This document shows positions 1 through 36,538 of a stretch of 36,538 bases of DNA, one piece after another; the stretch's first letter is position 1, and each line of letters begins with the position of its first letter. This DNA is from a virus. The notes under the pieces are model-generated. The model had not been told where the DNA came from, made no database searches, and was given only the letters and a program-made list of their open reading frames with translations. A program made the position numbers and the translations under genes. The stretch is taken from the IMG/VR virus record IMGVR_UViG_3300045738_000553, positions 1 through 36,538 of that record; one strand, 5' to 3'.

Positions 1-347
1 GCGTGAACGTAGTCATCACAATCGTCAGGGCCAAACTTTGCTGTCTGGTAGTGGCGTCCCCTCCCGGCATAGTCATCCACCCACTCATGTACGACAACTC
101 CGGTTCCATTGCGGATGTTCCCCACCTCAAAGTGAATGCAGTACAGGCAACTGTCGCCACCAAGGAGGGTGTTGTCCCATGCTTGGAAGTGGATCGCAAT
201 TCCCTGCTCCCGGCCATTGATGTGGGCGGTTGTGAAGTGTGTTACCTCCCCTCCCTCTGGGCAGAGGTCATAGCCATCCAGCAACCCGTTGAGTTGGCTC
301 AACACCTTGCTTGAATCCCGGATGCCGTCGTGTAGTTTGATCTTCAT
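1..347 (-). CDS. Hypothetical early protein, cut by left edge
   Basis: Leftward reading frame open from an ATG at 347 to the window edge, about 115 codons seen. It starts MKIKLHDGIRDSSKVLSQ and contains a polar middle with several Cys, His and Asp residues (GGDSCLYCIHFEVG, HEWVDDYAGRG). The start overlaps the stop of the upstream gene by an ATGA, so translation is probably coupled. An AAAGGACAC ribosome site sits just upstream. No family is recognised. The opposite-strand frame at 3-314 is its shadow. It is the last visible gene of the leftward early operon and its C-terminus lies outside the window. Confidence 0.72.
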   Translation of the reverse strand, partial: MKIKLHDGIRDSSKVLSQLNGLLDGYDLCPEGGEVTHFTTAHINGREQGIAIHFQAWDNTLLGGDSCLYCIHFEVGNIRNGTGVVVHEWVDDYAGRGRHYQTAKFGPDDCDDYVH

Positions 348-682
348 TTTTGTGTCCTTTCATATGTCCAGTACAGGTCTGAGATTTGGATGTAACCTCT
401 GGCCTCTGGATACGGGCTGTACTGGAAGCTCACCCATTGGCCGTCAATCTCTGCTTCATAGTCAGGCGTGTAGCCATAGCTGTCTGCCTGCCTGAATGGA
501 ACCGCTGACCGGATCTCCTTGTTGAGCCTGCGGCGGTTGAGCGGTGTGTCTTGCTCAAAGATCAGGAATCCACCCTCGGCAGACCACTCCATTTCAGAGA
601 GGGCTGGGACGGCTGCTACCAGTTTGCGGCAGCGTGCGATGCTTTGAGCGTCTGTTCTTGCGCGTGTGAATCGGTCAGTCAT
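344..682 (-). CDS. Hypothetical early protein, paralogue of the gene at 1843-2178
   Basis: A 112-residue protein of unknown function. The C-terminal half (LNKEIRSAVPFR, then DYEAEIDGQWVSFQYSPYPEA) closely matches the protein encoded at 1843-2178 (LNKAIKSALPSYR, DYEANIDGHWVSFQYCPYPEA), so the two are paralogues in one operon. The N-terminus is basic and the fold is probably small alpha/beta. Both ends overlap neighbours by ATGA, which indicates translational coupling. No catalytic motif is visible. Confidence 0.8.
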   Translation of the reverse strand: MTDRFTRARTDAQSIARCRKLVAAVPALSEMEWSAEGGFLIFEQDTPLNRRRLNKEIRSAVPFRQADSYGYTPDYEAEIDGQWVSFQYSPYPEARGYIQISDLYWTYERTQK

Positions 683-933
683 TTGTCTGTCCTCTCACTG
701 GGGTGCTTGCGGTCACCTTTCAGGTTGTCGGTGTCCAGCCACCGGCCCTCCGGCACAGGCCGCTCCAGCACGTCAACATGGTACTGGTCAGCCGGGTAGA
801 CTTCCTTGAAGTGTTCCACCAGCGTTTGGAGCCGGGCGAATGGAAACCGCCCAGTCAAAGCGTCAACTATCACATGGAAGTTGAGGCCGGTTTCATGTTT
901 CTCTGCGATACTGATTTGCCATTCTTTGATCAT
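679..933 (-). CDS. Hypothetical early protein
   Basis: An 84-residue protein starting MIKEWQISIAEKHETGLNF, with an AAAGGACAAC ribosome site about 8 bases before the ATG. The tail is strongly charged (NLKGDRKHPSERTDK). Its stop overlaps the next start by four bases. No family is recognised. Its place in the leftward cluster of small genes suggests an early, host-interaction or regulatory role, but that is inference only. Confidence 0.72.
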   Translation of the reverse strand: MIKEWQISIAEKHETGLNFHVIVDALTGRFPFARLQTLVEHFKEVYPADQYHVDVLERPVPEGRWLDTDNLKGDRKHPSERTDK

Positions 934-974
934 CGTCTGTTGTCCTTTATTTATCGAAGTGAAAGTTGTGGAAA

Positions 975-1292
975 CTACTTGGTGTCGATAAGGTCAAACA
1001 CCATCTGGTTGATGCTGGTGCAGGTGCAGTACACCCGGTCAAGTGCGGGTGACCCGCTGCCGTGCCCTGCGCTCTTGGGCCACCCAATGATGACCTCCTC
1101 GTCATAGACCATCACGCTGATCTCATAGCCAGCGTGCGTGACCGCTGAGTATGAGGATCTGAGGTCATGGGCGGGCTGACCGCCAAAGGGCCGCTTGCCG
1201 CCAAGTGGCTCAACAGAGCCGGGTCTGGTTGCGTGCGTGAGGGCGGTTTTGATTTCCTGCTTCTGTGCGTCTGTTGTTGCTTTGATCGTCAT
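975..1292 (-). CDS. Hypothetical early protein
   Basis: A 105-residue protein starting MTIKATTDAQKQEIKTAL. The start is supported by an AAGGAACACGACC leader directly before the ATG, the same leader used by most genes of both early operons. It has a Gly/Pro-rich middle (GGKRPFGGQPAHD) and a short Cys pair near the end (VYCTCTS). No family is recognised. About 40 bases separate it from the next gene, with no obvious signal. Confidence 0.72.
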   Translation of the reverse strand: MTIKATTDAQKQEIKTALTHATRPGSVEPLGGKRPFGGQPAHDLRSSYSAVTHAGYEISVMVYDEEVIIGWPKSAGHGSGSPALDRVYCTCTSINQMVFDLIDTK

Positions 1293-1320
1293 GGTCGTGT
1301 TCCTTGTGAAAGGGGTTTGG

Positions 1321-1812
1321 TTAGAATTTCAGGTGCGCTGCAAAGCTGGAAGGCAATGAACTGTCGTCGTGGTCGTGTGCCCGTCTTGCACAGGCAAGAT
1401 CCTCCGCACAGAGATAGCAGACATGGTCGAGAGTCTTGACCCCCAACACCCTTGTCCAATCTGCATGGTGGCCCCAAGATGGCTTGTGTACTGGACGCTT
1501 GTTCCCACAGTGGTCGCAGCATCCCGTGGACACCTTGATGCTCTTGGATGGCTGGTACTCCCGGTCAACCGGTTCCTTGTATGGCTGGCGGGGAATGAGG
1601 GTGCGGTCGATCATGGTGCGGTTCCTTGTTGGTTGAGGTTTGTTGCTTGAGTGAGTCTGAAGATGCCCAGTCGGTTTGTTATCAGAGTTTTCCAGTGCGA
1701 TTGCGGGTTGCTTGATCCCGATTGCCTCCCCCGGTTTGTTACCACCGGCTTCAACGGCTGTTACAAGGTTTTCAATCCTGCCCTTCAACTCATGTCGCCC
1801 ACGGCTGGGCAT
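1321..1812 (-). CDS. Zinc-ribbon-like early protein with two possible starts
   Basis: The C-terminal 97 residues (from an ATG at 1614) hold two CxxC pairs, CCDHCGNKRPVH and HVCYLCAEDL, about 30 residues apart, typical of a small zinc ribbon that would bind nucleic acid or protein. That ATG has the exact AAGGAACCGCACC leader shared by other early genes. The frame stays open upstream for 66 more codons to an ATG at 1812 (GTG at 1824), near an AGGAGG. The longer form would fill an otherwise empty 228-base gap. Either form or both may be made. The upstream part is Asn/Lys/Pro-rich and looks unstructured. No specific family is recognised. Confidence 0.6.
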   Translation of the reverse strand: MPSRGRHELKGRIENLVTAVEAGGNKPGEAIGIKQPAIALENSDNKPTGHLQTHSSNKPQPTRNRTMIDRTLIPRQPYKEPVDREYQPSKSIKVSTGCCDHCGNKRPVHKPSWGHHADWTRVLGVKTLDHVCYLCAEDLACARRAHDHDDSSLPSSFAAHLKF

Positions 1813-1842
1813 CTCCTGACTCACTCCTCCTGTGTTGCGTTG

Positions 1843-2178
1843 TTAGTCGGTGTAAAGGCAGCTGACCTGCAAACTGCCCTTGGCCTCTGGGTATGGGCAG
1901 TACTGAAAGCTGACCCAATGCCCGTCGATGTTCGCCTCATAATCCAAACTGTTATTGATCGGTGTGCCGTCCATGTACTGCTGAGATCGGTATGACGGAA
2001 GTGCTGACTTGATTGCCTTGTTGAGCTTCCGCTTGTCGATGCGCTGCTGCTGATCTACCGTCTCCACGAATGCATCGCAGGGTGCGGTTGTCCAATCCAG
2101 TCTGGACAGCTCTGGAACCGCTGCGATGAACTTCTCTGCGATGTCTCTGCTGAATTTGCTTGTGGTGCTTGTAGCCAT
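1843..2178 (-). CDS. Hypothetical early protein, paralogue of the gene at 344-682
   Basis: A 111-residue protein beginning MATSTTSKFSRDIAEKF. The ATG at 2178 is chosen because it follows AAGGAACACCATC; the frame is open to 2358, but that extension overlaps a better small gene in another frame. The body (PELSRLDW, LNKAIKSALPSYR, LDYEANIDGHWVSFQYCPYPEAKG) is clearly homologous to the product of 344-682, with matching length. Function unknown. Confidence 0.78.
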   Translation of the reverse strand: MATSTTSKFSRDIAEKFIAAVPELSRLDWTTAPCDAFVETVDQQQRIDKRKLNKAIKSALPSYRSQQYMDGTPINNSLDYEANIDGHWVSFQYCPYPEAKGSLQVSCLYTD

Positions 2179-2207
2179 GATGGTGTTCCTTGAGTGAGGG
2201 GTTGAGG

Positions 2208-2318
2208 TTACATCTTGGGCATGAATACGGGGCCAGCTGTTTTCTCCATCCAAGCTGCCCACTTCATCAGTCCTGCGATCAGTGCCGCTATCGTTAAGAT
2301 TGCTAATGCTGTCGTCAT
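2208..2318 (-). CDS. Small membrane protein, first gene of the leftward operon
   Basis: A 36-residue reading frame starting MTTALAILTIAALIAGLMKW and ending in a short amphipathic tail (FMPKM). The first 18 residues form a single hydrophobic segment, so it is probably a one-pass inner-membrane peptide. An AAGGAACTCAACC leader precedes the ATG, matching the other early genes. It lies about 45 bases downstream of the promoter-operator. Function unknown. Small membrane proteins of this kind in early phage operons can act on the host envelope or as lysis accessories, but nothing here shows that. Confidence 0.65.
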   Translation of the reverse strand: MTTALAILTIAALIAGLMKWAAWMEKTAGPVFMPKM

Positions 2319-2368
2319 GGTTGAGTTCCTTGCTGCGGTTGGTTACTGTTTTCTTCATTACACTAGTG

Positions 2369-2396
2369 AATATATCGACCCGCTATATTCATTCAA
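2369..2396 (-). promoter_or_regulatory. Leftward early promoter with palindromic operator
   Basis: On the minus strand a -35-like TTGAAT (2391-2396) and a -10-like TATATT (2369-2374) are 16 bases apart. The spacer and -10 lie in a palindrome at 2368-2390, with arms GAATATA and TATATTC around a 9-base centre. The same 23 bases recur exactly at 33240-33262 facing the other early operon. Sigma-70 type recognition and control by a dimeric repressor or activator are inferred. Confidence 0.65.
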
Positions 2397-2406
2397 CCCC
2401 TAATTC

Positions 2407-2436
2407 TGGTCAGCGGGGGGAGGTTTGTGGTATAGT
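2407..2436 (+). promoter_or_regulatory. Candidate rightward promoter for the terminase operon
   Basis: An extended -10 element, TGTGGTATAGT (TATAGT at 2431-2436), lies about 80 bases before the terminase gene. A weak -35-like TGGTCA is at 2407-2412 with an 18-base gap. A TTGACC at 2441 has no good partner. The site lies back-to-back with the leftward early promoter. Confidence 0.4.
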
Positions 2437-2514
2437 CCACTTTGACCCGTAAAAGCATGGGGCAACTATTTCCCATATTCCGATCAACTATTTTCAGATG
2501 GTCAGGGAGTTCCA

Positions 2515-4251
2515 GTGAAACCACCCAAGATATTTGAGGGCAGCGTTCAGCATGAAGCATTCCAGCGGGCTGTCGAACGGCTGGCTGTGGCCTCAGACAT
2601 CCGCTCTGGCGACAGTGACGAGATGGTTGAAGCACGCATGGCGGCACGGGATGGTGAGCCTGAAAAGATCATTGCCCTCCTCTGGCCGCAGCTCACCGTG
2701 ACTGGTGAGGAGGCAAAGCTGCTTGGGCGTTCACTCCGGCTGGATGACTTCCAGTATGACCTGATCCGCTCAGTGTTGAGCGGGACATATCAGGAGGTGG
2801 CGGTGAAGGGGGCTGCCAGTGCTGGGAAGGGGTTTGCAATCTCCATAGCGGTTTTGATCTGGTACTTCATTCACCCGGATGCTCTGGTGGTGATGACATC
2901 GGCTAGTTTTGATCACGTGCGCAAAGTCATCTGGGCTGAGGTGCGCAAGTGGTTTGAGGAGAGCCGGGTCACATTCCCCGGCAAGATGCTGAAGGAGCAA
3001 GTTGATGGCGGGCCAAAGCGGTACATCAAGCTGGCCAACCCGGATTCAGATGAGGCATTTGCCGGCCACCACAGCTCTGCCGTGCTGTTTGTTTTTGATG
3101 AGGCCACGGCGGTGCGTGACGAGCGGTACAACCTCGCCAAGACTCAGGCACACTGCATCGTCTCTGCCGCAAACCCTCGCACACTGTCTGGCTGGTTCCG
3201 GCAGTTGTTCCCCAAGGTTGACCCGGACAAGACGCAGGATGTGGACACGGCATTTGGGAAGCGGCGGTTGGTGTCTGTCGATGGCGCAGAGTGCGCCAAC
3301 GTGCGATTTGACCGCATGATAATTCCGGGACAGTTGGACAGCCAGCGGTTCAAGGGGCTGATGGCTGAGGCTGACCAGCGTTGGGTGGATGTGTTTGCTC
3401 ACGGTAGGTTCCCTGTGGAAGATCCGGCCAAGCAATTGATCATTGGGTCATGGCTGGAGCGGCATGAGGAGGCATGGGAGAAGGGGCTGCCGGTTGAGGC
3501 ATTCGGTCTGGATGTTGCGGCATCAGCGACTGGTGACGAAACAGTGCTGGCGGCGGGGGGAGCCAATGGGGTGGCGGCACTACACAAGACCCGTAAGGCA
3601 GACACGATGGAAGCAGTGGGCTGGGTAGTGGCGACGGTGAAGGAGGTGTACCACATTGACTTGTCTCTTGGGCAGCACCCCCTTTGCGTTGACACTGACG
3701 GGTTGGGGAAGGGGATTGGTGACCGGTTGCAGGAGCTGGGCATTTGGGTCATACCGCACACAGGTAATTCGCCATCCAAGGCAGATCCACGCCTGTACCA
3801 AAACCTGAGAGCAGAATCCTATGGCGAGCTGGCCCGCAGACTTGACCCAAGAGGGCCGTGGGGAGATACACCGTGGGCCTTGCCGATTGACCCGTTGCTG
3901 AGGGAGGAGCTGGTGGCACCAGAGAAGGTCATTGCCAGCGATGGAATACGGTTCCGCATCACCCCCAAAGAGGTTCATTCATCACGCAAAGGTTCAGTGT
4001 TGAGCCTGCGTGACAAACTGGGCCGGAGTCCTGACACCTCAGATGCTGTCGTGTACCTGTATTTGGCGGTGCGGAATTTGGGTGAATGGTCTGACTATGA
4101 TTACAGCCACGTCCACATAGCGTACACCAATGCTGACCGGGTTGGGCACTGGACGGCAGAGGAGGAGGAGCGGATGCCGGAACCAGTCAAAGACCTGTTT
4201 GACCTTTACAATTCCCGGAAGCCAACTGCGCCATGGGCAGAGCCAGAGTGA
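2515..4251 (+). CDS. terL: Terminase large subunit
   Basis: A 578-residue packaging motor that translocates DNA into the prohead and cuts it. The ATPase half shows Walker A GAASAGKG (about 99-106), Walker B LFVFDEA (191-197) and the coupling motif SAANP (217-221). The C-terminal RNase H-like nuclease has acidic residues in FGLDVAASATGDE (Asp333), LCVDTDG (Asp393/395) and SPDTSDAV (Asp510). The start is GTG, six bases after an AGGGAG. No small terminase is recognised upstream; the first about 80 residues could include a DNA-binding part, or the small subunit lies outside. The end overlaps the next gene by 19 bases. Confidence 0.93.
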   Translation: MKPPKIFEGSVQHEAFQRAVERLAVASDIRSGDSDEMVEARMAARDGEPEKIIALLWPQLTVTGEEAKLLGRSLRLDDFQYDLIRSVLSGTYQEVAVKGAASAGKGFAISIAVLIWYFIHPDALVVMTSASFDHVRKVIWAEVRKWFEESRVTFPGKMLKEQVDGGPKRYIKLANPDSDEAFAGHHSSAVLFVFDEATAVRDERYNLAKTQAHCIVSAANPRTLSGWFRQLFPKVDPDKTQDVDTAFGKRRLVSVDGAECANVRFDRMIIPGQLDSQRFKGLMAEADQRWVDVFAHGRFPVEDPAKQLIIGSWLERHEEAWEKGLPVEAFGLDVAASATGDETVLAAGGANGVAALHKTRKADTMEAVGWVVATVKEVYHIDLSLGQHPLCVDTDGLGKGIGDRLQELGIWVIPHTGNSPSKADPRLYQNLRAESYGELARRLDPRGPWGDTPWALPIDPLLREELVAPEKVIASDGIRFRITPKEVHSSRKGSVLSLRDKLGRSPDTSDAVVYLYLAVRNLGEWSDYDYSHVHIAYTNADRVGHWTAEEEERMPEPVKDLFDLYNSRKPTAPWAEPE

Positions 4252-4841
4252 TCCTTGTGGGGAACGGGCCGTCAGTTCTCGATCAGCGGCTGGGGCCGAC
4301 TGTTGATGACTTTGATATTGTGGTCAGGTTCAACAACTACCAGATTGAGGGATATGAGGCCCATGTCGGGACACGGACTGACTTTTGGTTCACGGTAGAT
4401 CACCGTCAAGCACGCCAACTGAGTAGCCACAATTTGAAGCGGGTGTATTGGTGGCGGCGGGGCGGGCTGGCGTTTGGTAAGATCAGACGCACATTCCCGG
4501 ATGCCATTCTGATTGACCCGGACACATACCGGGAGATTGACGAGGTGTCCGGCATTTCCAATTATCACAAGTGGTCAACCGGGGCCATTGCCGCTCATGT
4601 TCTCCTGAAGGAATATCCTTGTGTGTGGCTCATCGGATTTGACTGGTGGAGTGAGGGCGGGAGGTTACATTATGCTGACGACGACACGCTTGGTCGCACG
4701 CACAAACCTGAGCATGAGTTCAGCTTCCTCAACACGCTGGTCAGAGAGGGGATGGTGATTGACTTGAATCCTGATTCCAAGCTGACCGGAGATCAACCGG
4801 ACAGGCCGGACACGACACCCAAAACGGTGCGTGAGATATGA
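4233..4841 (+). CDS. GT29 sialyltransferase-like glycosyltransferase
   Basis: A 202-residue protein with the four motifs of family GT29 sialyltransferases. Motif L is VILVGNGPSVLD through VVRFNNY and VGTRTD (about 6-50). Motif S is STGA (115-118) to LIGFDWW (133-139). Motif III is HY (146-147). Motif VS is H157 with E162 in HKPEHEF. Known members move sialic acid from CMP-sialic acid to a glycan and form a Rossmann-like GT-A variant. It is a bare catalytic domain with no signal peptide or membrane anchor, so it would act in the cytoplasm. It sits oddly between terminase and portal, overlapping the terminase end. A related protein is encoded at 31548-32090. Donor and acceptor are unknown; CMP-Kdo or a related acid sugar is possible. 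Confidence 0.75.
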   Translation: MGRARVILVGNGPSVLDQRLGPTVDDFDIVVRFNNYQIEGYEAHVGTRTDFWFTVDHRQARQLSSHNLKRVYWWRRGGLAFGKIRRTFPDAILIDPDTYREIDEVSGISNYHKWSTGAIAAHVLLKEYPCVWLIGFDWWSEGGRLHYADDDTLGRTHKPEHEFSFLNTLVREGMVIDLNPDSKLTGDQPDRPDTTPKTVREI

Positions 4842-5434
4842 ATGCAATCACCGGGGCCGGGTTTGCCGTCACCTCCATGACCTGTTGCGGGGATGAATGG
4901 ATTGCTGATGCGTTGGATCAGGCAGAGATCCCGTGGGAGGACAGGGGGCTGCGGGTTGATGACTGGACGGTTGACGGCACCTCTGTACTGTTTGTTCTGC
5001 GTGACCCTGTGTCGTGGTATCGGGAATACATACTGGATGTAACAAAGGGGCTGGGGGAGTTCCATGAGCTGGACGGGGAGATTGAGGTTGTGTTTCACCA
5101 TCTGGGCCGTGAGCCAGAGGTGGCCTTGAACGTGTCGGCCCTGAACATCTGCGCACGGCAACCCGGTTGGCTCTCACGGGTTTACAAGATGTATGAATTG
5201 ACGCTCCTCCCGGTTTGGGACAGGGTAGCAGTGATGGACTATACTGACTTGGCTGTCGGGTTGAAGCGGTTTATGATAACTACCGAAGTGGACGGTGCTG
5301 AACGGTTGACGGAGGGCGTGTTTGAGGATGAGTCAGAGGGGCCGCAACTGTTCTCCAAGACAAGGCTGGACATACAGCGGGAGGAGGGCCGGGCATATTC
5401 TCAATTTGCCCAGATGTTGGGATGGTCAAGCTGA
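4838..5434 (+). CDS. Hypothetical protein, possibly sulfotransferase-like
   Basis: A 198-residue protein overlapping the GT29-like gene by ATGA, so probably co-translated. The segment VLFVLRDPVSWYREYI resembles the 3'-phosphate-binding strand and helix of sulfotransferases (usually RDP with nearby Ser/Tyr), and an N-terminal GAGFAVTSMTCCGDEW could be a degenerate cofactor loop. The classical 5'-phosphosulfate loop is not clear, so the assignment is weak. Linkage to a glycosyltransferase would fit a glycan-modifying role. Confidence 0.55.
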   Translation: MNAITGAGFAVTSMTCCGDEWIADALDQAEIPWEDRGLRVDDWTVDGTSVLFVLRDPVSWYREYILDVTKGLGEFHELDGEIEVVFHHLGREPEVALNVSALNICARQPGWLSRVYKMYELTLLPVWDRVAVMDYTDLAVGLKRFMITTEVDGAERLTEGVFEDESEGPQLFSKTRLDIQREEGRAYSQFAQMLGWSS

Positions 5435-5495
5435 TGTTCAGCTATGAGGCTGGCGGGGCATCTGATAACCTAATACATGAACGGGGGCGGCAAGA

Positions 5496-5870
5496 ATGAA
5501 AGAGTCATTGAGGCGTTGGTGGGAAGTTTACTGTGACGGGCGGGCCGCAAGGAAAGCCAAGTCAGCCGTCTCCAAGGAGCTGAAGAAAACAGAGTCAGCA
5601 CTGTCTGTGTCTGAGGCGACACTGGAGGAGGAGCGGGAGTCACGCACCGGTGAGCGCGTGGAGAGAATTGACCGTGAGAGAATGCTGAAGCTGCAAGTGC
5701 GTGAGCTGGAGGAACAGGTGGCGGTCAATAAGATCACAATTGAAAATCTGACCTATGAGACAACGCGCAACCGGGAGCGGCTGCGGGCTGAGGTTGCCTT
5801 GGCCGTGAATGATCGCAGGAGTGCATTGGAAGGAGGCAGTGATGCCCAGCTACCTGACTACAACGCTTGA
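5496..5870 (+). CDS. Coiled-coil protein upstream of portal
   Basis: A 124-residue, highly charged protein. Residues about 25-105 are a nearly continuous heptad-like Glu/Arg/Leu helix (KKTESALSVSEATLEEE, MLKLQVRELEEQV), which predicts a long coiled coil. The last 29 bases overlap the portal gene in another frame. Position between terminase and portal might suggest a packaging or scaffold accessory, but no family is recognised. Confidence 0.7.
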   Translation: MKESLRRWWEVYCDGRAARKAKSAVSKELKKTESALSVSEATLEEERESRTGERVERIDRERMLKLQVRELEEQVAVNKITIENLTYETTRNRERLRAEVALAVNDRRSALEGGSDAQLPDYNA

Positions 5871-8800
5871 TCGTCACAACCGTGAGGTTGACGGATTTTA
5901 TGAGATGGCCGGGAGCGTGAAGGGCACCGCAGGCGATATGTTCAACCGCACCAGCAGGAACAGTGCCTTGAGCCTGTTGTCGGGAACTGACAACAAATAC
6001 GCAGAGCAATACTCACACTACAAGAGCTGGCCATATGTGGCGATCAGGGCGATCAGTCACCGGGTGGCGGGGCAACAAGTCCTGATGGCCCGCCGCGCGG
6101 CGGGTTCCGCACAGGCCCGTGCGAGATTCATCATGTCCCAGAAGGGCATGGACATGAGGACAATGAAATCGTGGGAGTCAGAGAGGCTCCCGGCATGGCT
6201 CAAAGGCCACATGGGGTTTGAGGGTGAGCTGATAACCAGCCATGAATTGCTGGATGCTATCCGGCGACCAAATCAGATGATGACCCACTGGAGCCTGATG
6301 GTTTGCACCGTGGCGTCCATCGAGTTGACCGGGCGATCATTCTGGTACATCAGCCGGGATGAGGGTGATGGAATTCAGATATGGCCCCTGCCGACAGACT
6401 GGGTCACGCCAATACAGGGAGATGGTGTATTCAAGGAGTATGTCGTCACACCCGGAAGCGGTAACACCAGCTACACGTTGTCGTCGGATCAGGTCGCATA
6501 TTTCTCACTGCCCGATCCAGCCAATCCAATGGGCAGCTTCTCCCCTGTTCAGGCGCAGATCCGGGCCATTGAGACTGATGAAGCAATCCAGCAGGCTCAG
6601 GATGTCACGTTCAAGCGGGGCATCTTTCCCGGCATGGTTCTGATGACCGGGAGATTGCCGGGTGTTGGCGGGCAGCCGGGGGTCAGGCCGGTGTTGACGG
6701 CAGACCAACGGAAACAATTGTACAACGCAGTGTTCAGTGCGTATGAGGGCGTGTCCCACTTTGGGGAACCGCTGATTGTTGACGGGATGATTGAAGGGGT
6801 TGAGAAGTTTACCACCACTCCTCAAGAGATGGATTTTCAAGCATCAGGCAAGGTCACCAAGTCACGCATCCTTCAAGCATTCGGCGTGAACCCGATCATC
6901 TTGGGGGAGGTTGAAAACGCAAACCGCGCACAGGCGGCGGTGGCTGAGGAGAATTTCTGCAACAATGTCGTCAACCCGCTGCTGGAGCTGATGTCGCAGG
7001 TGATGACCGCGTATCTTGGGCCGATAGTTGAGGATGGCGGTGACGTTGCGATATGGATTGACCCCACCCATCCCCACGACAGAGAACAGCGGCTCAAGGA
7101 GTGGACGGAAGCAGCCAAGATCGGAGCTGTCAGCGTCAATGAGTTCCGCACCAAGATGCTCAACCTGCCGCCAATGGAGGGCGGTGACATTGCCCTCCGG
7201 CCACTGAACTTTGAATCGGTCGATGTATCCACGGGAGGGACAGTCCAAGCCGGGCACAGCCGGGGGTCACCCCCATCCCCAAAAGCGGCGCGGGCCAAGA
7301 TGCCCGCAACGCAAAGTGATGCCTCCAAGTTGACCTTGCAGGATGTTTTCAACCTCCACCTCAAGCAACTCGACAAGGCCCAGCGAAGATTCTCCAAGCT
7401 GGTTGAAAAGCTGTTCAGGAAAATGTACCTGTCAGCTGCCGACAAGCTGGATGAAGACCGCCACACCCTCCATGAGAATCTAGCTGAAGAATTGTTTGAC
7501 CCGGATGAGTGGTTGGATGAGCTGCATCAGACTGTAGGCGAAGCATGGATGCAGGCGGCAATCGAGGGTGCGATGGCAGAGCTGGCCTTGTACGATTCTG
7601 TCGTCAGGAAGAAGTTTGAATTTGAACCAACTGATGAGGTTCTCATAGATGTGCCTCCAAACGTCTTGGCTGGTGTGAGTTCAGAATTGGACGATGTTTT
7701 CAAGCAGCCGTATTGGCGAGACATTCTGTCCACGACAAGTCTGGATATGCAGCAGGTCATCACATCTGGCATTACTCAGGGCCATTCGATAGGTCAAGTT
7801 GAGAGGGCCATCAGGGATTCACTGGTTGGCGGGAGGCACCCTGCGATCAGAGCCAATGCTATGGCACGGACAGAGATGGGGGCAGCGATCAACGCGGGTC
7901 ACCAGCAGAGCATGAAGGAGTTGCAGAAGGAGGGGTTGGTGAGCGGGAAGCAGTGGTTGAGCGTTTGCGGGAATACAACGCGGGCAGATCACTGCAATAT
8001 CAACATGCAAGAGGTGTCGGTTGACGCGCTGTTCTTGCTTGGCGATGAGGAGACACCATACCCATCGCATCATATGCTCACGGCAGGCAACCGGATCAAC
8101 TGCCAGTGTACTCACATCTCTGTGAACTTGGCGTCCAACTTGGCGCCGGGAGAGCAGCTGGTCATCCCGGAAACCACTCTGCCGCCAAGCGGTCAAGGCG
8201 GGGGGCTGCTTCCGGTGAATAACTTATCGGCCAACCTCGACATAACACTGGCCGGGCATTTGGACGATTTTGGTCGTGTGGTGAACACACCGGAGATTGA
8301 GAAGTTGTTTGAGGTGCGGACGGCAAAGTTGTTTGGAAAGAAAGCGACCAAGGAGGAGGTGGCGACACTCTGTGGCGCGCCTGACGGATCAACAGTGTAC
8401 CTCAACGTGAAGTCCTCAGCAGCCGGTCGATCTGACGACATTTGGGTGCAAATTGAAAACGCAAAATTGGGATACGAATCAAGCAGACGGATATACCAAC
8501 AGCCAGTTGCGGGTTCTGGAGGATATGAGTTTGAGACGGTGATGAGCAACCAATACCTGCGGATTAATGCAAGTGGACGAGGGGTGGGGTCAAGGACACT
8601 GTCGAGACAGGCCGACGCGGCACACCGGATGGGTATCAATGAACTTGAATGCACTGCCGCAAAGTCAAGGGACTACAACGGGTATTACACATGGGCCAGA
8701 TTGGGGTATGACTCAGAACTGAGCGCGCTCAGGCAACCGATGGTTATACAAAGCCGGATAGAGGCATTTGGGCCTAAGTCGATCCAAGGTGCGACCAAAG

Positions 8801-9066
8801 TTTCAGACATCATGGCGACACCGGAGGGCCGTGCGTTCTGGAAGGAATATGGAGAGGAATGGAGCGCCACTTTTGATACGGCACCGGGGAGCAAAGGCAG
8901 GCGAGTGCTGGCCGATTACATCGAGGAAAAATCAGATGCTTGGGCTGCGGTTGCGGCCAAGGGGTTCACCAAGGCACCCAAAGGCAAGCAAGAGGAGCAT
9001 GAGATGTTCACAGATGAAGATGAGGCGATTTTGGATCGCATTTGGGCACGCCATTCTGCCGTGTAA
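5842..9066 (+). CDS. Portal protein fused to MuF head protein and a GNAT-like domain
   Basis: A 1074-residue fusion. The start at 5842 follows AGGAGG by six bases; an earlier ATG at 5809 lacks a site. Residues about 1-440 are an HK97-type portal (RPNQMMTHWSLM, QAFGVNPIILGE, NRAQAAVAEENF), the dodecameric gate at the capsid vertex. A helical linker follows (about 490-620). Residues about 640-757 are a MuF/gp7-like domain (NAMARTEMGAAINAGHQQ, TRADHCNI, AGNRINCQCTHI), usually a separate minor head protein. The last 300 residues are unusual: SGRGVGSRTLSRQADAA (about 910-927), then ELECTAAKS and NGYYTWARLGYD, matching GNAT acetyltransferase motif A and its closing helix. This end could modify a host target after injection or be structural. 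Confidence 0.88.
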   Translation: MPSYLTTTLDRHNREVDGFYEMAGSVKGTAGDMFNRTSRNSALSLLSGTDNKYAEQYSHYKSWPYVAIRAISHRVAGQQVLMARRAAGSAQARARFIMSQKGMDMRTMKSWESERLPAWLKGHMGFEGELITSHELLDAIRRPNQMMTHWSLMVCTVASIELTGRSFWYISRDEGDGIQIWPLPTDWVTPIQGDGVFKEYVVTPGSGNTSYTLSSDQVAYFSLPDPANPMGSFSPVQAQIRAIETDEAIQQAQDVTFKRGIFPGMVLMTGRLPGVGGQPGVRPVLTADQRKQLYNAVFSAYEGVSHFGEPLIVDGMIEGVEKFTTTPQEMDFQASGKVTKSRILQAFGVNPIILGEVENANRAQAAVAEENFCNNVVNPLLELMSQVMTAYLGPIVEDGGDVAIWIDPTHPHDREQRLKEWTEAAKIGAVSVNEFRTKMLNLPPMEGGDIALRPLNFESVDVSTGGTVQAGHSRGSPPSPKAARAKMPATQSDASKLTLQDVFNLHLKQLDKAQRRFSKLVEKLFRKMYLSAADKLDEDRHTLHENLAEELFDPDEWLDELHQTVGEAWMQAAIEGAMAELALYDSVVRKKFEFEPTDEVLIDVPPNVLAGVSSELDDVFKQPYWRDILSTTSLDMQQVITSGITQGHSIGQVERAIRDSLVGGRHPAIRANAMARTEMGAAINAGHQQSMKELQKEGLVSGKQWLSVCGNTTRADHCNINMQEVSVDALFLLGDEETPYPSHHMLTAGNRINCQCTHISVNLASNLAPGEQLVIPETTLPPSGQGGGLLPVNNLSANLDITLAGHLDDFGRVVNTPEIEKLFEVRTAKLFGKKATKEEVATLCGAPDGSTVYLNVKSSAAGRSDDIWVQIENAKLGYESSRRIYQQPVAGSGGYEFETVMSNQYLRINASGRGVGSRTLSRQADAAHRMGINELECTAAKSRDYNGYYTWARLGYDSELSALRQPMVIQSRIEAFGPKSIQGATKVSDIMATPEGRAFWKEYGEEWSATFDTAPGSKGRRVLADYIEEKSDAWAAVAAKGFTKAPKGKQEEHEMFTDEDEAILDRIWARHSAV

Positions 9067-9070
9067 AACG

Positions 9071-9285
9071 CCAAAAGCAAGCACAGGTGTGATGAAAAGC
9101 AAGCACAGAGAATCACACTGCTTTTGTAGGGTCAAATGGAAAGGCAAGCAAAGGCAACCACAAAGCAAGCACAGTTGACCAGACTCCTCCGGCAGCCACC
9201 TGAATTCGACCAAGATCAATCACAAGTCAAGCAAAGGCAAGCAACAGTCAGCACAAGTCAATCACAAAGGCAAGCAACACAGTGA
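9071..9285 (+). repeat. CAAGCA repeat element, copy 1
   Basis: A T-poor stretch between portal and a glycosyltransferase gene, built from imperfect 10-11-base units ending in CAAGCA (seven clear copies), at about one helical turn spacing. It aligns over its whole length with copy 2 at 29738-29963, including the GCACAGGTGTGATGAAAAG start, a TGCTTTT block and the ATGGAAAGGCAAGC block. An imperfect hairpin, CAGAG-AATCA-CACTG, lies at about 9107-9121; in copy 2 it is perfect. The element ends exactly at the GTG of the next gene. It encodes a small frame (see 9136-9285). Possible roles are a protein-binding array, an unstructured leader or a recombination site. Confidence 0.8.
9136..9285 (+). CDS. 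Small Gln/Lys/Ala-rich peptide encoded in repeat copy 1
   Basis: A 49-residue frame starting MERQAKATTKQAQLTRLLRQ. Its stop overlaps the GTG start of the downstream glycosyltransferase as GTGA, the coupling seen throughout this genome. Repeat copy 2 holds a homologous frame (MERQAKASKG, RLLSQP, FDQKQAKAS) that likewise overlaps its downstream gene. No strong ribosome site is seen. It may be a leader peptide or an accident of the repeat. Confidence 0.4.
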   Translation: MERQAKATTKQAQLTRLLRQPPEFDQDQSQVKQRQATVSTSQSQRQATQ

Positions 9286-10001
9286 TTCAGTTGATCCGGG
9301 GGGTTTGGGGTGAGTCCGACAGGCCGTCATATCTGCGGGCGATGAAGGACATGAGCCTGTTTGAAAGCACCCCGTCAAGGGGGATGGAGGTTGGAGAGAG
9401 CATAGTGTTTTGCTTTGGCCGGGATAACATCAAGATGATGGAGGAGAGGGGGCATGAAATAAGGGTGTTGAGCGAAGATCCTGTGATCCACCGGGAGTCA
9501 ACCGGAGCCACTGAAACGGCAGCCAACTGGACGCACAAGATTGACGTGATTGAAGCGGCCATGAAGGAGTTTGGGGATGTCCTCTGGACGGACTGGGATG
9601 TGGCTCAACTGAGGCCGCTGGATGAGGGGTTTGAGGATATGGTCAGCGGCGGGCCGTCAGTCCAAAGCTCACTGACCGGATACCGGCGCAAGTATGCCAG
9701 CTGGCGAAGCGGAAACAGGAACTGTTTGCCGGCAGGGGCGTGGCTGTTTTATCGTGGTGACAGCCGGGGGGCTGAGGTGTTGGAATTGGTGCGGCGGTTC
9801 CTGCCCTTCACCCTCAACAGGCTTGGAGAAAACCACTACCATGACGAGCATGCTTTGGCGATGGCTGCGGAGGAGTTGAGCGGGGGCTGGAGGGGAATTG
9901 ACTGGTGGGAGGAAAACTATGAGCCAGCGGTGGTGTACCATCGGAGGGCAGCGTGCAAGTTGAGTCAGATACCTGATGGCAAGTATTTCAGAATCAAGTG
10001 A
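9282..10001 (+). CDS. Glycosyltransferase-like protein (GT-A type)
   Basis: A 239-residue protein. The segment FGDVLWTDWDVAQLRPLDE (about residues 97-115) is a DxD-type metal- and nucleotide-sugar-binding strand, followed by an acceptor-side region (NCLPAGAWLFYRGD) and a late DEHALAMAAEE. This is the layout of small GT-A transferases. It starts at GTG, coupled to the repeat-encoded peptide. It is separated from the main sugar cluster by 17 kb, among head genes, and the repeat element upstream suggests it arrived as a mobile unit. Exact family, donor and acceptor are unknown. Confidence 0.65.
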   Translation: MIQLIRGVWGESDRPSYLRAMKDMSLFESTPSRGMEVGESIVFCFGRDNIKMMEERGHEIRVLSEDPVIHRESTGATETAANWTHKIDVIEAAMKEFGDVLWTDWDVAQLRPLDEGFEDMVSGGPSVQSSLTGYRRKYASWRSGNRNCLPAGAWLFYRGDSRGAEVLELVRRFLPFTLNRLGENHYHDEHALAMAAEELSGGWRGIDWWEENYEPAVVYHRRAACKLSQIPDGKYFRIK

Positions 10002-10008
10002 GGAGATT

Positions 10009-10224
10009 ATGGAACGGTCAGTGGACGGGCAAACCAAATTGCCAACAGAGGAAATTGCTGCGAGGGCATACAATCAGTTCAGCCAGATATGTTCCGACAA
10101 GATCGACCGGAGGTCATGGGGCAAAACCGTATTGACTTTGGATTGGGCGGCGGGCAGAATTACAAGAGTGGAAGTCCAAGACACCACAACGACAAAGCCA
10201 ACGCCACCGGCCAACGGTGGATAG
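10009..10224 (+). CDS. Small hypothetical protein before the protease
   Basis: A 71-residue protein starting MERSVDGQTKLPTEEIAARAYNQ, with AGGAG three bases before the ATG. It is mostly helical at the start with a Thr/Pro-rich tail (TTTTKPTPPANGG). It lies between a glycosyltransferase and a transcription terminator. Phage head regions often carry small proteins of this size; no function is visible. Confidence 0.7.
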   Translation: MERSVDGQTKLPTEEIAARAYNQFSQICSDKIDRRSWGKTVLTLDWAAGRITRVEVQDTTTTKPTPPANGG

Positions 10225-10241
10225 CGTCAAGGAGTCACTGA

Positions 10242-10276
10242 ACCCGGACGCGCCATGAGCGTGTCGGGGTTTTTTT
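10242..10276 (+). terminator. Rho-independent terminator before the protease gene
   Basis: A 12-base-pair stem with one mismatch (ACCCGGACGCGC against GCGTGTCGGGGT) closes a five-base CATGA loop and runs into seven T residues. It separates the packaging and portal genes from the protease and capsid genes. Confidence 0.85.
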
Positions 10277-10297
10277 ACACCCACAAGGAAACCAGAT

Positions 10298-11968
10298 ATG
10301 AGTCTGCTCAAATCCATCCGGGGCCGGGACATCAAGCGCAGCGCATTTGGTTACGGGGTCACGACGGCTGATTCATATTTGAAGCACATACAGGCTTGTG
10401 CCGGCGATGAGGCTTGCCTCACCCATCTGCCTTGGAGCGGGGCTGCTGACGCTCCGGGCTGGGACACGGTAATGAAAGAAGCTGCCGGCAAGCTGGTGTA
10501 TTCCAATGAGGATACAGTGGTGAATCCCGATAGCATAATCACCAACTCAAGTGATTTTCACAAGACACTCGCATCAGATGAAACAGAAGTCCCGCCACGC
10601 ACAATCATGGTGTTCCGAAACATCATCACGACACCGCGCAAAGACCGGGATGGAGACGTGTTGCGAACAGACGGGGCAGAGATCGACAGCGCAATGCCGC
10701 TCCTCTGGCAGCACATGCACGTTGCCCCCATTGGCCGGATGCTGGAGATTGTAGACCACAGCCATGACCGGTTGCTGGTCACTTCTGCCGTCATTGATTC
10801 TCCACTGGGCAACGATGCCGCAAACCTGATTGAATTTGGGGCGTTGCGGATCAGCCACGGGTTCATTCCCAAGGAGTTCAAGGAGATTGAAGTCAAAGAG
10901 GGGGAGATGCCCGGATTTGATATCACCAAATTTGAGATCATGGAGGAGTCCGTGGTCAGCGTTCCAAGCAATACAGATGCAGTGATCGAGGCAGTGAGCC
11001 GGGGCAAGCTGGCTGACCCGTTGGTGAAGCGTTGGGCGCAGCATTATTACGACAACAGGCCGGTTGTCGTGAGCGGTGTTGATAGCAGCACGTGGACTAC
11101 CGATGTGATTGCCGGGGCAAAGCACATTGAGGCCGTGGAGTTGGGAGACGGGTATGTGACATTGACCATTGCCTCAGAGATCGCTCAGGAGGGTGAGGAG
11201 CCAATGGAACAGAGCGTGGAAAGAGTATCCATGAAGCAAGACAAAGTTGGAGAGGAGCCAAATGCCGTGGTTGAAGGACACATAGCAGATGACGTATCCA
11301 CCGGAACTGAATGCACTTGCGACGATGAGAAAACTGTCGTTCAAAAACCATTCCCGAATGAGCATGCCTGCCGGCTGGCTGACCCGGACAAGTTTGATGA
11401 TTACAGGCGTGACGAGAGAGAGAGCGGCGGCAAAGTTTACAGTGTGATCTATGGTCACAACCCGGACACCGACAAGTGGGAGGAGCAGGCATACAGGTAT
11501 CTGAAAGAGGACTGGACGGCACCTGAAGCCAAGGCCCACTGCGAGGATCATGACGGGATGAGCTTTGAGCCTGCCACCAGCGGTGAGGAGTCTGTCGATG
11601 CTCTGGAGAAGGGTGGCCGGGCATTGAGCGCACGGAACACCAAGAACATTGAAACGGCTGTGGAGCTGGTAGCGGATATTGCTCAGGCTGACCCTGATAA
11701 AGTTGCTACCAGATACCGCGTGCTTGCCAAGGAGGCAGTGCGGGCGTTGACCGATGTACTTGGCGAAGGCACGGATGAGGACGACAAGGCAGCCCCACGG
11801 GGAGACAACACGGTTGAGAGCGTTGCGAAGCAACTTCTGACTATGGCAGATGATGCCGACACGGGCCTGCTGAGACGGGTGGCGTTGGTGTTATCTGAAA
11901 CGGCTGATGCTCAAGACCGTCAACGGGAGGCGGCAGAGTTTCAGAGCATAATTGAGAGTGTGATTTGA
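10298..11968 (+). CDS. Prohead maturation protease
   Basis: A 556-residue protein that cleaves scaffold and capsid during head maturation. Residues about 130-230 carry the HK97/U35 serine protease core: LLWQHMHVAPIGRM with the catalytic His (H139 or H141), GALRISHGF with nucleophile Ser186, and MEESVVSVPSNTDAVIEA. A second module at about 350-430 (PFPNEHACRLADPDKF, WEEQAYRYLKEDW, AKAHCEDHDGMSFEPA) resembles a domain often attached to phage proteases and minor head proteins. The C-terminal 120 residues are acidic and helical and may serve as scaffold. It precedes the capsid gene as expected. RBS AAGGAAACC. Confidence 0.87.
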   Translation: MSLLKSIRGRDIKRSAFGYGVTTADSYLKHIQACAGDEACLTHLPWSGAADAPGWDTVMKEAAGKLVYSNEDTVVNPDSIITNSSDFHKTLASDETEVPPRTIMVFRNIITTPRKDRDGDVLRTDGAEIDSAMPLLWQHMHVAPIGRMLEIVDHSHDRLLVTSAVIDSPLGNDAANLIEFGALRISHGFIPKEFKEIEVKEGEMPGFDITKFEIMEESVVSVPSNTDAVIEAVSRGKLADPLVKRWAQHYYDNRPVVVSGVDSSTWTTDVIAGAKHIEAVELGDGYVTLTIASEIAQEGEEPMEQSVERVSMKQDKVGEEPNAVVEGHIADDVSTGTECTCDDEKTVVQKPFPNEHACRLADPDKFDDYRRDERESGGKVYSVIYGHNPDTDKWEEQAYRYLKEDWTAPEAKAHCEDHDGMSFEPATSGEESVDALEKGGRALSARNTKNIETAVELVADIAQADPDKVATRYRVLAKEAVRALTDVLGEGTDEDDKAAPRGDNTVESVAKQLLTMADDADTGLLRRVALVLSETADAQDRQREAAEFQSIIESVI

Positions 11969-11983
11969 GTATGGTTTTCTGTG

Positions 11984-12013
11984 AGTGATCACCCGGTCAC
12001 TTATTGTTTTTTT
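11984..12013 (+). terminator. Weak terminator or attenuator before the capsid gene
   Basis: A short stem, AGTGA against TCACT, around TCACCCGG is followed by TATTG and seven T residues. The stem has only five pairs, so termination would be partial at best. It could tune the protease-to-capsid ratio. Confidence 0.35.
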
Positions 12014-12031
12014 GAGAAGGGAAATGATGTC

Positions 12032-13672
12032 ATGAAAATGACGACAAAGCTGCGAGGGTGGCTGGTCGATAGTGGCCGGGCAAACTCGGAATGTTCCGAC
12101 GATGAAATGAAATCTGCTGCCGCGCAAGCGATAGTGGACGGTGATCTGTCGGCTCAGGATTTGGGTGATTTGCAGGCCGATGAGGTCGCAGAGAATCCGC
12201 TGGACAAGTTGGCATCTGCAATTGAGCGGGCCATCAGCCCGGTCGCTGAGGCGGTCAAGGCAAACTCGGAAGCACTCGCAGAGATGCGCAGTGATGCCGT
12301 TGCTGAGGTTGTTGAGGAAGTTGCGGAGAAGGCCAGTGCTGCTGCTGAAGAAGTGGCTGGTGCTTGGTCGGCTGATTCTCCGGGCCGTGAGCTGCCGCAG
12401 GGCGACAAGGAGTTGACCAACAGCTTGGTTGACAACGGTGCGTCCAACGTGCGGGTCAAGGGTGCTTGGGAGCAGTACAGCGACACCAAGAGCGGTGCCC
12501 GGTACAGCGACCAACACAAGAATGCCTACCTGCGCGGACGGGCTGTGCAACTGGCTGGTCGTCCGATGGATGAGTCCTCCCAACTGGACAAGGCCATCGT
12601 TGGAGCATGGTTCAAGTATTGTGCAAATGCTTCATCTCACGGGCAGCTTCCTCGTGGTCTGCGAATGACGGATCACGACAAGCAGCTTGTGAAGTATGCG
12701 ATGCACGAATGTTCGTGGACGGGAATCATCAATGGTTCCGGTTCTGAGGATCACGGTGCTATCAAAGTGGACAACCGCAAGCTGTCTGACTTTGAGGTGA
12801 AAGCACTGATTGACGACTCCACATCAGGTGGTTTGGAAGCAGCTCCCATCGCATTCGATGATGCTGTCATCCTGACTCCCCTGCTGCATGGTGAGTTGTT
12901 CCCGTTGGTGAATACCATCAACATCAGTCGTGGCCGGAGAATCGAAGGAGCCAGCATTGGCAACCCGACATTCGCTGCTGTCGCTGAAGGAACTGCCCTG
13001 ACGGTGCTCGACACCTCCAGTTTTGTGTCAGCATTTGACACGACCATTTTCAATGCCGTTGGTGCAATGGAGATCGGTTTGGACTTGGAGGAGGACAGCC
13101 CGGTGAATCTGGGTGCGTTGGTCGCACAGGCGTATGGTGAGCAAGCCCTGAAGTGGCTTGATGACCAGATCGCCAATGGCGATGGAACCACGGAGCCTCA
13201 AGGCGTTTTCAGAGCCTCTGGCATTGGAACCGTTGCATCGGCTAATGGCGTCACAGGGCCGCCAAAGGTTGATGATTATGAAGGCTTGCTGTTTGGCGTT
13301 GCCAAGCAATTCCGCAACCCTGCTGACCGTGAGCGAAGTGTCTTTTGTGGCACAGAAACCTCATACCAGCGGGCGCGGTCGATTGCTGTTGGTTCGTCAG
13401 ACGTTCGCCGCGTGTTCGGCATGGATCAGGAGGATTACCGACTGCTTGGTCATCCTTACAAGATCAATGAATCTCCGGGCAATAACAATGTCTGGTTCGC
13501 AAACCTCCGTCACTACCGCATGTACAGGCGTCTTGGCCTGAACATCCGCGTGGAGTCCGGTGGCAAAGAGCTGGCAACCAAGAACCTGAGCCTGATTGTT
13601 GTCCGTATGCGATACGGTGGACAGATGGAACAGGCTGGGGCAGGTGCGTATACTGCCGACGCGCAGAACTAG
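12032..13672 (+). CDS. Major capsid protein, HK97 fold
   Basis: A 546-residue protein. The first about 125 residues are acidic, Ala-rich and helical (ISPVAEAVKANSEALAEM), like the delta/scaffold domain removed by the protease. The core has typical HK97 features: TSGGLEAAPIAFDDAVI at the start of the shell domain, LLHGELFPLVNT, then LKWLDDQIANGDGTTEPQG and a C-terminal LATKNLSLIVVRMRYGG strand. The ATG at 12032 follows AAGGGAA; the frame is open to 11981 without a site. It would be the most abundant virion protein. Confidence 0.9.
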   Translation: MKMTTKLRGWLVDSGRANSECSDDEMKSAAAQAIVDGDLSAQDLGDLQADEVAENPLDKLASAIERAISPVAEAVKANSEALAEMRSDAVAEVVEEVAEKASAAAEEVAGAWSADSPGRELPQGDKELTNSLVDNGASNVRVKGAWEQYSDTKSGARYSDQHKNAYLRGRAVQLAGRPMDESSQLDKAIVGAWFKYCANASSHGQLPRGLRMTDHDKQLVKYAMHECSWTGIINGSGSEDHGAIKVDNRKLSDFEVKALIDDSTSGGLEAAPIAFDDAVILTPLLHGELFPLVNTINISRGRRIEGASIGNPTFAAVAEGTALTVLDTSSFVSAFDTTIFNAVGAMEIGLDLEEDSPVNLGALVAQAYGEQALKWLDDQIANGDGTTEPQGVFRASGIGTVASANGVTGPPKVDDYEGLLFGVAKQFRNPADRERSVFCGTETSYQRARSIAVGSSDVRRVFGMDQEDYRLLGHPYKINESPGNNNVWFANLRHYRMYRRLGLNIRVESGGKELATKNLSLIVVRMRYGGQMEQAGAGAYTADAQN

Positions 13673-13710
13673 TCACCATCTGGTAGGCTAACTGCCTGAC
13701 AAGGATAAGG

Positions 13711-13738
13711 GTGGCCCGCTCAGTGGTGGGCGGGCCAC
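13711..13738 (+). terminator. Strong hairpin after the capsid gene
   Basis: A perfect nine-pair GC-rich stem, GTGGCCCGC against GCGGGCCAC, with a ten-base loop, lies 39 bases past the capsid stop. No clear T-run follows. It may stabilise the capsid mRNA 3' end or give partial termination. Confidence 0.5.
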
Positions 13739-13791
13739 TCCATCCTGTTTCACAATTCTGTTTCTCCACTGGGAAGGTCAGGGCAATCAAA

Positions 13792-14394
13792 ATGGCAAAA
13801 GCAAAAACCACGACAGAGAAAACAACAGAGGCACCAGAGCCTGCACGCATCAACAAGGTGACGGTTGAGATAACCGTTCCCAACGGTCAACTGATCTCAA
13901 GATTTCTGGGATTCAAATTGAGGGGCCGGTGGTCGCTGTCCAATGAGCGAGGCAGAACCAGCAGCCGGGGCATCATGAGCATGCCGGATATTCCGGGTCA
14001 GCATCTGACCATTGACGTACTCAACGGAACAAGCACCGTGTCTGATCCCCTTGAATTTGAGGAGAATCGGGACACATACGAACAGGCGAGGGCAGCCCAC
14101 CGGAATACATTTGGAACTGATGTGAAGCCAGTGAGCGAGACTCATCAGCCAAACCTCTCAGAGTCTGCCCTCAAGACAGCGTTGTGGGAGATTGCTGGAT
14201 GGATTGAGGTGGGTCATGCGGAGGTGGTCAGCGGCTACGCACCCACCAGAGAGGAGGTTGCGTTGATGGCCGGTCATCGACGCATTAACCAGTTTGACAA
14301 TTCTCCAAACGCGCCAAAACATGAGGGCGACATTGACTTGAGGGGTGAGGCGGGAATTGTTAATGCAATACAGTTGGGACAGGGCCAAAGATGA
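13792..14394 (+). CDS. Hypothetical head protein
   Basis: A 200-residue protein with a Lys/Thr/Glu-rich start (AKAKTTTEKTTEAPEP), a beta-rich section (VTVEITVPNGQLISRFLG) and a more helical C-terminus (ALKTALWEIAGWIEVGHAEVV). The ATG at 13792 is preferred to the upstream in-frame ATG at 13711, which lies inside the hairpin. It lies between capsid and connector genes and ends before a strong terminator, so a head accessory role is likely. No family is recognised. Confidence 0.7.
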   Translation: MAKAKTTTEKTTEAPEPARINKVTVEITVPNGQLISRFLGFKLRGRWSLSNERGRTSSRGIMSMPDIPGQHLTIDVLNGTSTVSDPLEFEENRDTYEQARAAHRNTFGTDVKPVSETHQPNLSESALKTALWEIAGWIEVGHAEVVSGYAPTREEVALMAGHRRINQFDNSPNAPKHEGDIDLRGEAGIVNAIQLGQGQR

Positions 14395-14431
14395 TGGAGC
14401 AAAGCTGGTGCGCCCCCGCCAGCCAGTGGAG

Positions 14432-14471
14432 CCACACACTGGGGGTCATTCCCCGGTGTGTGGTTTTTTTT
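14432..14471 (+). terminator. Rho-independent terminator
   Basis: A 13-pair stem with one T-G wobble (CCACACACTGGGG against CCCCGGTGTGTGG) around a GTCATT loop runs into eight T residues. It separates the head protein gene from the beta-rich structural genes. Confidence 0.9.
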
Positions 14472-14484
14472 ATGCGGTGAGAAT

Positions 14485-15111
14485 ATGAGCAAGCCAACAT
14501 TCGCAACAACCTATCCGGCCACAAGGCCGTCAACATTCTCGGTGACGGCAAAGCGAGGCCGCGCAGCGTCAACGGCTACCACGGTGTCTGAGACTGTGGC
14601 GGCGGGGGGTGACGACGGGTACTGGGATGACATGGGAACATTCGACAACACGGGCACAACCATGAATGTCGGGTATACGGGGATGGGCATGACGGAGGAT
14701 TCATATGCCCGATTCACCACGGTGGCCCTCCCGCAAGGCCAGACGATACTCACGGCCACACTGACGTTCATTGTGGGGGCCAACGCATCGGCGGCATTTG
14801 ACATGGCGATCAGAGGAGAGGATATCGATGATTCAGCCCAACATGCTTCCCAAGGCGACGCAAGCGGGGCAACCTTGACCACAGCATCAGTGACGTGGAC
14901 GGGGGATTCAGGGTGGGAGACGGGAGACACGGCAGAAAGTCCCTCCATCACAACAATCATACAGGAGATTATTGACCGGGGCAGTTGGGCAACCGGCAAT
15001 GACCTGACGTTGCAGGTCAAGTATGCAGGGAGCAGCAGCACAGAGGCGTATCAGTTCAAAACTTTTGACGATGATTCAACCGTGGCGGCGGTTCTGACGG
15101 TTACATACTAA
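14485..15111 (+). CDS. DNRLRE-like beta-sandwich virion protein
   Basis: A 208-residue protein resembling DNRLRE/carbohydrate-binding-like beta-sandwich domains: ARFTTVALPQGQTILTATLTF, then SPSITTIIQEIIDRGSW, TGNDLTLQVKY and a closing DDDSTVAAVLTVTY strand. These domains are found in surface and virion proteins and can bind sugars. It starts at ATG 14485; an in-frame ATG at 14458 lies within the terminator stem. It may be a capsid decoration protein, given its place between head and connector genes. Confidence 0.65.
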   Translation: MSKPTFATTYPATRPSTFSVTAKRGRAASTATTVSETVAAGGDDGYWDDMGTFDNTGTTMNVGYTGMGMTEDSYARFTTVALPQGQTILTATLTFIVGANASAAFDMAIRGEDIDDSAQHASQGDASGATLTTASVTWTGDSGWETGDTAESPSITTIIQEIIDRGSWATGNDLTLQVKYAGSSSTEAYQFKTFDDDSTVAAVLTVTY

Positions 15112-15124
15112 ATGGAGAGATCAG

Positions 15125-15427
15125 ATGGCGACAGCACTCCAACTTGACAAGGTGTTCACGACGGCAACAGCGAATGCTTCAAGCACAGCAGTGAATTGGG
15201 CTGGCGGCATTGGTCAGTTCATGGCATCCGGCACGTTTGATACTTGCACGGTGACGTTGCAGATGAGTCCTGACGACGGCACGACATGGTTCGATGTCGG
15301 GTCAGATACAACACTTACGGCAGAGGGCATTGCTAATTTTGAGCTGGGGTCGTGTGACCTCCGGGCAGACTTATCAAGTGTCGGCGGTTCCACCAGTATT
15401 TCTGCGTGGATGACGGCACGCAAGTAA
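15125..15427 (+). CDS. Small beta-rich virion protein
   Basis: A 100-residue protein starting MATALQLDKVFTTATANASS. The core FDTCTVTLQMSPDDGTTWFDVG is typical of small beta-sandwich phage structural proteins found near capsid genes (decoration or connector-associated). It is rich in Thr and Ser. The gene lies 13 bases after the previous one. Exact role is not known. Confidence 0.7.
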   Translation: MATALQLDKVFTTATANASSTAVNWAGGIGQFMASGTFDTCTVTLQMSPDDGTTWFDVGSDTTLTAEGIANFELGSCDLRADLSSVGGSTSISAWMTARK

Positions 15428-15433
15428 CAGGGA

Positions 15434-15443
15434 GGGGGGGGGG
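15434..15443 (+). repeat. Run of ten G directly before a start codon
   Basis: Ten consecutive G residues end at the base before the ATG at 15444. The tract replaces the normal ribosome site. Homopolymers of this length are prone to slippage, which here would change spacing to the AGGGAG upstream rather than the reading frame. Confidence 0.9.
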
Positions 15444-15632
15444 ATGAGGGCCACATTGACCACGACAGAACAGGGTGCCGCAAAGAGGAGTTGCCGGAGG
15501 TGTTTGGGCAGGGGCACGGTGAAGATGAACGGGAAGTCAGTGGTGTGTGTTCATTGCTCCGGGAAGGGGGCTGGATACGCTACCAAGGGAAAGGGAGACA
15601 AGCGTGATGATCGGTTGGGTGGAGGCAGTTGA
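15444..15632 (+). CDS. DnaJ-type zinc-finger small protein
   Basis: A 62-residue basic protein with two CxxCxGxG repeats, CRRCLGRG and CVHCSGKG, separated by 12 residues. This is the cysteine-rich zinc motif of DnaJ, which binds one zinc and unfolded protein. Such mini-proteins in phages may help fold or recruit chaperones, but no J-domain is present. The C-terminus is Lys/Arg/Gly-rich and overlaps the next gene by 26 bases. Translation may depend on the G10 tract before the ATG. Confidence 0.7.
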   Translation: MRATLTTTEQGAAKRSCRRCLGRGTVKMNGKSVVCVHCSGKGAGYATKGKGDKRDDRLGGGS

Positions 15633-16002
15633 GCGGATTGGTATTGCCGGAGTCACGGTGGTGTTTGTCGGCGTGGCTATGGCGTGGCTGGGCCGCAGGT
15701 TCATCGGGCGGGGTGGCTTGTTGTCCAAGGTTGGGGAAAGGCATATTCAATTCATTGACAAGACAGAGGAGTTGATGCACGACAGCCTGCACCTACAGAC
15801 CAGAGCGATTGACCTTGCGGCTGAGGCAACGGCAGACCAAGCCAAAGCACTCCGGTCAACTCACAAGATGCGGCGGGCCGGATTATGTGCTTGCGATGTT
15901 CTTGAGAAAATTGCCGTGGAGATGGAGGTTGAAGTATCGGTTGAACTGGACAAGGTGCGCAGCGAATTGAATGGAGGGGATACGCTTCATGGCGATAGTT
16001 AA
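15607..16002 (+). CDS. Hypothetical protein with one membrane segment
   Basis: A 131-residue protein starting MIGWVEAVERIG. Residues about 10-28 (GIAGVTVVFVGVAMAWLG) form one hydrophobic segment. The rest is soluble and helical, with acidic coiled stretches (VEMEVEVSVELDKV). The topology resembles small phage membrane proteins, including some holin-like ones, but one segment plus a long cytoplasmic tail in a connector operon does not allow a call. GGGAGA precedes the ATG; it overlaps both neighbours. Confidence 0.65.
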   Translation: MIGWVEAVERIGIAGVTVVFVGVAMAWLGRRFIGRGGLLSKVGERHIQFIDKTEELMHDSLHLQTRAIDLAAEATADQAKALRSTHKMRRAGLCACDVLEKIAVEMEVEVSVELDKVRSELNGGDTLHGDS

Positions 16003-16786
16003 TTTGTCTGATTATGCGGTGATGATTAATGTCGAAGCGGGCGATGCCGTTCTGGCGCAGATCCAGCCTGCCGTGGACAGGGCGGTGGCTAGGTTCCTGC
16101 GATATGATCCAGCTCAGTCATCCCACACAGAGTATCTCCCACGGGTTGCTCACCCACAGGCCGGGATGGGTGGGGCAGGGCAGTGGAACTCAGATGGGAC
16201 AACGGCATTCTGGACGAGCCGGTATGGTGGGACACGCATGTCAGATGTCCTCCAGCTCCGGCACCTGCCGGTGAGAGGCACCCCGACAGTCAATGAGGAG
16301 CGGGGAGCATTGGCCGGTCAGAAGTCCGGGTCATTTGCCTCAGCTACCGCACTCACATCCGGCACAGGATTCTGGATGGATGCGTCAGAGAGCGATGGCG
16401 ATGGTGACCTGCTTTGCCGGTCTGGTCATGTGATCCGCAGAGGGAGTGCTTGGCCCAATGAATTGGGGTCGGTCAAGGTGGTGTACACGGCGGGGTATTC
16501 CGCAACAGAGTTTACCGGGACAGCGACCAGCGGAGTTGATGCCAGTGACATTGCGATGGCCTGCAAACTCCTGATGGAGAAGATGTACCAGACAGTGAAG
16601 GCCACGGGGTATTCATCTGGATCAGGGAGCGTGGCCGGTGTTAAGCTGTCAGAGCGGCTGGGTGATTACGGGTATTCAGTTGAGGGAAACACAGCCCGCA
16701 ATTTGGCGGGCATGGGAAAGAATATCGTTGGCGAGATCGCAGAGTTGCTGGCGCCACACATTAACTATGGCTGGGATGCCGGATAA
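15989..16786 (+). CDS. Head-tail connector protein (gp6-like)
   Basis: A 265-residue protein. The helical start (VMINVEAGDAVLAQIQPAVDRAVARFL), a beta section ending in GSVKVVYTAGYS, and a final helix pair (ASDIAMACKLLMEKMYQ) form the common pattern of gp6/gp15-type head-tail connectors, which ring the portal exit. The ATG at 15989 follows GGAGGGG. The connector start overlaps the previous gene by 14 bases. Adaptor and completion proteins follow in the usual order. Confidence 0.75.
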   Translation: MAIVNLSDYAVMINVEAGDAVLAQIQPAVDRAVARFLRYDPAQSSHTEYLPRVAHPQAGMGGAGQWNSDGTTAFWTSRYGGTRMSDVLQLRHLPVRGTPTVNEERGALAGQKSGSFASATALTSGTGFWMDASESDGDGDLLCRSGHVIRRGSAWPNELGSVKVVYTAGYSATEFTGTATSGVDASDIAMACKLLMEKMYQTVKATGYSSGSGSVAGVKLSERLGDYGYSVEGNTARNLAGMGKNIVGEIAELLAPHINYGWDAG

Positions 16787-16802
16787 CCAAGGAGAATGAG
16801 TC

Positions 16803-17321
16803 ATGGCAAAATCGTTGACGGCATCAGTGGACTTGAGGCTGGCTTGGGAGCATAGCAACACGCCTGATTCGGGCGGGCCGATCATCAAGGATTTCAACAA
16901 TCTGGCCTTGACTGATTCTTTTGCCGACGGCACCGGCATTGATTCAGCTGATCTGCTCTGGCACGATGTCCGCACATTGGCCACCGGGGTCAGTGAGGAT
17001 CTGGATTTGGCCGGTGGGGTGACGGATCAGTTTGGAGCCACGGTCACATTTGCGCGGGTGCGGGGGCTGGCCATTCGCAACCAGACAACAACAGCGGGAC
17101 ACATCCTTGAGGTTGGCGGGGCATCGAGCAATGATTGGCTGACTTGGCTGGGTGCGACTGGCGATGTTGTGAAGGTCGGGCCGGACGGTTGCCTGTTCCT
17201 GTGGAACCCATCAGCTGCGGCATTTGCTGTCACGGCGGGAACAGGGGATTTGCTCAAGATAAACAATGCCGGAGCTGCCGACACCACCTACCAGATTGTT
17301 GTGATTGGAGCGAGTGTATGA
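16803..17321 (+). CDS. Beta-rich virion protein, paralogue of the gene at 18628-19164
   Basis: A 172-residue protein. The centre and end (LATGVSEDLDLAGG, VRGLAIRN, WLTWLGATGDVVKVGPDG, FLWNPSAAAFAVT) match the product of 18628-19164 (LATGLEEDLDMFDLG, WTALLGATGTHDIGAGG, LQAYNPADPALVVT). It is Gly/Thr-rich and all beta, probably a connector-, neck- or capsid-bound structural protein. Two copies interleave with the connector genes. The specific function is unknown. Confidence 0.72.
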   Translation: MAKSLTASVDLRLAWEHSNTPDSGGPIIKDFNNLALTDSFADGTGIDSADLLWHDVRTLATGVSEDLDLAGGVTDQFGATVTFARVRGLAIRNQTTTAGHILEVGGASSNDWLTWLGATGDVVKVGPDGCLFLWNPSAAAFAVTAGTGDLLKINNAGAADTTYQIVVIGASV

Positions 17322-17689
17322 GCCTGCTGGAAACCAAATCAATGCCTCACCGGGTTGACATTGAGGAGACAGCGTACACCCGTGACGATATGGGCGGCAG
17401 CGAGGTCACGTACACAGTTGTGAAATCCTCAGTTCCAGCTTGGGTTCAGCCGGTGTTCGGCATGGAGCGTCAGCAATTTGATCAGCAGCAATTTCAGGTC
17501 ACACACAAAGTGTATTTCACTGAGAATCCAGACATGACTGATAGCGTCAACCGGATTGTCTGGCATCCAGTTGGAGGTGAGAGGCACCTGTTGGAATACA
17601 TTAGTGAGCGTGACGCTGGGGCCGGGCTGGGCAGGCTTCACCGGGTCAACGTCAAGGAACTGAGCAACAGACCAGAGGAGGATGACTGA
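17318..17689 (+). CDS. Head-tail adaptor (head closure) protein
   Basis: A 123-residue protein starting MSLLETKSMPHRVDIEE, overlapping the previous gene by ATGA. Beta strands with YTRDDMGGSEVTYTVV and VPAWVQPVFG, then VYFTENPDMTDSVNRIVWHP and a final YISERDAGAGLGRLHRVNV, match the small beta-barrel SPP1 gp16/HK97 head-tail joining family. These proteins close the connector and retain DNA. Position after the connector agrees. Confidence 0.75.
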   Translation: MSLLETKSMPHRVDIEETAYTRDDMGGSEVTYTVVKSSVPAWVQPVFGMERQQFDQQQFQVTHKVYFTENPDMTDSVNRIVWHPVGGERHLLEYISERDAGAGLGRLHRVNVKELSNRPEEDD

Positions 17690-18159
17690 TGGCAAAGGGC
17701 GTGACAGTTGTGTTCAGTCCCGCACTTGTTCAAAAGCAAGTCATTGCTGGGATGGTGAAGCGGTTCAAGGTATTGGGCGAACATCTCAAGAACAGGCACA
17801 TAATGGAGTTGAGTGTCCCGGTTGTGAAGGCCCGCAAGAAGCGACGGCGCACAACATCACGGGGAACCAAGGGGTCATCCTACACATATGCTGAACCGGA
17901 CAGCAGATCCAAACCCGGAGAATACCCCAGAGCAGAGACGGGTGAATTGCGGCGCAACACATTCAGTGAGGTGTCCTTGGAGATTGGGTTCATCAAGCTG
18001 GAGGTTGGGACAAGCAAGAAGTATGGTGAGATGCTTGAAACCAAGATGGATCGCAAGGGGTTGCGGGCCACTCTGATTTCCTCAATGCCGGACATCAGGA
18101 AAATACTGCTCACAAACCAAATGGAAAATGCCGCCTTCATGTTCACGAAAAAGTTGTAA
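17689..18159 (+). CDS. HK97 gp10-like neck/tail completion protein
   Basis: A 156-residue protein with a very basic middle (VVKARKKRRRTTSRGTKG). The core PGEYPRAETGELRRNTFSE and KLEVGTSKKYGEMLE matches the HK97 gp10 family, where a conserved TGELRRS-like motif and a following Y-G/A-x-x-x-E recur. Gp10-like proteins join the head to the tail. It follows the adaptor with one base of overlap. Confidence 0.75.
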   Translation: MAKGVTVVFSPALVQKQVIAGMVKRFKVLGEHLKNRHIMELSVPVVKARKKRRRTTSRGTKGSSYTYAEPDSRSKPGEYPRAETGELRRNTFSEVSLEIGFIKLEVGTSKKYGEMLETKMDRKGLRATLISSMPDIRKILLTNQMENAAFMFTKKL

Positions 18160-18161
18160 CC

Positions 18162-18605
18162 ATGCCGTCAGCAATCGGAATACTATCACGGGCCATCATG
18201 AAGCGTTGGGATGACGTTGCGCTTGACGGCACGTTCACGGGCGGCATTTGGAATGACGAAACACCAAGAGACAAGAAGCTGCCATATGTGGTCTTTGCAA
18301 TCCCAGACGGGGGTTCAGTGGAGGGGAGGTCAGTCAATCCGGGCGACAGCGGGCTGCGTCGCAGGGTACAGATGACACAGGTTGAGTTCGATGTTTATGA
18401 GCGGGGGAGGTCGAATGCGGGAACACTGGCAGACCTTCTGATCAAGCATTTTGACGACAAGCCACTTCCTGTTGAAGATGATGATGCGGGCGTGCTGGGG
18501 GTGCGGTATTTCAATGACTACTGCCTGCGGCAATCGGAGACGGTTTACAGGTGGGTCATTATTTTTGAAATCAGGTATTGGGTGTATGAACGGGTCAGCA
18601 GCTGA
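18162..18605 (+). CDS. Tail terminator/completion-like protein
   Basis: A 147-residue protein: an N-terminal helix, PYVVFAIPDGG, a beta section VQMTQVEFDVYER, a helix AGTLADLLIKHFDDKPLP and a closing strand VYRWVIIFEIRYWVYE. This alternation matches small tail completion proteins (gpU or DUF3168-like) that cap the tail tube. Gene order before the tail tube protein is as expected. Confidence 0.7.
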   Translation: MPSAIGILSRAIMKRWDDVALDGTFTGGIWNDETPRDKKLPYVVFAIPDGGSVEGRSVNPGDSGLRRRVQMTQVEFDVYERGRSNAGTLADLLIKHFDDKPLPVEDDDAGVLGVRYFNDYCLRQSETVYRWVIIFEIRYWVYERVSS

Positions 18606-18627
18606 TCCCACAAAGGAGTAAAGCACA

Positions 18628-19164
18628 ATGGGTACAAGAACAGTCACAGCCGTCGTCAAGGGGTCATTTCAATGCACGGTCAATAACCTGTTGAGCGATG
18701 GAACCAAAGCGCCAACGGTTGAGATCGGCGTTGCGTTGTCGGCTACACTGGGGCAGGGTACTGGATCAGGTCAGGCTGACCGGGCGTGGAGTGAGTACAG
18801 CCGGAGTCTGGCCACGGGGCTTGAGGAAGATCTGGATATGTTTGACTTGGGAACACGGGATGTTGGAGCCGGAGCCGGGCTGGACTCAATGGGGCAGTCG
18901 TGGGCAATATCAGAGGTTGTCGGCATATTGATTTACAATGCCGGGCCGGGGGTTCTGACCGTGAAACCTCAGACCGGAAATGGCTGGACAGCGTTGCTGG
19001 GTGCGACCGGCACTCACGACATTGGGGCAGGAGGGTTCCTGCAAGCATACAACCCGGCAGATCCAGCATTGGTCGTGACTGATACAACCAACCATTCGCT
19101 GAATTTTGAGGCAAGTGGCGGTACATGCGTGTATGATGTTCACCTGATCGCACGTTCAGCGTAG
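18628..19164 (+). CDS. Beta-rich virion protein, paralogue of the gene at 16803-17321
   Basis: A 178-residue Gly/Thr-rich protein sharing the LATG.EEDLD, LLGATG and YNPADPALVVT blocks with the product of 16803-17321. The N-terminal 60 residues differ. It lies between tail completion and tail tube genes. A structural role in the neck or tail is likely, though no named family is recognised. An AAAGGAG ribosome site precedes the ATG. Confidence 0.72.
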   Translation: MGTRTVTAVVKGSFQCTVNNLLSDGTKAPTVEIGVALSATLGQGTGSGQADRAWSEYSRSLATGLEEDLDMFDLGTRDVGAGAGLDSMGQSWAISEVVGILIYNAGPGVLTVKPQTGNGWTALLGATGTHDIGAGGFLQAYNPADPALVVTDTTNHSLNFEASGGTCVYDVHLIARSA

Positions 19165-19216
19165 AATGAAAGCACAATTCACCATTCGTTTGTTTTTGAT
19201 TTGAGGGAGATTAGAC

Positions 19217-19579
19217 ATGGCAGTTATCAGTGGAAAGAACGGTACAGTGAGCGTCGGTGGTGCGATTACAGATGCCACCGGTTGGTCGCTGTCGTTGACA
19301 TCAAACAACCCAGCGTATGCTTCATCCGACACGGATGGATACAAGAAGCGGGTTGGCGGTATCAAGGACACCACAGGCAGCTACTCGGCCAAGTACAACG
19401 GCGGGGTGGTCAGTGTGGGTTCTGAGCATACGGCAGCATCGTTCACGCTGGACGGTTCAACCAGCTGGAGCTTGGACATCATCATTGATGCCGTCAACTT
19501 GGAAGTTGATATGGATGACGGTGACGTTGTGGGCTACTCAGTTGACTTCAGTGGCAACGGAGCCATCACATCAGCCTGA
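19217..19579 (+). CDS. Major tail tube protein
   Basis: A 120-residue protein with the small tail-tube pattern: AVISGKNGTVSVGG, DATGWSLSLTSNNPAYASSDTDG, a middle KRVGGIKDTTGSYSAKYN loop and closing VVGYSVDFSGNGAI. These proteins form the hexameric rings of the siphovirus tail. It lies before a terminator and the tail chaperones, the standard order. GGGAGATTAGAC precedes the ATG. Confidence 0.82.
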   Translation: MAVISGKNGTVSVGGAITDATGWSLSLTSNNPAYASSDTDGYKKRVGGIKDTTGSYSAKYNGGVVSVGSEHTAASFTLDGSTSWSLDIIIDAVNLEVDMDDGDVVGYSVDFSGNGAITSA

Positions 19580-19625
19580 GCAGCGTGTCTGAAACGAGTG
19601 GTGCGCGCAACTGGAATGAAGACAT

Positions 19626-19671
19626 TGCCCGGTGTGTCGCATGAAGTCCATGCGTACACCGGGCATTTTTT
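19626..19671 (+). terminator. Rho-independent terminator after the tail tube gene
   Basis: A long stem pairs TGCCCGGTGT with ACACCGGGCA and continues inward through CGCATG and CATGCG around an AAGTC loop; six T residues follow. It would limit expression of chaperone and tape measure genes relative to the tail tube gene. Confidence 0.9.
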
Positions 19672-19700
19672 GAATGTAACCAAGAAGGGGTGAAGGGATT

Positions 19701-20240
19701 ATGCCAAACGGTATCAACAGAGCGGCGGGGTCACCGACAACCGTCAAGCTGGAAGGCAAGACATACATCATGGAGCCACTGACGCTCCGGGATTTTGGGA
19801 TCATTGAAAATGAATATCTCAAGCGGCGACCAAACCCGCTCAAGGCTGTGGCTGAGGTCAAGGATATTCTGGCAGAGGAGGATTATGAGAAGCTGTTGAC
19901 GCAGGCATATCGGGATGCCACGAATGTTTCAAAAGCATCACCTCAAGAGATTAGTGAATGGCTGGACACGCGGGATGGGGTGGTGTTCAGCATCTGGTTA
20001 TCCTTGCGAAAAAACCACCCGGAGCTGACAAAGGAAATGGCAGAAGCGGCCATCCAGCAGATGGGTGAGGAGCAACTGAAGAACATCGCTGAGAGCCGTG
20101 ATGTGGCGTCTGGGGTAGATGAGTTGGGAAACTCGACTGGCCTGAGTACAGGCCAAGAAAAAGTGAAAACTACAAGGACTTCATCAAGAGGCGGCAGAGG
20201 GAAATCAAGGAAGGCACGGGCGCCAAAGCGGGGGCGTTGA
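19701..20240 (+). CDS. Tail assembly chaperone, short form (gpG-like)
   Basis: A 179-residue zero-frame product. The body (TVKLEGKTYIMEPLTLRDFGIIE, SPQEISEWLDTRDGVVFSIW, LRKNHPELTKEMAEAAIQ) resembles tail chaperones that bind the tape measure. After residue 144 ribosomes that do not slip read a basic tail (SRGGRGKSRKARAPKRGR). Those that slip at 20126-20132 enter the longer form. The start ATG follows a GAAGGGATT site. The gene lies between tail tube and tape measure as in lambda and HK97. Confidence 0.85.
   Translation: MPNGINRAAGSPTTVKLEGKTYIMEPLTLRDFGIIENEYLKRRPNPLKAVAEVKDILAEEDYEKLLTQAYRDATNVSKASPQEISEWLDTRDGVVFSIWLSLRKNHPELTKEMAEAAIQQMGEEQLKNIAESRDVASGVDELGNSTGLSTGQEKVKTTRTSSRGGRGKSRKARAPKRGR
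20126..20132 (+). other. Programmed -1 frameshift site GGGAAAC
   Basis: The heptamer GGGAAAC is correctly phased on the zero-frame codons TTG GGA AAC. Lambda uses the near-identical GGGAAAG between G and T. The -1 frame has a TGA at 20120-20122 and is then open to 20506, so the slip lies just inside its open window. Confidence 0.85.
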
Positions 20241-20506
20241 GTTGGCGCAGGATGTTTCGTGATTTGACGGAAGCATACCGCTGGACACCGGAGGAGATCG
20301 GCAAGCTGACCTACTATCAGGCGCGCATGTATATGTGCAAGAAGGCTGAGTTGGGAGGGACTGTTTCGATGACGGTGGCTGAGGCTCAGGAGGCGGGCAT
20401 TGGGGGGCTGACTGAAGGCGACATGAGCATTGAGGAAAAGTATAGTGACGCAACGCCGACAACAAGGCGCAGCCGGCGTCCAGTGCGACGGCGCAGGAGG
20501 AAGTAA
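20132..20506 (+). CDS. Tail assembly chaperone, frameshift extension (gpT part of gpGT)
   Basis: This is the C-terminal 124 residues of the fusion made by -1 slippage; the full fusion runs from 19701 and is about 268 residues. The frame-2 reading across the junction is clearly coding: LDWPEYRPRKSENYKDF, then SWRRMFRDLTEAYRWTPEEIGKLTYYQARMYM, the small domain typical of gpT-like ends that recruit tail tube protein. A TTG at 20237 could start an unlinked product but has no ribosome site. The end is Arg-rich. It ends two bases before the tape measure gene. Confidence 0.83.
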   Translation, partial: LDWPEYRPRKSENYKDFIKRRQREIKEGTGAKAGALSWRRMFRDLTEAYRWTPEEIGKLTYYQARMYMCKKAELGGTVSMTVAEAQEAGIGGLTEGDMSIEEKYSDATPTTRRSRRPVRRRRRK

Positions 20507-20508
20507 TC

Positions 20509-23292
20509 ATGCCGACAAAAGTTGCTGAGGCATATGTCTCCATCAGGGCGAACACGGCCACGTTGATGGCCGACATGCAGGCAGCCAAGGGGATGACCAC
20601 GCAGGGGGCGATGGGGATGGGTGCCTCATTCCCGGCAGGCATGGGGCCGGGGATTGGGGCAGCACGTGCCCAGATCCAAACAATCCCAGCGACAACGGCG
20701 GTGGCGGCAGCGCAGGTCAAGGGGCAGACTGCGGCGATGGGTGCGTCATTCGGGGTGATGGCAAAGGGCATGTTGGGTGCTATGGGCATCATGGCCGGGG
20801 GCGTGGCGTTTATCGCTGGTGGTAAAGCGGCTGCCAACTTTGAGGAATCGTTGATCAATGCGACAGCGGCGATGCCTGACGCTGAAGAAAATATGAGGAT
20901 GCTGGAAGCAGCTGCGCGTGACTGGGGTATTGAGTCCGGTGTTGGTGCCGCCAAGGCAGCGGATGCCATTGGCTTCTTGGCCTTGGCCGGATATGACGCA
21001 GCAAAATCAGTGGCGGCGTTGCCCTTGGTTCTCAAGTTTGCCGGTGCGGGGGCATTTGATGCCGCCACGGGTTCCGACATCCTGACGGATGCGATGAGTG
21101 CGTTGGGGTTATCCTCTGACGATACCGCTGTCCACATGGAACGGATGACGATGGTTGCGGATCTGATGTCCAAGGCCAGCGTCACGGCCAACACCAGCGT
21201 CCAGCAGCTTGGTGAAGCCATGCTGATGAAAGCGGGGCCAGCGGCCAAGTCAGCCGGCATGGAGGTGCAAGATCTGACGGCCATGCTTATGATCTTTGCC
21301 GATCAGGGGCGGAAGGGGTCTGAGGCCGGTACACTTGCTGCGTCAACCATTCTTGGATTGAGCAAGTCAGCCGCAAAATTTGCCGACAGCAACCTGAACA
21401 AAATCGTGTTCGACAGTGCCGGTGAGATGAATTCTCTGGCCGATATTGTGGCGGGGCTGACGGCTGAATTTGGAGACATGAGCGTTGAGCAACGGACAGC
21501 GGCGTTGATGGCACTCGGAGTGAACAAGCAGGCTGCTGACGGTGTGAATCTGCTGATGGGGCAAACCAAGCAGCTTGAGAAGTACAACAACGCATTGGAT
21601 GAGTCGGCGGGAGCCACTGATGAATTGGCGACAAAGAAGTGGAAAGCGATGAACCAGCAGATGGGCGTCATCATGGCCCAGATGAAGGATTTTGCGATCT
21701 CAATAATTGGCCCATTTGTCTCCGGGTTGATCTCCATCATCAAGCCCATCGCCAACATCCTTGTGGGGATTGGTCGTTGGTCGCAGGCACACAACGACAT
21801 CCTCCCCAAGATTGGGAAAGTCATCGTGTCGGTGCTGGCACTCAAAGCGTTGCTGCCTCTGCTGGCTATCGGCATCAAGATGGTCGCCAAGGCACTGCTG
21901 GGGGCGATGATGTCCAACCCGTTCACTATGGTGATCATGGGGCTGGCCCTTGTGATTCAGTACATGATGGATGCGGCCAAGTCAGGGGCTGAGTGGATGA
22001 AGCCTATCACCGCTGGCATCCAAACGGTGATGGGGTGGCTGTCCATTTTCTGGACAAAGATCAAGCAGGTTGGTCAGGCGGTTATTGAATTTGTGACTCC
22101 GGCGTTCCTCTACATGCGAGATGTTGTGATCGGCATCGTCATGTTTTTCGTTGACCTCTGGCAAGGGTTCACTGACATGATGGACTCCAACATATCGGGA
22201 ACAAGAACGGGTTGGCAGACAGCATGGGAGGTAATACGAAATGTGTTTGAGGGCGTTGTGGCTGTGATGACGGGGATCTGGAATGCCCTGAGTTATGTCT
22301 TCATGGCTTCGATAAATGCCTTTGGTGACGCGTGGGCCTACATGATGGGAACAACCGTTGGTGAGGCTCTTTCTGGTGCGTGGGCCAAGATCATGGAGTG
22401 GCTTGGGGGGATGCTTGATATGATGAGCCTGCTGACAACCAACTGGAGCCTGACGTGGGAGCTGGTCAAGACGGTATTCTACCTGCGGTTTTTGCAGGTG
22501 TTAGACTTCTTCAAGACGGTTGTGGACTACATCATCGTGGGAGCGGCTACGCTGCTGGGTACATTCATTGGTACGTTCAAGGCCATCTGGGAATACATCA
22601 GGTACACGTTCCAAATGATCTGGGCAGTAATCAAGGCAACATTTGTCGGTCTGGTAGCGATGGCTGCTGAGGCTTGGAAGAAAATGACGTTCAGGGGGAG
22701 CGGCAAGTCACTGGGATCGCATTACAGTGAGGCGTTCGCACAGTCCATGAAGGATTCAGATGTGCAAGATCCCAAAGGGTTCAAGGAACAGATCACGGAG
22801 CAGGTTGAGAGGTTTGCCGGCCCAGCGGCAAGAGGGGCCGCCAAACGGCAGAAGCGGCGTGATGACGAGATCACTGTGCAGAAGGACAAGGCAGGCAGAA
22901 TCGTTGGGCAGATGATGGATCAGCGGGATGCGGAGCGGGCTTTGGAAGATGAAAAGAAAGAGCGTGAGATAGACAATGCTGAGGAGGTTGCTGAGGAGAA
23001 GAAAAAGAAAGGTGAGGAGGTTGCTGAAGCGGAAGCTGACGCATTGGAGGAGGCAATGTCTGGCAAAAAGATCGAGCCAGAGATTGGGTTCAAGGGCATA
23101 GCAGAATTTGGGCGGGCCATTCAGGAGGCCATGCTCAAGACAGATGAAAAAGAGAAAGCAAGAGACGACAAGCAGGCCAAGGATACAACGGGCATTCTGG
23201 ATGTTGGTGAGCGGCAGCTTGTCGTACAGGAGAAGCAGCTGGAGGTGTCGCAGGAGCAGAATCAGGCCGGTGGCCTCACGGCCCCAGCCTAG
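20509..23292 (+). CDS. Tape measure protein
   Basis: A 927-residue protein that sets tail length and occupies the tail lumen. The N-terminal 350 residues follow the TP901-type core: ANFEESLINATAAMPDAEEN, AIGFLALAGYDAAKSVAALP, QLGEAMLMKAGPAAKSAGM. Hydrophobic segments lie at about 75-105 and 440-490 (LLPLLAIGIKMVAKALLGAM). Residues about 780-850 are a charged Lys/Glu coiled coil. At roughly 1.5 angstroms per residue, the length suggests a tail near 140 nm. AGGAGG precedes the ATG. No peptidase domain is visible. Confidence 0.9.
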   Translation: MPTKVAEAYVSIRANTATLMADMQAAKGMTTQGAMGMGASFPAGMGPGIGAARAQIQTIPATTAVAAAQVKGQTAAMGASFGVMAKGMLGAMGIMAGGVAFIAGGKAAANFEESLINATAAMPDAEENMRMLEAAARDWGIESGVGAAKAADAIGFLALAGYDAAKSVAALPLVLKFAGAGAFDAATGSDILTDAMSALGLSSDDTAVHMERMTMVADLMSKASVTANTSVQQLGEAMLMKAGPAAKSAGMEVQDLTAMLMIFADQGRKGSEAGTLAASTILGLSKSAAKFADSNLNKIVFDSAGEMNSLADIVAGLTAEFGDMSVEQRTAALMALGVNKQAADGVNLLMGQTKQLEKYNNALDESAGATDELATKKWKAMNQQMGVIMAQMKDFAISIIGPFVSGLISIIKPIANILVGIGRWSQAHNDILPKIGKVIVSVLALKALLPLLAIGIKMVAKALLGAMMSNPFTMVIMGLALVIQYMMDAAKSGAEWMKPITAGIQTVMGWLSIFWTKIKQVGQAVIEFVTPAFLYMRDVVIGIVMFFVDLWQGFTDMMDSNISGTRTGWQTAWEVIRNVFEGVVAVMTGIWNALSYVFMASINAFGDAWAYMMGTTVGEALSGAWAKIMEWLGGMLDMMSLLTTNWSLTWELVKTVFYLRFLQVLDFFKTVVDYIIVGAATLLGTFIGTFKAIWEYIRYTFQMIWAVIKATFVGLVAMAAEAWKKMTFRGSGKSLGSHYSEAFAQSMKDSDVQDPKGFKEQITEQVERFAGPAARGAAKRQKRRDDEITVQKDKAGRIVGQMMDQRDAERALEDEKKEREIDNAEEVAEEKKKKGEEVAEAEADALEEAMSGKKIEPEIGFKGIAEFGRAIQEAMLKTDEKEKARDDKQAKDTTGILDVGERQLVVQEKQLEVSQEQNQAGGLTAPA

Positions 23293-23308
23293 ACCAAAGG
23301 GAAATCAA

Positions 23309-24160
23309 ATGCCGTACACCATCACAGGTGACTACTATCGTGAGTTGGGGGGCAGTCCCACCTACCAAAAGAGCAAAGATTCAGCAGCAGGAAGCGACAC
23401 GTGGATGATGCCGTGGGTGGCGGCATTTCAATTTGCAAATTATGTGGTTCCAGAGCCTATCCAAGTTGGCCCATTCACCATCCACCCGGTCACTTGGGGT
23501 TTCAGATATGACGGCTCACTGAGAGCAGAGTCAGTCGATGTGTCACCGTGGTACGGTGAGGAACCGGGCATGACGGGAATTTCTGAAGCATCAGATTGGG
23601 CCAAGGTCAAGGTGTCCTACAAAACACCGGAGGAGCCAGATGAGGAGGAGGAGGATGAGGATGACCCGGAGACATTCCTGACGCACAAGATCACCATTGG
23701 TGCGGAGATGATGACGGTGCCTCCACGGATGGTTCTCACTGAGAATGCCTCCACGGTTGCCCCTGACGTTGAAGACATCATGACGGATGAAGATGCCCCG
23801 ATCACCCTCCTCATGCCGACAGCGGAACATCAGCTGACGTGGAAGAAAGTTTTGTCGCCTCCATTTGGAGCAATCTATGACTCCATTGGCAAGATAAACT
23901 CCAATGCATTCTTGAACGCCAAGGTGGGAACATTGATGTTCTTGGGTGTTGATGCGAACAGGGAGTTCACGACGGGCGGTCAAAAACCTTGGACGCTGGA
24001 CTACCGGTTTTCACATCGTGTTGCATTGCCCGCAAATGTTGTTGGAGCGCCATTTGGCTGGAATCATTTTTATGTTCCCAAGTTGGGCATATGGGTCAAG
24101 CTGAGGTTCAACGGGGAGCATGCGTACCAATCAGTTGACTTCCAAGGTCTGTTCACCTAA
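23309..24160 (+). CDS. Distal tail structural protein
   Basis: A 283-residue protein starting MPYTITGDYYRELGGSPTY. It has a beta-rich start (PFTIHPVTWGFRYDG), an acidic loop of ten Glu/Asp residues at about 112-124 and a C-terminal section (KPWTLDYRFSHRVALP, PFGWNHFYVP) with tail-tip character. It lies immediately after the tape measure, where distal tail or baseplate hub proteins are found. The earlier in-frame starts lie inside the tape measure gene; AAAGGGAAA supports 23309. No specific family is recognised. Confidence 0.72.
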   Translation: MPYTITGDYYRELGGSPTYQKSKDSAAGSDTWMMPWVAAFQFANYVVPEPIQVGPFTIHPVTWGFRYDGSLRAESVDVSPWYGEEPGMTGISEASDWAKVKVSYKTPEEPDEEEEDEDDPETFLTHKITIGAEMMTVPPRMVLTENASTVAPDVEDIMTDEDAPITLLMPTAEHQLTWKKVLSPPFGAIYDSIGKINSNAFLNAKVGTLMFLGVDANREFTTGGQKPWTLDYRFSHRVALPANVVGAPFGWNHFYVPKLGIWVKLRFNGEHAYQSVDFQGLFT

Positions 24161-24183
24161 GCCAGACGGGGCGTGGCGGCAGC

Positions 24184-26211
24184 ATGGCTGTTTCAAAGAT
24201 ACCGGAATACAACAAAGCGGTTGGTGACGCTATCTCTGCGCGTGAGTGGAACCGGACGCAGCGTGACCTCCAGATGGTCACGATGGGGAACCTCAAAGGC
24301 AACCAGCAAACAAGGCACACATCCGCTGGGCAAGTTTCTGTGCCCAACCAAAACCTCAAGATCCAATTGGTTGAAATCGCACCGGAGGGGATTGGCCCGG
24401 AGGAGTCAGGTGAGTTTGTTAATTGCAGGGCATTCCCTGTGGTCTGGCAGGGGCCGGGGGCGACTCAGGGCTGGAAGGTTGACAAGAACACAACGCTGTA
24501 CAGGATAGCAGATGCCTACAAGCACCTGATCGTTGACCCCGGCCAGCGGTGTCTGTTGTACTTCCACAGACAGAGCGGCATGTGGCTCCCAATGAGCCAA
24601 GTGACGATGCGGCACGTGCGTACATGCCGGAGCCAAGGTGGTGTGTATCCTGAGATTGACCTGTCGCTGGGAGAGGTTGCGAACACGTTTCCAATTGAGC
24701 ATATCACCACCAGCTACGCAACACCTGCGATGGAGGGCGGGGATGCTGATCCAGAGAATTTTCGGCAAACGCTGGAGACGGTTATTTGGGGCAAGCATAT
24801 CCAGCCACTTGAACCTGACGTTGGCTTGAACGCGTTTGATCGAGATCCTCCCCACGGCGGCCACATGGCGGCAGGTCTCGGTCACTTCACCCGCACCGGG
24901 TATGTCCACAACCTGTACAAGCCTACCGGGGATGAGTGCGGGGGGCTGCGTTGCGGGACAGAGTATATTCCAGAAGGGACAGTTGTCCCGGCATGGTTCC
25001 ATAACGGGCAGTGGTACACGTTCTGCAAATATGCGGTTGACGAAACCAGCAGCAGCTCCTCCTCATCAACCAGCTCATCATCAACCAGCTCATCCTCCTC
25101 ATCCTCCAGCTCCTCCAGCTCAAGTTCATCCAGCTCCTCCTCATCCTCCAGTTCCAGCAGCTCAAGTTCATCCAGCTCATCCTCATCATCCAGCTCCTCC
25201 TCGTCATCATCCTCCTCGTCATCATCCTCCTCCAGCTCCAGCTCCAGCTCACCGTTCAAGTCATCCTCCAGCAGCTCACCCCTCAAGTCATCCAGCAGCT
25301 CACCCCTCAAGTCCTCCAGCAGCTCACCCCTCAAGTCATCCAGCAGCTCCCCGTCCAGCCAGAGCAGCACAAGTCCGGGAGAGGGGTGCTGCTATATGTA
25401 TGGCCCCAACTTCACGATCACAGGAGGAGATGGAGATGCGCCGTGTCAGTTGACCATTCCAGTGTTTGAGATTTGCATTGTTGAGGATGAGGAGGTGTCG
25501 GATGGCGGCGGGGGAATTGCCGTCAAGTTGGAATGTACGGAGATCGGTGACGACACAGTGGAGATACCGTGCTGCTGTCCCGATGTGGCAGGCATGTCCA
25601 GTGCGTCAAGTCCGTCCAGCGAGAAGTTCAGCAGCGAGGGGTTCAGCGGTGAAGGATGCTGCGAGGCCATACCTGACACGCTGTACCTCCGGGTGGGCCT
25701 GACATGGAATGCGATCACGTGCACGGGCGGCGGCGGGATGCCGGAAACCATAACCTGCTGTGACCAAGTTTTGGTGGCAATGACCGCAACAACTGAAGGC
25801 GCACACACCTGTTGCGGAGATGCCTCCACAAACAACAAGCGTTGGGTTGGTACCGGGTCACATACATTTGGGTGTCCAACAAGCGGCACTCATCACTGCG
25901 GGGATGATTGCGACGATTTCAGTTGCACGGTTGACCTGAGTAAATTTCAAGCGGTCTGCTGTTGCGACACTGTGGCTTGCGACGGGGCCGACTCAAATGT
26001 TCACATCGGATTTGATGACGGGTCAACCGTTCATTGCGGTGCCGCACTTGGATGCAATAACTTCCCCGGCACTTGCGAGCAGCATACAGGCGGTGGCCTG
26101 TTCAATGCAGTGACTTGCCCCGGACAAGGGGTGACATCAATGACCATTCAACTGTATGACGCTTCACCCAGTATTGACTGTGATGATTGCGGTGAGTGTA
26201 CTGACCTTTAG
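24184..26211 (+). CDS. Tail protein with poly-serine linker and cysteine-rich end
   Basis: A 675-residue protein in three parts. Residues 1-288 are a folded N-terminal part probably attached to the tail (AREWNRTQRDLQMV, ATQGWKVDKNTTLYRI). Residues 289-395 are a Ser tract: about 65 nearly pure Ser, then four P(F/L)K-Ser repeats. Residues 396-675 are Cys-rich with many CC or CCC groups (GEGCCYMYG, EIPCCCPD, GEGCCEAI, AVCCCDT), likely disulfide or metal-bound. This looks like a receptor-binding fibre on a flexible stalk. The Ser tract is a natural target for O-glycosylation by the transferases encoded immediately downstream. Confidence 0.82.
   Translation: MAVSKIPEYNKAVGDAISAREWNRTQRDLQMVTMGNLKGNQQTRHTSAGQVSVPNQNLKIQLVEIAPEGIGPEESGEFVNCRAFPVVWQGPGATQGWKVDKNTTLYRIADAYKHLIVDPGQRCLLYFHRQSGMWLPMSQVTMRHVRTCRSQGGVYPEIDLSLGEVANTFPIEHITTSYATPAMEGGDADPENFRQTLETVIWGKHIQPLEPDVGLNAFDRDPPHGGHMAAGLGHFTRTGYVHNLYKPTGDECGGLRCGTEYIPEGTVVPAWFHNGQWYTFCKYAVDETSSSSSSSTSSSSTSSSSSSSSSSSSSSSSSSSSSSSSSSSSSSSSSSSSSSSSSSSSSSSSSSSSSSSPFKSSSSSSPLKSSSSSPLKSSSSSPLKSSSSSPSSQSSTSPGEGCCYMYGPNFTITGGDGDAPCQLTIPVFEICIVEDEEVSDGGGGIAVKLECTEIGDDTVEIPCCCPDVAGMSSASSPSSEKFSSEGFSGEGCCEAIPDTLYLRVGLTWNAITCTGGGGMPETITCCDQVLVAMTATTEGAHTCCGDASTNNKRWVGTGSHTFGCPTSGTHHCGDDCDDFSCTVDLSKFQAVCCCDTVACDGADSNVHIGFDDGSTVHCGAALGCNNFPGTCEQHTGGGLFNAVTCPGQGVTSMTIQLYDASPSIDCDDCGECTDL
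25048..25370 (+). repeat. Serine-codon tract inside the tail protein
   Basis: About 320 bases of AGC, TCC and TCA codons with interspersed CCCTCAAG repeats (four PLK/PFK units). The codons are mixed irregularly, which avoids a perfect DNA repeat and suggests selection for the serine tract itself rather than recent slippage. A long antisense frame here is an artefact. Confidence 0.85.
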
Positions 26212-26341
26212 GACACCCGCATTGGCCTTCTAAGGTGGTTGAATTTATATGGGTAAACTACGGGTGCGGTAGGGTAGGGTTGGCGAGACGGCCAACAGGG
26301 GGGCCAGAGGGACATGGAGAGGCAACGCAGGAGGAGACAGG
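26212..26341 (+). promoter_or_regulatory. Intergenic region before the sugar cluster
   Basis: This 130-base gap holds a CACCCGCATTGGCC start and a CGGGTGCGG 40 bases later, which could pair as a loose hairpin. TTGGCC (26223-26228) and TTATAT lie about 17 bases apart and could be a weak promoter. It is the only sizeable gap between the tail genes and the sugar cluster. No clear terminator is seen. Confidence 0.3.
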
Positions 26342-27046
26342 GTGAAAGTCATCTGTATACCGGTACAATCGGGGAGGGGGTTGCGGAATCAGCCGTTGCT
26401 CAAGAAGGGGGGCCGGAGCCTGCTGCGCTATACATTTGAGGCAGCCTGCCGTGCGAGGACATTTGACCGCATCATAATTGCTACCGACAGCCGGGAGGTT
26501 CAGCAGCACGCAGCTGATTGGCCGGTTCAGATTGTCGAGACGGGCCGACATGACAGCAGGACAGAGAGGGTTGCGGAGGCAATTCACCGGACAGCCAACT
26601 GCGCTGAGGTGGTGGTCAGCCTCCAAGTGAATCATCCGGGGATGCCCGGAGCATATCTGGATGCGGTTGCGGAGGGGGTCAAGAGAACTGGAACCATCAC
26701 GACATTGGCGGCACCGCTCCCGGAGCTGGGCCAGTCGGTTGACGAAAACAGAATGAAAGTGATTGTGTCCAAAGCGGGGTCAGCGTTATATTTCACCAGA
26801 GCAGAATTGGCGGGGGCATATCAACAGTTGGGGTGCTATGGGTTCACAGTCTCGCAACTGGAACGCATTAGCAAGATGCCCTCCTCTGCACTTGCGACAG
26901 CAGAGCGGCTGGAACAACTTGGGTGGCTGGACAACGGGATGGCCGTGTCTGCCATTCGTGTTGAACGCTGCGTTGCTGCCATCAACACGCAGGAGGATTG
27001 GGAGCATTGGGAGCCACCGACAGACGACCACCGTGTGATTATCTAG
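26342..27046 (+). CDS. KdsB-like CMP-sugar synthetase with altered active site
   Basis: A 234-residue member of the CMP-Kdo/CMP-sialate synthetase family, which joins CTP to an acid sugar. Visible family blocks are IIIATDS (44-50), DSRTERVAEA (71-80), GSALYFTRA (145-153), CYGFTV (165-170) and the long helix SSALATAERLEQLGWLDNG (181-199). Two metal-binding positions differ from KdsB: the QGDEP block reads QVNHP (95-99), and the final VDTPED block reads INTQED (214-219), so both Asp are Asn. The Lys of GKPL is Gln in NQPL. It is about 15-20 residues shorter than bacterial KdsB. The GTG start heads the sugar cluster. Activity may be lost, changed or regulatory. Confidence 0.78.
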   Translation: MKVICIPVQSGRGLRNQPLLKKGGRSLLRYTFEAACRARTFDRIIIATDSREVQQHAADWPVQIVETGRHDSRTERVAEAIHRTANCAEVVVSLQVNHPGMPGAYLDAVAEGVKRTGTITTLAAPLPELGQSVDENRMKVIVSKAGSALYFTRAELAGAYQQLGCYGFTVSQLERISKMPSSALATAERLEQLGWLDNGMAVSAIRVERCVAAINTQEDWEHWEPPTDDHRVII

Positions 27047-28224
27047 GCAAGATCCTGCTCACCAGAAAGCTGGTGAGCGGGGAGTCATTTCAGATTCATG
27101 CTTGCGACCACAAGGATCACAGGCAGGCCAGCGTGTCGATATGTGCCGCGTGCAAAGACTACTCCACCAAGGGTGAGAGGCTGGAGGTTGATCTGTCACC
27201 GGCAATTTCCCTGCCGACAATACTGACACTGGACAGTGCGCCAAGCAGGAATGCGGCGCAGCCTGTGTATCCAGACAACCCTGTTGATGCGTCACGCCGC
27301 ACAAAGCGGCGGTGGAGGCGCAGCATGAAGGATAACAGAGTCAGCTCAGGTGGGCGGCGAATGATAAATGAATCCAGCCCTGAAGCTGTGTATGACCGCT
27401 GCGGGAGGCGTGGAGGGTTTGCGGGTTTGTACTATGGGGCTGACTTGTATCTGCTCCTTGGCGGGCCATCTGTCGGCACTCTGGACTTGACCAAACTTGA
27501 CCAGAGGGGAATCGTCAGCATGGCGGTCAACAATGCTGCGCTGACCTACAGAACCAACCTGTTCATTTGCGGTGACCCGCCAAGGAAATTTCATGATGCG
27601 ATCTGGCGTGACCCCGGCATCACCTGTTTCCTCCCAAGGGCAAAGATGTGGAATGAGATGTATGAGAGGAGGGCCAGTGGCCGGATTGATACGGCACATG
27701 AGCAGATTCAGTTCCAGCCGGGGGTTGTCGGGTATGATCGCAACACAAACTTTGATCCAGAGCGGTTCCTGACGGAGCCAACGGTCAGCTTTGGCAACTC
27801 CAAGAAGCACAAAAACAATTGGCCGCCAGTTCTGTCCACGATGTTCTCGGCATTGAAGATGGCTTGGTGGCTTGGGTTTTTCCGGGTGTACCTGCTGGGT
27901 TGCGACTGGCACTGGGATTATCATAAGACACCGTACAGCTTTGAGATGAAGCGGGCCGTCAACGTATACGCATCCAACAACTCCTCATATGCTAAAATGG
28001 TGCCCATGATGGAGGCATTGAAGCCGGTATTTGATGATGCTAATTTTGAGGTGTACAACTGCAACCCGGAGAGCAAGTTGACGACATTCCCGCATGTACC
28101 ATTTGAGTCAGCAATCAAATCAAGCGCCAGCAGAATCCCCCTCAACCTGAGCGGGCAGAACTGGTACGGCAAGGATGGTGATGACGAGAAATTTAACCGT
28201 GGTGAAATCGAGGAGGAGAAGTGA
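27007..28224 (+). CDS. GGPS-motif glycosyltransferase-like protein with Cys-rich start
   Basis: About 405 residues. The main domain begins DLYLLLGGPSVGTLDL and goes on to VSMAVNNAAL and LFICGDPP, with a late VYLLGCDWHWDY, the same layout as GT29/GT42 or DUF115-type nucleotide-sugar transferases. The first about 45 residues hold spaced Cys and His (PPCDYLGK, HACDHKDH, ICAACKDYS), a probable zinc knuckle found before phage glycosyltransferases. The start is a TTG at 27007 or 26998 beside AGGAGG; without it the Cys domain would be lost. It overlaps the end of the KdsB-like gene by about 40 bases. Confidence 0.65.
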   Translation: MGATDRRPPCDYLGKILLTRKLVSGESFQIHACDHKDHRQASVSICAACKDYSTKGERLEVDLSPAISLPTILTLDSAPSRNAAQPVYPDNPVDASRRTKRRWRRSMKDNRVSSGGRRMINESSPEAVYDRCGRRGGFAGLYYGADLYLLLGGPSVGTLDLTKLDQRGIVSMAVNNAALTYRTNLFICGDPPRKFHDAIWRDPGITCFLPRAKMWNEMYERRASGRIDTAHEQIQFQPGVVGYDRNTNFDPERFLTEPTVSFGNSKKHKNNWPPVLSTMFSALKMAWWLGFFRVYLLGCDWHWDYHKTPYSFEMKRAVNVYASNNSSYAKMVPMMEALKPVFDDANFEVYNCNPESKLTTFPHVPFESAIKSSASRIPLNLSGQNWYGKDGDDEKFNRGEIEEEK

Positions 28225-28649
28225 TGGCAAAGTCTCAGACAAACAATGTGGGAGTCGGGCCGCTGGCCCACCCGGAGATAGCAACCCGGATTCAAGAAGC
28301 GGATAAGTCACAAAGGTATTTGATTGCGGTGTGGTCGCTGACGGATGATCCTGACGGGGAGGAGCTGGCTGACGGGGGCATAGCCATGAGGCTGAACTAC
28401 ACCATGATCACCAACGGGTTCCCATCACTGGACTTGCCCACGGCACTTGCGATGTTCACTGATTCCATCAGTGATTTCCAGCTCCAAGCACTCAAGCAAT
28501 CTGGAGACGTGATACGCAATGCTGAAACGGTGGGGGAGGAAAAAATGCAGGGAAGGCCAAGCGGCGTTGTGTCCAAGAAGCGGCGCAGGAAAAAGGCCCA
28601 AGGGCAAAAGCCACTCACGCTGCGCAAGCCCAAGGGCAAGAAGAAATGA
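28224..28649 (+). CDS. Hypothetical protein with basic tail
   Basis: A 141-residue protein starting MAKSQTNNVGVGPLAHPEI, with GGAGGAGAAG before the ATG. The middle (GGIAMRLNYTMITNGFP, ALAMFTDSISDFQLQAL) is ordered and the end is very basic (KKRRRKKAQGQK, LRKPKGKKK). It overlaps neighbours on both sides and is probably co-expressed with the sugar genes. The tail could bind nucleic acid or membrane. No family is recognised. Confidence 0.68.
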   Translation: MAKSQTNNVGVGPLAHPEIATRIQEADKSQRYLIAVWSLTDDPDGEELADGGIAMRLNYTMITNGFPSLDLPTALAMFTDSISDFQLQALKQSGDVIRNAETVGEEKMQGRPSGVVSKKRRRKKAQGQKPLTLRKPKGKKK

Positions 28650-29041
28650 TCAAGGCATGGGGCTTGACGGAGCGGATGGTTGCCACCGACAGGATGCAGG
28701 TGGAATACATCCTTGTTGAGCCGGGCGGGTTCTGCTCAGTTCATTATCATAACGACAAGGACAATCTGTTTGTCGGGCTGACCGGCTGCCTGACAGTGCG
28801 GTGGGGGTGGCGGGAGGGTTATCACCTTGGGCCATGCCCAATGATTGAGAGTTTGACCGGGGTGTCATCGCCTGTCTTTATTCCAGCGGGGGTGATACAC
28901 CAGTTTGAAAATACAGGGCAGGTGCGGGCAACCGCCATTGAGGTGTACCGGCCCAAGCCGGGTTTGCGTTTGGAGTTGGGAGACATCGAGCGGTTCACAT
29001 CAGGGGGGCGAAATGTCGGTCACGGTTCTGGTGGGGATTGA
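28646..29041 (+). CDS. Cupin-fold protein, sugar-isomerase-like
   Basis: A 131-residue single cupin domain. Motif 1 is GFCSVHYHNDKDN (29-40) with His33 and His35; the usual Glu is Asn40. Motif 2 is PAGVIHQFEN (80-89) with His85. The layout recalls small mannose-6-phosphate isomerase-like and sugar-epimerase cupins. In a sugar cluster it may isomerise or epimerise a nucleotide sugar, although the missing Glu weakens metal binding. It overlaps the next gene by 29 bases. Confidence 0.75.
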   Translation: MIKAWGLTERMVATDRMQVEYILVEPGGFCSVHYHNDKDNLFVGLTGCLTVRWGWREGYHLGPCPMIESLTGVSSPVFIPAGVIHQFENTGQVRATAIEVYRPKPGLRLELGDIERFTSGGRNVGHGSGGD

Positions 29042-29759
29042 CGACAGCCATGTCGGGGAAATGGAAGTGGCTTGGGGGTCATGGCGATTGAACCGCGCGC
29101 AAATTCTAGGTGAACGATTGATGTTTGTTTGCGACAGGGCGGGGGGGTCGTGGAGGGACTGGTCACGCAGGCTATCATTTTGCGACCACCCTGAGATCAC
29201 GGCCATCATGTGGGACGGTGATCACCTCCGGGAGCAGGGAGCCGATCAGAGGGAGGTGATGCTGACCGGTCTGGTCTGGGCTGCGGCCAGAATTAAAACA
29301 ACCCACTATGTCAAAATTGATACAGACACCGTGGCCGTTCAGCCGGGGGAATGGATTGACCCGGAGTGGACGGATGAAACCTATGCGTTCACGTCTCATC
29401 GGTGGGGATACACAAGGCCAAGCAGCTTCATATCGGCGTTGGACGATTGGTCTGAAACCGTACCAGAATTGGCGGGTGGAAATCCCCCGGTCAAGTCCCT
29501 CCCGGATAACCCGCGTGCGAGGGTGCGGCACAGGCGCATTCAGTCATGGTTCCTTCTTGGGACAACCCGGTTTGCGAGACTGGTATGGGGGATGATTGAG
29601 CGGGGCGGGGGCCGGATGCCTTGCCCATCACAGGACACAATTCTGTGGTACGTGGCAGAGAGAATGGGCTGGCCGTATCAGCGTGTCAATCTCAAGGCAC
29701 GGGGATGGGATCACGGGCGGCATGCGCTGAAAAGATGGCACAGGTGTGATGAAAAGTGA
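29013..29759 (+). CDS. Glycosyltransferase-like protein (GT-A type)
   Basis: A 248-residue protein starting MSVTVLVGIDDSHVGEMEV. The strand VKIDTDTVAVQPGEW (about 99-113) is a DxD nucleotide-sugar motif; RLSFCDHP and QSWFLLGTTRF are further parts of a GT-A fold. The ATG at 29013 follows a G-rich site and overlaps the cupin gene. Its last 22 bases (encoding HRCDEK and stop) are also the first bases of repeat copy 2, and the same bases occur in copy 1 far away without the gene. Donor and acceptor are unknown. Confidence 0.68.
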   Translation: MSVTVLVGIDDSHVGEMEVAWGSWRLNRAQILGERLMFVCDRAGGSWRDWSRRLSFCDHPEITAIMWDGDHLREQGADQREVMLTGLVWAAARIKTTHYVKIDTDTVAVQPGEWIDPEWTDETYAFTSHRWGYTRPSSFISALDDWSETVPELAGGNPPVKSLPDNPRARVRHRRIQSWFLLGTTRFARLVWGMIERGGGRMPCPSQDTILWYVAERMGWPYQRVNLKARGWDHGRHALKRWHRCDEK

Positions 29760-29963
29760 CCACAGGGAATCACCCTGCTTTTATAGGGTGAGATGGAAAG
29801 GCAAGCAAAGGCAAGCAAAGGCAAGCACAAAGCAAGCACAAAGCAAGCACAGGCGGTCAGACTCCTCTCGCAGCCGGTTGGATTTGACCAAAAGCAAGCA
29901 AAGGCAAGCAACAGTCAAGCACAAGTCAAGCACAAGTCAAGCACAGGGGGGATAACGCTATGA
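29738..29963 (+). repeat. CAAGCA repeat element, copy 2
   Basis: Longer copy of the element at 9071-9285, with ten CAAGCA units in two blocks spaced about 10-11 bases apart. It contains the perfect hairpin CAGGG-AATCA-CCCTG (about 29762-29776). The upper strand is almost free of T in the repeat blocks. It runs from the end of one glycosyltransferase gene to the start of the next and ends in CTATG, where the peptide stop overlaps the start. Confidence 0.82.
29793..29963 (+). CDS. Small Lys/Gln/Ala-rich peptide encoded in repeat copy 2
   Basis: A 56-residue frame starting MERQAKASKGKHKASTKQAQ and ending at a TGA that overlaps the downstream ATG as ATGA. It corresponds to the 49-residue frame in copy 1 with an eight-residue insertion from extra repeat units. 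A second frame in the same DNA (MKSDHRES, CFYRVRWKGKQRQ from 29748) is conserved for about 20 residues as well, so it is not settled which is translated. Confidence 0.4.
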   Translation: MERQAKASKGKHKASTKQAQAVRLLSQPVGFDQKQAKASNSQAQVKHKSSTGGITL

Positions 29964-30721
29964 AAACCGGGCGCACGACGGTTGTATTGACGAACTGGAA
30001 GCGGCCCGGAAATTTGCTGCGGATTGTCGAGGCATTCCGACATCAGACAGTGGCTCCCGCAGCGATGGTTTTGGTTGACAATCACCCGGAGGATGAAGGG
30101 CAGTTTGCAATATCTGAGGAGCTGGCCTCAAAGTTCAGTGACGTGTACCGGTTTGGAGTCAACGCTGGGCCACCCTGCCGGTTTGTCGGTGCGAGTTTTG
30201 CGACCACAGAATTTGTCCTGTTTTGCGACGATGATATGATGCCGGGGAAGCGGGCAGTTGAGGCATATGAAGAACAGTCTGATGCGTTGGGGGGGAAATT
30301 CTCTACACTGAGTGATGTGGGTAGAATCTACCGGGGGAACATGGAGCAGGGCTACACAATTCTCAGGCGTAATGTCCGCAGGAATACTGATGCCCCGTCC
30401 ATGACAGACATGACCTGTCGGGCGCATTTTCTGTACTCGGAACACGTGTGGATAGCACTGCGAGATCGGATGCGGGCGGCGCAGGAGGGGGCCACGGCTG
30501 CGATGTTAATGAATGACGACATCTTCATGTCTCAGGGAATCCAGCTGGAGACTGGCTGGCCCAGTTACGTGAGCCGGGATGTAGGCCATGACGCCAAGTT
30601 GCGACACAAGGATTTGCCGGCACCCCGTGCCTTGAACAGCACCGCAGATCATCACCAGAGCCGGGATGCCTTGGTCAACTGGTACGGTGGAAGGGGGTGG
30701 AGAAGCAAATGGCGGATGTGA
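29960..30721 (+). CDS. Family 2 glycosyltransferase
   Basis: A 253-residue GT2 protein. It begins TTVVLTNWKRPGNLLRIVEAF, the first strand and helix of the family, followed by MVLVDNHPEDE and the metal-binding CDDDMMPGK (about 93-101). A late NDDIFMSQG supplies the likely catalytic acidic residues. GT2 enzymes transfer a sugar from a UDP- or GDP-donor with inversion. No membrane segment is seen, so it is cytoplasmic. It follows repeat copy 2 directly and overlaps the next gene by 13 bases. Confidence 0.8.
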   Translation: MKTGRTTVVLTNWKRPGNLLRIVEAFRHQTVAPAAMVLVDNHPEDEGQFAISEELASKFSDVYRFGVNAGPPCRFVGASFATTEFVLFCDDDMMPGKRAVEAYEEQSDALGGKFSTLSDVGRIYRGNMEQGYTILRRNVRRNTDAPSMTDMTCRAHFLYSEHVWIALRDRMRAAQEGATAAMLMNDDIFMSQGIQLETGWPSYVSRDVGHDAKLRHKDLPAPRALNSTADHHQSRDALVNWYGGRGWRSKWRM

Positions 30722-31545
30722 GGCACGGGGTATTGTATTTCATAGCTGGGAAGCGGCATTGGCCCGTGTTGGTTGTGTCGCTGATGTCGCTGCGAGATCA
30801 CTGGACAGGGCCGGTTGGAATTATGCTGGGAGATGATTATGCGGAGGAGCTGTTTGGGCTTCTGGATAAGGGGGGGCTGGGGCCGCTGATCCCAATACCA
30901 TTCAAGCAAAAGTCCTATGGGCGCAATTCAGGATACATGAACAAGATCAAGATGATCGAGCTGAGTCCATTCGACTCCACCGTGTTCCTTGACGCAGATA
31001 CGGCTGTGGTCAAGACACTTGACCCTTTGTTCGTCACTCCATCCGGGCGTGTCCGGCTGACGCGGTATTCTGATTGGGTGACAACCGGGGGCCGGATCAA
31101 GAGTCGCATCCTGTCGTGGTCGGAGGTAGCACCGGAGCTGGTGAAGGAGCAGACAAGCAATACATATCCTGCTATCAACACGGGGGTTGTTGCGTTTGGG
31201 AAGGGGGAGCGGTCAATGGAGTTCGCAAGGGACTGGAGAGCAACTGCGGAGTTGAGGGCAGGTTCATTCCTCGCAGATGAACTTGCGGCTCAATTGATCT
31301 GGTTGAGGCAAGGGGCAGAGATAGTTGATGACAGGTGGAACTGCTCACCAATCTATGGAGCCAACCGGGAGGGGGTGCATGTCTGGCACTTTCACGGCAG
31401 GAAGCATCTGCGGAAACAGGCAGAGCAGATCTGGTGGCCGTTGTACCAGAGAGCCATTCGGGATAATGTCGGAGGGATACGGGATTGGACGCCAGCCAGC
31501 GACAACCGGCTGGCGCAATTTCTGAAACAGAAAGGTATGGTGTGA
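30709..31545 (+). CDS. GT8-like glycosyltransferase
   Basis: A 278-residue protein with the GT8 pattern: MNKIKMIELSPFDSTVFLDADTAVVKTLDPLF (DAD metal site at about 92-94, seen in part), then YPAINTGVVAFGKG (acceptor loop) and GVHVWHFHGRKHLR (the late His motif). Retaining GT8 enzymes use UDP-sugars. The ATG at 30709 has GGAG six bases upstream; a GTG at 30697 is an alternative. It belongs to the tightly packed sugar cluster. The substrate is unknown. Confidence 0.78.
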   Translation: MADVRHGVLYFIAGKRHWPVLVVSLMSLRDHWTGPVGIMLGDDYAEELFGLLDKGGLGPLIPIPFKQKSYGRNSGYMNKIKMIELSPFDSTVFLDADTAVVKTLDPLFVTPSGRVRLTRYSDWVTTGGRIKSRILSWSEVAPELVKEQTSNTYPAINTGVVAFGKGERSMEFARDWRATAELRAGSFLADELAAQLIWLRQGAEIVDDRWNCSPIYGANREGVHVWHFHGRKHLRKQAEQIWWPLYQRAIRDNVGGIRDWTPASDNRLAQFLKQKGMV

Positions 31546-31547
31546 GG

Positions 31548-32090
31548 ATGTCGTCAAAATTGCTGGAACAGATACGCAAGTCACGGTTGCCATCCATCGT
31601 GTTGATCGGCAATGGGCCAAGCGCAACTGATGTCGAGCTTGGGGAGTTGATTGACGGGTTTGAGGAGGTTGTCCGGTTCAATTCATATCCGCGTGGGGAT
31701 GAATACGCAGCGATGGTTGGAACCCGGATGACCACTTGGGTGTTGAATGAGGCACAGCCCGGTGACCTGCGGCCATCCATTGGGGTGTCGTTCATTCGCA
31801 TCTTGTCGGAGGGGTACACCAACCGGTTCCATGCTGACGCAAAGTTGGCGAGGACGCACCCAGACATTGACAACCCAAGTTCAGGCGTGATCATGGCCGC
31901 CAATTTTCTGCGGAACGGCATCAAGGTGTACACTGTCGGGATGGACGGGTATGACGGAGCTGAGAGGCACTACTGGTCTGCTGACACGGGCGGTCAGCAG
32001 GACAGCGACAGGGAGCATGATGTCGCACAGGAGAATCTGTTTTGGGACAGCAACAGGTTGACCATGATCCCGCTGAGAGAGGTGATGTGA
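31548..32090 (+). CDS. Second GT29 sialyltransferase-like glycosyltransferase
   Basis: A 180-residue protein with the GT29 set: motif L IVLIGNGPSATD and EVVRFNSY (17-47), motif S SSGVIMAAN to YTVGMDGYD (111-136), motif III HYW (141-143) and motif VS H157 with E162 (EHDVAQEN). It is shorter than the protein at 4233-4841 but has the same motifs at almost the same residue numbers. The ATG at 31548 lies just after the previous stop; the frame continues upstream inside that gene without need. It should use a CMP-activated sugar. Acceptor unknown. Confidence 0.73.
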   Translation: MSSKLLEQIRKSRLPSIVLIGNGPSATDVELGELIDGFEEVVRFNSYPRGDEYAAMVGTRMTTWVLNEAQPGDLRPSIGVSFIRILSEGYTNRFHADAKLARTHPDIDNPSSGVIMAANFLRNGIKVYTVGMDGYDGAERHYWSADTGGQQDSDREHDVAQENLFWDSNRLTMIPLREVM

Positions 32091-32827
32091 AAATGCAGCT
32101 TGAGATCGTCACCCACTGCTGGCGGTACTGGAGGGCATTGACTTACCAGATCAGCAGTTTGATTCTCCATCCACCGGTTCACAGCGATGTCTTGCTGACC
32201 GTGTTCTGTTCCCCGGAGGAGGATGAGAACACGGCCAAGAGGTTGGAGCAGATTGCTGGCTGGGATCTGCCGACCAACATCAGCTACCGGGTGTGGACGC
32301 TGCCAAGAGGGGAGCTGTGTCGGAGGGCAATTGGAAGGAACATGGCGGCGCAATCGACAGCAGCCGATGTAGTCTGGTTCATTGATTGCGACATGACGCT
32401 GGGGGATGGAGCGGTGGATGCCCTCGCAAGTCAGGTATGGTCGCAGCCGGAGGGTGTGCTGTTCTACCCACGGTGGGTTCAGGTTCCAGAACAGAAGCGT
32501 GGCGACAAAATCCTGATGGCGGCAACAGAGGTGGACGGGCCGTGTGAAGTTGACCAGACGGGATTCATGCGGAAGCGGTACAACAGGGCCATTGGTGGCG
32601 TCCAGATAGTTGACGGCGATTGCTGCCGGGCTGTCGGATATTTGCCAGACAGCAAAAAGTATCAGCGACCAGCGGAAGAATGGGCACGCACTTTTGAGGA
32701 CAGGGCATACAGGGGCTGGCTGGACAAACAGTATGGATCAGGGCGTGGCCGCAGGTTGGAGCTGCCGGAGGTGTGCCGGATACGACACACGCAACGGGGG
32801 CGGTTTGACCGGGGGCTGGAATTGTGA
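32087..32827 (+). CDS. Family 2-like glycosyltransferase
   Basis: A 246-residue GT-A transferase. It starts at a GTG overlapping the previous stop (GTGA): MKMQLEIVTHCWRYWRAL. The strand VVWFIDCDMTLGDGAVDAL holds the DxD site, preceded by RRAIGRNMAAQSTAADV, where GT2 members sense an undamaged arrival order. A late PAEEWARTFEDRAY has the general-base-like Glu/Asp. It is the last gene of the sugar cluster. Confidence 0.72.
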   Translation: MKMQLEIVTHCWRYWRALTYQISSLILHPPVHSDVLLTVFCSPEEDENTAKRLEQIAGWDLPTNISYRVWTLPRGELCRRAIGRNMAAQSTAADVVWFIDCDMTLGDGAVDALASQVWSQPEGVLFYPRWVQVPEQKRGDKILMAATEVDGPCEVDQTGFMRKRYNRAIGGVQIVDGDCCRAVGYLPDSKKYQRPAEEWARTFEDRAYRGWLDKQYGSGRGRRLELPEVCRIRHTQRGRFDRGLEL

Positions 32828-32859
32828 ACTGGGGATATGAGCCGGAAGGAAATGACGAC

Positions 32860-33174
32860 ATGACTGATCTGAACAGACGCAAGCGGGCCGTGTGCGCCAT
32901 CCCATTGGCGGTGATTGAGGATGCCTTGAAACTGCAACCCAATCAGGTTCTCATGAGCATCAGCCAGACGTATGACGACATGCTCAATGGCGTGGTTGAA
33001 ATCGTTGTTGAGGGGGATGGTCTGGATGGTCACTTCATGACTACCGGGCCGGTGGTTGAGGGTGTTGCTAAATTCTATGGCGACACCGGCCAGCCGGAGC
33101 TTTGGGTGGTGCCGCCTGAATCGGCAGGAATCCCACCAGAGCCTGACCGAAAAGATGGCAAGCCGCAGCCCTAG
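32860..33174 (+). CDS. Small hypothetical protein after the sugar cluster
   Basis: A 104-residue protein starting MTDLNRRKRAVCAIPLAVIEDAL. The ATG at 32860 is preferred because AAGGAAATGACGAC before it resembles the early-gene leader; a GTG at 32824 overlapping the previous stop would add 12 residues. It has a Pro-rich end (PPESAGIPPEPDRKDG). No family is recognised. Confidence 0.65.
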   Translation: MTDLNRRKRAVCAIPLAVIEDALKLQPNQVLMSISQTYDDMLNGVVEIVVEGDGLDGHFMTTGPVVEGVAKFYGDTGQPELWVVPPESAGIPPEPDRKDGKPQP

Positions 33175-33232
33175 TTTTCATGGGCGGTATTCTCTGGCCT
33201 TCAAGTATTTTCACAATCGGTGGGAATTCCGG

Positions 33233-33262
33233 TTGAAAGGAATATAGCGGGTCGATATATTC
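33233..33262 (+). promoter_or_regulatory. Rightward early promoter with palindromic operator
   Basis: TTGAAA (33233-33238) and TATATT (33256-33261) are 17 bases apart, a strong sigma-70-like arrangement. The 23-base palindrome GAATATA-9-TATATTC at 33240-33262 is identical to that of the leftward promoter at 2368-2390. About 40 bases separate it from the first gene. The pair would let one regulator switch both early operons. Confidence 0.72.
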
Positions 33263-33304
33263 AATAGCGTTGAAACTTAACTCACTCACTGACTGGAACA
33301 CGAC

Positions 33305-33847
33305 ATGGCACGGCCAAGAAAACTACGCAGCGAAATGACCGCCGACGAGAAAGCCAACTGCCCAGAATTCGCAAAGTGGGAAGCCAAGCAGCAGGCCAAG
33401 GAGCAGGCACGGCTAGATGAGATCGCAGCCTATCACGCTGGGCGTGGTTGCAGTTCTGAGGGCTGGTTCCTTTGCACATCGGATGTCACTGATCGCAACC
33501 ACAACCTCTCCCTCTCAGGCCGTCACGACATCGGCTGGCGGTTGGACGGGGATGCCGCTGAGTTCAACGCAAAGATCGGGGATGCCCCCAAGGCCATCAC
33601 GCTCACAAACCTCACCACCGGCGGCACGATGACCTTCGCAAGCCGCAAGGTGTTCTGGATCGCCAACAACCGGGAGTTCGGAACACAGGACATGGTCATC
33701 CGATACAAGACAGCCGACACCACGACCACGACAAAGCAGAAGGCACGCAAGCCGGGCAGCATCACTTTGGATCTTCACTTCACCAAGGCCATGCCCAAGG
33801 GCGGGGCAACGGGCCGATTCGATCACCTTCATCAGCAGCAACGATAA
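33305..33847 (+). CDS. Hypothetical early protein, first gene of the right operon
   Basis: A 180-residue protein with a charged helical start (DEKANCPEFAKWEAKQQAKEQ) and a beta-rich body (SEGWFLCTSDVTDRNHNLSL, AITLTNLTTGGTMTFASRKVFW), then a Thr/Lys-rich linker. TGGAACACGAC lies before the ATG, close to the AAGGAACAC leader of the others. It is the first gene after the early promoter. No family is recognised. Confidence 0.72.
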   Translation: MARPRKLRSEMTADEKANCPEFAKWEAKQQAKEQARLDEIAAYHAGRGCSSEGWFLCTSDVTDRNHNLSLSGRHDIGWRLDGDAAEFNAKIGDAPKAITLTNLTTGGTMTFASRKVFWIANNREFGTQDMVIRYKTADTTTTTKQKARKPGSITLDLHFTKAMPKGGATGRFDHLHQQQR

Positions 33848-33869
33848 CCCTCACGCAAGGAACACTACC

Positions 33870-34181
33870 ATGACGCACCCCAACTACCGCCGACAGCCAG
33901 TGGAGCTGTTCATCGGATGCCCGGAAAAGGCTGTGAACGGAATTCACTTCACGACCACCATGAATATCCTTGATGATCTCAAGGAGCGGATGCCCCGACA
34001 CATGAGAGATTTCAGCTATGAGGATGAGACTCGCATCGTCAAGAACTGGTGCCGGGATTTCAAAGCCCACTACCACGGGTGGCACGGTGAAAGTCATCAG
34101 GTGCTGGCTGAGGAGAACAAGGCAGCAGCCGATGCTGCGGCAGCGGGCAAGTCGATTGTCGTCATGGACTACATGAGCTAA
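33870..34181 (+). CDS. Hypothetical early protein
   Basis: A 103-residue protein preceded by AAGGAACACTACC. It is His-rich (HPNYRR, FKAHYHGWHGESHQ) with a helical, Ala-rich end (ENKAAADAAAAGKS). It resembles small phage early proteins in size and context only. No family is recognised. Confidence 0.7.
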   Translation: MTHPNYRRQPVELFIGCPEKAVNGIHFTTTMNILDDLKERMPRHMRDFSYEDETRIVKNWCRDFKAHYHGWHGESHQVLAEENKAAADAAAAGKSIVVMDYMS

Positions 34182-34207
34182 CAACCTCTCACGCAAGGAA
34201 CACGATC

Positions 34208-34597
34208 ATGGCAGTGGATTATGAATGGGACATTGAAACGGTTGAGCCCAGCGGGGATATCATCGACAACCACCACCACGACAAGCTGTCGCAGTTGACG
34301 GACACCTTGGGGTTCTGGCGCCCGGAAGCGGCCAACCAGATCGTGATTGTGCTTGTCCGGTTTGACGACGATGGCTTCCAGTGGGCTTACATTTATCCTG
34401 ACGCTGACGGGTGGCGCATGCCTGACATGTTTGACGGCGGCACGGTAGTGCCTCGCAGGTTCCAACTGGAGTGGGAAAAGTATGGAGAGGAGATCCACGC
34501 TCAGGTTGACGCAATCAACAGTGGGCAGTTCGCCCCAAGGACAGAATCAAATTCAGCATTCTTGGACACGATGAAAGAACGGGAGGGACAATCATGA
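34208..34597 (+). CDS. Hypothetical early protein
   Basis: A 129-residue acidic protein preceded by AAGGAACACGATC. It carries a His cluster (IIDNHHHDKLSQL) and a beta-rich middle (QIVIVLVRFDDDGFQWAYIYPDADGWRMP). It overlaps the following small gene by ATGA. No family is recognised. Confidence 0.7.
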   Translation: MAVDYEWDIETVEPSGDIIDNHHHDKLSQLTDTLGFWRPEAANQIVIVLVRFDDDGFQWAYIYPDADGWRMPDMFDGGTVVPRRFQLEWEKYGEEIHAQVDAINSGQFAPRTESNSAFLDTMKEREGQS

Positions 34598-34695
34598 TCT
34601 TATTTTTGAAAGCGTTGTTTGTAACCGCACTGGCAGCCTCATTTGTGCAGGCCGTGGTGTATGTAGTCACATGGGGAGGGGAGGACACACGATGA
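34594..34695 (+). CDS. Small one-pass membrane protein
   Basis: A 33-residue frame starting MILFLKALFVTALAASFVQA and continuing VVYVVTW, almost all of it one hydrophobic segment. Both ends overlap neighbours by ATGA, which strongly supports it as a gene despite its size. GGGAGG precedes the ATG. It mirrors the small membrane protein at the head of the left operon. Function unknown. Confidence 0.68.
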   Translation: MILFLKALFVTALAASFVQAVVYVVTWGGEDTR

Positions 34696-35009
34696 TTGAG
34701 TACAGTGAAAAGATCCGGGACAGAGTTGCGCCGATCAAGGATGAGGAGGAGCGGGGGCAGATTGCGAGGGTGCTGAACAGCATCGAGCGATATGCAAACG
34801 GGGAGATGGAACTGAATCAGCTTGGGCACTTTGGGCGGGCGGTCTGCCTTGGGCTTCTGAGTGAGGCCGTGTTCCGTGCTGATGTGACCTCAATGAAGCA
34901 CCTCCGGTACATCCTCTGGTTTTGTCAGTGGGATGTGCCGGCTGACCGTATGAATGAGCCGCAGAGGATGTACGATGAAAAGCAACGCAAACTGAGGAGG
35001 GGGTTTTGA
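34692..35009 (+). CDS. Hypothetical early protein
   Basis: A 105-residue protein starting MIEYSEKIRDRVAPIKDEEE, with GGGGAGGAC before the ATG; the start overlaps the previous stop. It is helical with repeated Glu/Arg and a region HFGRAVCLGLLSEAVF. It ends with a one-base overlap of the next gene. No family is recognised. Confidence 0.7.
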   Translation: MIEYSEKIRDRVAPIKDEEERGQIARVLNSIERYANGEMELNQLGHFGRAVCLGLLSEAVFRADVTSMKHLRYILWFCQWDVPADRMNEPQRMYDEKQRKLRRGF

Positions 35010-35542
35010 TGTCTATCTGGAATGACATGGCGAGGGTAAACTTGAAGGAACTGCTCATGACTCTGGGGAACCGGCTGGTCATTGAGAGGGGGTTTGATCC
35101 GGCCAACGCAAATGAGCGGGCATATTCAACGCGGGCCATCTCGGAATTCACTGAGTGGATCAATGCTGCGGAGGATGCGCGTGAGCTGTTGGCTGAAATG
35201 GGGATGGACTGGCCGATGGCTGACCCTGCTGAGGGCCAGCCGGATGTCGGACAGTGTTTCCATGCAAAATTTCAAGGCCAAGAGCTGATGTTTGAAGTGA
35301 ATGGATGTTCGGGAAAATACCTCAAGTGTTCTGCCTTGTGGTCAAGCCGGGGCCGGAAGCGGGGGCAGCTCATCACGATGTTGATCGGAGAACAGCATGT
35401 GCGATCAGATGAAAGAGAACGGTTCAGAGAAGCTGTCGCCAGAATGGGAGGTGTTGTGGATGGAGGTGACGTTGCCATCCCTGCTGACGGAGAGCGAATT
35501 GAAGCAGGGAAGATCGGAGGTGACCAAGGTGACGCAGAATAA
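35009..35542 (+). CDS. Hypothetical early protein with overprinted end
   Basis: A 177-residue protein starting MSIWNDMARVNLKELLM, with GGAGGG upstream. The helical N-terminal part is followed by VGQCFHAKFQGQELMFEVNGC and a basic SSRGRKRG. The last 146 bases overlap the next gene in another frame, and there third-base G/C use falls to about one third, against about three quarters in the other frame. The C-terminus may therefore be secondary. No family is recognised. Confidence 0.65.
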   Translation: MSIWNDMARVNLKELLMTLGNRLVIERGFDPANANERAYSTRAISEFTEWINAAEDARELLAEMGMDWPMADPAEGQPDVGQCFHAKFQGQELMFEVNGCSGKYLKCSALWSSRGRKRGQLITMLIGEQHVRSDERERFREAVARMGGVVDGGDVAIPADGERIEAGKIGGDQGDAE

Positions 35543-35759
35543 AAGCAAGGCAGGAAAGTTTGCTATGGCATGCAGTGCGGTGATGGTCATCGCTCTGCTG
35601 GGAATCCCGGCAACGTACACCGGGTGGATAGTTCAGGGTTGGCTTGGAGAGGGGTGGCTGGCCTTTGCTGGTTCCGTTGTCGTCGTGCTGTTGACGGCGG
35701 CAGCGGTTTTGCTTGCCTTGGCCGGGGTGGCCGGGTTATTGAAGGGGGAGAAAAAATGA
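35397..35759 (+). CDS. Two-pass membrane protein
   Basis: A 120-residue protein with a soluble acidic N-terminus (SEKLSPEWEVLWMEV) and two hydrophobic segments, FAMACSAVMVIALLGIPATY (about 60-80) and LAFAGSVVVVLLTAAAVLLALAGVAGLL (about 87-115), ending KGEKK. GGAG precedes the ATG at 35397; further plausible starts are ATG 35460 and GTG 35529 (after GGAGGTGA). Codon bias favours the longest form. Two hydrophobic helices and a basic tail also fit a holin, but no lysin is seen nearby. Confidence 0.65.
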   Translation: MCDQMKENGSEKLSPEWEVLWMEVTLPSLLTESELKQGRSEVTKVTQNKSKAGKFAMACSAVMVIALLGIPATYTGWIVQGWLGEGWLAFAGSVVVVLLTAAAVLLALAGVAGLLKGEKK

Positions 35760-35986
35760 GCGGGAATTACACTGTGGCGTTTGTGGTGCGGGAGACACGC
35801 ATCATTGCGATGGATCTGATTGATGTGGAGGCAGACAGTGAGGCTTTGGCCATCAGGTCTGCCAAGGTAACACTCAAGGATAGCGGCCAAAGGGAGATGA
35901 CAAACATTGACGTTATCACTGAATGCGACAGCACGGTGATTGAGGCCAGTGTCGTGCTGGTTGGGAGTTGTGACGACGATGATTGA
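35756..35986 (+). CDS. Small hypothetical early protein
   Basis: A 76-residue protein starting MSGNYTVAFVVRETRIIAMD, overlapping the membrane protein gene by ATGA, with GGGGGAG before the ATG. It is a compact alpha/beta sequence (IDVEADSEALAIRSAKVTL) ending in four Asp. An open frame to 35570 is not needed. No family is recognised. Confidence 0.68.
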   Translation: MSGNYTVAFVVRETRIIAMDLIDVEADSEALAIRSAKVTLKDSGQREMTNIDVITECDSTVIEASVVLVGSCDDDD

Positions 35987-36538
35987 GTTCACCCATCCTG
36001 TTGAGCGAGTGAGGCGGGTATCTCATTTTGCGAGGAGTGACGGAGCCACCCAGTGGAATGTCGTTGAGGCATCTGTGTTCGGTTGGACTGACGGCTGGAT
36101 GGTCATGCCCATACAGGGGGAGGATGTTGCCCTGATTGACCTGCTCTATCCAAGCTGGTTGCCCCATATGTGCCGGGCATTCTGCGTGGCCCACCCGGAG
36201 GCAGCTTACAGCACCCCGGAGGGGTTGTATGTCAGGGCCAGAGAGAAAACCAAGGTGGTTGTATTCAGGGACGCTGACGACATGGCCGAGGAGCTGGACT
36301 GGAAACCGTCAGACGACATTCTGGCTGACGGGTCATCGTGGGTTGCATCCTATTGCCCGGCAGGGCGGGTGACGCTTTGTCCTTGGGCATTTGCTTTCAC
36401 AAAGTCAGAGGAGCAGCGTGATCGCAATTCTCTGTGGCTCCCAATGGAGCGGGGTACAGATGATTTCAGAGTGTTCTTTCAGTCCGGTTTACCACACATG
36501 GAGTCGCCACTATGGTCGGAGCGGGATTGGAGGAAAAG
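35979..36538 (+). CDS. Hypothetical protein, cut by right edge
   Basis: Open frame from an ATG at 35979 to the window edge, 186 codons seen. It begins MIEFTHPVERVRRVSHFARS and is rich in Trp (QWNVVEASVFGWTDGWMV, PWAFAFTKS). The start overlaps the previous gene by eight bases. It belongs to the right early operon. No family is recognised and the C-terminus is outside the window. Confidence 0.7.
   Translation, partial: MIEFTHPVERVRRVSHFARSDGATQWNVVEASVFGWTDGWMVMPIQGEDVALIDLLYPSWLPHMCRAFCVAHPEAAYSTPEGLYVRAREKTKVVVFRDADDMAEELDWKPSDDILADGSSWVASYCPAGRVTLCPWAFAFTKSEEQRDRNSLWLPMERGTDDFRVFFQSGLPHMESPLWSERDWRK

Follow-up and report, generated by a model that had tools for sequence, protein, structure and literature searches.

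Genes of the island and the head module

The window, i.e., the whole stretch of DNA analysed here, is a 36,538-base IMG/VR virus record that is classed as linear with an empty completeness field, and is probably a fragment of a larger phage genome. Comparison with PHROGs identified genes for terminase, a portal protein with a MuF domain, protease, major capsid protein and tape-measure protein in the window. Nine closely packed open frames, all on the plus strand, constitute an island at 26342-32827, and codon usage gave each of them a coding signal in its own frame relative to the two other frames. The island encodes a KdsB-type cytidylyltransferase relative (p1), p2, p3, a cupin (p4), four proteins with DxD motifs (p5, p6, p7 and p9) and a GT29 protein (p8). 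The head module holds a second GT29 protein (h1) and a further DxD protein (h3). All of the genes named in a preliminary description of this DNA were present where it had placed them, but it had counted eight frames instead of nine, leaving p3 unlisted. No relatives of p1, p8 or terminase were found in single-protein scans of viral contigs, and the virus appears isolated among the contigs scanned with these three proteins. Matches in viral contigs were obtained only with alignments of two to four GT29 sequences.

The second protein of the island, p2 (27361-28224, plus strand), is a putative GT42-like transferase with a GGPS motif and an uncertain start codon, its frame being open from 26965. 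It matched phrog_4603, annotated as "alpha-2,3-sialyltransferase" (E 3.9e-9), and showed no Pfam or PDB match; its single-sequence model had a pLDDT of 35. The cupin p4 (28646-29041, plus strand) resembles the ManC C-terminal domain and WbuC, and scored 31.7 bits, above the cut-off, against PF01050. Labels of GT-A and GT8 type had been proposed for the DxD proteins. The motifs are indeed present, but the family assignments were sub-threshold for three of the proteins and found no family match for p5 and h3. Probable GT2 protein p6 (29960-30721, plus strand; DDD motif) came closest, falling just below the PF00535 cut-off of 23.3 bits (20.4 bits, E 5e-4) and matching the MftF and EpsD models with E values of 2e-6 to 6e-5. 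The probable GT-A protein p9 (32093-32827, plus strand; DCD motif) scored 12.2 bits (E 0.18) against the same PF00535 model, and the probable GT8-like protein p7 (30709-31545, plus strand; DAD motif) scored 15 bits (E 0.018) against PF01501, the cut-off of which is 24.3 bits. No PDB match was obtained for p7, and neither p2 nor p7 had a tblastn match in phages. For p5 (29013-29759, plus strand; DTD) and h3 (9282-10001, plus strand, after the portal gene; DWD), both probable GT-A proteins, the DxD motif, read by eye, is the only indication.

Neither p3 (28224-28649, plus strand), a small protein with a basic C-terminus, nor h2 (4838-5434, plus strand), which overlaps the end of h1, matched any family. 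We noticed that a stretch of h2, RDPVSWYREY, resembles a sulfotransferase motif. A true sulfotransferase (PF00685) is encoded at L045:812-1465, 5' of a cytidylyltransferase gene in another phage, and L009:6507-7220 was noted alongside these two loci.

Directly 5' of the island, a gene at 24184-26211 (plus strand) encodes a protein with 122 Ser residues, including a Ser/Thr run of 69 residues and SSSSSPLK repeats, which makes it a candidate glycan acceptor. The idea that Ser/Thr-rich proteins are regular companions of phage GT29 proved weak, as they occurred at 5 of 41 loci, three of those inside the GT29 frame itself.

The KdsB-type protein p1

The first gene of the island, p1 (26342-27046, plus strand), has a GTG start with an AGGAGG-like site 5' of it. 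Its product scored 68.2 bits against PF02348 (cut-off, 22.6), placing it in the cytidylyltransferase family as had been proposed. The best NCBIfam matches were KdsB models (79-137 bits), all of them below the respective cut-offs of 155-281. The residues that bind the triphosphate in the Aquifex KdsB are R10, T14, R15 and K19, and those that bind Mg-A are D95 and D219 (PMC3149649). We compared p1 with 17 KdsB proteins, 6 from phages and 11 from bacteria. At the six positions listed above, p1 carries Q, R, G, Q, N and N, respectively. R10 and K19 are kept by all of the 17 comparators, and both D95 and D219 are Asp in 17/17. An HMMER alignment again indicated the loss of R10 (Q or deleted), K19 and both Asp residues in p1. 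The status of S13 and R15 varies with gap placement, and the HMMER alignment could keep both.

The remainder of the protein is better conserved. Among 21 columns invariant in the 17 KdsB proteins, p1 retains 11, mostly outside the CTP/Mg site, and K139, R153 and Y166 of the C-terminal domain are retained together with the LEQL motif. The losses concern 7 of the 8 invariant columns of the CTP/Mg site, compared with 10/21 overall (hypergeometric P ~0.007, computed post hoc on a single alignment). Thus, p1 resembles KdsB CMP-Kdo synthetases in length, domain order, structural invariant residues and best profile match, but differs from them in the replaced residues and in its scores below the NCBIfam cut-offs. 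The gene had been proposed to make a CMP-sugar. Judged from its sequence, p1 is unlikely to act as a CMP-sugar synthetase, because R10 and K19 of the CTP loop and both Mg-binding Asp residues have been replaced, and it is best read as a degraded or repurposed KdsB. No relative shares the changed residues.

The GT29 proteins p8 and h1

GT29 is usually treated as a family of eukaryotic sialyltransferases, for which a bacterial origin has been proposed. Both p8 (31548-32090, plus strand) and h1 (4233-4841, plus strand, between the terminase and portal genes) exceeded the PF00777 gathering cut-off of 23 bits, with 34.7 and 53.4 bits, respectively. Aligned pairwise, the two proteins show 36% identity, and both contain GNGPS..RFN, S[ST]G, HY[WA] and Hx4E, with the His residues of motifs III and VS kept; in p8, the sialylmotifs read GNGPS..RFN (L), PSSG (S), HYW (III) and Hx4E (VS). 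In phmmer searches, h1 matched ST6GalNAc2 (E 2.8e-6) and ST3Gal1 (E 2.5e-5). A profile built from 15 viral sequences, p8 and h1 among them, matched only sialyltransferases in the PDB (ST3Gal1, E 5e-19), among them the GT42 enzyme CstII (E 2.5e-8). When the GT29 profile was built without p8 and h1, it scored 147 bits for h1 and 86 bits for p8, and at most 4.4 bits for 1,000 shuffled controls. The AF2 model of p8 (pLDDT 72) predicts the GT29 variant of the GT-A fold: the top 30 Foldseek matches in the PDB were all GT29 proteins (best E 2.9e-5, TM ~0.5). The GT29-like calls of the preliminary description are thus borne out, and the profile searches placed the GNGPS proteins within GT29 rather than outside GT29/GT42; we regard the membership of p8 and h1 in GT29, as a matter of sequence, as settled.

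Both phage proteins share family and four sialylmotifs, and p8 also the predicted fold, with ST3Gal1, ST6GalNAc2, bacterial members (PMC5811610) and plant RCKT1/MGP2 (PMC11288761), but are short (180-202 residues), soluble, single-domain proteins with no membrane anchor. Their family membership suggests a CMP-sugar as the donor, and the work on RCKT1/MGP2 supports the use of CMP-Kdo by a GT29 protein in plants (PMC11288761).

GT29 and cytidylyltransferase genes in other phages

The pairing of GT29 with a cytidylyltransferase had been considered unusual for one phage, and we rejected the possibility that it is unique to the window phage. We assembled 38 GT29-bearing IMG/VR records, 23 confirmed by PF00777 and 15 by tblastn to a GT29 query. 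A cytidylyltransferase was found in 12/38 (2/23 of the PF00777 set and 10/15 of the tblastn set), leaving 26/38 with no visible cytidylyltransferase. These 12 contigs represent ~7 lineages, as G027-G030, G033/G034 and G036/G037 look closely related by their matching hits. The two genes are adjacent in G027-G030, and mostly ~1 to 3 kb apart elsewhere. None of six unrelated viral contigs used as a control carried a cytidylyltransferase, a sample too small for a rate.

Further genes for ulosonate synthesis accompany GT29 in several phages. NeuB homologues lie near GT29 in L009, L054-L057, L062 and L064/L065, and, in the huge phage LR756508, within the GT29 cluster itself. Another huge phage, LR756500 (L010, L016), encodes KdsB, a KdsD-like isomerase and a KdsA that scores above its equivalog cut-off; a GT29 gene lies ~8.5 kb from them. 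At L009:612-9966 (IMGVR_UViG_3300035698_015077), eight GT29-like genes are arranged nearly in tandem, together with genes for an MptE-like/methyltransferase protein, a cytidylyltransferase and NeuB; this is apparently a complete phage nonulosonate module. L068-L070, GT29-bearing phages as well, encode a fusion of a DRE-TIM aldolase-like domain with a KdsB domain, the latter scoring above NCBIfam KdsB subfamily cut-offs in L069; such a fusion may provide an uncommon route to a CMP-keto-sugar. At the other aligned phage cytidylyltransferase loci, the N-terminal loop motif is retained, as is the final Asp in all but L078. Owing to this recurrence and the retained loop motif, we conclude that GT29 and the cytidylyltransferase form a genuine module in phages, to which the window, with its disabled member, is an exception. 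GT29 is clustered with a cytidylyltransferase and other transferases both in the window and in L009/G002, L054-L057, L062, L064/L065, LR756508 and LR756500, but in those modules the cytidylyltransferases are intact and are usually accompanied by NeuB, or by KdsA with a KdsD-like isomerase; the window has neither.

The open full texts searched contained one mention of GT29 as an auxiliary gene of viruses, in coral viromes (PMC11656804). They nowhere describe phage GT29 together with NeuB or KdsB, which is weak evidence because their coverage is incomplete. As a separate observation, L008:5980-8040 comprises two GT29 domains in a single 687-codon open frame.

Donor supply and possible roles of the island

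A virus-encoded CMP-sugar pathway had been proposed for this DNA, but no homologues of KdsA, KdsD, NeuB or aldolase were found within the window, which is probably a fragment. As p1 lacks the catalytic residues, the activated sugar is probably drawn from the host. In one Gram-negative phylum, p1 had a match in 277 of 289 genomes, which makes host supply of the CMP-sugar donor plausible.

We consider it probable that the island, together with h1 and h3, constitutes a phage glycosyltransferase battery whose CMP-sugar-family members are fed by a host-made CMP-sugar, with p1 as a degraded or repurposed KdsB. Position and strand suggest that the battery belongs to a late operon and is expressed late. 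The DxD enzymes would assemble or lengthen a glycan, using ordinary nucleotide sugars. The two GT29 enzymes would transfer an acidic 2-keto sugar, for instance Kdo or a nonulosonate, from a donor activated with CMP; the GT42-like p2 probably adds an acidic 2-keto sugar too. Host KdsB or NeuA would be the most likely source of this donor, because p1, although it retains a KdsB scaffold, lacks the residues that bind the triphosphate of CTP and the catalytic Mg2+. Nevertheless, synthase genes or a second, intact cytidylyltransferase may lie outside the fragment, the host may not make CMP-Kdo, and the donor of a GT29 protein is unreadable from its sequence, and some bacterial and plant members could use other donors.

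Alternatively, p1 may be an active CMP-sugar synthetase that provides the phage GT29 proteins with CMP-Kdo or a comparable donor. Its intact coding frame, good ribosome-binding site and best matches to KdsB models (up to 137 bits), as well as the intact cytidylyltransferases adjoining GT29 in other phages, fit such a role. We nevertheless judge it quite unlikely, given the replacement of R10, K19 and both Mg-binding Asp residues, scores below every NCBIfam KdsB cut-off and the failure to find an ulosonate synthase in the window. It is attractive to speculate that p1 has instead been kept as a pseudoenzyme, which pairs with the host KdsB via the dimer domain or binds Kdo, and thereby reduces the CMP-Kdo of the infected host or channels it elsewhere. 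KdsB is a homodimer in which the C-terminal domain serves both for Kdo binding and for dimerization (PMC3149649); in p1, that domain keeps K139, R153, Y166 and the LEQL motif, and the losses cluster in the CTP/Mg site (with the post hoc, single-alignment P value given above). As a decaying gene could look alike and no relative shares the changed residues, we rate this reading as unlikely, although somewhat less so than an active p1. Its more specific form, in which p1 pairs or competes with the host KdsB so that host CMP-Kdo is diverted from LPS to the phage GT29 proteins, appears as doubtful as an active p1. Finally, the entire island may be decaying or recently acquired cargo with no present role, p1 being the first gene to degrade and others possibly following. 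The lost active site of p1, the transferases with no family match and the two intergenic repeat copies 5' of GT-A genes, suggestive of cassette movement, are in line with this idea. On the other hand, nine of the nine island frames are open and coding, every sialylmotif is kept in both GT29 proteins and five proteins carry DxD motifs, and we hold this to be the least probable of the readings considered here.

For the acceptor, we lean, from gene position, towards decoration of the virion rather than the host envelope, because the genes sit among structural genes, as does GT29 in L029 and L036, where it adjoins a GT-A-like gene. By analogy, alteration of the host surface against superinfection is nearly as likely. 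The cyanophage P-SSM2, which like the window phage possesses a cluster of enzymes for surface sugars, carries 24 LPS genes, and host-surface alteration against superinfection has been suggested for them (PMC2984593).

The recurring phage module of GT29 and CMP-sugar genes is, in our view, the most interesting result of this study. GT29 is a recurrent phage gene, present in eight GT29-like copies alongside NeuB and a cytidylyltransferase in one contig. In phages with enzymes for the synthesis, activation and transfer of acidic keto-sugars, virions or hosts would gain negative charge, with effects on adsorption and exclusion. Such phages also constitute a reservoir of GT29 enzymes that are small and soluble. 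The window offers a test case, namely a set of transferases whose own activating enzyme appears disabled.

Repeats and putative regulatory elements

An intergenic repeat made of 10-11 nt units (CAAGCAAAGG...) occurs in two divergent copies, at 9073-9261 (copy 1) and 29730-29955 (copy 2, plus strand), each directly 5' of a GT-A-like gene (h3 and p6, respectively). Copy 2 is first 86% and then 73% identical to copy 1. In viral contigs, a 22-nt query from the repeat had no match and an 18-nt query gave six unrelated single occurrences. We also noticed an exact 23-nt near-palindrome, GAATATAGCGGGTCGATATATTC, at 2368-2390 (minus strand) and 33240-33262 (plus strand), for which the chance expectation is none. 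Its copies lie 5' of one leftward and one rightward gene set, and the element looks like a shared operator or promoter.
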